Assembly: GCA_031257475.1 (NCBI GenBank)
Contig: JAIROP010000019.1
Span: 1-41,540, forward strand
Direction of reading: 5' to 3'
From: Holosporaceae bacterium
Lineage (GTDB): Bacteria > Pseudomonadota > Alphaproteobacteria > UBA3830
Length of the DNA: 41,540 nucleotides
Below are positions 1-41,540 of this stretch, one piece after another. The stretch's first letter is position 1, and every line of letters starts with the position of its first letter. The notes below the pieces were generated by a model. That model ran no database searches and was not told the DNA's origin. It saw only the letters and a list, made by a program, of their open reading frames with translations. A program made the position numbers and the translations under genes.

Positions 1-99
1 AATACCACTCTTCCTGAGCGCTTCGCTGCCACAAAATTTGCATATCATTATGAAAATCTCCATCTCTTAATACAAAACATAACATGTTATAACATGTAA
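1..99 (+). CDS. possible 3' end of an upstream gene, or the severed N-terminal part of the sensor kinase
   Basis: This frame is open from the first base to a TAA at 97-99 (32 codons plus stop) and reads as a plausible peptide containing LPERFAATKFAYHYENLHLL. I do not recognise the family. It overlaps the upstream-open frame of the kinase (83-193). Removing one copy of the 10-bp tandem repeat at 79-98 would place it in the kinase's frame. It is therefore either the tail of a separate gene or the N-terminal portion of the same kinase cut off by a frameshift. The peptide is short, so an open frame by chance cannot be excluded. Confidence 0.3.
   Translation, partial: NTTLPERFAATKFAYHYENLHLLIQNITCYNM
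79..98. repeat. 10-bp tandem duplication ATAACATGT(T/A)
   Basis: Two adjacent near-identical 10-base units, ATAACATGTT (79-88) and ATAACATGTA (89-98). TAACATGTTA (80-89) is also a perfect palindrome. A 10-base insertion changes the reading frame by one, and the frame upstream and the kinase frame downstream differ by exactly that amount. Confidence 0.8.
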
Positions 100-193
100 T
101 ATCTATATAGCGCAATCCCCATTTAAGAAAAAAAATAATCTAACCAAAGAAGAATTAGCATTAGCTCTATCTAGAGAAATTAGTGAAAAAAAT

Positions 194-2014
194 ATGTTGT
201 ATTCCATTATTGAGCAACTGCCAGGTCATGTATATTGGTTAAATCGAGATAATGTGTATTTAGGATGTAACAATCTTCAAGCTAAAAGATATGGTTTAAA
301 GTCAACACATGATGTTATCGGTAAAACGAACAAAGAGCTTTATCCACCAAAAGATGCAGATATAATTGAGAAAAATAATATAAAAGTCATGGAGACAGGA
401 AAGGCATTTGAAGGAGAGGAGAATTCTATAGAAGGTTTTAGTTACCTGACTCACAAAACACCGATTTATGATGCAGGAGGCAAGATCGCAGGTCTGCTCG
501 GGATTTCAATTGATATCACCGATCGTAAGCGGGCTGAAGATCTGGCAATTCAAAATAAAATCCAAACCAAATTTGGCCAACTGGCAAAGCAAGTATGTCA
601 TGATATCCGAACTCCATTACAGACTTTGAGTATGGTTTTAAAAGTTGGTGCAAAAAATCTTCCTGAAAAGGAGTACATCGCTCTGCGGGACTCCGTGAAT
701 AGTATCAAGAAAATTGTACAAGTGTTTTTAGAGTATTCACCTGAAAAAGAATCCTTCATAAATCACCAACATATTCTGGTTTCTCAAACTTTAAAAGAGA
801 TTATAGACCAGAAAGAAATTCAGTATATCGATAAAAGCGTGAAGTTTCAGTATTCATTTGATGAATCCATACGCTTCACGTTTATTTTTGGTAATGCCGG
901 GAATTTTGAGCGCATGATAAGCAACATAGTAAACAATTCAGTAGAAGCATTGGAAGAAGAAGAGGGAGTTGTAGAACTTGGTTTCTCTGTCGATGACGAT
1001 AGGGTAAAAATTACCATCAAAGATAATGGCAAAGGCATGCCACAAGAAACTGTGGAAAAGTTAATGAGAAATGAGTCTGTCTCAAGCACTAAAGAGGGAG
1101 GATATGGCATTGGGACAAGGCAAATTCAAGATGCTTTAAAAGAATTTAACGGAACGCAATTTATAGAATCAACCCAAAATGTTGGAACAAAAATCATGCT
1201 CACAATTCCAAAATCCAGTAAGTCAAAATGGGCAATAGAGCAGATAGACCTTCGCAAAGGGTGTGTTGTTGTCATTTTAGACGATGATGTACTGGTACAC
1301 AACAAGTGGAGAGATAGACTAGAAAAGTATACTCCTGATATCTCTTTGAAATTCTTTGAAAAAGCTCAGGAAACAATTGATTTTATAAATTCTCACGAGA
1401 AAAGGGAGGATATTATTTTATTATTAGATTATGAATTGAGGAACCAGGAGTTAAATGGCTTAGAGGTCATTCAAAAAAGTGATATCAAGAAATCCCAGAT
1501 TGTCCTAGTCAGCAGTATTTATGATCGCAAAGAAATACAAGACAAAGCAGTGGAGTCTGAGATAAAGATATTACCAAAGGCATTCATAGAAGATGTTTCC
1601 ATTGTTTTTTCAAGAGTAAGAGACGATAAATCATTATTGGAAAAGGTCAATGTGGTTGTATTAGACAATGAGAAGTTTTTTGCGAACTTCATCAGTGATA
1701 TTTTACGGTCTAATGGCCTTGTGGTTGACACCTATTACGATCCTCAAAGTCTAATGGAGAATCTGTCAAAATACAGCGTTGATACGAAAATAATTACTGA
1801 CAATTGCTTTGAGGGGGGAGTGAGTGGGTGTGTTTTGGCCCATCAGTTGTTTGAGAAAGGCTTTAAAAATCTCTGTGTGTTCACAGGACTTATTCAGGAG
1901 AATATGTATTTTAAATATCCTGAAGGAACCAAATTTATCGAAAAAGGCGACAATGATAGCGAAATGCGTGTTTTCTCCTGGTGTAAGATGAAGGGCGTAC
2001 TGAACGATATTTAA
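194..2014 (+). CDS. hybrid sensor histidine kinase with PAS and two receiver domains
   Basis: 606 aa from the first ATG. Domains in order: a PAS domain (about 1-110, ending in the usual DITDRKRAE linker); a dimerisation/phosphoacceptor helix with H136 in CHDIRTPL; a HATPase_c domain with an N-box (NIVNNSVEAL), G1 (DNGKGMP) and G2 (GGYGIGT); then two C-terminal receivers. Receiver 1 has D363-D365, phosphoacceptor D412 and K462. Receiver 2 starts near D491 with D536 as likely phosphoacceptor, followed by FTG and an EKG lysine. No transmembrane segment is visible, so it is probably cytosolic. ATG 194 has no clear ribosome binding site, and the frame stays open upstream to 83 without ATG, GTG or TTG. 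The upstream residues (LTKEELALALSREISEKN) look coding, so the true start may be further upstream or lost. No separate response regulator is adjacent. Confidence 0.85.
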   Translation: MLYSIIEQLPGHVYWLNRDNVYLGCNNLQAKRYGLKSTHDVIGKTNKELYPPKDADIIEKNNIKVMETGKAFEGEENSIEGFSYLTHKTPIYDAGGKIAGLLGISIDITDRKRAEDLAIQNKIQTKFGQLAKQVCHDIRTPLQTLSMVLKVGAKNLPEKEYIALRDSVNSIKKIVQVFLEYSPEKESFINHQHILVSQTLKEIIDQKEIQYIDKSVKFQYSFDESIRFTFIFGNAGNFERMISNIVNNSVEALEEEEGVVELGFSVDDDRVKITIKDNGKGMPQETVEKLMRNESVSSTKEGGYGIGTRQIQDALKEFNGTQFIESTQNVGTKIMLTIPKSSKSKWAIEQIDLRKGCVVVILDDDVLVHNKWRDRLEKYTPDISLKFFEKAQETIDFINSHEKREDIILLLDYELRNQELNGLEVIQKSDIKKSQIVLVSSIYDRKEIQDKAVESEIKILPKAFIEDVSIVFSRVRDDKSLLEKVNVVVLDNEKFFANFISDILRSNGLVVDTYYDPQSLMENLSKYSVDTKIITDNCFEGGVSGCVLAHQLFEKGFKNLCVFTGLIQENMYFKYPEGTKFIEKGDNDSEMRVFSWCKMKGVLNDI

Positions 2015-2235
2015 TCTGAAGGCGATGTATTTTTATACACCAGTAGTGTCCTATGGACAAAGACTGTCAGAAGCACTTTCATGATATTCCGGCGGCCGAA
2101 GGGTTTCATGATAATCGGTCTGCCAAACAGACAGCCACGAATATTTATTTCTAATATATGATGTAAAATCCTTGCAGTAAAATGGAAGCCTTGATCTTCA
2201 AAATACAATATGGAGCGATCACAATTATGACTGAG

Positions 2236-2267
2236 TGGACAATTTCTCCAAAATATGCTTTTATAAT
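2236..2267 (+). promoter_or_regulatory. candidate promoter for the DUF6880/SWIM-SNF2 unit
   Basis: TGGACA (2236-2241) resembles a -35 box. A TTTTAT hexamer follows after 17 bases and overlaps a perfect TATAAT at 2262-2267 that is 20 bases away. The region is AT-rich and ends about 20 bases before the ATG at 2290. The spacing to the best -10 is not ideal. Confidence 0.35.
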
Positions 2268-2289
2268 ATATCTAATGGATCATGGATAG

Positions 2290-3783
2290 ATGGATGAGGA
2301 ACAACTAGAACAATTGAATACTTCCCAGTTGCGTGAGATTGTGCTGGCTATTTGTGCACAACATAAAAATGTGTCCAAAAATGTGGAAAGAATGGTGGTG
2401 GAGAAATCTCACAATTCGAAAGAGATGATTTCCATTATAAAAAAGGAAATTACAGCTCTAAAAAATAGAACATCCAGTTTTTTTAGTAATAAAAAAACAC
2501 AGGAAATCATAACAATGTTTGACCAACTTTGCGATTTTATTTTAAGTTTATCCGATACTGTCCCGATTGAAGCGTTTAATCTGATGAAGAATTTTTTTGA
2601 GATTCATCAGGTTTTTTTCCAAAAAAACAACTATTGCTGTGAAAAAATAAGGCCTGTTTTTCGAAATTCTTGCTTGATGTTTGGAAAAATTGCAGAGCGT
2701 GCCAATATTCCAAGCAAAGATGCTGCTAGTGTTATTTTTTCCCTATTCATTAACGATATTTCGAATTTACATTTTTCATTAATTAGCGGTTTTGCAAATA
2801 TTTTAAATGGCTCCGATTTAAGTTCGCTTAGGTCCAAGATTGTCGCCTATTACAACAGTGCTGTTTTTGAGGATGTGGCCAAACAGGAGAAAGATCTCCT
2901 CGAGATTGCATTTCAAGATAGAGGTTTTAAGGTATTAAGTGGCATGTCAAGTGAACAGTGTTTGGAATCCGCGAAAAATAAGGTAATGGCAAAAATAAGA
3001 TTGTGGTTGATGGAGATTGCAGATTGCCAAAATAACGTAGACGATTATATTGCAGCTCTGGCATTTCCAAAGGCACGGTGCAATAAAAGTCTTCAAGATT
3101 CAGAAAAGAAAGAAATAGTAAGTCGCCTGATAGCCGTTGGCAGAGGAGAGGACGCGCTGGAGTGGATACGTACGTCTAACAACTATATTTGCGGTTATCC
3201 AGAATGGCTAAAATTTGAGATTGACGCGCTGGAAATAAGCAATAAATCCTCGGAAGCTCAAGAAAAACGTTTGATTTGGTTCCAGAAAGAATTAACGTTA
3301 GATAGTTATGAAGAAGTTATCCAACATATGGATGAAAAATCTCGTGCCAAGATTAAGAAAGAATTAGTACAATGTACTGTAGCAAGCGACAAAGTCTGGC
3401 AGGCAGTAACTTTATTAGCGGAAATCGGATCTTTGGAGGAATGTTCCCTGTTAGTGAAAAAAAACGTGAATGGTCTAGAAAAGCAGTTAAAGAGTTTCGA
3501 TGCGCACGCAGTGGCAAAAGCTCTACAAAATGATTACCCGCTTAGCGCTGTACTGCTGTACAGAATGCTAGTTGTCGAAGCATTATCTGGCGGTAGCGAG
3601 TCAAAAAACGCAAATGCTGTGAAAGATTTGATATTGTGCGAGCAGCTGAGCAGCAGGGTCGTAGATTTTAATGGATTTCCGAGGCATGTAAAATATCTTG
3701 ACTTCCTCAGGCAAAGGTATAAAAAGGCAAATCGTTTTTGGGAAAAAGTAAACGCTGCAAAAAAGAAGTTAGAGAAAAAATAG
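2290..3783 (+). CDS. alpha-helical hypothetical protein, DUF6880-like
   Basis: 497 aa, almost entirely predicted helical, with no signal peptide or membrane segment. The C-terminal third resembles my memory of DUF6880 proteins: a block on alternation of A and L (DYPLSAVLLYRMLVVEALSG), then an aligned pair of short helices and a terminal motif of histidine plus a long basic segment (GFPRHVKYLDFLRQRYKKAN, then RFW). That assignment is inference. The gene ends six bases before the SWIM-SNF2 gene on the same strand, so the two are probably one operon and may act together. ATG 2290 has only a weak GGAT upstream. The function is unknown; the context suggests a scaffold or regulator for the helicase. 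Confidence 0.7.
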   Translation: MDEEQLEQLNTSQLREIVLAICAQHKNVSKNVERMVVEKSHNSKEMISIIKKEITALKNRTSSFFSNKKTQEIITMFDQLCDFILSLSDTVPIEAFNLMKNFFEIHQVFFQKNNYCCEKIRPVFRNSCLMFGKIAERANIPSKDAASVIFSLFINDISNLHFSLISGFANILNGSDLSSLRSKIVAYYNSAVFEDVAKQEKDLLEIAFQDRGFKVLSGMSSEQCLESAKNKVMAKIRLWLMEIADCQNNVDDYIAALAFPKARCNKSLQDSEKKEIVSRLIAVGRGEDALEWIRTSNNYICGYPEWLKFEIDALEISNKSSEAQEKRLIWFQKELTLDSYEEVIQHMDEKSRAKIKKELVQCTVASDKVWQAVTLLAEIGSLEECSLLVKKNVNGLEKQLKSFDAHAVAKALQNDYPLSAVLLYRMLVVEALSGGSESKNANAVKDLILCEQLSSRVVDFNGFPRHVKYLDFLRQRYKKANRFWEKVNAAKKKLEKK

Positions 3784-3789
3784 GCACCC

Positions 3790-6700
3790 GTGATTACGAG
3801 AATTTATGGAAAAACTTGGTGGGGACGAAAATGGTTAGAGGCCTTTAATGACATAGATAACGAAAACCGTCTTCCACGAGGAAAAGCCTACGCTAACAGG
3901 GGCGCGGTGTTAAGCGTAAATATTTTGGGCAATACGGTGACGGCGCGGGTTCAAGGTTCTCGAAGGACTCCCTATAAAGTTGAAATCGAATTTGAAAAAT
4001 TTACTCCTCAGCAAAGAGAAGTTTTTAAACAGTTGATAGAAAAAACGCCGTCTGTTTTATCTGCACTTATGAACAAAAGATTGCCACCGAAATTATATGA
4101 TAGTCTCAAAAGTATGAGGATCAAATTATTTCCCACTCAATGGAAGGAAATTAGAGCAAAATGTTCGTGTCCTGATTATGCAGTTCCCTGTAAGCACATC
4201 GCCGCGGTGCTTTATTTGATCTGCGACAAGATAGATAAAGATCCTTTTTTGGTGTTTGATCTTCACTATTGTTGCCTATCAACTCTTATCCAAAAATTTG
4301 ATGAATACGGAGCTACGCAAAAACCGATTCTTAATATGAACGCATTGTTTGACAATAAAAAGACTAAACTAATCTTCGACCAAAAAGTATTGGATCGGAT
4401 AGATTTGTCTAAAATACCTCTCCTAAAAACCATGACGTTTGATATTTTAAAGTCCGACGTTGTTTTTTACGAAAAAAAATTTCTAGAAAAAATGAGTCTC
4501 TTTTATGATTTGATCGGCAATGAAAAATACAATGGAGAATTATCGGAAGAAGCGTTTTTGCAAAAATTTCCAGATGTGGAGTCCTGGGGCACTTTCGAAA
4601 TATTTTTGAATGATCAGCACAAAATAACCGAAATAAATTTGGGAGTTGGAAAAAGAAAAACAGCCGCAGGCGCCGATATTAATATATTTAATCTTTTTTG
4701 CGAAATGCCAAATTCCCTGTTGTACCTATTTAATCCAAAACTGAAGTTCATGCACGTCGTTTGGCAGTTTGCGGCTAAGCTGATGAAGAGGAACGCTGTA
4801 ATTCCGCAAATATTGCAAAATGAAAAAATGGAGACTCTGATTCGGTGGATTCCAGCCATATACAATGGCGAAGTACGCAAAATTATTGATGAATTAACGC
4901 TAACATGTCCGAGAATTATAAATAGCATGAGCAATTCCTATGAACAAATATCATCTCTTTGCGCTCTGTTTGTTGCGGCTAAGAGTTCATCTGTGAATCT
5001 CTCAAGATTGCAAGGAGATGATGTTGTAGATCTTTTTTTTTCGGGAAAAGCACTTAAATTTTCTGGCTTCACCCAAAGGGAAATTCCGGGAGTTATCAAT
5101 CAATGGTTGGGCAATTTATATTTGGTAAAAAAATCACACAAACTTTGCATGGAAATTAGTGAAAGAGACTATGGTTTTCAATTGGATTTAAAGATTATTC
5201 CAGATAAACATCAGGAACCTCTTTCTTTACCGGAAGCGTTTAAAAAAATGTCTGCTTCTGCGAAATTTGAAGTTATGTCAGATATTTCCGCTCTTGCTGA
5301 CCATTTTCCCGATTTGGAAAATATAGTAGACCATGAAAAACCATTGGACATTGACTTTGCCGATTTCACCAAAATATTTCTTGATGTGTTGCCGATATTG
5401 AAGGCCATTGGCGTGCTTATCGCGCTGCCAAAAGCGTTGAGAGATGTATTTAGACCTCGACTTTCACTGAATTTGTCGGCGAAAAAGAAAATAAGTTGCC
5501 CTGAAAAGAGTTTCCTAAATCTTGAAACTTTGCTGAATTTCGACTGGACTGTGGCCATTGGAGAACAAAACATAAGCATAGAAGAATTTAGGCGCCTATT
5601 GAAAAAATCACGCGGCCTTGTTCGCTTCGCTGATTCCTATGTTTTGATGGATGAAAGGCAGATGGAGTTAATGCTGAAACAGATGAATAATCTGCCCAAA
5701 TCGTTATCGCAGGCAGAACTTCTGCAAGCTGCATTGGCGGAAGAATTTGAATCCGCTTCCTTGAAATTGGATGAACAGCTTAGCCAAATGTTTATGAACA
5801 TGAAAACCTACAAGCAGAAAATACTACCGCAAAATTTAAAGGCTCAGCTTCGTCCTTATCAGGAGAGGGGATTCAGCTGGCTAGTGCAAAATATTGACAT
5901 GGGATTTGGTAGTATTTTGGCCGATGACATGGGATTGGGAAAAACTTTGCAGGTTATCACCACAATTCTTCATATGAAAAATGAAGGAATGCTTCAAAAT
6001 GAAAAGGTTTTGGTGATAGCCCCCACGAGTTTGTTAACTAACTGGTTTCGGGAAATTGAGAAATTTACCCCAGATTTAAGACCTCTGATTTATCACGGAA
6101 ATAAAAGGGAATTAAACGGAAAATTCGATCTTGTACTTACCTCTTATGGGCTCGTCTACCGGGATAGAGCAGAATTTCAGGGGCACAGCTGGTTTTTGCT
6201 GGTGATAGATGAAGCTCAAAATATAAAAAACCCACTTGCAAAGCAAACAAAGGCGGTAAAATCCATCGCCGCGAAGTATCGCATAGCCATGAGTGGAACT
6301 CCGATCGAAAATCGCTTGTTGGAATACTGGAGTATCTTTGATTTCACCAACAAGGGTTATCTCGGAACTCAGGGTGGTTTTAGAACAAAATTTGCCATAC
6401 CAATAGAAAGAGAACGTAATAAAGAATGTCTCAGTAGATTTATTCGAATAACAAGTCCTTTTATTTTACGCCGCTGCAAGAGCGATAAAGCTATCATTGC
6501 CGATCTTCCGGAAAAAATAGAAAATAATAAATATTGCTCCCTCACAAAAGAGCAGGCAGCTATCTACCAAGAAATACTAAATTCATCTCTGAGCCAAATA
6601 GCTGAAAAAGATGGTATTGAACGCAAAGGATTGGTCCTAAAACTTATTAATTCTCTCAAACAGGTTTGCAATCATCCAGCGCAGTATGCTAAGAAGCCTA

Positions 6701-7245
6701 CTGCATTGCTAGATGAATCTGGAAAATCAAAAATGCTGGAGGAAATTCTAAGCGAAATTCATGAATTAGGAGAGAAAACCCTTATTTTTACACAGTACGT
6801 TGAAATGGGGAACATACTTGTTGATCTTTTGGAGGAAAGATTTAGGTTATCGATTCCGTTTCTAAACGGCGGATTGTTAATGGAAAAACGCGACGAAATT
6901 GTGAGTGATTTTCATGAAAATTTTCAGACTCGCATCTTAATAGTGTCACTGAAAGCCGGAGGCATCGGCTTGAACCTGACGGCGGCTAATCATGTGGTTC
7001 ACTACGATTTATGGTGGAATCCAGCAGTCGAAACCCAAGCCACCGACCGCGCCTATCGTATAGGACAGCGAAATAATGTTATGGTTTATCGATTATTAAC
7101 CACCGGAACATTCGAAGAGCGAATTGACGAAATGATCCAAAATAAGAAGGATCTTGCCAATATTGCAGTTGCAAGTGGAGAACAGTGGATTACCGAATTC
7201 AACAACAATCAGCTACGGGATTTGTTTTCATTACGTACTGCATAG
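3790..7245 (+). CDS. SWIM zinc finger-SNF2 family helicase fusion
   Basis: 1151 aa, GTG start directly after the preceding gene. The N-terminus has the typical SWIM-protein opening (YGKTWWGRKWLEAF, LPRGKAYAN, VQGSR) and a CxCxnCxH zinc ligand set at C125, C127, C134 and H136. The C-terminal half is a complete Swi2/Snf2 ATPase: Walker A DDMGLGKT near residue 713, Walker B DEAQ near 806, motif III SGTPIEN, motif V GGIGLNL, and motif VI with DRAYRIGQ near 1090. The middle (about 200-690) has no motif I can name. SNF2 enzymes translocate on double-stranded DNA and remodel or strip bound proteins; the SWIM finger would add nucleic-acid or protein binding. Bacterial SNF2 proteins occur both in housekeeping (RapA) and in defence contexts. 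This one lacks RapA-specific features and has no restriction or methylase neighbour here. Confidence 0.9.
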   Translation: MITRIYGKTWWGRKWLEAFNDIDNENRLPRGKAYANRGAVLSVNILGNTVTARVQGSRRTPYKVEIEFEKFTPQQREVFKQLIEKTPSVLSALMNKRLPPKLYDSLKSMRIKLFPTQWKEIRAKCSCPDYAVPCKHIAAVLYLICDKIDKDPFLVFDLHYCCLSTLIQKFDEYGATQKPILNMNALFDNKKTKLIFDQKVLDRIDLSKIPLLKTMTFDILKSDVVFYEKKFLEKMSLFYDLIGNEKYNGELSEEAFLQKFPDVESWGTFEIFLNDQHKITEINLGVGKRKTAAGADINIFNLFCEMPNSLLYLFNPKLKFMHVVWQFAAKLMKRNAVIPQILQNEKMETLIRWIPAIYNGEVRKIIDELTLTCPRIINSMSNSYEQISSLCALFVAAKSSSVNLSRLQGDDVVDLFFSGKALKFSGFTQREIPGVINQWLGNLYLVKKSHKLCMEISERDYGFQLDLKIIPDKHQEPLSLPEAFKKMSASAKFEVMSDISALADHFPDLENIVDHEKPLDIDFADFTKIFLDVLPILKAIGVLIALPKALRDVFRPRLSLNLSAKKKISCPEKSFLNLETLLNFDWTVAIGEQNISIEEFRRLLKKSRGLVRFADSYVLMDERQMELMLKQMNNLPKSLSQAELLQAALAEEFESASLKLDEQLSQMFMNMKTYKQKILPQNLKAQLRPYQERGFSWLVQNIDMGFGSILADDMGLGKTLQVITTILHMKNEGMLQNEKVLVIAPTSLLTNWFREIEKFTPDLRPLIYHGNKRELNGKFDLVLTSYGLVYRDRAEFQGHSWFLLVIDEAQNIKNPLAKQTKAVKSIAAKYRIAMSGTPIENRLLEYWSIFDFTNKGYLGTQGGFRTKFAIPIERERNKECLSRFIRITSPFILRRCKSDKAIIADLPEKIENNKYCSLTKEQAAIYQEILNSSLSQIAEKDGIERKGLVLKLINSLKQVCNHPAQYAKKPTALLDESGKSKMLEEILSEIHELGEKTLIFTQYVEMGNILVDLLEERFRLSIPFLNGGLLMEKRDEIVSDFHENFQTRILIVSLKAGGIGLNLTAANHVVHYDLWWNPAVETQATDRAYRIGQRNNVMVYRLLTTGTFEERIDEMIQNKKDLANIAVASGEQWITEFNNNQLRDLFSLRTA

Positions 7246-7352
7246 ATAACTTTCTCCACAACTTTTTTGGAGGAAAGTCGTGTTTCAGATACAATAACCA
7301 CCTTCGTCAATTTCTCCCACGAAACTTTATCTGGTATTATACCATTTCTCAT
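7209..7352 (-). pseudogene. possible transposase C-terminal fragment, ISAs1-like
   Basis: A 47-codon minus-strand frame from ATG 7352 to TGA 7209-7211, overlapping the 3' end of the SNF2 gene by 37 bases. It contains SWEKLTKVVIVSETRLSSKK, which recalls the segment W-x-x-L-x-x-V-V-x-V before the YYISSL motif of ISAs1/H-repeat transposases. The similarity is from memory and the piece is short, with no ribosome binding site. It may be a remnant or a chance frame. Confidence 0.25.
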
Positions 7353-7595
7353 TTTAAACTATCATAATAATAACCATGTTCGATAATAATTTTTCGTGCC
7401 TTGGAGCATCTCAAACTTGAGAATCAAAAATTAGCAAAAACCAATAAACGGACACGGTTGTTGATGCCCATCTTCTGGAAAGTTAATATTTCTTTCATTG
7501 AGAATTGGGGCGCTTTGAGCAACAGGCGGTGATACTCCTCTATTAAGTGGAATCAATGCTGCTGGTGCTGAACTAACATAAACTTGAATATTTGC
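7246..7595. other. gene-poor interval with minus-strand remnants
   Basis: No intact gene is supported between the SNF2 gene and the NfeD/flotillin promoter. Just after the SNF2 stop, an imperfect inverted repeat (CTTTCTCCA with TGGAGGAAAG, about 7249-7276) could be a weak terminator but lacks a T-run. The rest holds the two minus-strand open stretches listed separately. Confidence 0.5.
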
Positions 7596-7610
7596 TTCAC
7601 ATGTGTTATC
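7431..7610 (-). pseudogene. remnant coding stretch without start codon
   Basis: Minus-strand frame open between stop codons at 7611-7613 and 7431-7433 (59 residues). The peptide looks protein-like: ANIQVYVSSAPAALIPLNRG, then SPPVAQSAPILNERN, ending in CPFIGFC. There is no ATG or GTG in frame; a TTG codon lies inside. I do not recognise the family. A decayed gene tail is the simplest reading; a chance open frame is possible. Confidence 0.3.
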
Positions 7611-7624
7611 CTATTAAAGATAAT
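7596..7624 (+). promoter_or_regulatory. sigma70-type promoter for the NfeD/flotillin pair
   Basis: TTCACA (7596-7601), 17-base spacer, GATAAT (7619-7624): ten of twelve positions match the consensus at optimal spacing. The expected start point (near 7631) lies upstream of every candidate start codon of the first gene. Confidence 0.6.
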
Positions 7625-7689
7625 TGGAATCATGAGTAGTTTACATAATATTGGAAAAGTGGGGTTCTGTGACGTTAATAGAGCAGAAG

Positions 7690-8214
7690 ATGGTGGGCTA
7701 CTATTTTATTGTGGCTGTCGCGTCAACGTTTCTCTTCGTATTAAAACTTTTCATATTTGATGTTTTTGATCATGCGGACGATGCGGGTCATGAGGCTGAA
7801 TCGGGCGATACGTTCAGTTTTCTGTCGATACAGTCGATTTTAGCATTTCTCATGGGATTCGGATGGATCGGGCTGGCTGCCATGCGCGAATATCAGCTTG
7901 ATATGCTTCGATCGTTTGCATTGGCGATCGCGGTCGGCGCGTTGTTTACGTTTTTATCAGGTTTGCTGATGGGGAGCATAAAAAAGTTAGAAAAAAGCAG
8001 CAGCATTAATCTATCGAAATGCGTTAATGAGTCGGGAAAAGCATATACGAAGTTTGCTTCGGGCGGCGCCGGACAAATCCAAATAGTCGTCAACGGGAGG
8101 TTATCCATAGTAAATGCCATCAATGTGGATGATGATGAAATTGAAGCATTTGCGCAGATCAAGGTTACGAAAGTGGATAAAAATGTTATTTATGTACAAA
8201 AATTAACCAAGTAA
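7690..8214 (+). CDS. NfeD-like membrane protein with C-terminal OB-fold
   Basis: 174 aa from ATG 7690. There are hydrophobic segments near the N-terminus (YYFIVAVASTFLFVLKLFIF), in the middle (SILAFLMGFGWIGLAAM) and at FALAIAVGALFTFLSGLLMG, followed by a soluble beta-rich tail of about 70 residues (GKAYTKFASGGAGQIQIVVN onward) resembling the NfeD OB-fold. NfeD proteins partner SPFH/flotillin proteins encoded beside them, as YqiJ does with YqiK. The stop is 31 bases before the flotillin ATG, in one operon behind the promoter at 7596-7624. The start is uncertain: the frame extends to TTG 7651 and GTG 7669, the latter after a GTGGGG. ATG 7690 was chosen because it directly precedes the first hydrophobic segment. 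Confidence 0.75.
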   Translation: MVGYYFIVAVASTFLFVLKLFIFDVFDHADDAGHEAESGDTFSFLSIQSILAFLMGFGWIGLAAMREYQLDMLRSFALAIAVGALFTFLSGLLMGSIKKLEKSSSINLSKCVNESGKAYTKFASGGAGQIQIVVNGRLSIVNAINVDDDEIEAFAQIKVTKVDKNVIYVQKLTK

Positions 8215-8245
8215 ATTTTTTGAAGAGAGAAAAATGGAGTGCGAA

Positions 8246-9583
8246 ATGTTAAATATATCACCCAGCCTAATTGGAATGGTAATAGTACCGGCGTTGCTGA
8301 TTGTTGCTGTTTTATCGTTAGTAGCAAGACTCTACAAGAGATGTTCATCCAACAAAATTTTGGTCGTTTTCGGAAATATCGGCAGTGATAAAACTGCAAA
8401 ATGTATTCATGGAGGAGGCGTTTTTGTTCTTCCTCTGATACAGGACTATTGCTATCTTTTGCTGGAGCCAATGACGACGGAAATTGATCTCAAAGGCGCT
8501 TTATCCAAAAAAAATATACGAGTGAACGTGCCAGCAACGTTTACGTTTGGAGTATCAACCAATCCAGACGTCATGCAGAATGCCGCCGAAAGACTTCTGG
8601 AATTGGAAAAGAGAGATATCATCAATCAGGCGAACGACATCATTCTCGGACAGCTGCGTCTTGTGATCGCCACCTTGTCCATTGAAGAGATAAATCAGGA
8701 TAGAGAAAAGTTTCTGGAGCAAATCAATGCGAATGTCAACACCGAGCTCAATAAAATCGGTCTTGAGGTAATAAATGTGAACGTTCGAGACATCACGGAT
8801 GAATCCGGCTATATCGAGGCCATTGGGAAGAAAGCGGCGGCGGAAGCCATCAATCAGGCCAAGGTTGAAGTAGCTCAGCAGGAGAGAATTGGCACAGTAG
8901 GCCAGGCTGAAGCTACGAAAAATCAGAAGATTCAGGTTGCCGGTTTTGACGCTGAGGCGGTTGAAGGAGAGAACACAGCCAAGGCTCTCATAGCCGATTA
9001 TAACGCCGATCTTGCAATGAAGCAGGCCTATGCCCTGAAGCTTGGAGAAGTCGCAACAGCAAATGCTGAACGAGATATCCTGATAGCTCAGAAAGAAAAA
9101 GAAGAGGCTAAGCTGAAAAAAGAAGAGCTAGCAAGGCAAGAGGTGGAAAAACTGAAAATTCAGGTTATGGCCGATGCGGAGGCGGAAAGACTCAGAAGAA
9201 TTGCTCTGGGAGAAGCAGATGCGGTCAAAGCGAAATATTTTGCGGAAGCCGAGGGTATCAAAGCCGTTCTTGAGGCGAAGGCTCTCGGATATGAGAAGCT
9301 GGTGTCCGTTTGCAATTCCAAACCTGAGCTTGCCACAAGCTTCCTCATGATAGAAAAAGTCGAGAGCATCGTAGAAAAACAGGTGAAAGCCATCAAAAAC
9401 ATCAAGTTCGATAAAATAACAGTCTGGGATAGTGGCGCGGGAACACAAAACGGCAGCGTGACTGCCAACTTCATGAAAGATCTGATAAAATCACTACCGG
9501 CAATGCATGACCTTGCGCAACAGGCGGGAATTGAGCTCCCAGTCGTGCTAGGAAAAGTTGGAGCCAACAGAGGCAATTCTTGA
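8246..9583 (+). CDS. flotillin / SPFH-domain protein (YqiK-like)
   Basis: 445 aa. A single N-terminal membrane segment (LIGMVIVPALLIVAVLSLVA) is followed by an SPFH/PHB domain (about residues 45-215). A long charged coiled coil rich in A, E, K and Q follows to about residue 370, with the flotillin-type EA repeats (AEAERLRRIALGEADAVKAK), then a conserved tail. Flotillins oligomerise on the inner membrane face, organise membrane microdomains and affect fluidity and protein turnover; the NfeD-like gene upstream is the usual partner. ATG 8246 has GGAG six bases upstream; ATG 8234, in frame four codons earlier, is also possible (AGAG upstream). Confidence 0.9.
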   Translation: MLNISPSLIGMVIVPALLIVAVLSLVARLYKRCSSNKILVVFGNIGSDKTAKCIHGGGVFVLPLIQDYCYLLLEPMTTEIDLKGALSKKNIRVNVPATFTFGVSTNPDVMQNAAERLLELEKRDIINQANDIILGQLRLVIATLSIEEINQDREKFLEQINANVNTELNKIGLEVINVNVRDITDESGYIEAIGKKAAAEAINQAKVEVAQQERIGTVGQAEATKNQKIQVAGFDAEAVEGENTAKALIADYNADLAMKQAYALKLGEVATANAERDILIAQKEKEEAKLKKEELARQEVEKLKIQVMADAEAERLRRIALGEADAVKAKYFAEAEGIKAVLEAKALGYEKLVSVCNSKPELATSFLMIEKVESIVEKQVKAIKNIKFDKITVWDSGAGTQNGSVTANFMKDLIKSLPAMHDLAQQAGIELPVVLGKVGANRGNS

Positions 9584-9904
9584 TCAGCATCAGAGAGTGC
9601 GGAATCTTTATTGAAGTAACTACGGATTATATTTTCATTTCTTTGGAATATTACTTATAAATTTCAAAAAATATAGAGCAAGTCTGCCCGCTCGTTGCTA
9701 AGATATTTCCCGGTTATGTTGCCCAGGAAAAACAAATGCTACTAAAAATCCTCCCCCATTCCGCACGTTTACTCTTATATCAAAAATTTGGTGTATTCTT
9801 ATGAGGCAGTCCACCCAAACAAGAAAACTTGACGAGGAAAATCTTTGTAATGTAAATTCTGCTGTGTGAGGTATGGAGTGTTTTCGCGGGTAAGGGTGGA
9901 ACGA
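9584..9904. other. intergenic region before folB
   Basis: About 320 bases, AT-rich, with no convincing gene on either strand. A 72-codon minus-strand frame (9698-9916) lacks recognisable features and runs over the folB promoter and start. The only functional signal I see is the folB promoter at 9829-9858. No terminator hairpin is evident after the flotillin gene. Confidence 0.5.
9829..9858 (+). promoter_or_regulatory. candidate promoter for folB-folKP
   Basis: TTGACG (9829-9834), 18-base spacer, TAAATT (9853-9858). Transcription would begin near 9865, too close to the GTG at 9866 for a normal leader. This supports the ATG at 9905 as the folB start. Confidence 0.45.
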
Positions 9905-10267
9905 ATGATAAAACAACTGGATTTACTCGGCTATGAAATGTTTGTCATTGTCGGCAGTAGAGAGGAGGAGAGGATTACAAAGCATAGAATTCTGGTCAAT
10001 ATAAGTCTGAGATTTTCCGAAAAGAACATGGCATGCGACACAGATGATCTTTCGCATACAGTGTGCTATGAAGAGTTGATTAGTCTTGTGGACGCCAAGC
10101 TTCAAAATTCATCCTTTAATCTGATAGAAAAAATTGCTAAGTTTTTGTACGATGAGATTTCTACGCATCTGAACAATTCCACCATTTTGAAACGTATCAG
10201 AGTAACCAAACCGGAATTGCCAATCAAAAATCTCCCGAGTGCCGCCTTCCTCTATTCGGATTGGTGA
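9905..10267 (+). CDS. folB: dihydroneopterin aldolase FolB
   Basis: 120 aa, the usual length for FolB, which converts 7,8-dihydroneopterin to 6-hydroxymethyl-7,8-dihydropterin in folate synthesis. Visible family features are G-x-x-x-E-E-R after the first strand (VIVGSREEERITKHRILVNI), DDLSHTVCYEEL, the helix with FNLIEKIAKFLYDEI, and a final strand VTKPELPIKN. ATG 9905 is preceded by AGGGTGGA at good spacing. The frame also allows GTG 9866, but that would leave almost no leader after the predicted promoter. The next gene, folKP, starts four bases after the stop. Confidence 0.85.
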   Translation: MIKQLDLLGYEMFVIVGSREEERITKHRILVNISLRFSEKNMACDTDDLSHTVCYEELISLVDAKLQNSSFNLIEKIAKFLYDEISTHLNNSTILKRIRVTKPELPIKNLPSAAFLYSDW

Positions 10268-10271
10268 GACT

Positions 10272-11492
10272 GTGCAGAGATTGCCGATTTACCTATCCCT
10301 TGGAAGTAATCTTGGCAACAGGTTCGATAATCTGAGAGATGCCTTGGAGCGGTTAGCTGTTTTTTTTCACTGTAACCGCTCCTCCATAGTTCTGGAAACT
10401 TCTGCTTTGTTGCCGCCTGGTGCCACAGAAAACTGGAATCTTCCGTTTCTTAATATGGTGATTGTCGGAACTTCTTCGCTGGATCCATTTTTGTTGCTCA
10501 ATCGCCTAAAAAATTTGGAAAAAGAAATGGGGCGCAGCTTTGATGCCCCGCGCTGGTCACCCCGTATCATCGATATAGACATAGTGGCCTATGGGGATCA
10601 GGTAATCAACTGCGAGCAACTCTGTATTCCCCACAGGGAAATAAAAAACCGTGCATTCCTGCGATATCTGCTAACGACCGTTGGATTTAGGGAATTTCAT
10701 TTGGCCACTCCAGAGGATTACAAAGCTTTAAATTATTTCACATTGGATCCAAAATTTGTCGGCATAGTGAATGTTACGCCAGATTCATTTTCAGATGGTG
10801 GAAAGTATTTTGCTCCAGACGCCGCCGTTAATCGCATCCGGGAATTGTACGGGGAGGGGGCTTGCGTCATAGAGCTTGGAGCCCAGTCTACACGTCCAGG
10901 CTATGGGGAAATTCCGCCATCGGAAGAAATTGCCCGGCTGGACGAAATCTTGGAAAAGACATCGGACATAGCAGATTGTCTTGGTCTGGATACCTATTTC
11001 GACGAAGTGGTCAAATATGCAATCAAGAAGTATAATTTAAAATGGATTAATGATGTGAAATCACAGCTTAGCGACGAGGTCATCAAACTAATTGCCGATC
11101 GGAACGCGAAGTTTGTGATTATGTTGCATGGCATGAACATATCATGGCTGGCTGAACGGGTCAGTTATCTGGAAAATTTGGGATTTAAAAGGGCGAATAT
11201 GCTACTGGATCCCGGCGTTGGTTTTGGCAAAAGTAAACTGGAAAATATTGAGATTATACGAAACATTTCACGAATAAAAGAAATGGGCTGTGGGGTTTTG
11301 CTGGCCCACTCACGCAAATCCTTTATCTCAAGTTTTTCCAATGCTGCTACGGAGAATAGGGATCTGGAGACCCTGGCCATATCCGCATTGGCAGCCGAGA
11401 GAGGAGTAGACTATCTACGCATCCACAATCTAGAGTGGCACATGCGATTCTTTGTAGCCCAAAAGCTGCTAATAACGCGAGCTATGGATTAG
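10272..11492 (+). CDS. folKP: bifunctional HPPK-dihydropteroate synthase FolKP
   Basis: 406 aa fusion of two consecutive folate enzymes. The N-terminal HPPK part (about 1-150) carries YLSLGSNLGNR, LKNLEKEMGR and the signature WSPRIIDIDIVAYG, then IPHREIKNRAF. The C-terminal DHPS part carries GIVNVTPDSFSDGG, ELGAQSTRPGYGEI, WINDV, LLDPGVGFGKS and AHSRKSFIS. It ends with RIHN where RxHD is usual; the pterin-binding R and H are kept. It pyrophosphorylates hydroxymethyldihydropterin and condenses it with p-aminobenzoate. GTG 10272 follows folB by four bases with a GGTGAG upstream; an earlier GTG at 10239 would overlap folB by 29 bases. The sulfonamide-target domain looks intact. Confidence 0.9.
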   Translation: MQRLPIYLSLGSNLGNRFDNLRDALERLAVFFHCNRSSIVLETSALLPPGATENWNLPFLNMVIVGTSSLDPFLLLNRLKNLEKEMGRSFDAPRWSPRIIDIDIVAYGDQVINCEQLCIPHREIKNRAFLRYLLTTVGFREFHLATPEDYKALNYFTLDPKFVGIVNVTPDSFSDGGKYFAPDAAVNRIRELYGEGACVIELGAQSTRPGYGEIPPSEEIARLDEILEKTSDIADCLGLDTYFDEVVKYAIKKYNLKWINDVKSQLSDEVIKLIADRNAKFVIMLHGMNISWLAERVSYLENLGFKRANMLLDPGVGFGKSKLENIEIIRNISRIKEMGCGVLLAHSRKSFISSFSNAATENRDLETLAISALAAERGVDYLRIHNLEWHMRFFVAQKLLITRAMD

Positions 11493-11612
11493 CTAAAGCA
11501 TCAAAATTTCTTTAAAAACAGTGGAGGTAGAAAAACCGAAAGAAAAATGCTATTATTTCAGCAATTAAGAGGAAGGTAAACCTGATGGTAGTAGGTTCTG
11601 TTAGCGAAAGTT

Positions 11613-11640
11613 TTGTAAATTGAACATTGTGTGTTATACT
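11613..11640 (+). promoter_or_regulatory. candidate promoter for typA
   Basis: TTGTAA (11613-11618), 16-base spacer, TATACT (11635-11640). The start point would fall near 11647, leaving a short leader of under 20 bases that still contains the GGAG at 11655-11658. Confidence 0.45.
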
Positions 11641-11664
11641 TTTCTTTGAATATTGGAGAAAAAT

Positions 11665-13488
11665 TTGTCCAAAGAACTTAGAAACCTGGCTATTATTGCC
11701 CATGTGGACCACGGGAAAACAACATTGGTGGATGCAATGTTCAAACAGAGTGGTTTGTTCAGAGATAATCAGCAGATTGAAACCTGTGCCATGGACTATA
11801 ATGATCTTGAGCGAGAACGAGGCATCACCATTCTGGCCAAGTGTACCAGCTTTGTATGGAACGATATGAAGCTTAACATAGTAGATACGCCTGGGCATGC
11901 GGATTTTGGAGGAGAAGTCGAACGCATACTTAGTATGGTTGAGGGAGTTTTGCTTCTCGTGGATGCATCAGAGGGACCTATGCCCCAAACCAAATTTGTG
12001 CTGACAAAGGCTCTTGCGCTCGGACTGAAACCGATTGTAGTTATAAATAAGGTGGACAAGCCAGACGCCCGGGTAAACGAAGTTATCAATGAAATATTCG
12101 ATCTTTTCGTGGCTCTTGAGGCTTCCGAGGAGCAGTTGGATTTTCCTATTATCTACGCCTCCGGAAGAAATGGATGGGCCATCAAAAATCTCAGTGACGA
12201 GCGCAAAGACTTGACGCCGCTGCTCGAGGCGATTGTTAGTCATATAAGTTCTCCCAACACCGATTCAAAAGCACCATTTCAGATGCTGGTTACAATGCTG
12301 GATTATGATCAATATCTGGGAAGAGTTTTAACTGGAAAAATCCTGACAGGATCCGCATCCATCAATAACTCGGTGCATGCGATTAGGGAAGGAAGCGGAG
12401 TCGTGGAGAGATCTCGGCTCACAAAACTGTTGACTTTCGAGGGACTAAAGCGTATTCCCATCGAACATGTGGAATGCGGTGATATTGTGGCCATAGCTGG
12501 ACTCCAGGAGTCCACCGTGGCAGATACAATAGCGTCCACGGAGGTTATGACTCCCATAAAGGCTATTCCAATAGATCCTCCCACGCTGTCCATGGTATTT
12601 TCCATAAATGATTCTCCACTTGGGGGACAGGACGGAAAAAAGCTTACCTCCCGTATGATTTGGGATAGATTGCAGAAGGAGGCCGAGGGCAATATATCCA
12701 TTACTGTTAAAAGATCAAGCGATCAGGATTCATTTGAAGTGGCTGGACGTGGAGAGTTGCAGCTGGGTATTTTGATCGAAACCATGCGAAGGGAAGGATT
12801 TGAGCTTTCTATCAGTCGGCCTAGGGTGCTCTACAAAACAGATCCTGTCACCGGACAAAAATTAGAGCCCATGGAGGAGCTTTACATCGATTTGGATGAT
12901 GAATTCACTGGAATCATCGTTGAAAAGATCACACTTAGAAAAGGCTCGCTGCTGGACATGCGTTCGTCTGGAGCTGGAAAAACCAGGCTGAAATTCCTGA
13001 TTCCCACCAGAGGATTAATAGGGTACCACGGCGAATTTCTGACAGATACTAGGGGAACTGGAGTCCTGAATAGATCATTTAGCGGATACGAGCCATACCG
13101 TGGCCCTATTGAAGACCGCACCAAAGGAGTTTTGGTATCCAACTCCAAAGGGAATGCCGTTCCCTACGCTCTTTATTTTTTGGAGGAGCGCGGCGCACTG
13201 TTTATAAATCCAGGAGATCCTGTCTATGAGGGTATGATCATAGGTGAGCACAGTAAAAGCAACGAACTGGATGTCAATCCAACCAAAACAAAGCAGCTGT
13301 CGAACATGCGGGCCTCAGGAAAGGATGATAATATAAAATTATCTCCGCCGAGGTCTATTTCATTGGAGCAGGCGTTGTCCTATATTCAGGATGACGAGCT
13401 GGTGGAAGTTACACCCAGGGCCTTTCGGTTGAGGAAAAAATATCTGGATCCCATCACTCGCAAGAAAATGAGTAGATTAATTGAATGA
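11665..13488 (+). CDS. typA: ribosome-associated GTPase TypA/BipA
   Basis: 607 aa, normal length. The GTPase domain holds G1 AHVDHGKTT, G2 RGITI, G3 DTPGHADF, G4 NKVDKPDA and a G5-like ASGRNGWA. The EF-G-like domains II, III and V and the BipA-specific C-terminal domain follow (PTRGLIGYHGEFLTDTRGTG, then NPTKTKQLSNMRASGKD). It binds the 70S ribosome and assists large-subunit assembly and adaptation to stress. TTG 11665 was chosen because GGAG lies six bases upstream; a TTG at 11653 in frame has no such site. The stop overlaps the next gene's ATG (ATGA). Confidence 0.95.
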   Translation: MSKELRNLAIIAHVDHGKTTLVDAMFKQSGLFRDNQQIETCAMDYNDLERERGITILAKCTSFVWNDMKLNIVDTPGHADFGGEVERILSMVEGVLLLVDASEGPMPQTKFVLTKALALGLKPIVVINKVDKPDARVNEVINEIFDLFVALEASEEQLDFPIIYASGRNGWAIKNLSDERKDLTPLLEAIVSHISSPNTDSKAPFQMLVTMLDYDQYLGRVLTGKILTGSASINNSVHAIREGSGVVERSRLTKLLTFEGLKRIPIEHVECGDIVAIAGLQESTVADTIASTEVMTPIKAIPIDPPTLSMVFSINDSPLGGQDGKKLTSRMIWDRLQKEAEGNISITVKRSSDQDSFEVAGRGELQLGILIETMRREGFELSISRPRVLYKTDPVTGQKLEPMEELYIDLDDEFTGIIVEKITLRKGSLLDMRSSGAGKTRLKFLIPTRGLIGYHGEFLTDTRGTGVLNRSFSGYEPYRGPIEDRTKGVLVSNSKGNAVPYALYFLEERGALFINPGDPVYEGMIIGEHSKSNELDVNPTKTKQLSNMRASGKDDNIKLSPPRSISLEQALSYIQDDELVEVTPRAFRLRKKYLDPITRKKMSRLIE

Positions 13489-14828
13489 AGTTAACTGCCA
13501 TTGTCAACGACGTTGTGAAGACATATCTTCGAGCTGACATTGGCGCAAGGTTTTTTGTGGGGTTCACCTGTGGCGTCCCATTTCTGCTTAGGCTAACCAT
13601 TCTGGACCTGTGGTTGAAAGAATGCGGAGTATCGAATACTGTCATTGGGCTTTTTACGCTTCTACAGTGGCCGTTTGTGTTGAAATTTCTCTGGGCTCCA
13701 TTCATAGAAAAAATAGATTTTCCGATTTTAGCCAAAATATTTGGTAGACGTCGAGGCTGGGCCCTGGTCAGTCAGATGCTACTATTTGTCGGACTGAGCG
13801 GTATGGCCACAGCTACCCCACAGACCAGTCTGACAAGCCTCATGATATACGTTTCCGTGGTGGCTTTTGCGGATGGTTGCCAGGATATGTCGCTCTATGC
13901 CTATCAATTGGACAAAGCCAAAGCGCGAATGTTTGGCCCAATAGCAGGAGTTTTCATATTTGGATACAAAACAGGAATGTTTTTTTCCAAGAGTATTACC
14001 CTATACCTGGCCCACTATTTCGGCTGGAATTTCGCCTATGCCTCAATGGCTTTTTCGATTTTTTTGTGCACATTTTTCATCTTCTGTGTCGAGGAGCCGG
14101 CAATACGAACGACAGCCGATATAGAACGTATAGAAAAGATGGTAAAATCCTACGAGGACAATGAACATTCTAGATTTGGAATAGTCCGCCTGATGAAAGC
14201 AACAATCCTGGGCTGCCTAGTTTGCCCATTCAAAATATTCTTGCAGCGTAAAGACAGAGGACAGATACTCTCGCTCGTTGTTCTATACAGAGCTGGCGAC
14301 AGAATTGTTCAAAAAATGGCTAAACCATTCTACGTGGATCTGGGTTTTTCCAAACTGGAAATAGCAAACGTTGTTCAGGTGTTTGGAGCTTTCGCGGTCC
14401 TGCTAGGCGGGCTTGTTGGAGGATATTTGGTGAAAAAGCTGGGCGTGAAAAAGTCAATGTATTGGGCGGGAGTCATCCATACATTGGGATGTTTTGCGTA
14501 TGTAATATTATCCCAGATAGGCCACAACATAACCGCACTGTACCTGACCGTATTTGTGGAAAATGTCACTGGAGGAGCCATTGCAACTGCGTTCATGGCA
14601 TTTTTGTACAGCATATGCAATAGCAACTACCCAGCCACCCAGTACGCGCTGCTGTGGGCCTTCTATGAGCTCGGAGGAATACTGTTCCGTAGCCTATCCG
14701 GTCTGATGGCTGATGCTCTGGGATGGACCAATTTTTTTCTTTTTGCTCCTCTGGCTTTTGTTCCAAGTTTGATCATCCTTCGCCGTATGTTGCCGCGGCA
14801 TGTTCAGAAAAACGGCAGACTAGACTGA
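13485..14828 (+). CDS. AmpG-like MFS permease
   Basis: 447 aa with about twelve hydrophobic segments. AmpG-family features are the N-terminal GFTCGVPFLLRLTILDLWL, the LLQWPFVLKFLWAPFIE loop, a cytoplasmic FGRRRGW motif and VVAFADGCQDMSLYAYQLD. AmpG proteins import anhydro-muropeptides for murein recycling, but obligate intracellular alphaproteobacteria carry several paralogues of unproven substrate, so the cargo is not certain. Its ATG overlaps the typA stop by four bases, implying coupled translation. The arrangement does not suggest a functional link beyond co-expression. Confidence 0.85.
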   Translation: MKLTAIVNDVVKTYLRADIGARFFVGFTCGVPFLLRLTILDLWLKECGVSNTVIGLFTLLQWPFVLKFLWAPFIEKIDFPILAKIFGRRRGWALVSQMLLFVGLSGMATATPQTSLTSLMIYVSVVAFADGCQDMSLYAYQLDKAKARMFGPIAGVFIFGYKTGMFFSKSITLYLAHYFGWNFAYASMAFSIFLCTFFIFCVEEPAIRTTADIERIEKMVKSYEDNEHSRFGIVRLMKATILGCLVCPFKIFLQRKDRGQILSLVVLYRAGDRIVQKMAKPFYVDLGFSKLEIANVVQVFGAFAVLLGGLVGGYLVKKLGVKKSMYWAGVIHTLGCFAYVILSQIGHNITALYLTVFVENVTGGAIATAFMAFLYSICNSNYPATQYALLWAFYELGGILFRSLSGLMADALGWTNFFLFAPLAFVPSLIILRRMLPRHVQKNGRLD

Positions 14829-14909
14829 TACCAAATCCCATTATGCAACGTCTCGATACTTGTTTTTTGCTGAAAATAGGCGCAGAATGACCATCATGGA
14901 GATGAGTTT

Positions 14910-15254
14910 ATGTACAAATACGACGAAAACAATGTGTTTCATAGGATTTTAAAAAAAGAAATTCCCGCCGATGTGATATATGAAAATAATATAGCTCTGT
15001 CGTTCTATGATATACATCCACAGAAACGGGTGCACGCCCTGGTGATCACCAAGGGGCTGTATACAAATTTTGCTGATTTTGTTTCCCGGGTAGACGCACA
15101 GGATCTGAGGGATTTTTTTGTCGCGGTGGCCAAGGTTGCAGACGTACTTGGCGTGTCCCAGACGGGTTACCGCATACTAAGCAACACGGGGCCAGACTCC
15201 GGCCAGGAAGTAGAACATTTCCATGTACATATTCTGGGGGGCGAAAGATTGTAA
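14910..15254 (+). CDS. HIT family nucleotide-binding protein (HinT-like)
   Basis: 114 aa. It has the N-terminal YDENNVFHRILKKEIPADVI, DIHPQKRVHALVITK in the middle, and the catalytic triad motif HFHVHILGG at the C-terminus. HinT-type enzymes hydrolyse adenosine phosphoramidates in the cytosol. ATG 14910 is preceded by GGAGATGAG. It lies alone, 81 bases after the permease gene, with no clear partner. Confidence 0.9.
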   Translation: MYKYDENNVFHRILKKEIPADVIYENNIALSFYDIHPQKRVHALVITKGLYTNFADFVSRVDAQDLRDFFVAVAKVADVLGVSQTGYRILSNTGPDSGQEVEHFHVHILGGERL

Positions 15255-15318
15255 CGCTAGTTCAGTATCTCCTTCGAAAAAGTCAAAAAAATTAACACCA
15301 AAACTGACGACAAATAAT

Positions 15319-15347
15319 TTGACAAGCGTGGATTTTTATGAGATGCT
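15319..15347 (+). promoter_or_regulatory. weak candidate promoter for the DUF2608 gene
   Basis: A perfect TTGACA (15319-15324) is followed after 17 bases by GATGCT (15342-15347), a poor -10. It lies 28 bases before the ATG at 15376. Confidence 0.3.
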
Positions 15348-15375
15348 CTTGCCAAGGAAATAGGGGGCATTTGAA

Positions 15376-16251
15376 ATGAATAAATCATTTTTATGGAGGG
15401 TATTGTTTTCTCTACAAATCGTGTCTGCGCTACCACAGGTATGTCCTGCCAGCATGCCGCCCCAAGCAAAGGAACCTCTCACAGAGGTAAACTGGTCGCC
15501 GGAGTCGCGGATGCAGCCACATGTTGTAGCAAAAGTTACAAATTGGAAAGATGTGGTAAGTGCCATTGAACTTGCGGTCGGGTCGTGTGATCCAAAGCGT
15601 GTTATAATAGCTTTTGATATAGATGGCGTCCTTTTAATCGAAGATAATCCTGTCTTTGGATCTGTGGAGGGAGTTAGGACATTGAAGGAAAAATTCCCGA
15701 ATATAATAGTTCTGACAGCACGAAGTGCAACCGGTCAGGCGAAAACATGTAAAGATCTTAGCCAGATTTTTCAATGGAAACCAGATATAGAGGCCTCAGA
15801 GATTACACAAATGCCTGATGGCGCGCAGTATTATTGGGACGGAGTTCGTTTTGTTACTTATTGTATTCGTGGCTTCGTTACAACAAAATCCAGAGAGATA
15901 TATCCTGGCGAACAGGTCTCTAGTTTTGATCGTGAAAGTTCATCAATTACTTTGTTTGGCGATCGGCCTGCTTTCAAGGTTCAGGTCAACCCAAGAAACA
16001 GCAGAGTTTATCTCTACGGGCTCGACATGGTATTTCCGGTTGGTTTTACAGCACGAGAAGGGTGGTATGCACCACTTTGTAAAAAACTAGCTTTTTCCAG
16101 ACTCTTTGCGGATGGCTTTTTAAAACGGGAGAACGTTGATATGGTAATCTTTGTGGAGGATCAAACAGCATACCTACGACAGGTCAGTGAGTCATGCAGA
16201 GAAATCGGAATAGAAGGCTACTATCCTATATTGTTTGACTTCCAGGAGTGA
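15376..16251 (+). CDS. exported DUF2608 HAD-like protein
   Basis: 291 aa. The N-terminus has a basic start, a hydrophobic core (FLWRVLFSLQIVSALPQVC) and a likely signal cleavage near residue 26, so it is probably exported. The rest shows a HAD-type Rossmann arrangement: motif I FDIDGVL with D81 and D83, motif II LTAR near residue 116, and VEDQT near 260 as motif IV. DUF2608 proteins occur in Rickettsiales, Legionella-like and chlamydial organisms and have no assigned substrate. A periplasmic or secreted phosphatase is a reasonable inference. A run of Gs (AGGGGG) lies eight bases before the ATG. No neighbour suggests a pathway. Confidence 0.75.
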   Translation: MNKSFLWRVLFSLQIVSALPQVCPASMPPQAKEPLTEVNWSPESRMQPHVVAKVTNWKDVVSAIELAVGSCDPKRVIIAFDIDGVLLIEDNPVFGSVEGVRTLKEKFPNIIVLTARSATGQAKTCKDLSQIFQWKPDIEASEITQMPDGAQYYWDGVRFVTYCIRGFVTTKSREIYPGEQVSSFDRESSSITLFGDRPAFKVQVNPRNSRVYLYGLDMVFPVGFTAREGWYAPLCKKLAFSRLFADGFLKRENVDMVIFVEDQTAYLRQVSESCREIGIEGYYPILFDFQE

Positions 16252-16296
16252 GATGGTGGATTCTTCGCCGACTCCAGGTCCTCTTTTTCGCGAGTG

Positions 16297-16326
16297 TTGA
16301 GGTTTTCCACAAAAAAATAGTATGAT
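16297..16326 (+). promoter_or_regulatory. promoter for tRNA-Thr
   Basis: TTGAGG (16297-16302), 18-base spacer, TATGAT (16321-16326). The expected start point, near 16333, lies about 13 bases before the mature tRNA. Confidence 0.55.
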
Positions 16327-16345
16327 AGAGTGGTATTGTTTTGGC

Positions 16346-16417
<72 letters not shown>

Positions 16418-16479
16418 TGGCGAAGAGGTTGCAACGCCCTGGATTTCAAGGGCTGTGTGGCGGTGCAAATCTGAGGTAA

Positions 16480-17103
16480 ATGAATACTGACTGGTATGAA
16501 CAAAATAATATCTCTCTGGAGGAGAGTGTTGGCATCGACGAGGTGGGACGCGGTCCTCTGGCGGGGCCGGTGGTGGCTGCATCCATGTGGGTGGACTCCT
16601 ACGCAGCGCAACAGTTAGTATGTGATGGGATAAAAGTCTGCGATTCCAAAAAAATGACTGCTATACAGAGGCGAAGGGTAATTGAATGGATCGGATACCA
16701 ATCAGAAGAAACCCTGCACTATGCTATCGGTCAGGCTACAGTGGAGGAAATAGACCGTCTTAATATACTGCAGGCGTCCATGTTGGCCATGGAAAGATCC
16801 TACAAAGCTCTTGGCATTCAGGTTGTTCATGTGTTGGTGGATGGCAACAGAGCTCCCAATGTCTCTGGCGCACATCCAATCGTGGGTGGGGATGGTAAGG
16901 TTTTGGCCATTGCTTTGGCATCCATCGTTGCGAAGGAATATCGGGACGATTATATGCGTGGATTGGCTCTGGAATATCCTAACTACGGCTGGGAAACCAA
17001 CGTTGGATACGGATCTGAAAAACACCTAAAAGCAATCGGTGAACATGGCATAACAGTGTATCACCGAAGAAGCTTCGCACCCATCCATCCGAGGCTTATT
17101 TGA
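16480..17103 (+). CDS. rnhB: ribonuclease HII
   Basis: 207 aa, normal length. It shows the RNase HII signature GIDEVGRGPLAGPVVAA with catalytic D20 and E21, VDGN with D121, GGDGK with D138 and ASIVAKEYRD, then the C-terminal YGWETNVGYGSEKHLKAI. It removes RNA from RNA-DNA hybrids and initiates ribonucleotide excision from DNA. The family's usual AKVTRD is AKEYRD here, a minor change. ATG 16480 follows tRNA-Thr closely; there is a GAGG-type signal (CTGAGG) five bases upstream. Confidence 0.95.
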   Translation: MNTDWYEQNNISLEESVGIDEVGRGPLAGPVVAASMWVDSYAAQQLVCDGIKVCDSKKMTAIQRRRVIEWIGYQSEETLHYAIGQATVEEIDRLNILQASMLAMERSYKALGIQVVHVLVDGNRAPNVSGAHPIVGGDGKVLAIALASIVAKEYRDDYMRGLALEYPNYGWETNVGYGSEKHLKAIGEHGITVYHRRSFAPIHPRLI

Positions 17104-17180
17104 ATTTTTTTTTGTTTTTAATTCTTTCGTAATCTAATTGAAGTTTAATCGACGCAAGGTAGTTTAAGGGAGTTGGTAAT

Positions 17181-17348
17181 ATGTTAACTAAGCTGTTTCA
17201 TCTTTTCAGGAGATCAAAAGGAGCAACTGCTATTGAGTATGCGCTCATCGCTAGCTTGATCGCCGTTGTGGCTATTGCCGCTATGAAATCTATCGGCCAG
17301 AAAATCGCGCAAAACCTCAATAATGTCGCCGACAACCTTTCTCCGTAA
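17181..17348 (+). CDS. Flp/Fap-type pilin precursor (orphan)
   Basis: 55 aa. A basic leader (MLTKLFHLFRRSKG) precedes a prepilin cleavage site G-ATAIEY with glutamate at position +5 and tyrosine at +6. A hydrophobic helix (ALIASLIAVVAIAAM) and a short polar tail follow. This is the standard Flp pilin layout, processed by a TadV/CpaA-type prepilin peptidase and assembled by a Tad secretion machine. AAGGGAG lies seven bases before the ATG. No tad/cpa assembly gene is in the window; the gene sits alone between rnhB and the convergent cpoB. The machinery may lie elsewhere, or the pilin may be a relic. The sequence itself looks intact. Confidence 0.85.
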   Translation: MLTKLFHLFRRSKGATAIEYALIASLIAVVAIAAMKSIGQKIAQNLNNVADNLSP

Positions 17349-17382
17349 TAATCTTTGCTGTCTACAAACAAGACTTTTCCGC

Positions 17383-17402
17383 GGCTTTTTCAGGAGAAAG
17401 CC
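17383..17402 (+). terminator. hairpin between the pilin gene and cpoB
   Basis: GGCTTTTTC and GAGAAAGCC form a nine-base stem with one G-T pair and almost no loop, 35 bases after the pilin stop in a convergent intergenic region. There is no T-run, so intrinsic termination is doubtful; it may simply protect the 3' end. Confidence 0.3.
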
Positions 17403-17482
17403 CAAGCAGAGCTTCTGTGCACTACCCGGATGAGACCGTTACAGAACGCCTTACGACAAAACAGCAGTGCACAAGATTTTTT

Positions 17483-18070
17483 CTAGCCCAATTTCTGGCG
17501 CATTGCTGCTGCCTTCTGAACCCATTCCGGTTTTTCCTGGTAATCTCGTCGAATTTTGTCCAGCGTTTCTTTGGCCTTATCGTCTTTTTCAAGATAATGA
17601 AAGCACAGAGCCAACCTATATAGAGTTTCTGCAGCCCTTGATCCAGAAGGATTCTTCTTGTACCCTTCCATGAAATTCAAAGCAGCTTTCGTGTAATCCT
17701 TTTCTCTGAAATACGTATCCCCAACTAAAAACAGCATCATTCCAACAAATAGATCATTGGGATGCCGTTCCATGTACAATAGGAGTAGGCGACGCGCCCC
17801 CTCTAGATCATTTTCCTCGATTCTGTTCTGGGCGACTTTCACAACCTGTTCTGCTGATATTTTTTCATTAAATGTCTCCGAAGAAACATGACCTGCCTGG
17901 CTAGACTTTTCCTGATTCTGTCGAAGCTCCACTACTTCCCGCTCAAGCTTTTCTAGCCTACCGGTTATTGCACGAAGATCTATTGCAAGATCTTCAACAG
18001 CCGCCGCACTCTCTGCCAAACTACTCTGCACGATGGCAGCAAAAAGCAACAAACATACTATTTTTCTCAT
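17483..18070 (-). CDS. cpoB: CpoB/YbgF-like periplasmic TPR protein
   Basis: 195 aa. A signal peptide (MRKIVCLLLFAAIVQSSLAE) is followed by a coiled coil (about 24-55, IDLRAITGRLEKLEREVVEL) and two to three tetratricopeptide repeats (VGDTYFREKDYTKAALNFME, then TLYRLALCFHYLEKDDKAKE). CpoB links outer membrane constriction by Tol-Pal with septal murein synthesis. Usually it follows pal; here it follows sspB by 21 bases with no tol or pal gene in the window. AGGAGA lies six bases before the ATG. It is shorter than the E. coli protein (263 aa) but similar in layout. Confidence 0.8.
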   Translation of the reverse strand: MRKIVCLLLFAAIVQSSLAESAAAVEDLAIDLRAITGRLEKLEREVVELRQNQEKSSQAGHVSSETFNEKISAEQVVKVAQNRIEENDLEGARRLLLLYMERHPNDLFVGMMLFLVGDTYFREKDYTKAALNFMEGYKKNPSGSRAAETLYRLALCFHYLEKDDKAKETLDKIRRDYQEKPEWVQKAAAMRQKLG

Positions 18071-18091
18071 ATTGATCTCCTATAAATATTA

Positions 18092-18538
18092 TCACTTTTT
18101 ACGAAAGTTATCGAAGCTTATTATTTTTCCATCTTTGGGTGGCACTTTCTTCGACGGATCTGGATCTTCAGGAGCAGGAGTTTTTTCAAAAGACGGTGTA
18201 AACTGAAGCGCAAATTTTACGGAAGGGTCTACAAAAGCCGTTAAAGCCGAAAAAGACACATCGAGAGTTTCCCTCACTCCATTGAAACTCAGATCAACGC
18301 AGAAACCATCGCTATTCACTTTTAGGTTCCAAAATTGATACTGAATGACAATCATAACTTCCTCAGGATGCCTTTCCTTTAGAAAAGCCGGAATTCTCAC
18401 CCTTGGGTGATCAGTTCGAAACCTGATATAAAAATGATGACTACCTGGCAGACCATTGAGGGACACAACTTCCAGAAGTTCTCTGACAACAGAAATCAGC
18501 GCCCTCTGTACTAGCTCGTCGTACCTGAAACTGTCCAT
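18092..18538 (-). CDS. sspB: SspB-like ClpXP adaptor (alpha type)
   Basis: 148 aa. The N-terminus YDELVQRALISVVRELL and the core G-S-H-H-F-Y-I-R-F with P-x-x-x-L-K-E-R-H-P-E-E are typical of alphaproteobacterial SspB. The later part holds the strand with FWNLKVNSDGFCVDLSFNGV and a proline-rich acidic linker leading to a C-terminal basic tail (IISFDNFRKK) that would bind ClpX. It delivers ssrA-tagged and other substrates to ClpXP. The frame extends upstream into tRNA-His, so ATG 18538, preceded by GGAG, is taken as the start. It lies between tRNA-His and cpoB on the same strand. Confidence 0.85.
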   Translation of the reverse strand: MDSFRYDELVQRALISVVRELLEVVSLNGLPGSHHFYIRFRTDHPRVRIPAFLKERHPEEVMIVIQYQFWNLKVNSDGFCVDLSFNGVRETLDVSFSALTAFVDPSVKFALQFTPSFEKTPAPEDPDPSKKVPPKDGKIISFDNFRKK

Positions 18539-18568
18539 TTTTATCTCCAGAACGCCAATAACCACCGG

Positions 18569-18643
18569 GGCGAGTGATCGGAATTGAACCGACGACCTCC
18601 AGAGCCACAATCTGGCGCTCTAGCCGATTGAGCTACACCCGCC
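18569..18643 (-). tRNA. tRNA-His (anticodon GTG)
   Basis: On the minus strand: acceptor GCGGGTG/CACTCGC (one G-T pair), with the His-specific extra G at position -1 (18643) facing discriminator C (18569). The anticodon stem is CCAGA/TCTGG around loop TTGTGGC, and the T arm contains GGTTCAATTCC. CCA is not encoded. sspB starts 30 bases downstream. Confidence 0.95.
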
Positions 18644-18654
18644 GCACCACCATT

Positions 18655-18683
18655 TTTGTACAGTTTCATCCCCCAAAGGTCAA
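18655..18683 (-). promoter_or_regulatory. promoter for tRNA-His (and probably sspB-cpoB)
   Basis: On the minus strand: TTGACC (18683-18678), 17-base spacer, TACAAA (18660-18655). The start point would be about five bases before the tRNA. Confidence 0.5.
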
Positions 18684-18765
18684 TAGAAAAAGTAACCCTC
18701 TTGGCGTCGAGCTCTGAACTCTTCGGAGAATGAGATGCTTCCGCTCTGTACCTACCATAAGCTGC

Positions 18766-18794
18766 TTGCGCAATCTATCACATCCAGGTATTTT
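18766..18794 (+). promoter_or_regulatory. candidate promoter for potB-potC
   Basis: TTGCGC (18766-18771), 17-base spacer, TATTTT (18789-18794), about 30 bases before the potB start. Confidence 0.35.
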
Positions 18795-18822
18795 GGGGGA
18801 GCAATTAGGTTGAGAGGGCCAT

Positions 18823-19770
18823 GTGACAAATCCGATGTATAGGGCGGAAGAGAAGGTTATTTCTTGGCTCGTAGGGATAGCGAAAAAAATCAGTGGGCAC
18901 AATCTTTTGATTGCCATACCGTTCACCTGGATATTTCTCTTTTTCATTTGCCCTTGTTTGATTCTGATAGAGATAAGCCTTTCCGAAAGTTTGATAGCAT
19001 CTCCGCCATACACTTCAATGGTTGAATGGTTGTCTGGACACATGCTGCAAATCCGCATGAATCTCGGTAACTATCTTGTCCTATTTACTGATGAAATGTA
19101 CATTCGCGGATTTATCACATCTGTATTTATTGCAGGCATGTCTACCGCCTGCTGTTTGTTAATTGGTTTTCCGATGGCCTATGCTATTGCGCGAACCCCG
19201 GAACGCTTACGAAATATTTTTCTTATGCTGGTTGTGCTACCATTCTGGACGTCATTTCTGATAAGAGTCTATGCCTGGATTATGCTGCTGAGTCCTGGTG
19301 GCTTTATTAACTCTTTGCTGATGAAATATAACATTATTGAAACTCCACTGCAGCTGATGAACAATTCTTTCGCAGCCTGCATCGGTATCATTTATGCCTA
19401 TCTGCCTTTCATGATTTTTCCGCTCTACAATGCAATTGAAAAAATAGACTACGCGCTTATAGAAGCTGCCTATGATCTTGGCTGTTCTCCCATGAAGGCC
19501 TTTTTTTCCATAGTGGTACCACTATCTGCACCGGGAATCTTTGCGGGATCTGCTCTGGTGTTCGTCCCTGCCATTGGGGAATTCGTCATTCCAGAGCTTC
19601 TGGGCGGTGCGCAAACATTGACCATCGGACGGTTGGTTTGGAATGAATTTTTTGGAAATATGTCGTGGCCAACTGCAGCCTCATTATCAATTGTATTGCT
19701 GATTTTTGTGGTCTTTCCAATAGTGCTAGTCCAGGGACACAGAGAAACAAAATTTTTATCGAGGAATTAG
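18823..19770 (+). CDS. potB: ABC transporter permease, PotB/PotH type
   Basis: 315 aa with six predicted membrane segments and the cytoplasmic EAA loop (EAAYDLGCSPMKAFFSIVVP) that docks on the ATPase. The periplasmic stretch after the first segment and GFPMAYAIARTP match the spermidine/putrescine permease PotB. GTG 18823 has GAGAGG upstream; ATG 18835 is the alternative. potC follows by eight bases. The ATPase (potA) and substrate-binding protein (potD) are not in the window, so the substrate, polyamine or another cation, is inferred from family only. Confidence 0.85.
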   Translation: MTNPMYRAEEKVISWLVGIAKKISGHNLLIAIPFTWIFLFFICPCLILIEISLSESLIASPPYTSMVEWLSGHMLQIRMNLGNYLVLFTDEMYIRGFITSVFIAGMSTACCLLIGFPMAYAIARTPERLRNIFLMLVVLPFWTSFLIRVYAWIMLLSPGGFINSLLMKYNIIETPLQLMNNSFAACIGIIYAYLPFMIFPLYNAIEKIDYALIEAAYDLGCSPMKAFFSIVVPLSAPGIFAGSALVFVPAIGEFVIPELLGGAQTLTIGRLVWNEFFGNMSWPTAASLSIVLLIFVVFPIVLVQGHRETKFLSRN

Positions 19771-19778
19771 TAAATCAG

Positions 19779-20570
19779 ATGCATTTCCGAGGGTCGAAAA
19801 TAATACTTTTTCTGGGATACTTATTTTTGTATCTGCCGCTAATTTGTATAGTAGTTTATTCGTTCAATGAATCCAGACTTTTGGCCACGTGGACCCGATT
19901 TTCGTTCAAATGGTATGGCACACTTCTGTCTAATCCGATAATTTTGAGGGCCACCTGGACCAGCATAAAGGTCGCCTGCCTGTCGGCAACGGTTTCGGTT
20001 GTTTTGGGAACGATGTCCGCTATAATTATTACAAGGTTTACAAAATTTCGATGGAAACCGTTGTTCATTGGAGCCATAACAGCACCTTTGGTCATGCCAG
20101 AGGTGGTTATGGGATTGTCTTTGCTGATGTTGTTCGTTGGATTGGAGAGAGTTTTCGGATGGTCTACTGGCAGCGGCACTACTCCAATAATTATTGCGCA
20201 TATTACCCTGACTCTGTCTTATGTAACAATGTTGGTTCATGCCAGATTGCATGATTTAGACCGATCAATTGAGGAGGCTGCCTTGGATCTTGGTGCCTCT
20301 CCACTAAAGGCCTTTTTTGTCATAACTTTGCCGATGATCTCACCAGCCATTGTGCTGGGATGGCTTTTGGCATTTGCGTTGTCTTTGGATGATGTTGTTA
20401 TTGCCAGTTTTGTCTCCGGAGCCGGCTCAACCACGCTTCCCATGGTAGTGTTTTCCAGTCTACGTTTTGGAATATCTCCAGAAATAAATGCATTAGCCAC
20501 GATTTTAATGACTCTTCTTTCAATTGGTGTCATAATACTGGCCGTTTTGTTTTATAAAAAGAAAATATGA
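19779..20570 (+). CDS. potC: ABC transporter permease, PotC/PotI type
   Basis: 263 aa, matching PotC length. The N-terminus LFLGYLFLYLPLICIVVYSF with N-E-S-R, the middle ITAPLVMPEVVMGLSLLMLF, and an EAA loop (EEAALDLGASPLKAFFVITL) are typical. It pairs with PotB to form the membrane channel. The frame stays open 38 codons upstream into potB; ATG 19779 was chosen because it follows the potB stop and begins the conserved sequence. The predicted ribosome binding site (GAGG) is somewhat distant. mipZ starts 16 bases after the stop. Confidence 0.9.
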   Translation: MHFRGSKIILFLGYLFLYLPLICIVVYSFNESRLLATWTRFSFKWYGTLLSNPIILRATWTSIKVACLSATVSVVLGTMSAIIITRFTKFRWKPLFIGAITAPLVMPEVVMGLSLLMLFVGLERVFGWSTGSGTTPIIIAHITLTLSYVTMLVHARLHDLDRSIEEAALDLGASPLKAFFVITLPMISPAIVLGWLLAFALSLDDVVIASFVSGAGSTTLPMVVFSSLRFGISPEINALATILMTLLSIGVIILAVLFYKKKI

Positions 20571-20586
20571 AATTAGGGAGGTATTA

Positions 20587-21369
20587 GTGAATCCTCATGT
20601 GATCGTGTTAGGCAATGAAAAAGGGGGAACCGGCAAATCCACCATAGCAATGCATGTGGTGGTATATTTATTAAGTAAAGGACTTGAAGTTGGAACAGTG
20701 GATGTGGATGCACGGCAAGGAACCCTTAGCAGATATTTAGAACTGCGCAGAAGTGCAGTGGGGAACGTCAAACTTCCTGAGCATGTGGCAATATTCAGAA
20801 GTGAGGATAACGACAGGCGGAAGGCGCATCTATTGGAATCTGAGGCATTTTATGCAGCGATGGAAAAATTGGGACACTGTAATTTCGTGGTGATTGATAC
20901 GCCTGGAAACGACACGCACCTATCTCAATTGGCCCATGCTCAGGCGGATACCCTAATTACTCCACTAAATGATAGCTTTGTGGATCTTGATGTTCTTGTG
21001 AAAGTATCCAACCAGGATACGAAGACGCTCCACCCGAGTATCTATGCAGAAATGGTCTGGAATCAAAGAAAGGAGCGAGCAAGCAGAGGTGGAAAACCAA
21101 TAGACTGGATAGTGATTAGGAATCGTCTTACCACACTGTATACTAAGAATAGAAAAGATATAAATGCTGTGCTTGAAGCATTAGCCAAAAGAATTGGATT
21201 TCGCCTTGGTACCGGGTTTTGCGAACGCGTAATATTTAAAGAATTGTTTTTGTCTGGGCTAACTCTGCTAGATCTAGAACAGTCCAATATGGCCATGAAT
21301 ATATCTCATGTTTCCGCGAGGCAGGAACTGAGGGAATTAATTAATTTTATGAAATTACCGAATTTATAA
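20587..21369 (+). CDS. mipZ: division-plane positioning ATPase MipZ
   Basis: 260 aa ParA/MinD superfamily ATPase. It has a deviant Walker A GNEKGGTGKST with signature lysine K12, VDVDARQGTLSRY, Walker B VVIDTPGND, and the MipZ-specific run TPLNDSFVDLDVL and AEMVWNQRKERA. RNRLTTLYTKNRKDINAVLE and the tail SARQELRELI complete it. In Caulobacter MipZ binds ParB at the poles and blocks FtsZ assembly there, placing the septum at mid-cell. GTG 20587 is preceded by AGGGAGG. It lies in a plus-strand series after potC and 17 bases before lysC. No parB or ftsZ is in the window. Confidence 0.92.
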   Translation: MNPHVIVLGNEKGGTGKSTIAMHVVVYLLSKGLEVGTVDVDARQGTLSRYLELRRSAVGNVKLPEHVAIFRSEDNDRRKAHLLESEAFYAAMEKLGHCNFVVIDTPGNDTHLSQLAHAQADTLITPLNDSFVDLDVLVKVSNQDTKTLHPSIYAEMVWNQRKERASRGGKPIDWIVIRNRLTTLYTKNRKDINAVLEALAKRIGFRLGTGFCERVIFKELFLSGLTLLDLEQSNMAMNISHVSARQELRELINFMKLPNL

Positions 21370-21386
21370 ATCCTAGGAGAGAGTAA

Positions 21387-22562
21387 TTGACTTGCATAGT
21401 ACAAAAATTCGGCGGCACTTCTGTCGCAACTTTGGAGAGAATAAAAAACGTAGCAAAGATAGCCATCGAGGCCCGCAAAACAGGTAAAGATATCGTCGCC
21501 GTTGTTTCTGCTATGGCGGGTGTGACCAATAAGTTTGTTGAATACGCACGCAGCCTTAATACATATGAAGGAGATTCTGAGTATGATCGTGTTGTATCGT
21601 CGGGAGAGCTGATCACAGCGGGACTTTTAGCCATGGTGCTTAAAAATCTTGGTTTCCGTGCAAAGTCCTACTCATCCTGGCAGATTCCCATTCTGACTGA
21701 CAGCAGTCACGGACGCGCAGTTATCCAAAGTGTTAATCCAGAGAACATAAAAAGAGATTTGGCAGCTGGAATAATTCCAGTCGTATGCGGATTCCAGGGA
21801 ATAAGTCCGGAAAATCGCATAACCACACTTGGCAGAGGAGGCTCGGATCTCACTGGTGTGGCGATTGCCTCGGCCATTAAAGCAGATTTGTGTGAAATTT
21901 ACTCGGATGTGGATGGAGTCTATACCACAGATCCAAACTTCTATCATGAAGCGAAAAAGATCGATGAAATCAACTATCATGAAATGTTGGAAATGGCCTC
22001 CCAGGGTGCAAAAATTCTGCAGGAGCAGTCGGTGATCTATGCAATGAGGGGGGAGGTAGTCATAAGGGTTGCTTCCAGTTTTGTGGATAGTGGTGGAACG
22101 ATCATTTCCGGCAGAATTCCATCCAGAAGTTTCTGCGGATTGGCCATAACGCCAAGTCTTTCACAGATAAGGGTGGTCTGTGGGCAGGATCCAAGATTTT
22201 GCATGGATTTGCTGGAAAGACATTTTATTCGGGCGGAGATTCTAAAAAACGGAGATCCGCATAAAATGGACATATTGCTGAATAAAAAGAGTATGACAAT
22301 CGCCATGAATATACTGAAAAATTGTGATTTGGTGGAAAGCGCGAAGCAGGTTGTTGTTCGCAGGACTTCTTCCCGCATAAGCGTCGTTGGTTCGTCCATG
22401 TCTGCTGCAACCGCTGACGATTTAATAGGTACTCTCAGAGCAAAAAAAATAGAGGCTCTGGGATTTACGGTTACAAATCATAGGATAAGCATCATGGTTT
22501 CAAGTGATAAATTGCTTGAATCGGTTGCGCTGTTGCACAAACACTGTGGATTGGGGAAATGA
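21387..22562 (+). CDS. lysC: aspartate kinase LysC
   Basis: 391 aa. The catalytic domain has KFGGTSV at the N-terminus, SSGELITAGLLA, and the nucleotide-binding GRGGSDLTGVAIA, followed by YSDVDGVYTTDP. Two ACT regulatory domains fill residues from about 255 to the end. It phosphorylates aspartate, the first step to diaminopimelate, lysine, threonine and methionine; DAP also feeds MurE encoded in this window. TTG 21387 has AGGAGAGAG upstream. Its stop overlaps the next gene by four bases (ATGA). The ACT region is slightly shorter than in E. coli LysC, and feedback specificity cannot be read from sequence alone. Confidence 0.93.
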   Translation: MTCIVQKFGGTSVATLERIKNVAKIAIEARKTGKDIVAVVSAMAGVTNKFVEYARSLNTYEGDSEYDRVVSSGELITAGLLAMVLKNLGFRAKSYSSWQIPILTDSSHGRAVIQSVNPENIKRDLAAGIIPVVCGFQGISPENRITTLGRGGSDLTGVAIASAIKADLCEIYSDVDGVYTTDPNFYHEAKKIDEINYHEMLEMASQGAKILQEQSVIYAMRGEVVIRVASSFVDSGGTIISGRIPSRSFCGLAITPSLSQIRVVCGQDPRFCMDLLERHFIRAEILKNGDPHKMDILLNKKSMTIAMNILKNCDLVESAKQVVVRRTSSRISVVGSSMSAATADDLIGTLRAKKIEALGFTVTNHRISIMVSSDKLLESVALLHKHCGLGK

Positions 22563-23575
22563 AAATATTAAAACTAATGGAACGTGGCGCGAAAATTTTG
22601 GGATCTAGATATGCCATCCTGGGGGGAGCCATGACGTGGATCTCCGAGGCTCGTTTGGTATCTTCCATGGCCAATTCCGGCATTTTTGGCGTTCTCGCTT
22701 CCGGTGCCATGGATGGAGATTTGCTAAAACAAGAAATCGAGTCAACTCAGGAAAAAACCCGACAAAACTTTGGCGTAAATATCATTATTGCGAACCCCGA
22801 ATTGCATAATCTCATAGAAGTTTGCGGAGAAAAAAAGATTTCGCACATTATTGTAGCTGGAGGAATTCTTGACAAGAATCTAATTGATGAAATCCATTCT
22901 CGAGGTATGCAGGTGATGACATTCGCCCCTGCCCTGTCCATCGCTAGGACGTTATTTAGACAGGGAATTGATGCATTAATACTGGAGGGCAGCGAAGCCG
23001 GAGGCCATGTTGGGCCAGTTTCCACAATGGTATTAATCCAGGATATTCTCCTTAACCTGCGTGAATATCCCATATTCATAGCAGGAGGCATATTGAGAGG
23101 AGAAGTCGTTGCATCTCTTCTGCAACTTGGAGCGGTGGGATGTCAGCTTGGAACTGTTTTTGCATGCTGCAAAGAATCCACAGCTCACGAAAATTTCAAG
23201 AAGGCTCTCCTGAAGGCAAGAGGCCGCAATGCTGTTACGCCAGTTCAGCTGGATAAAAAATTCCCAATTGCTCAGGTAAGAGCAATAGAAAATCTCGGGA
23301 CGGAGAAGTTTATTGCAAAGCAGCGTGAAACACTGATAAAATTTGGAAAAGGTGAAGTGGCACTGGATGACGGTCGTCTTTCCCTGGAGCATTTTTGGGC
23401 TGGAGCACTCCGCAGAGCTGTTCGGGATGGCGATGTGGATCGGGGCTCGCTCATGGCTGGTCAAATAGTTGAAATAGTGAAAGAGGAAAGATCTATAGAA
23501 GAAATAGTCCTGACACTTCTCACTGAAGCAGAGTGTTTTCTATCCAGTGCAGCCTGTGCTTTTCCCATAGCCTAG
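22559..23575 (+). CDS. nitronate monooxygenase / FabK-like flavoprotein
   Basis: 338 aa. This FMN-dependent TIM barrel is recognisable from G-G-A-M-T-W near the N-terminus, LASGAMDGDLLKQEIE, VMTFAPALSIARTLFRQGID and the phosphate-binding EGSEAGGHVGP. IFIAGGILRGEVVASLLQLG and AVGCQLGTVFACCKES follow. Members oxidise alkyl nitronates or, as FabK, reduce enoyl-ACP; the sequence alone does not separate the two. It is translationally coupled to lysC (four-base overlap) and followed ten bases later by tatD. Confidence 0.85.
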   Translation: MKILKLMERGAKILGSRYAILGGAMTWISEARLVSSMANSGIFGVLASGAMDGDLLKQEIESTQEKTRQNFGVNIIIANPELHNLIEVCGEKKISHIIVAGGILDKNLIDEIHSRGMQVMTFAPALSIARTLFRQGIDALILEGSEAGGHVGPVSTMVLIQDILLNLREYPIFIAGGILRGEVVASLLQLGAVGCQLGTVFACCKESTAHENFKKALLKARGRNAVTPVQLDKKFPIAQVRAIENLGTEKFIAKQRETLIKFGKGEVALDDGRLSLEHFWAGALRRAVRDGDVDRGSLMAGQIVEIVKEERSIEEIVLTLLTEAECFLSSAACAFPIA

Positions 23576-23585
23576 GAATAAGAAG

Positions 23586-24461
23586 ATGTCGAAAACTGAA
23601 AACAGTAAATACGGAGTGGGAGCCAGAGCCGAGACGTTTGTGGTAGATTCCCACTGTCATCTCATTTTCTCCCATTTTAAAAATGGAATAAAATATGTTG
23701 ATGATGATTTTGATGACAGGTACAGCGTTGCTGCCATAATCCAAAGAGCAGCTGACGCTGGTGTGAAATATATACTGAACATCGGGACGGATTTGGACGA
23801 AATACTTGAATTGCAAGCCATATCAGAAGAATATAGTGGCGTATTTCATACCATCGGAATACATCCGCAGGAGGCGAGCAAACATTGTCAACGATACACT
23901 TCTGATGAAATATCACGCGTTCTTGCAAATTTCTGCCGTCATCCAAAAGTTGTTGGGCTGGGAGAGATTGGGTTGGACTATCATTACGGACAGGAAAATA
24001 AGAATCAACAGCAAAAGCTGTTCAATCAACAGTTAGAACTCGCAAAATACAATGAGTTGCCCGTCTCTATTCATTCTAGGGAATCCTCCGACGATGTGGT
24101 CAGTCTACTGAAAGATCATCCGGATATTCGGGGGGTCATTCATTGTTTTTCCGGAGAAAAAGATTTCGCCAGAATTGCCCTAGACCGTGGATTTTACATT
24201 TCCATTTCCGGCGTAATCACCTATAAAAATGCAGTGGAGCTTCACGATGCGTTAAAATTTATTCCACTGAATAGGCTTTTGATTGAGACTGACTCCCCAT
24301 TTCTTGCTCCACAGCCATTTAGGGGAAAAATTAATGAACCGTCGCAGGTGATTTACGTCGCAAAAAGAATTGCCGACCTGCTTAATATTTCCGTTGTGGA
24401 AGTAGAAAAACGTTCGTCGGAGAACTTTTTCAAATTGTTTGCCCGAGTGGTCGTGAGCTAG
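23586..24461 (+). CDS. tatD: TatD family metal-dependent deoxyribonuclease
   Basis: 291 aa. Metal ligands of the TatD amidohydrolase fold are visible: DSHCHL, GEIGLDYHY (glutamate), IHSRES, IHCFSG and ETDSPFLAP. The usual GIHP and NEP motifs (GIHPQEA, INEPSQV) are present. TatD proteins are 3'-5' exo-DNases or RNases acting in DNA repair and RNA quality control. About 20 residues before DSHCHL are extra relative to short members; ATG 23586 has AGGAATAAG upstream. The gene ends five bases before the convergent ftsW with no terminator between. Confidence 0.9.
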   Translation: MSKTENSKYGVGARAETFVVDSHCHLIFSHFKNGIKYVDDDFDDRYSVAAIIQRAADAGVKYILNIGTDLDEILELQAISEEYSGVFHTIGIHPQEASKHCQRYTSDEISRVLANFCRHPKVVGLGEIGLDYHYGQENKNQQQKLFNQQLELAKYNELPVSIHSRESSDDVVSLLKDHPDIRGVIHCFSGEKDFARIALDRGFYISISGVITYKNAVELHDALKFIPLNRLLIETDSPFLAPQPFRGKINEPSQVIYVAKRIADLLNISVVEVEKRSSENFFKLFARVVVS

Positions 24462-24466
24462 ATCGT

Positions 24467-25564
24467 CTATATGTTGCGCCTAAGAGCGAATATCATACCC
24501 ATGGTGATACCACTGGCTATCATGGAGGATCCTCCGTAGCTCATGAACGGAAGTGAAATCCCTTTGGTTGGTATTATGTGCAGGGATGAGGCGATGTTTA
24601 TGAAGGCCTGGATACCAAATTGTACGAGCAGTCCTGCTGATGAGAGAAGTATAAACAAGTTGTTGGATTTTATAGCTTTTATCAATCCGTACACCACAAT
24701 GAAAGCTATAATAATCACAATCATTGCGCAGACGATAAAGCCACATTCCTCCCCAAGAACAGCAAAAACGAAATCTGAGTGAGCATCCGGAATATACTTC
24801 TTTACAACGCCTTCCCCTGGACCGACACCGAAAAAATTTCCGTTGGAGAACGCTTCCAGGGATCTGGTAATTTGATATTGATCTCCGACGGACGGATCTA
24901 AAAATCTATCGATCCGAGCTGTTACATGGGGGAAAAAAAGATAGGCAAGGAGAAGGCATCCCATACCAATAGCGGCTATCGCGGCAACAAAAATCAAAGG
25001 TAGTCCATTGATGAATAGTTGGCTAAACCAGGCCATAAGAGTCACCACCACCATACCTATGTCCGGCTGACAAATCAGCAGAAAAACAGCCAGCAGCAGT
25101 GGAAAGGTCGCAAGAAAAACACCATGGAATTCCGGATGTTTCTGCTGCTCTGCAAATATCCAGGCGGTTATGATAACCAGAGATGGCCTCATGAACTCCG
25201 AGGGCTGCAGAGAAAAGCCGAAAAAAGATATCCATCGGCGCGCTCCTTTTATCTCTGATCCCAGAATAGGCGTCAATGCCATAAGGAACACGGACACAGC
25301 GAACAGCGTCAGCGATAACTTTTTAATGTTGGAATTGCTTTGCAGAGAAACCAAAAAAAATATGCTCAAAGAAGGAATGATGTACAGTAAATGACGTTTT
25401 AGAAAGTAAAACTTTTCAATTTTGAGACGATCTGCCACCATGGGAGTGGCAGCTCCAGCCAGCAAAATTCCAACGGCTATTAGGGTTAAAAACGCAAAAA
25501 AAATGGCCTTGTCTACAGACCACCACCATTTTCCCCAAACACTATCACTTGCTCTTGAAATCAT
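24467..25564 (-). CDS. ftsW: peptidoglycan glycosyltransferase FtsW
   Basis: 365 aa SEDS-family protein with about ten membrane segments. Family marks are KRHLLYIIPSL, the extracytoplasmic FSLQPSEFMRPSL, AVLGEECGF after the large periplasmic loop, and C-terminal ISLPFMSYGGSSM. It polymerises lipid II into septal glycan strands together with FtsI, encoded upstream in the same block. ATG 25564 overlaps the end of murD by 20 bases. It is the last gene of the minus-strand dcw block in this window; murG, murC, murB, ftsQ, ftsA and ftsZ do not follow, because the next gene is the convergent tatD. Confidence 0.95.
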   Translation of the reverse strand: MISRASDSVWGKWWWSVDKAIFFAFLTLIAVGILLAGAATPMVADRLKIEKFYFLKRHLLYIIPSLSIFFLVSLQSNSNIKKLSLTLFAVSVFLMALTPILGSEIKGARRWISFFGFSLQPSEFMRPSLVIITAWIFAEQQKHPEFHGVFLATFPLLLAVFLLICQPDIGMVVVTLMAWFSQLFINGLPLIFVAAIAAIGMGCLLLAYLFFPHVTARIDRFLDPSVGDQYQITRSLEAFSNGNFFGVGPGEGVVKKYIPDAHSDFVFAVLGEECGFIVCAMIVIIIAFIVVYGLIKAIKSNNLFILLSSAGLLVQFGIQAFINIASSLHIIPTKGISLPFMSYGGSSMIASGITMGMIFALRRNI

Positions 25565-26903
25565 TGTTCAGAACCAAATTTTTAAATTGATCGCCACGCT
25601 CTTCGAAATTTCGGAACTGATCGAAACTTGCACAAGCCGGAGACAGTAGAACCACGCTGGCTCCATGGATCTTTGCAATCTCTCGAGATCTAGGGACGGC
25701 TTCGGACAAAGTGTAGACGATCTCGTTTTTCACTCCATGGCTTCGTAGCATCTGTGACCAGTCCTTGGCTGCTTCTCCAATCAACAGGGCAAATTTTATC
25801 CTATCGAAGTATTTACATAGACTTTCAAGGCCATTTTCCTTGGGACGTCCTCCAAGTATCCATATTATGTCATCAAAACGCTTCAAAGCCTGTTCAACAG
25901 AATCCACATTAGTCGCTTTACTGTCGTTGATGTATTGAACACCATCTATGCAGGCAACTATTTCTTGGCGATGCTCGAGTCCTTTGAAGGAAAATAGTCC
26001 TCTCTGGAAAATTTCTCCATCAAGTCCATTACAGGCAGATACAGCATAGGCAGCGGCGACATTTTGCAGATTGTGGACTCCATCAAGAAACAGACTTTTG
26101 CCGCAGACTCTTTCCCACGATCCGCGGCGATTATCGATCAGATCGTTGCCATGCCACCCCACTCCTAATGGAGGAACTCTGCTGCCAGAGATAGGGATAA
26201 CCTGCGGATGATTAATCTTTTTTAAAAATTTAAAAATTTCTGCACAGTGATCATCGTCAATTCCGACTATTGCCGTCGATTTTTCATGGAAATTGGCAAA
26301 TATTTTTTGCTTACTGGTTATATATCCTTCCATTCCGCCGTGTCTGGTTAAATGATCCGGAGCAATGTTCAACAAAATTGCCGTATCAAATCCTAAAATA
26401 TTACTGGATTCCAGTTGGTAAGAGGAGATTTCCAATATAAAATAGTCAGAATTGGGATCTAGAGATAAAACTGTCTGGCCAAAATTCCCTCCGATGGCTG
26501 TAATCTTCCCTGCATCATTGAACACATGATGAACCAGTGCTGTGGTGGTCGACTTGCCGTTGGTTCCCGTGATACATACCCTGATTTTGTTTCGAACGTG
26601 CCTTTGGAATAAATCCAGATCATTCAAAACGGGAATCAGATTTCTCCGAGCTGCGTTCACCAACGGATGACCGTTAGGCCAAATAAAATTCACTCCAGGA
26701 CTTACGATCAAGGCATCCAATTTTTCAACGGTCCTTGTATCTATCCTTTTGAGATGCGGGTATATATTATCGAAACTTTTTTGATCATCATAGATTTCCA
26801 CCACGGCACCGCTGGCCACCAACGCATCAACAGCTGATAGTCCAGTTTTGCCAAGGCCAATCACCCCAATGCGTCTATTTCTGCAAAAATCCAAATAAAT
26901 CAT
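25545..26903 (-). CDS. murD: UDP-N-acetylmuramoylalanine-D-glutamate ligase
   Basis: 452 aa. The N-terminal Rossmann domain (RRIGVIGLGKTGLSAVDAL) is followed by the Mur ligase ATP site ITGTNGKSTTTALV, LEISSYQLE, LNIAPDHLTRHG and GLEHRQEIV. YINDSKATNVDSVEQAL and the C-terminal LLSPACASFDQF follow. It adds D-glutamate to UDP-MurNAc-L-Ala in the cytosol. ATG 26903 overlaps the mraY stop by four bases (ATGA); the frame extends 18 codons further upstream but that piece lies within mraY. Confidence 0.95.
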   Translation of the reverse strand: MIYLDFCRNRRIGVIGLGKTGLSAVDALVASGAVVEIYDDQKSFDNIYPHLKRIDTRTVEKLDALIVSPGVNFIWPNGHPLVNAARRNLIPVLNDLDLFQRHVRNKIRVCITGTNGKSTTTALVHHVFNDAGKITAIGGNFGQTVLSLDPNSDYFILEISSYQLESSNILGFDTAILLNIAPDHLTRHGGMEGYITSKQKIFANFHEKSTAIVGIDDDHCAEIFKFLKKINHPQVIPISGSRVPPLGVGWHGNDLIDNRRGSWERVCGKSLFLDGVHNLQNVAAAYAVSACNGLDGEIFQRGLFSFKGLEHRQEIVACIDGVQYINDSKATNVDSVEQALKRFDDIIWILGGRPKENGLESLCKYFDRIKFALLIGEAAKDWSQMLRSHGVKNEIVYTLSEAVPRSREIAKIHGASVVLLSPACASFDQFRNFEERGDQFKNLVLNNDFKSK

Positions 26904-27976
26904 CTTATTTTTATTGTTGCCAATCCAGCCAGAGCAAATACAAAGGATATTATCCAAAATCTGATAACCACAGTTGGTTCTGTCCAGCCTTTTTTTTCAA
27001 AATGGTGATGAATTGGTGCCATCAGAAAAATTCTTCTGCCAGTACAGCGGAAGTAAATGACCTGAATCATTACTGACAGGGCCTCACACACAAAAAGTCC
27101 GCCCACAATAGCCCAAACAAACTCGTTCTTGATAATAACGCTGATACCGCCAAGAGCTCCGCCGATGGCAAGAGAGCCAGTGTCTCCCATAAATATCATG
27201 GCCGGAGGAGCATTATACCAGAGAAATCCCAGGCAGGCTCCGATGAGTGCTCCACAGAAAATGCTTAATTCTCCAACCGAAGCAATGTAAACTATGTGTA
27301 AATAATTTGAGAAGACCACATGCCCCACGATATAGCTGACAATTCCGAGGCACAGTGCGGCCAGCATGGCTGGAAATGTGGCTAACCCGTCCAATCCATC
27401 GGTTAGGTTAACAGCATTGGAGCTACCAACCACGACGAATGTTGTGAACAGAATCAGGAACATGGAGCTATGCAGAGTAAAATTCTTTAAAAACGGGAAG
27501 GTCAGATGACCGGCGATATCTGGAGTCCTAAGAGTTTCCACCAAATATGAGAAAATCACAGCTATTATTATCTGAAACAAAAATTTCTTCTTTCCGCGCA
27601 CACCTTTGGAATTATTCAAACGCACTTTCAGGAAATCGTCGTAAAATCCAAGTAAACAATAGGATAAAGTCAACATAATCAGGAGAAGCAGATAATTATT
27701 GGTAACATCTCCCCAGAGCAGAGACGAAATGATGCTACCTGCAATGATGATTGCGCCACCCATTGTTGGTATTCCACGTTTTTGGTGTACGTGTGATTCA
27801 GGACCGTCATTCCGAATTGGCTGTGAATGCTTGGAATGTTTTATAAAATTAGGATAGAGTAAAAAGCTTATTATCAACGCAGTGAGCAGCGCACAGATGG
27901 TCCTAAATGTAACGTAGCGCAGCAGATTTACACCGGAAATGAAATTAAAATACGGGAGCACTAGGTTGTAAAACAT
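26900..27976 (-). CDS. mraY: phospho-MurNAc-pentapeptide translocase MraY
   Basis: 358 aa integral membrane protein with about ten segments. Diagnostic sequences are KRGIPTMGGAIII, GFYDDFLKV, VNLTDGLDGLAT, FMGDTGSLAIGGALG and the histidine motif HHHFEKKGWTEP. It transfers phospho-MurNAc-pentapeptide to undecaprenyl phosphate, making lipid I. ATG 27976 lies four bases after the murF stop; no strong ribosome binding site is visible, so translation is probably coupled to murF. It overlaps murD by four bases downstream. Confidence 0.97.
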   Translation of the reverse strand: MFYNLVLPYFNFISGVNLLRYVTFRTICALLTALIISFLLYPNFIKHSKHSQPIRNDGPESHVHQKRGIPTMGGAIIIAGSIISSLLWGDVTNNYLLLLIMLTLSYCLLGFYDDFLKVRLNNSKGVRGKKKFLFQIIIAVIFSYLVETLRTPDIAGHLTFPFLKNFTLHSSMFLILFTTFVVVGSSNAVNLTDGLDGLATFPAMLAALCLGIVSYIVGHVVFSNYLHIVYIASVGELSIFCGALIGACLGFLWYNAPPAMIFMGDTGSLAIGGALGGISVIIKNEFVWAIVGGLFVCEALSVMIQVIYFRCTGRRIFLMAPIHHHFEKKGWTEPTVVIRFWIISFVFALAGLATIKIR

Positions 27977-27980
27977 GCAG

Positions 27981-29357
27981 CTATTCTAGGTTTTTCAGTA
28001 CATCGCCCAGGCAATTCATTTTCATAGAATTGGACCCCTTCACCAAAACGCAATCGCCTTTTTGGATACCTCCAGGAATTTTTTCAGCAAGCTCTGCAGA
28101 ATTTTCACACCAAGCTCCCTTTTTACAATCCCTTAGGTTGTCAAACAGATGCTTTGCCAGAGATCCACAGGCAAAAACCACATCAATCCCGAACTTATCC
28201 ACTGTTGCTGATAAATTTCTGTGATAATGAACTGAATCTTTGCCCAGTTCAAGCATATTTCCAACGATCAATACTTTTCTTCGGTCTCGGTGTGTGACGG
28301 CAATGGATTGAATCGCAGATTTTAATGAGGTGGGACAGGCATTATAAGTGTCATCCATGAGAAATATGTCTAGATTTTTCAGATAAAAACATTCCCCTCG
28401 CCTGGTGGCTGGGCTGAAGGAAGTCATTTCACAGGCTAATTTCTGCAGAGGCTCTCCTGATAAAATATGTGCAGCCAGTATGGCGGGTAAACTATTGTTA
28501 ATTAACGATATATTTTTATGACATATTCTGTATTCTATTTTTGTCCCGAGTATTTCCGCCTCAATGCTAAAGCAATTGTTAATATATTCCTGTTTCAGGA
28601 CGTTGGCATCGCTGCCCTCCGATCCAAATGTAAAAATATTTCTAATTCGGTTTTCTTGGGCGCGTCGCTTCAAAAAATCCGTATATGGAGAATCAGCAGG
28701 AATAATTGCTGCTTCTTGTGCATTGACCGTCTCAAAAATTTCAGATTTGGCAGCAGCGATATCCCAAACAGAATTAAAAAACTCCAGGTGCGCTTCGCAA
28801 ATTTGAGAAATGATAGAAATGGACGGCTGAATTACCTCCAGCAGCTTCCTAATTTCTCCAGCAACGCTCATGCCCATTTCGAAAATACCGAACTTCACAT
28901 CCTTTGGCATGGTGGCTGCGCACAGTGGTAATCCTATCTGACTGTTGAAATTTCTCTTCGTCACATATATTTTGTCCCGTAGCATTGTTCGCCCAGAAAG
29001 CAGATGGTATATTAAATCCTTGACGGTGGTTTTCCCAATACTGCCAGTGACTCCGACATATCTAGCCCTGGAGTTTGCAGCGTTGTATTTCGCGAGTGTT
29101 AATAGTGCATTCGTCGAAGACTTTACCATCACAATTCTGTCGGCTCCAACTCCGGTAATATGTTTTTCCGAGATTGCCAGAACGGCTCCTGCTCCGAGCG
29201 CATTCTGGATAAAGTTATGTCCGTCAGTCCGCTCTCCCACAAGAGCCACAAATAGATCTCCTATTTTGACGTCGTCGGAGTTTATTGAGATGCCTTCCAC
29301 GTCATACGCAACACTTTGTCCAAAAATTTCAGAAAGCTCTTCCTTTGAAAAAATCAT
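27981..29357 (-). CDS. murF: UDP-MurNAc-tripeptide-D-Ala-D-Ala ligase
   Basis: 458 aa. It has an N-terminal substrate domain with GDLFVALVGERTDGHNFI, the ATP site VTGSIGKTTVKDL, MGMSVAGEIRKL, and the C-terminal DDTYNACPTSLKSAI and GNMLELGKDSVHYH. The P-loop reads TGSIGKTT where TGSxGKTT is standard. It adds D-Ala-D-Ala to the murein precursor. ATG 29357 overlaps the murE stop by four bases. The order murE-murF-mraY-murD-ftsW is the classical one. Confidence 0.95.
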   Translation of the reverse strand: MIFSKEELSEIFGQSVAYDVEGISINSDDVKIGDLFVALVGERTDGHNFIQNALGAGAVLAISEKHITGVGADRIVMVKSSTNALLTLAKYNAANSRARYVGVTGSIGKTTVKDLIYHLLSGRTMLRDKIYVTKRNFNSQIGLPLCAATMPKDVKFGIFEMGMSVAGEIRKLLEVIQPSISIISQICEAHLEFFNSVWDIAAAKSEIFETVNAQEAAIIPADSPYTDFLKRRAQENRIRNIFTFGSEGSDANVLKQEYINNCFSIEAEILGTKIEYRICHKNISLINNSLPAILAAHILSGEPLQKLACEMTSFSPATRRGECFYLKNLDIFLMDDTYNACPTSLKSAIQSIAVTHRDRRKVLIVGNMLELGKDSVHYHRNLSATVDKFGIDVVFACGSLAKHLFDNLRDCKKGAWCENSAELAEKIPGGIQKGDCVLVKGSNSMKMNCLGDVLKNLE

Positions 29358-30808
29358 TGTTTTTCCTTGAGTCTATCCAATATGACATCTTTGTCGGAGA
29401 ATACTAACAGTTTTTCACCAATCTGTTGATAAGTTTCATGTCCCTTTCCAGATACCAACAGTGTATCTCCTTCTGACAGCATCTCCATGGCCGTTTTAAT
29501 CGCCGTTCGACGATCACCAATCTCCGTGGCTCTGCTACATCCCTCCAGGATCATTTTTCTAATCTGCCAGGGATCTTCATCTCTCGGGTTATCGTCGGTC
29601 ACGATTACCAGATCCGCAAATTTTTCCGCAATTTCTCCCATTAAAGGCCGTTTTTGAGAATCGCGGTTTCCTCCACAGCCGAAAACTGTAATCAGTCGGT
29701 TTTTGGTATGGCTCCTCAGAGACGCAATTGCATTTTCCAGGGCATCCGGAGTGTGAGCATAGTCTGTGTATATGCTTGCCGACCTGAATTTAGCAATCAG
29801 CTCCAAACGACCGTTGATTGGTTTCAGCTTTTCCAACTCTTCCACTGCTCTTTCGCGAGCTACACCGGTTATATGAGCTATGGCAGCGGAGCACAGAGAA
29901 TTGTATACCTGGAAAGTTCCCTGCAGAGGCAAAACAAAGGTGAATTCTTTCCCAAAAAATGAGCATTTTACCAGTTGAACGGATTCTTTTTGGTCGATGT
30001 GTATGATTTTTACATTTGTTGCGCTGTATCCATAGTCGAGGTAGTCTACACCTCGGTTCCGAGCAATTTCACGGATGCGTTGTGAGTGGGAGTCGTCGGC
30101 ATTGACGATAAAGGTGGATTGGCCTAGCGCCAATTCCGTGAAGAGCCTTGCTTTCGCATTCCAGTATTTTTCAAATGTTTTGTGATGGTCTAGATGGTCC
30201 TGGGTTAAATTGGTGAAAGCACAAACGTTAAATCCGATTTCATCCAGGCGACGTTGTTCTATTCCATGACTGGTTGCTTCCAACGCAATATTTTCTATCA
30301 TGTTTGCACCTAGTCTGTGCAAAATTTTATGCAGAGTGAGACAATCCGGTGTGGTCATATTATGGGGCAGGTTGCTGCGAGTATCCTTTGTAATTACTCC
30401 CAGGGTGCCGATGCTGGCAGCGGCGATCCCAGATCCGACCCAAATTTGCCGTAGAATATCCACCACAGAGCTTTTTCCATTGGTGCCAGTGACAGCGACT
30501 GCGTTATCAAAACGGCTGAGAAAAAACTTCGCAGCGATGTTAGCAAGTTTAATTCGCACATTTGGGGTGAACAAAAATAATATTCCATCTCTGATTTCAA
30601 GATAATTCCCTTCCCCCCCTTGGAGTATATATTCGGCTCCTCTGGAAATGGCCTCTGCCACATGATTTTTCCTATTCTCCAGGTTTCTATTTAGGGCCAC
30701 AAACATACTTTTGGGAACAGTAATGTTTTGAGAATTATCGCATAGATCCATGACCTGCAACGTTCTATGAACATCACCCAGGTCGAACAATTCTCCCAAA
30801 GTTTTCAT
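29354..30808 (-). CDS. murE: UDP-MurNAc-tripeptide synthetase MurE (meso-DAP type)
   Basis: 484 aa. It has the ATP site VTGTNGKSSVVDIL, ALEATSHGIEQRRLDEI, NLTQDHLDHH, YTDYAHTPDALENAI and GCGGNRDSQKRPLMGEIA. The DNPR motif (VTDDNPRDEDP) selects meso-diaminopimelate rather than lysine. DAP synthesis starts with LysC, also encoded in this window. ATG 30808 has GGGAGG upstream inside the end of ftsI and overlaps its stop by four bases. Confidence 0.96.
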   Translation of the reverse strand: MKTLGELFDLGDVHRTLQVMDLCDNSQNITVPKSMFVALNRNLENRKNHVAEAISRGAEYILQGGEGNYLEIRDGILFLFTPNVRIKLANIAAKFFLSRFDNAVAVTGTNGKSSVVDILRQIWVGSGIAAASIGTLGVITKDTRSNLPHNMTTPDCLTLHKILHRLGANMIENIALEATSHGIEQRRLDEIGFNVCAFTNLTQDHLDHHKTFEKYWNAKARLFTELALGQSTFIVNADDSHSQRIREIARNRGVDYLDYGYSATNVKIIHIDQKESVQLVKCSFFGKEFTFVLPLQGTFQVYNSLCSAAIAHITGVARERAVEELEKLKPINGRLELIAKFRSASIYTDYAHTPDALENAIASLRSHTKNRLITVFGCGGNRDSQKRPLMGEIAEKFADLVIVTDDNPRDEDPWQIRKMILEGCSRATEIGDRRTAIKTAMEMLSEGDTLLVSGKGHETYQQIGEKLLVFSDKDVILDRLKEKQ

Positions 30809-32451
30809 ATTACCTCCCTCATGATCTTTTTCCAGTCTGGTTCTGGCCTCGTGGAAGCCACGACACCTAGCATCGCGCCGATTCTTTTTATTATGCGTGC
30901 ACAGATTGGCGCGGCGTTCCAGCCTCCTGTCCTATAGCCATGTGTCTGAGCTGTTTCCCTGGGTTCATCTAACACAATATAGACAGAGTATTGAGGATTG
31001 GTCATTGGGAAAACACCGATAAATCCAGTGTAATTTGCGTTTTTTTGATACACGCCTCTCCTAGGTTTTTCAGCAGTTCCGGATTTTCCTCCGACAAGAT
31101 ATCCGGGAACTTCCGCAAATCGGTTTCTCCCTTCGGTAACATTGATTCGCAGAAGGGCTTTCATGAGATCTGAGGTTTTTTGGGAGACAATTCGTCGACC
31201 AGCCACAATATTTTCTCGCTTCAGCAGCGTTGGTCTGTTCAAAATTCCATCGTTAATTATTCCTGATACCACCGTGATTAGATGAAGAGGACTCAGTGCT
31301 ATTCCGTGCCCATAGGAAATAGTGATGGAATTGGCTTCGGTCCAGGATTCACAGTAGAGAGGCTTCTGGGTCTCGGCCAATTCACAGGAAATGTTATCCA
31401 ACAGTCCTATATTTTTGTAAAATTTTTTCTGGGCAGTTCTACCAACCTCCAGGGCAATTTTTGCCGAACCAATGTTTGAGGAATACTTTAAAATTTCCTC
31501 CACTGAAAGGAATTTGCCCAGTCCTTTGAAATCATTGATCGTAAATTTTCCTATTTTTATTGGTTCTCGGGCGTCAAACATTGTAAAGGGGGTAATTCCG
31601 AACTCAAGCGCCAGGGCCGTATTGAAAATTTTCGCGGATGATCCTGGTTCGATGGCTGACGACGTTACCATGTTAAAACGTTCTCTGGCGTTGGGATCCA
31701 AATTTTCATTTGGGTTAAAATCCGGAATGGAAATAAGAGATATTATTTCGCCGGTGGAAATTTTCATCACGGCAGCGGCTCCACCAATGGCCTGAAACTC
31801 TGCGATACCTTTCTGCAATTCATCCCTGACAGCATGCTGAATTTTTACATCCAGAGCAAGCTGCAGTGGAGTGGAAGATTCCCTCAAAAATTCGTCAAAC
31901 ACCTTTTCAACACCTGCGATTCCAACGTTGTCCACATCGGTTCCTCCGATGACGTGAGCAAGTAAATTGGCATCTGGGTACACACGTCGTTCTGTCCTGA
32001 GAAAATGTGTTCCTGGAATACCTTGATTTAAAACGGCTTGTTCCTGCAAGGGAGACAGATTTCGTTTTATCCACAAAAATTTTTTCGGTTCGGATAGCTT
32101 TTTGATCAGGTCATCCTTTTTTAGTCCTTTGAGGGCTAGGGCAATTTTTTCCGCAGCCTCTTCCACGTTAATTATTTCTCTGGGACATGCGTACAGAGAT
32201 ACAGTCGGCAGACTTGTTGCGATTATTACGCCGTTTCTGTCAATTATATCGACACGAGAAATGGGGGACGGGGTATATTCCCCGCCGGATTCCCTAGTCC
32301 TGCTGCTGAGGATCATTACCTGAGCCAATCGTATGAGCAGAATCGTAAATAAAATTAGGAAAACGCTTATGATGAATAAAATCCTCTGCTTAGCAATTTT
32401 TAGAAATTTCGTCGAGAGAGAATACATGTTGTTGCCATAGCCGACATACAT
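30805..32451 (-). CDS. ftsI: septal transpeptidase FtsI (PBP3)
   Basis: 548 aa. A short cytoplasmic tail and one membrane helix (ILFIISVFLILFTILLIRLA) lead to the PBP dimerisation domain (RVDIIDRNGVIIATSLPTVS) and the transpeptidase domain. Catalytic motifs: SxxK at S271-K274 in EPGSSAKIF (STVK is the common form), SxN at S324-N326 in YSSNIGS, and KSGT at 456-459. It crosslinks septal murein with FtsW. ATG 32451 shares one base with the ftsL stop (TGATG); an in-frame TTG three bases earlier is the alternative. Confidence 0.95.
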   Translation of the reverse strand: MYVGYGNNMYSLSTKFLKIAKQRILFIISVFLILFTILLIRLAQVMILSSRTRESGGEYTPSPISRVDIIDRNGVIIATSLPTVSLYACPREIINVEEAAEKIALALKGLKKDDLIKKLSEPKKFLWIKRNLSPLQEQAVLNQGIPGTHFLRTERRVYPDANLLAHVIGGTDVDNVGIAGVEKVFDEFLRESSTPLQLALDVKIQHAVRDELQKGIAEFQAIGGAAAVMKISTGEIISLISIPDFNPNENLDPNARERFNMVTSSAIEPGSSAKIFNTALALEFGITPFTMFDAREPIKIGKFTINDFKGLGKFLSVEEILKYSSNIGSAKIALEVGRTAQKKFYKNIGLLDNISCELAETQKPLYCESWTEANSITISYGHGIALSPLHLITVVSGIINDGILNRPTLLKRENIVAGRRIVSQKTSDLMKALLRINVTEGRNRFAEVPGYLVGGKSGTAEKPRRGVYQKNANYTGFIGVFPMTNPQYSVYIVLDEPRETAQTHGYRTGGWNAAPICARIIKRIGAMLGVVASTRPEPDWKKIMREVI

Positions 32452-32804
32452 CAATCAATACCTTTGGAGGTCAAAATCTCGTCCACCAACTTGGACAATC
32501 GCTTCGTTTTTCTACTTTTATCAGAATGAAATATTAGTGGATCGAATTCTCGCAGCTGTGACGGTTCCACCTGATGCATATCCTTTAGGTGTTTTGCAGA
32601 TAAATGCTGTATTCTTTCTGGCGATGTCAAAGCTTTCCATTCCGCCTTCAGTATGTGCTGATTTCTTTTTTCGATGACAATCTCACGCTGCGCTTCGCGG
32701 ATCCGTTCTTCAATGGAAAGAACAGTGTACTTCAGATAAAACAGCCAGGACCCAATTACACAGACCATAGAAGCAAAAAATATGGAATGTCTTTTCCTTA
32801 TCAT
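32451..32804 (-). CDS. ftsL: cell division protein FtsL
   Basis: 117 aa small bitopic protein: short basic N-terminus (MIRKRHS), one membrane helix (IFFASMVCVIGSWLFYLKY), then a periplasmic coiled coil (IEERIREAQREIVIEKRNQH) and the conserved ALTSPERIQHLSAKHL. It acts with FtsB and FtsQ to activate FtsWI. Its position between rsmH and ftsI is diagnostic. The C-terminal tail after about residue 90 is a little longer than in E. coli. Confidence 0.85.
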   Translation of the reverse strand: MIRKRHSIFFASMVCVIGSWLFYLKYTVLSIEERIREAQREIVIEKRNQHILKAEWKALTSPERIQHLSAKHLKDMHQVEPSQLREFDPLIFHSDKSRKTKRLSKLVDEILTSKGID

Positions 32805-32822
32805 TACGGCACCAAATCCTGG

Positions 32823-33692
32823 TCAGTGTAACATAGAAATTCCACGAAGTTTAGCTGATCTTGATCGGGAATTGCCTCGCATTTCTCCCGGTGACGGAAC
32901 GATCGGTTTTTTGGTTAATAATTTGAACTTCGATCGCTTCTCCGATGCCGCCAATTTTCTAAAAAACAGCTTCACAATACGATCTTCAAGGGAATGGAAA
33001 CTCACAACTATTATTTTTCCACCGGGATTAAGCAAATCAACGGAATCATGCAAAATACTCCGTAGTTCTCCCAACTCATCGTTGACGAAAATTCTCAAAG
33101 ATTGGAATGTCTTGGTGGATGGATCAATTCTACTGTATCTCTTTACGCAGGAACGGACAATGTTTGCCAGATCCTCGGTGCTATGAATTCTGTCTAAATT
33201 TAATTTAATATTTTTGGCTATGCGCCTCGAGAAATGTTCCTCTCCAAACTCATATATAATGTTTGCCAGTTCTTTCTCGGAGTATTTATGGAGCACGTCA
33301 AACGCCGCCTCTTCGCACAGCCCCATTCTCATGTCCACCGGACCCGGAAGATTAAAGGAAAACCCTCGGCCTGGATTCGCCAGCTGAAAGCTAGAAACAC
33401 CCAAATCCAACACTATTCCATCAAGTTTATGATTCACCAGTTTTTTTAAATCACTGAATTTTGCGTGAAAAAACACGAATCTCTGTGGATAGTTTGTTCT
33501 GAAATCCTCTGCGATGGGCTCCACTGCAATGTCCCGATCCACGGCAATTACACTGCAATCGGCCGCTTCAAGAATACCCCTCGCGTATCCTCCTCCTCCA
33601 AATGTTCCATCGAAATAGACACCTCCGTCCCGGGGATTTAGCATACACAGCACTTCTGGCAATAGAACCGGTATATGCTCCTGCTTAGCCAT
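32823..33692 (-). CDS. rsmH: 16S rRNA m4C1402 methyltransferase RsmH
   Basis: 289 aa. The SAM site is DGTFGGGGYARGILE, followed by VDRDIA, LDLGVSSFQLANPGRGFSF, PVDMRM and the C-terminal FHSLEDRIVKLFF. It methylates N4 of C1402 in the decoding centre. ATG 33692 is 10 bases after the antiporter gene stop. No mraZ is present upstream; the usual mraZ-rsmH start of the dcw cluster is replaced by an antiporter gene. The ribosome binding site is weak. Confidence 0.95.
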   Translation of the reverse strand: MAKQEHIPVLLPEVLCMLNPRDGGVYFDGTFGGGGYARGILEAADCSVIAVDRDIAVEPIAEDFRTNYPQRFVFFHAKFSDLKKLVNHKLDGIVLDLGVSSFQLANPGRGFSFNLPGPVDMRMGLCEEAAFDVLHKYSEKELANIIYEFGEEHFSRRIAKNIKLNLDRIHSTEDLANIVRSCVKRYSRIDPSTKTFQSLRIFVNDELGELRSILHDSVDLLNPGGKIIVVSFHSLEDRIVKLFFRKLAASEKRSKFKLLTKKPIVPSPGEMRGNSRSRSAKLRGISMLH

Positions 33693-33701
33693 GGAGCGTC
33701 A

Positions 33702-35015
33702 TCACAAATAATATGATATGATTACAAATATCGGCAATAATATGCTCATAGACCAGACAACGTATCCCAAAAATGAAGGCATTGCCACTCCCTGCCCTTC
33801 CGCCACAGACCTTACAATCAGGTTGGGCGCGTTCCCAATGTAGGTCAGTGCCCCCATAAACACCGTGGATATGGAAAATGCGGTCAAAATATTGGCCTGC
33901 GCAGTCATGAGAACATTTGGATCGCCGGAGGTCATGTGGAAGAAAAGCAGAAATGTTGGAGCATTATCAAGAAATGAGGAAAGCAGACCACTGATCCAAA
34001 AACAGCGACTGGCGATAAAATCTCCACCTGGCGCAATCCAGCTAAACACATCCCCGAGTCTTCCGTCGCCCCCTTGATTCATAATATGGATTACTGGAAC
34101 TATTGTTATGAAAATTCCGAAGAATAATTCTCCAATTTCTTTTATCGGCCCCAGAGAAACGCCATTTCTCTGGTAGATTTCATCTGGAGTAACTGACACG
34201 GAAATAATGATGATGGTCAAAAGTATTAAATTTCTCAAAACGGCGGCACCGGAAACACTTTCTCCCAGCACAAATCCGTCTCCAGGGAAGTTGCACAGAA
34301 TCACCGTCAGCAGAATCCCCACCAGGAGAAATATGTTGGGGATTCCTTCTAGGATAAATGAGGGATCCTGATTCGATCTGGGCCCGGGCTTCTGCCCATC
34401 TTTTTTGAATAGGTAGAAATCAACGGCGAAAAAGAGCAGGCAGAGCGCTCCGATGGTGCCGAATATAAAAACATACAAATGTTTTATAAACCAGAAAAAA
34501 TCTATTCCCTTAAGAAATCCGATAAACAGAGGCGGATCTCCCAGCGGCGTCACTGCTCCACCGATGTTGGATACCAAAAAAATGAAAAATACCATGAGAT
34601 GGGTTTTATATCGCCGAAAAGAATTTGCCCTAAGGAAGGGTCGAATCAGCAGCGAAGTAGCTCCTGTGGTCCCCATCCATCCAGCCAGGATACTGCCAGC
34701 AAACAGATATATTGTGTTGAAACAGGGACCATAGCTTCGTGGAAAATCCACAAATATTCCCCCGGAAACAATGTAGAGTGCGAATATTAAAAGAATAAAT
34801 GGCAGATAGTCAGCAAACAGCGGCTCATAAATGGCTTCTACCACACGGGGCCATCCCCAAAAATAGCTTACCCAGAACAAATACAGACAGGTCCAGAATC
34901 GCAGAACATAGGCAGAATATTTCTCCCAAAATTTTGCTGCCAGCAGCGGACCAAACGCCACGGAGAACACGAGCCCAAGGAACGGGCCAGCCCACCATAG
35001 ACTCAAAAAATCCAC
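33702..35015 (-). CDS. NhaD-type sodium/proton antiporter family protein
   Basis: 437 aa with ten or more membrane segments. Family marks of the rickettsial-type NhaD/ion transporter proteins are WMGTTGATSLLIRPFLRAN, FLVSNIGGAVTPLGDPPLFI and the C-terminal GALTYIGNAPNLIVRSVAEG. It would exchange Na+ for protons across the inner membrane; substrate specificity (sodium, citrate or an oxyanion) is not settled by sequence. GTG 35015 has no strong ribosome binding site. The gene sits between rpsR (48 bases upstream) and rsmH (10 bases downstream), an unusual place for a transporter. Confidence 0.85.
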   Translation of the reverse strand: MDFLSLWWAGPFLGLVFSVAFGPLLAAKFWEKYSAYVLRFWTCLYLFWVSYFWGWPRVVEAIYEPLFADYLPFILLIFALYIVSGGIFVDFPRSYGPCFNTIYLFAGSILAGWMGTTGATSLLIRPFLRANSFRRYKTHLMVFFIFLVSNIGGAVTPLGDPPLFIGFLKGIDFFWFIKHLYVFIFGTIGALCLLFFAVDFYLFKKDGQKPGPRSNQDPSFILEGIPNIFLLVGILLTVILCNFPGDGFVLGESVSGAAVLRNLILLTIIIISVSVTPDEIYQRNGVSLGPIKEIGELFFGIFITIVPVIHIMNQGGDGRLGDVFSWIAPGGDFIASRCFWISGLLSSFLDNAPTFLLFFHMTSGDPNVLMTAQANILTAFSISTVFMGALTYIGNAPNLIVRSVAEGQGVAMPSFLGYVVWSMSILLPIFVIISYYL

Positions 35016-35063
35016 CGTTACACGCTCATAACAATGGGGGACAAGACCATCTACAATCTCTTG

Positions 35064-35330
35064 CTAGTCCGCGACATAGGGAAGTAGTGCCAAATAGCGG
35101 GCCCTCTTAATTGCAATCGCCAACGCTCTCTGTCTTCTGGCGCAGACCAGTGACATCCGACTCGGCAAAATTTTCCCACGCTCCGAGGTAAACTTCTGCA
35201 GAGTGCGCGGATCCTTATAGTCGATTTTCATCTGGCTATTCTCAAACGGGCAGGACTTCTTTTTCACCAACACATTTTTCTTCCAGGAAGCTCTATCTTT
35301 GTTTTTCATATCCTTTTTGTCGTTTCTCAT
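35064..35330 (-). CDS. rpsR: 30S ribosomal protein S18
   Basis: 88 aa. It has the core [40 protein letters not shown], then [20 protein letters not shown], all typical of S18. A lysine-rich N-terminal extension of about 20 residues precedes it. ATG 35330 overlaps the rpsF stop (ATGA). rplI, which normally follows rpsR in alphaproteobacteria, is absent here; the antiporter gene follows instead. Confidence 0.97.
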
Positions 35331-35770
35331 GACCTATCCCCTCCGTACACTCCCCGATATTGGGCGTCTTCCGCCTCAGCCGTTTTTGTTTTGCCTCCAG
35401 GATGCCGATAACCGCTCTCCCGAGGCCCTGGAAAATCATCACTCAACGTCTTTGCCTGGGAAATCAGGTTGTCGTTGTCACTAAACCGATCAACCCGCAC
35501 CACCAGCTGCCTAACGATATCTTCATTAATTTTCATGATGCGATACAGCTCAGCCACCAGCGGACCATCCGCCTTTATCTGCATTGCGTAATAATGTCCT
35601 TTGTGGTTTTTTTTGATCGGGTAGGCCAAATTGCGAAAACCACAGTACTCACCACGTACAACCTCTCCACCATTCTGGGTAACAAACAGACTCAGACTCA
35701 CTCCAAGCGCCTCTATCTGCTGCTGTGACAGATCCTGGCGACCGATAAAAACACTCTCATAAAGGCTCAT
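35327..35770 (-). CDS. rpsF: 30S ribosomal protein S6
   Basis: 147 aa. The core starts [20 protein letters not shown] and contains [20 protein letters not shown] and the [20 protein letters not shown] region; a polar tail of about 40 residues extends beyond the fold. ATG 35770 has GGAG six bases upstream and begins the conserved sequence; the frame is open for another 50 codons upstream but those residues are not S6-like and run into engB. S6 pairs with S18, encoded next, on the 30S platform. Confidence 0.96.
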
Positions 35771-35843
35771 ATTGCGCTCCATAACAGCCACCTTATAACT
35801 CTTTTGGGGAAATCCTGCAACACTCTTCTTGGAATAATTGATA

Positions 35844-36458
35844 TCAACGAAAATCATAACCCTGGATAAATTTGCGTACTTCTTCCCTGAGACTCTCAAT
35901 TCCCAGCATTTTTTCTGCACTTGTCTCGATAATTTCCGGATGAGCTGCCGTGTGGGCTAAAATTTTCGTTGCAATCTCTTCTCTTACATATGTGCGATCT
36001 TTTACCTTATCAGTTTTGGTGAGAACTATTTGGTACGCCACCGCTGATCTATCCAGAAGCTCCATTATCTCCTCGTCATTTTTTTTTACACCGTGGCGGG
36101 AATCGATAAGCAAGAAAACTCTCATCAAATTCTGTCGGCCGGCCAAATAGCTTCTAATCAGATTATCCCAGGATTTTCTCGTTCCCTTGGATACCTCTGC
36201 GTAGCCATATCCTGGAAGATCTACAAGTGATATTTCATCAGCCATGGTAAAAAAGTTAATCTGCTGCGTCCTTCCTGGTGATCTGGATACTCGAGCAATC
36301 CTCCTACTACTGGTCACCGCATTTATCAGTGACGACTTGCCCACGTTGGATCGTCCTACGAAAGCTACCTCGGGCCCTTTTGCACCAGGAATCTGCCACA
36401 GCTCTGCTGCACCTGCGACAAACACACATTTGGAAAAAACATCTGCTGAGTTCTTCAA
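35844..36458 (-). CDS. engB: ribosome biogenesis GTPase EngB (YihA)
   Basis: 204 aa. GTPase motifs: G1 GRSNVGKSS, G2 region PGRTQQINFF, G3 DLPGYGYAEVS, G4 TKTDKVKDR and SAEKMLG as G5. It assists assembly of the large ribosomal subunit. The likely start is TTG 36458, overlapping the yidC stop by three bases; no clear ribosome binding site, so coupling to yidC is probable. yidC-engB is a standard alphaproteobacterial pair. rpsF follows after 73 bases. Confidence 0.93.
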   Translation of the reverse strand: MKNSADVFSKCVFVAGAAELWQIPGAKGPEVAFVGRSNVGKSSLINAVTSSRRIARVSRSPGRTQQINFFTMADEISLVDLPGYGYAEVSKGTRKSWDNLIRSYLAGRQNLMRVFLLIDSRHGVKKNDEEIMELLDRSAVAYQIVLTKTDKVKDRTYVREEIATKILAHTAAHPEIIETSAEKMLGIESLREEVRKFIQGYDFR

Positions 36459-38158
36459 CGTTCTAGATCCATATCCGTAGAATGTTTTTCTGTATTCCGG
36501 TTCTTCCCCCGCACCTCCTCCATTCTTTTGATTGAGTACTGCTGGATCATTCCTAAAATATTGCTAAATGTCCAGTATATGATAAGTCCGGATGGTAATT
36601 GGGCAAAGAGAAAAGTAAACATCACCGGCATGAGCCACATCAATGTTTTTTGCTGTGGATTCCCTGGCGGCGGGCTCATTTTTTGCTGAAACCACATGGA
36701 TATTCCCATAAGCAATGGACATACGCCAACCTGCAAAAAACCTGGTAGATTCATTGGTATTAGTCCAAACAAATTGGTAATCAACAGAGGATCCGCCTGG
36801 GATAGATCGCGAATCCATCCAATAAAGGGGGCTTGCCTCATTTCTATTGATATGTATAACACCTTGTAGAGAGCGAATAACACCGGCGATTGTAGCAACA
36901 AAGGCAAACAACCGCCAATTGGATTTATTTTTTCTTTTTTGTATACCTCCGATACTGCTTGACCTAATCGCACATTATCTCCTGCGTACTTTTGCTGTAG
37001 TGCCTGTATTTTGGGCTGAATTGCACCTAGGCGGTTCATAGAACGATAGGATTTATTTGCCAATGGGAAGAGCAACAACTTAATCAAGAGAGTAAGCAAA
37101 AGTATGCCCAGCCCCATATTGCCTACAATATTTTTGGCCAGTGCAAGGGCGTAGAGCAGCGGTTTGGTCAGCAGGTACAGAAATCCAAAATCTATCGCCA
37201 AATCAAAATGTGGCACACCAAGCTTTTTTTCATAGTCATCCAGTATTGTTATCTCTTTGGCTCCAACAAAAAGGTGGTGAGTTTTCGATACGGAAACCGA
37301 GGTCGCTGCAGGAATATTAGCCGTAACGATTGATATTCTACATATTTTTTTCTCCCCATACTGTTGTATCATGTAGCTGACCTCGCTGTGCAATTTCTGA
37401 TTTGGAATGAACGCTGTTAGCCAATATTTTTCGGTTAGGCCAAACCATCCCCCCTGAGAATGAAAAGAAATTTCCCCTTTTTTAGATATGTCTTCATAGC
37501 TTATTTCCTTTAGTTTACCGTTTATGTAGCCAATAGGTCCCTCATAGAAATTCAGAGAGTCCTCAACTGTTTCCACCTCTTTGGAAATCACTGCTACGGA
37601 TTTCAATTGCACGCTGCCTGTTCCATAATTTTTTACCTCATCGACAATTGTGATGAGATAATCGGAATCAATGAAAATACGCTTTTCGAAAAGCAACCCG
37701 TTGCCATTATCCCAGGTAAAAGTTACGGGGGAAGCCTCCGAGAGAACGGTTGAATCTGTCTTCCAACAGGAATTTTCATCTGGTAGAATCACCCCATGAT
37801 CCTCGGATGTCCAGCCGGTTTGGGCGAAGTAACTGCGACTATTTCCCATAACCTGGACATTTTCTTCGCTGTCCAGGCTTTCTCTGTATTTCTTTAGGTG
37901 GATGCTATCGATCTTTGCTCCACGGGAGGAAATGATTCCGGAAATACTAGAGGATTCCACGTGAATTTCCGTCACGTTCTCCTGCTGCACTGTGGGGGAT
38001 ATTGTCGAAACGACGCGTTTCTCCAGCGTGCTAAATTGTTCTCCCAAACTCTGTACAACAGGCGGTGTGGCCACTCTTCCAAAAAAATAAGGATAACCAA
38101 TCACAATCAACATGGAAATCACAAAAAATATGACTACATTGCGATCATTTTCTTCCAT
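36455..38158 (-). CDS. yidC: membrane protein insertase YidC
   Basis: 567 aa. An N-terminal membrane helix (VVIFFVISMLIVIGYPYFFG) is followed by a large periplasmic domain (about 30-340) and the conserved 60KD_IMP region with NMGLGILLLTLLIKLLLFPL, the KSYRSMNRLGAIQPKIQALQ loop, GGCLPLLLQSPVLFALYKVL and PSGLIIYWTFSNILGMIQQY. It inserts and folds inner membrane proteins alone or with Sec. GAGGGG lies five bases before ATG 38158. rnpA and rpmH, often upstream of yidC, are replaced here by the divergent tRNA-Lys. Confidence 0.97.
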   Translation of the reverse strand: MEENDRNVVIFFVISMLIVIGYPYFFGRVATPPVVQSLGEQFSTLEKRVVSTISPTVQQENVTEIHVESSSISGIISSRGAKIDSIHLKKYRESLDSEENVQVMGNSRSYFAQTGWTSEDHGVILPDENSCWKTDSTVLSEASPVTFTWDNGNGLLFEKRIFIDSDYLITIVDEVKNYGTGSVQLKSVAVISKEVETVEDSLNFYEGPIGYINGKLKEISYEDISKKGEISFHSQGGWFGLTEKYWLTAFIPNQKLHSEVSYMIQQYGEKKICRISIVTANIPAATSVSVSKTHHLFVGAKEITILDDYEKKLGVPHFDLAIDFGFLYLLTKPLLYALALAKNIVGNMGLGILLLTLLIKLLLFPLANKSYRSMNRLGAIQPKIQALQQKYAGDNVRLGQAVSEVYKKEKINPIGGCLPLLLQSPVLFALYKVLYISIEMRQAPFIGWIRDLSQADPLLITNLFGLIPMNLPGFLQVGVCPLLMGISMWFQQKMSPPPGNPQQKTLMWLMPVMFTFLFAQLPSGLIIYWTFSNILGMIQQYSIKRMEEVRGKNRNTEKHSTDMDLER

Positions 38159-38213
38159 AAACCCCTCTCATTTGTCGCACATAATATAGTAAGATGCCAT
38201 TTTTCAAAAGTAT

Positions 38214-38242
38214 ATTATAGAGACCATTTCGAATTTTGAGAA
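38214..38242 (-). promoter_or_regulatory. promoter for yidC and the minus-strand division/translation block
   Basis: On the minus strand: TTCTCA (38242-38237), 17-base spacer, perfect TATAAT (38219-38214), leaving a leader of about 50 bases before yidC. It is the only well-formed promoter I found ahead of this tightly packed gene block. It lies back to back with the tRNA-Lys gene. Confidence 0.6.
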
Positions 38243-38284
38243 ATCTCGACAATCTCAGCATCATATGATACAAAGCTACCGTGT

Positions 38285-38360
<76 letters not shown>

Positions 38361-38420
38361 TTTCTTATGGAAAATCCGGAGAATAGACGTTTGTCGCATA
38401 GAACGACTGCCTTAAAATAC

Positions 38421-38440
38421 CCTCTGTATCAGAGGCTTTT
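38421..38440 (+). terminator. possible terminator after tRNA-Lys
   Basis: CCTCTG (38421-38426), loop TAT, CAGAGG (38430-38435), then CTTTT. The stem is short and the T-run weak. An alternative hairpin uses the right arm (AGAGGC with GCCTCT, 38431-38449). Confidence 0.35.
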
Positions 38441-38535
38441 GCGGCCTCTAATTAGCATAAACAGTAAAATTATCTAAAATCACCGACTTTTTCTTCTGGT
38501 AAAAAAGTCTCCAAAACGCAGGAGATTCTCCAAAC

Positions 38536-38568
38536 GAGCGGTGGTGGAGAATTGCCTTACCGCCGCTC
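38536..38568. repeat. 10-bp inverted repeat (stable hairpin)
   Basis: GAGCGGTGGT (38536-38545) pairs with ACCGCCGCTC (38559-38568), one G-T pair, loop of 13 bases. It is GC-rich against an AT-rich background. It could be a REP-like element, a structured RNA or a protein site. Confidence 0.6.
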
Positions 38569-38806
38569 TACAGATCCTCTTATTGAGGCGATTCCAGAAT
38601 TTGCTTAAAAATTGTGCAAAATTTTTCTGCTTTTTTCTTTGGAGTAGCGGATGGTACCTAAAACAGAAAAAGTCGCATCCCTGAATTTTGTTGGAGTTTG
38701 AGAGAAATTTCAAATTATATAAAGAAAAAGCTCAAAGGGAATATTTCAAGTCATTTCCGAATCCGGTTTTTTTTCAGAGTATTTGATCTGATTTGCCTGT
38801 TAAGTA

Positions 38807-39106
38807 TTACTGCATTTGATACAGTCTTTTTATAATTCTCTGCGTGTTTCTTGAGTGTTTATAGGTTTCTAATTCTTGATTCATCTCCAGATGCTGAAAG
38901 TGACAATAAATCAGATCCCTTTTCATTTCGTTTGGCCATTTGCCGCATAGTACGGCATAGATCGTATACGCCAGTTCTAATTTCACCTGCTCCGTATTCT
39001 CGGAAGCGTCATCTGGAATCATGTCGCCGTAGGTCTCGTAAAGTTCTTCATCATTCATTATGTGCAATGTTTCGATCTGTTTGATCATTTCTTTGTTCAA
39101 TTTCAT
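38807..39106 (-). CDS. hypothetical protein of the recombinase element
   Basis: 99 aa, acidic in the middle (MNDEELYETYGDMIPDDASE) and basic at the end, with no membrane segment. I do not recognise the family. ATG 39106 has AAAGGAAGT upstream, which favours it over the ATG 12 codons earlier at 39142. It is the last gene of a minus-strand series with the recombinase and its accessory module, 100 bases after the latter, so it probably belongs to the mobile element, perhaps as a regulator or directionality factor (inference only). Confidence 0.6.
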   Translation of the reverse strand: MKLNKEMIKQIETLHIMNDEELYETYGDMIPDDASENTEQVKLELAYTIYAVLCGKWPNEMKRDLIYCHFQHLEMNQELETYKHSRNTQRIIKRLYQMQ

Positions 39107-39206
39107 GGTTTTACTTCCTTTCTGATAACCTTTGTTGTCCACAACATAAGGCTATTTCGGGCTAAAGCAAGTCCAAAATTGATATTTCTCTTCTTTTTAT
39201 ATTTTA

Positions 39207-39575
39207 TCAGTTAAACAGGTAATTTTCCTGTTCACTCCACGTTTCAGGAATTTTCCCATTAATAATTTCTTGTACCGAGACATTTTTCGGCGTCCATCCT
39301 CGCATAATCAGCTTCTTTATCCTCGGACTGAGGCAGTTTAGCGATAGAATTCCGCGCAGATATCGTGGCGAGATGTTGTTGAGTTGACAGAATTCATTGA
39401 AGCCGAGGCTTTGATCTTCGAGAAGTTTTTTCTCCCAAATATAAGCTTTAGCCAGGAGTTTTGCGAGCGGTGTGTTGGTGAAGCTATCGTTTGGCTTGAT
39501 GACGCAAGCTTTTCTGCCTTTTTTCGTGTCGATCTTTAGGGGAACGAATATTTCTTGGATTAGGGTATCTGTCAT
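39207..39575 (-). CDS. stand-alone module homologous to recombinase C-termini (HTH)
   Basis: 122 aa. It aligns from memory with the C-terminal extension of long alphaproteobacterial serine recombinases: a strand V-P-L-K-I-D with GRKACVIKP, LAKLLAKAYIWEKKLLEDQS, a helix-turn-helix (FCQLNNISPRYLRGILSLNC), LSPRIKKLIMRGW, then PETWSEQENYLF with the W-x-E-Q end. The recombinase upstream stops just where this extension would begin, so recombinase and module seem to be split into two genes 40 bases apart. It probably contributes DNA-site recognition. AGAGAG lies before ATG 39575. Confidence 0.7.
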   Translation of the reverse strand: MTDTLIQEIFVPLKIDTKKGRKACVIKPNDSFTNTPLAKLLAKAYIWEKKLLEDQSLGFNEFCQLNNISPRYLRGILSLNCLSPRIKKLIMRGWTPKNVSVQEIINGKIPETWSEQENYLFN

Positions 39576-39615
39576 AGAGGACTCTCTTTCAATGATTTTC
39601 TAATACTTAAGACTG

Positions 39616-40935
39616 TCACGAAGCCAGTTCTATCAATAGATTGTCGAAGCCGTCGAGGTTGAGGTTCAGCTTGAGGCCGTTTTCGTGAATTTCGACGGTA
39701 TTAACCAGGAGTCGGACGATTTTTCTTTGTTCCGCCTGGTAAAGGTAATTCCAAGCTTCGTTGAGGTTTTTCAGGGCTGTCATGATATCGCTCTTGTTGA
39801 TATTTCTGCGCTCGTCTACCAGTTTGTTGAGCCTCATCACCACTTCCGGAGACTTCAGGATTCGGAGAACTTCGTCAATGACGTTTCGCTCCAGAATCTC
39901 TGCCGGAACGCTCTTGTGAAACGCTTTGCAATTACCGTATTTTGCGTGGTTGCCGCAGGTGTAGTAATGATATTTCGTGTTGCAATTTTTTCTGGAAGAA
40001 GAGGCTTTCATGAGGCAATTGCAGGTCGCGCAGCGGACAAAGCCGGACAACAGTGCCCTGCTGAACGGCCGACATTTCGTTTTTTCTTTTGCTCCATCGG
40101 CATGTTTTGCAAAAATCTCCTGCACCTGATTCCAGGTTTCTTCGTCAATGATGGCTTCGTGTTCGCCCTGATAGACAGAGCCTTTGTGCGTCACGCATCC
40201 CTTAAAATACGGATTTTGCAGGATTCTCTGCACCGCCTTCGGTTCGAAAAGTTGTCCGCCGAGGATTTTTCCGCTTTTCTGCGGACGGATTCTTGTTCTG
40301 TATCCGAGCCTGTTCAGCAATTTTGCGACTCCGCAGTAGGATTCGGTTTTTATAAATTCATTGTAGATCAGCCTCACTATTTTCGCTTCTTCTTCGTTGA
40401 TAATCAGCTTGCGATCTTTGACTTCGTAGCCGAGCATCACGATTCCTCCCATCCACATGCCTTTTTTCAACGATGACGCGAATTTATCTCGAATACGTTC
40501 ACCTGTGACTTCACGTTCAAACTGAGCAAAAGAAAGAAGCATGTTCAGCATTAATTTTCCTGAGGACGTAGACGTGTTAAACGCCTGAGTTACCGAAACA
40601 AATCCGACGTTGTGTTTTTCGAACAGTTCCACGATTTTGGAAAAATCGAACAACGAGCGTGAAAGTCTGTCGATTTTGTAGACCACCACCATGTCGATCA
40701 GACCCGCCTCAACGTCGTCAAAAAGCTCCTGCAGAGCTGGTCTGTCCATGTTTCCGCCGGAAAATCCGCCGTCATCGTAGTGTTTGGATATCAATTTCCA
40801 GTTTTCATGAGTTTGGCTGGCGATGTAATTTTCACCGGATAAACGCTGTGCGTCCAGGCTATTAAAATCCTGCTCCAGTCCATCGTCGTTGGATTTTCTC
40901 GTATAAATTGCACATCTCAGAGGTGTTTTCTTCAT
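39616..40935 (-). CDS. large serine recombinase
   Basis: 439 aa. The N-terminal resolvase domain has catalytic S15 in YTRKSNDDGLEQDFNSLDAQ, YDDGGFSGGNMDRPAL, VVVYKIDRLSRSLFDF and FAQFEREVTGERIRDK. The recombinase domain follows (GYEVKDRKL, NRLGYRTRIR, NPYFKGCVTHKG), then a zinc ribbon (CATCNCLM, then YYTCGNHAKYGNCKAF) and a short coiled region. Such enzymes integrate and excise DNA through a Ser-DNA intermediate at short att sites. ATG 40935 lies three bases after the DUF2924 stop with GGAG upstream. It looks intact. Confidence 0.93.
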   Translation of the reverse strand: MKKTPLRCAIYTRKSNDDGLEQDFNSLDAQRLSGENYIASQTHENWKLISKHYDDGGFSGGNMDRPALQELFDDVEAGLIDMVVVYKIDRLSRSLFDFSKIVELFEKHNVGFVSVTQAFNTSTSSGKLMLNMLLSFAQFEREVTGERIRDKFASSLKKGMWMGGIVMLGYEVKDRKLIINEEEAKIVRLIYNEFIKTESYCGVAKLLNRLGYRTRIRPQKSGKILGGQLFEPKAVQRILQNPYFKGCVTHKGSVYQGEHEAIIDEETWNQVQEIFAKHADGAKEKTKCRPFSRALLSGFVRCATCNCLMKASSSRKNCNTKYHYYTCGNHAKYGNCKAFHKSVPAEILERNVIDEVLRILKSPEVVMRLNKLVDERRNINKSDIMTALKNLNEAWNYLYQAEQRKIVRLLVNTVEIHENGLKLNLNLDGFDNLLIELAS

Positions 40936-40938
40936 GGT

Positions 40939-41379
40939 TTATGCTCCTGCCACACCGAAAAATTTTAACCCGTTCCATTTTGTGCCGGTGATTTTTGTAG
41001 CTATCGAAGAAAGCGATTTGTAAATTTCACCGGAGTAGGAAAAACCGTCTGGAACCACCAGAACTTCAATGACGTTGCCTTTGTATTCCTTCATTATTTT
41101 GGTTCCGATCATCGGTCTGAACTTCTTGCTACCAATAGCTTTTGGTCTTTTTATTTCCCGTGCAGCGGCTTGAATCTTATCTCTGGTGGCTTCGTCGACT
41201 CCGCCGTAGGCCAGCTCCTGAATGCGGTAGGCGATCTTGGCTATCATGTATTCTCGGCTGGAAATGGCTGGCGGGTGATCGAACATCCTCTCCCACAGAG
41301 CCTTTAGCTCCGAAATCTTCTTGTCCTGCAAACTCAGAATCTGGCGCATGATTTTAAGGTCTTCACTTTTATCAATCAT
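40939..41379 (-). CDS. DUF2924 protein, recombinase partner
   Basis: 146 aa. The N-terminal helical half has LKALWERMFDHPPAISSREY and IAYRIQELAYGG; the C-terminal half has GTKIMKEYKGNVIEVLVVPD, GFSYSGEIYKSLSSIATKIT and GTKWNGLKFFG, the DUF2924 signature. These proteins are encoded beside serine recombinases in alphaproteobacterial mobile elements; the molecular role is unknown. ATG 41379 has AAGGAG upstream. The recombinase starts three bases after its stop, so the two are translationally coupled. Confidence 0.88.
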   Translation of the reverse strand: MIDKSEDLKIMRQILSLQDKKISELKALWERMFDHPPAISSREYMIAKIAYRIQELAYGGVDEATRDKIQAAAREIKRPKAIGSKKFRPMIGTKIMKEYKGNVIEVLVVPDGFSYSGEIYKSLSSIATKITGTKWNGLKFFGVAGA

Positions 41380-41396
41380 ATATTATCTCCTTGTAG

Positions 41397-41540
41397 TCAA
41401 AGCTTTCTGCTAGGCATATTTACTCTCCATTTGCGGTCGGAGTCAAGCTCTAATTTCGTATTTTTCTCTCCAATACGAGCCTCTTTCGCCTTCACCATGC
41501 GAACTATTCCGGTATATATTATTTTTGCCAATTGGGCGGG
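41397..41540 (-). CDS. 3' end of a further element gene (partial)
   Basis: The minus-strand frame is open from the window edge to a TGA at 41399-41397 (47 codons), reading a basic peptide with MVKAKEARIGEKNTKLELDS and WRVNMPSRKL at the end. It stops 17 bases before DUF2924 starts, on the same strand, as expected of an operon neighbour. The family cannot be told from the tail. Confidence 0.5.
   Translation of the reverse strand, partial: PAQLAKIIYTGIVRMVKAKEARIGEKNTKLELDSDRKWRVNMPSRKL

Follow-up and report, generated by a model that had tools for sequence, protein, structure and literature searches.

The window, by which we mean the whole 41,540-nucleotide stretch analysed here, is contig C39 of a 920,616-base, 42-contig Holosporaceae genome, and it starts at a contig edge. 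Its first gene is the 3' part of a split sensor-kinase gene (122 to 2014, plus strand), the break being spanned by homologues and paralogues in one open reading frame. Encoded on the same strand are a PAS domain (PAS_4, 212 to 532, Pfam E 1e-11), a HisKA-like region (578 to 739) with an H-box, HDIRTP, whose His codon lies at 599 to 601, a HATPase_c domain (902 to 1213, Pfam E 4e-16), and a receiver (1652 to 1861). HATPase_c and Response_reg are both above the Pfam cut-off and HisKA is below it, and together with the H-box they identify the product as a hybrid sensor histidine kinase. A scan of the genome's contigs with peptide patterns drawn from the kinase part found no relatives, the patterns being too specific. 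Downstream of the kinase, at 2290 to 7245, lie a DUF6880 protein gene and, 7 bp later, a SWIM/SNF2 helicase gene. As a preliminary description of this sequence had observed, the kinase frame is open from position 83 and its first conventional start codon is the ATG at 194. The residues upstream of that codon, which that description had found coding in appearance, are coding from about position 122 on, and the 5' end of the frame is indeed broken, as it had suggested.

That description proposed, as the possible cause of the break, a 10-bp tandem duplication at 79 to 98, placed where two open frames meet, which would either have recently inactivated the kinase gene or switch it reversibly by slipped-strand mispairing. 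Two 10-base units do exist there (ATAACATGTT at 79 to 88 and ATAACATGTA at 89 to 98), but they are not exact copies, being 9/10 identical with a single mismatch, and they enclose a perfect 16-bp palindrome (ACATGTTATAACATGT, 82 to 97) that takes up most of their length. The window holds one other perfect 16-bp palindrome, at 19510 to 19525, and no further one. The 41.5-kb window has four separate sites with tandem 10-mers of at least 9/10 identity, which makes a single one unremarkable and, taken alone, weak evidence. Frame 1 is indeed open from base 1 to the TAA at 97 to 99 (translation NTTLPERFAATKFAYHYENLHLLIQNITCYNM, then stop), and deleting 10 bases would join it to the kinase frame. It is open, however, because it is antisense to the start of a transposase gene: bases 1 to 48 carry on the minus strand the first 16 codons of an IS1-type transposase, MICKFCGSEALRKSGI, as judged from translation and from N-terminal ORFs in related copies at C19, C15, and C3. 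The frame-1 peptide is therefore not kinase sequence, and the repeat does not mark a meeting of coding frames; it belongs to the leader part of an insertion sequence (IS) end, 21 bp before the true junction at 119/120.

Bases 1 to 119 recur at the ends of two other contigs, C6 (100% over 117 bp) and C7 (98%), with different host DNA beside each and no kinase nearby, and the repeat is unchanged in all three copies of this IS end. Since the same repeat occurs at C6 and C7 without a kinase, it is a fixed feature of the IS end, neither a recent inactivating duplication nor a locus-specific switch; a slipped-strand switch, in which the repeat would be particular to the locus and would lie in the switched coding frame, is neither needed nor supported here. 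In the second IS subfamily of this genome, a single ATAACATG unit occupies the repeat position.

Judged by sequence, bases 1 to 119 are the transposase 5' side of an IS1-family element on the minus strand, cut by the contig edge, the family being assigned largely from related copies elsewhere in this genome. The terminal inverted repeat, at 100 to 119 (GGGATTGCGCTATATAGATA on the minus strand), is 20 bp long and identical at both end types: on C5 and C2 the opposite end of the IS starts with the same 20 bases. These opposite ends of the same subfamily match DDE_Tnp_IS1 below the curated cut-off because only its last 30 positions are present. The related copies at C3, C15, and C19 continue the transposase N-terminal ORF. 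The C3 copy is above the cut-off for Pfam DDE_Tnp_IS1 (PF03400) and matches NCBIfam transpos_IS1 with E 1.8e-22 and 80 bits, below the 100-bit cut-off because it is split in two ORFs; both the InsA-type zinc ribbon and the IS1 DDE domain were found on this copy, and the ends of the window subfamily match them partly. A related full-length copy at C19 measures about 0.78 kb, and the copy at the window site itself is unassembled. Target duplications in the IS1 family are about 8 to 9 bp long; the one found here, CATTTAAG, is exactly 8 bp.

The window starts inside the IS because the element's many copies interrupt the assembly. About 16 contig ends of this genome carry IS1-family copies, which fall into at least two subfamilies (the IS-bearing ends are on C2, C3, C5, C6, C7, C9, C12, C13, C15, C35, C36, C37, C39, and C41), and much of its fragmentation can be attributed to them. 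IS stubs of 116 to 119 bp occur at several contig ends, and contig names in sister MAGs carry k119, suggesting that the assembler halted after a single k-mer of the IS repeat. A different repeat, around AAACACACTGYCATTGATAAAT, borders several of the IS copies, at the start of C2, the end of C3, the end of C37, and the start of C9.

Host DNA starts at 120, and its first eight bases (120 to 127) are CATTTAAG. Full-length paralogues of the window kinase at C14, C17, and C21 have about 270 extra N-terminal residues, and a genome search with the paralogue N-terminal region retrieved a fourth copy of that region, which lies at C5:39830-40633 and shares 69% identity with the C17 paralogue. The C5 ORF breaks off at the end of its contig, which carries the opposite end of the same IS subfamily, preceded by the same 8 bases. 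With a slash marking the border between host and IS, the junctions read ...AGTACATTTAAG/GGGATTGCGC at C5 and GCGCAATCCC/CATTTAAGAAA in the window, and the host sequence common to the two flanks is exactly these 8 bp. CATTTAAG is absent from the other IS-bearing contig ends examined, and no second pair of ends linked by a target duplication was seen among them. When the flanks are joined over one CATTTAAG copy, a single stop-free frame of about 904 codons, counted from the GTG used, results, and its match to intact paralogues and homologues continues through the break. The linker in this alignment is ISTFKKKNNL, with FKK conserved in several homologues, and eight homologous loci (L088, L090, L094, and L096-L100) show an overlap of exactly 6 nt between the two query halves, corresponding to the duplicated TTT AAG codons. 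The front half at C5 now ends after six IS-derived codons, GIALYR, and a stop. An IS1-family insertion has thus almost certainly split a hybrid sensor-kinase gene and duplicated 8 bp of target, leaving the front half on C5 and the back half in the window. The C5 and C39 ends, on separate contigs with the IS copy unassembled, would then border one and the same IS copy.

Other explanations for this arrangement are far less probable. It is quite unlikely that the assembler misjoined an IS stub to an intact kinase gene, or that the insertion is present in only part of the sampled population: the window does start at a contig edge, and the recurring stub length, read beside the k119 names, looks set by the assembler, but a chimeric join would not yield a matching 8-bp duplication flanking the correct termini of one IS subfamily in the right orientation. 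Very little probability attaches to the idea that the IS merely lies upstream of a short kinase naturally starting at the ATG at 194, the C5 fragment being an unrelated broken paralogue. Whether homologues begin at that codon has a mixed answer, since most extend about 270 aa upstream of it and a few short PAS kinases in relatives, without the N-terminal domain (L045, L054, and L055), start just before the PAS domain; the window kinase also has no other break. Against a natural start, the residues encoded by 122 to 193 align with the linker of full-length homologues, FKK included, and the C5 fragment runs into the opposite IS end in the right frame and with an identical 8-bp duplication. The 10-bp duplication or switch, already refuted by the C6 and C7 copies and by the C5 half, where the true kinase N-terminus lies, has next to no chance of being correct.

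Under the insertion reading, an IS1-family element would have jumped into the linker between an N-terminal domain of about 270 aa and the PAS-HisKA-HATPase-receiver part, duplicating CATTTAAG as it did so. The back half, now the window ORF, would be without its own start and presumably without a promoter, and would probably be silent or poorly expressed unless driven from the ATG at 194; a sequence scan of positions 1 to 400 for an outward promoter from the IS revealed no plus-strand promoter-like site. A working short kinase from the window ORF is possible on sequence grounds, given the short homologues that start just before the PAS domain. The three further, intact copies of this gene type in the genome may buffer the loss of the split one. 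In-frame stops are present in several kinase relatives (G001, G003, G004, G022, G030, G031, G036, and G038), so that the expanded family seems to decay often. The insertion of an IS into a kinase gene is an ordinary event; the gene family that it exposed is worth follow-up.

Searches of Pfam and NCBIfam with the N-terminal domain gave no match, either to the cyclodipeptide synthase (CDPS) models PF16715 and TIGR04539 or to any other. Its profile drew only a chance-level match to TcpK in a sequence search of the PDB (E 0.078), and hhalign comparison with four true CDPSs gave no signal (probability 0.5%, with both alignments shallow at Neff 1.9-2.6). A fold model was computed for the homologue L089 from 22 sequences (pLDDT 90.1, pTM 0.87), and all 36 of its PDB matches at E<=1e-3 are CDPSs. 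The best is the Fluoribacter dumoffii enzyme (2.4e-8; TM 0.61 by query, 0.72 by target), and tyrosyl-tRNA synthetases come next after the CDPSs, with probability near 0.9. A search of a viral fold library gave two CDPSs and otherwise nothing useful. By spacing, the domain has an invariant S35, Y174, and E178 that would correspond to the catalytic S37, Y178, and E182 of AlbC, and a histidine stands at the fourth catalytic place (AlbC Y202). Because the profile comparison failed, the case for homology to CDPSs rests on the predicted fold, on position, and on a Ser/Tyr/Glu spacing resembling AlbC Ser37/Tyr178/Glu182, which together suggest such a relationship. Roles of AlbC Ser37 and Glu182 in CDPS catalysis have been described (PMC12945691).

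The argument from position draws on true CDPS genes. Genes matching PF16715 occur at four sites in the family, each fused to a relative of the window kinase (G016:C22, L116; G039:C2, L121) or directly upstream of one (G001:C62, L117; G039:C92, L118). A sample of 385 genomes from the class contained a single further CDPS gene (G069:C2, L122), again directly upstream of a PAS kinase. Thus, every one of the five true CDPS genes from the alphaproteobacterial genomes searched is either joined to a PAS histidine kinase gene or its immediate neighbour, and since they sit before related kinases, the divergent N-terminal domain occupies the place of a true CDPS. On a Legionella lytica plasmid, pLlyPCM2298_1 (L129), the gene for a PAS-HisKA-HATPase-receiver-Hpt protein starts within a CDPS gene. 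The neighbours are different for the CDPS genes examined on a Priestia and a Staphylococcus plasmid, which adjoin cytochrome P450s, and for a Streptomyces CDPS gene, which adjoins a metal-transport ATPase. A phylum-wide CDPS search of 398 genomes gave no match, but its controls were silent too, making it uninformative.

A scan with the N-terminal domain located 28 loci, in MAGs labelled Holosporaceae/Holosporales, other Alphaproteobacteria, and Endomicrobium/Endomicrobiellum, and at the majority of these the domain runs directly in frame into a PAS kinase. The Endomicrobium/Endomicrobiellum loci (L090, L092, L093, L095, L096, L103, L106-L111, and L113-L115) belong to a different phylum. Many of these copies sit at contig ends, so both horizontal transfer and mis-binning are possible. 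Gene transfer from termite-gut Alphaproteobacteria to Endomicrobium/Endomicrobiellum has been reported (PMC11257099).

The CDPS-fold domain may make or sense an aminoacyl-tRNA-derived ligand that sets kinase output, and the module would in this way couple a CDPS-type activity, or the sensing derivative of one, to the kinase. Tentatively, we propose a family in protist-associated bacteria, as yet undescribed, in which a CDPS-fold domain is fused to or placed beside a PAS hybrid kinase; as synthase and receptor would then form one module, the kinase could report cyclodipeptide or aminoacyl-tRNA supply. Cyclodipeptides have been described as signals, and one review names orphan LuxR proteins as the receptors (PMC13220807). 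No description of CDPS-kinase fusions was found among open-licence papers, and the family is apparently undescribed, although coverage by such papers is partial, so that their silence speaks only weakly for novelty. A CDPS-kinase pair or fusion that recurs would offer a tangible synthase-receptor couple, linked genetically and open to testing. The locus is also a recorded case of a kinase cut off from its N-terminal module by an insertion, both halves of the gene having been recovered, and it illustrates how a contig edge that falls within a mobile element can mimic a phase switch.

Comparison with known systems places these findings as follows. With two-component genes that are phase-variable by slipped-strand mispairing, the locus has in common a short direct repeat near a broken frame; here, however, the repeat is part of the IS and recurs unaltered in its other copies. 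From the IS1 family (InsA/InsB', DDE_Tnp_IS1) the element shows no essential difference, having across its related copies a zinc-ribbon N-terminus, a DDE_Tnp_IS1 C-terminus, inverted termini, an 8-bp duplication, and a length of about 0.78 kb (C19 copy), with termini of its own (GGGATTGCG...) and two subfamilies in this genome. The N-terminal domain resembles CDPSs (PF16715; nearest folds 5OCD of F. dumoffii, 5MLQ of Nocardia brasiliensis, and 5MLP of Rickettsiella grylli) in its predicted fold and its similarly spaced invariant Ser, Tyr, and Glu, and it holds the position before the kinase that true CDPSs hold in relatives; it differs from them in being fused to a kinase and in having no sequence similarity detectable by Pfam, NCBIfam, or hhalign. 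A parallel in arrangement is the L. lytica pair, in which a CDPS likewise comes before a PAS hybrid kinase whose kinase part is 28% identical to that of the window, whereas there the two are separate genes, the synthase is a true PF16715 CDPS, and the kinase has an added Hpt domain.
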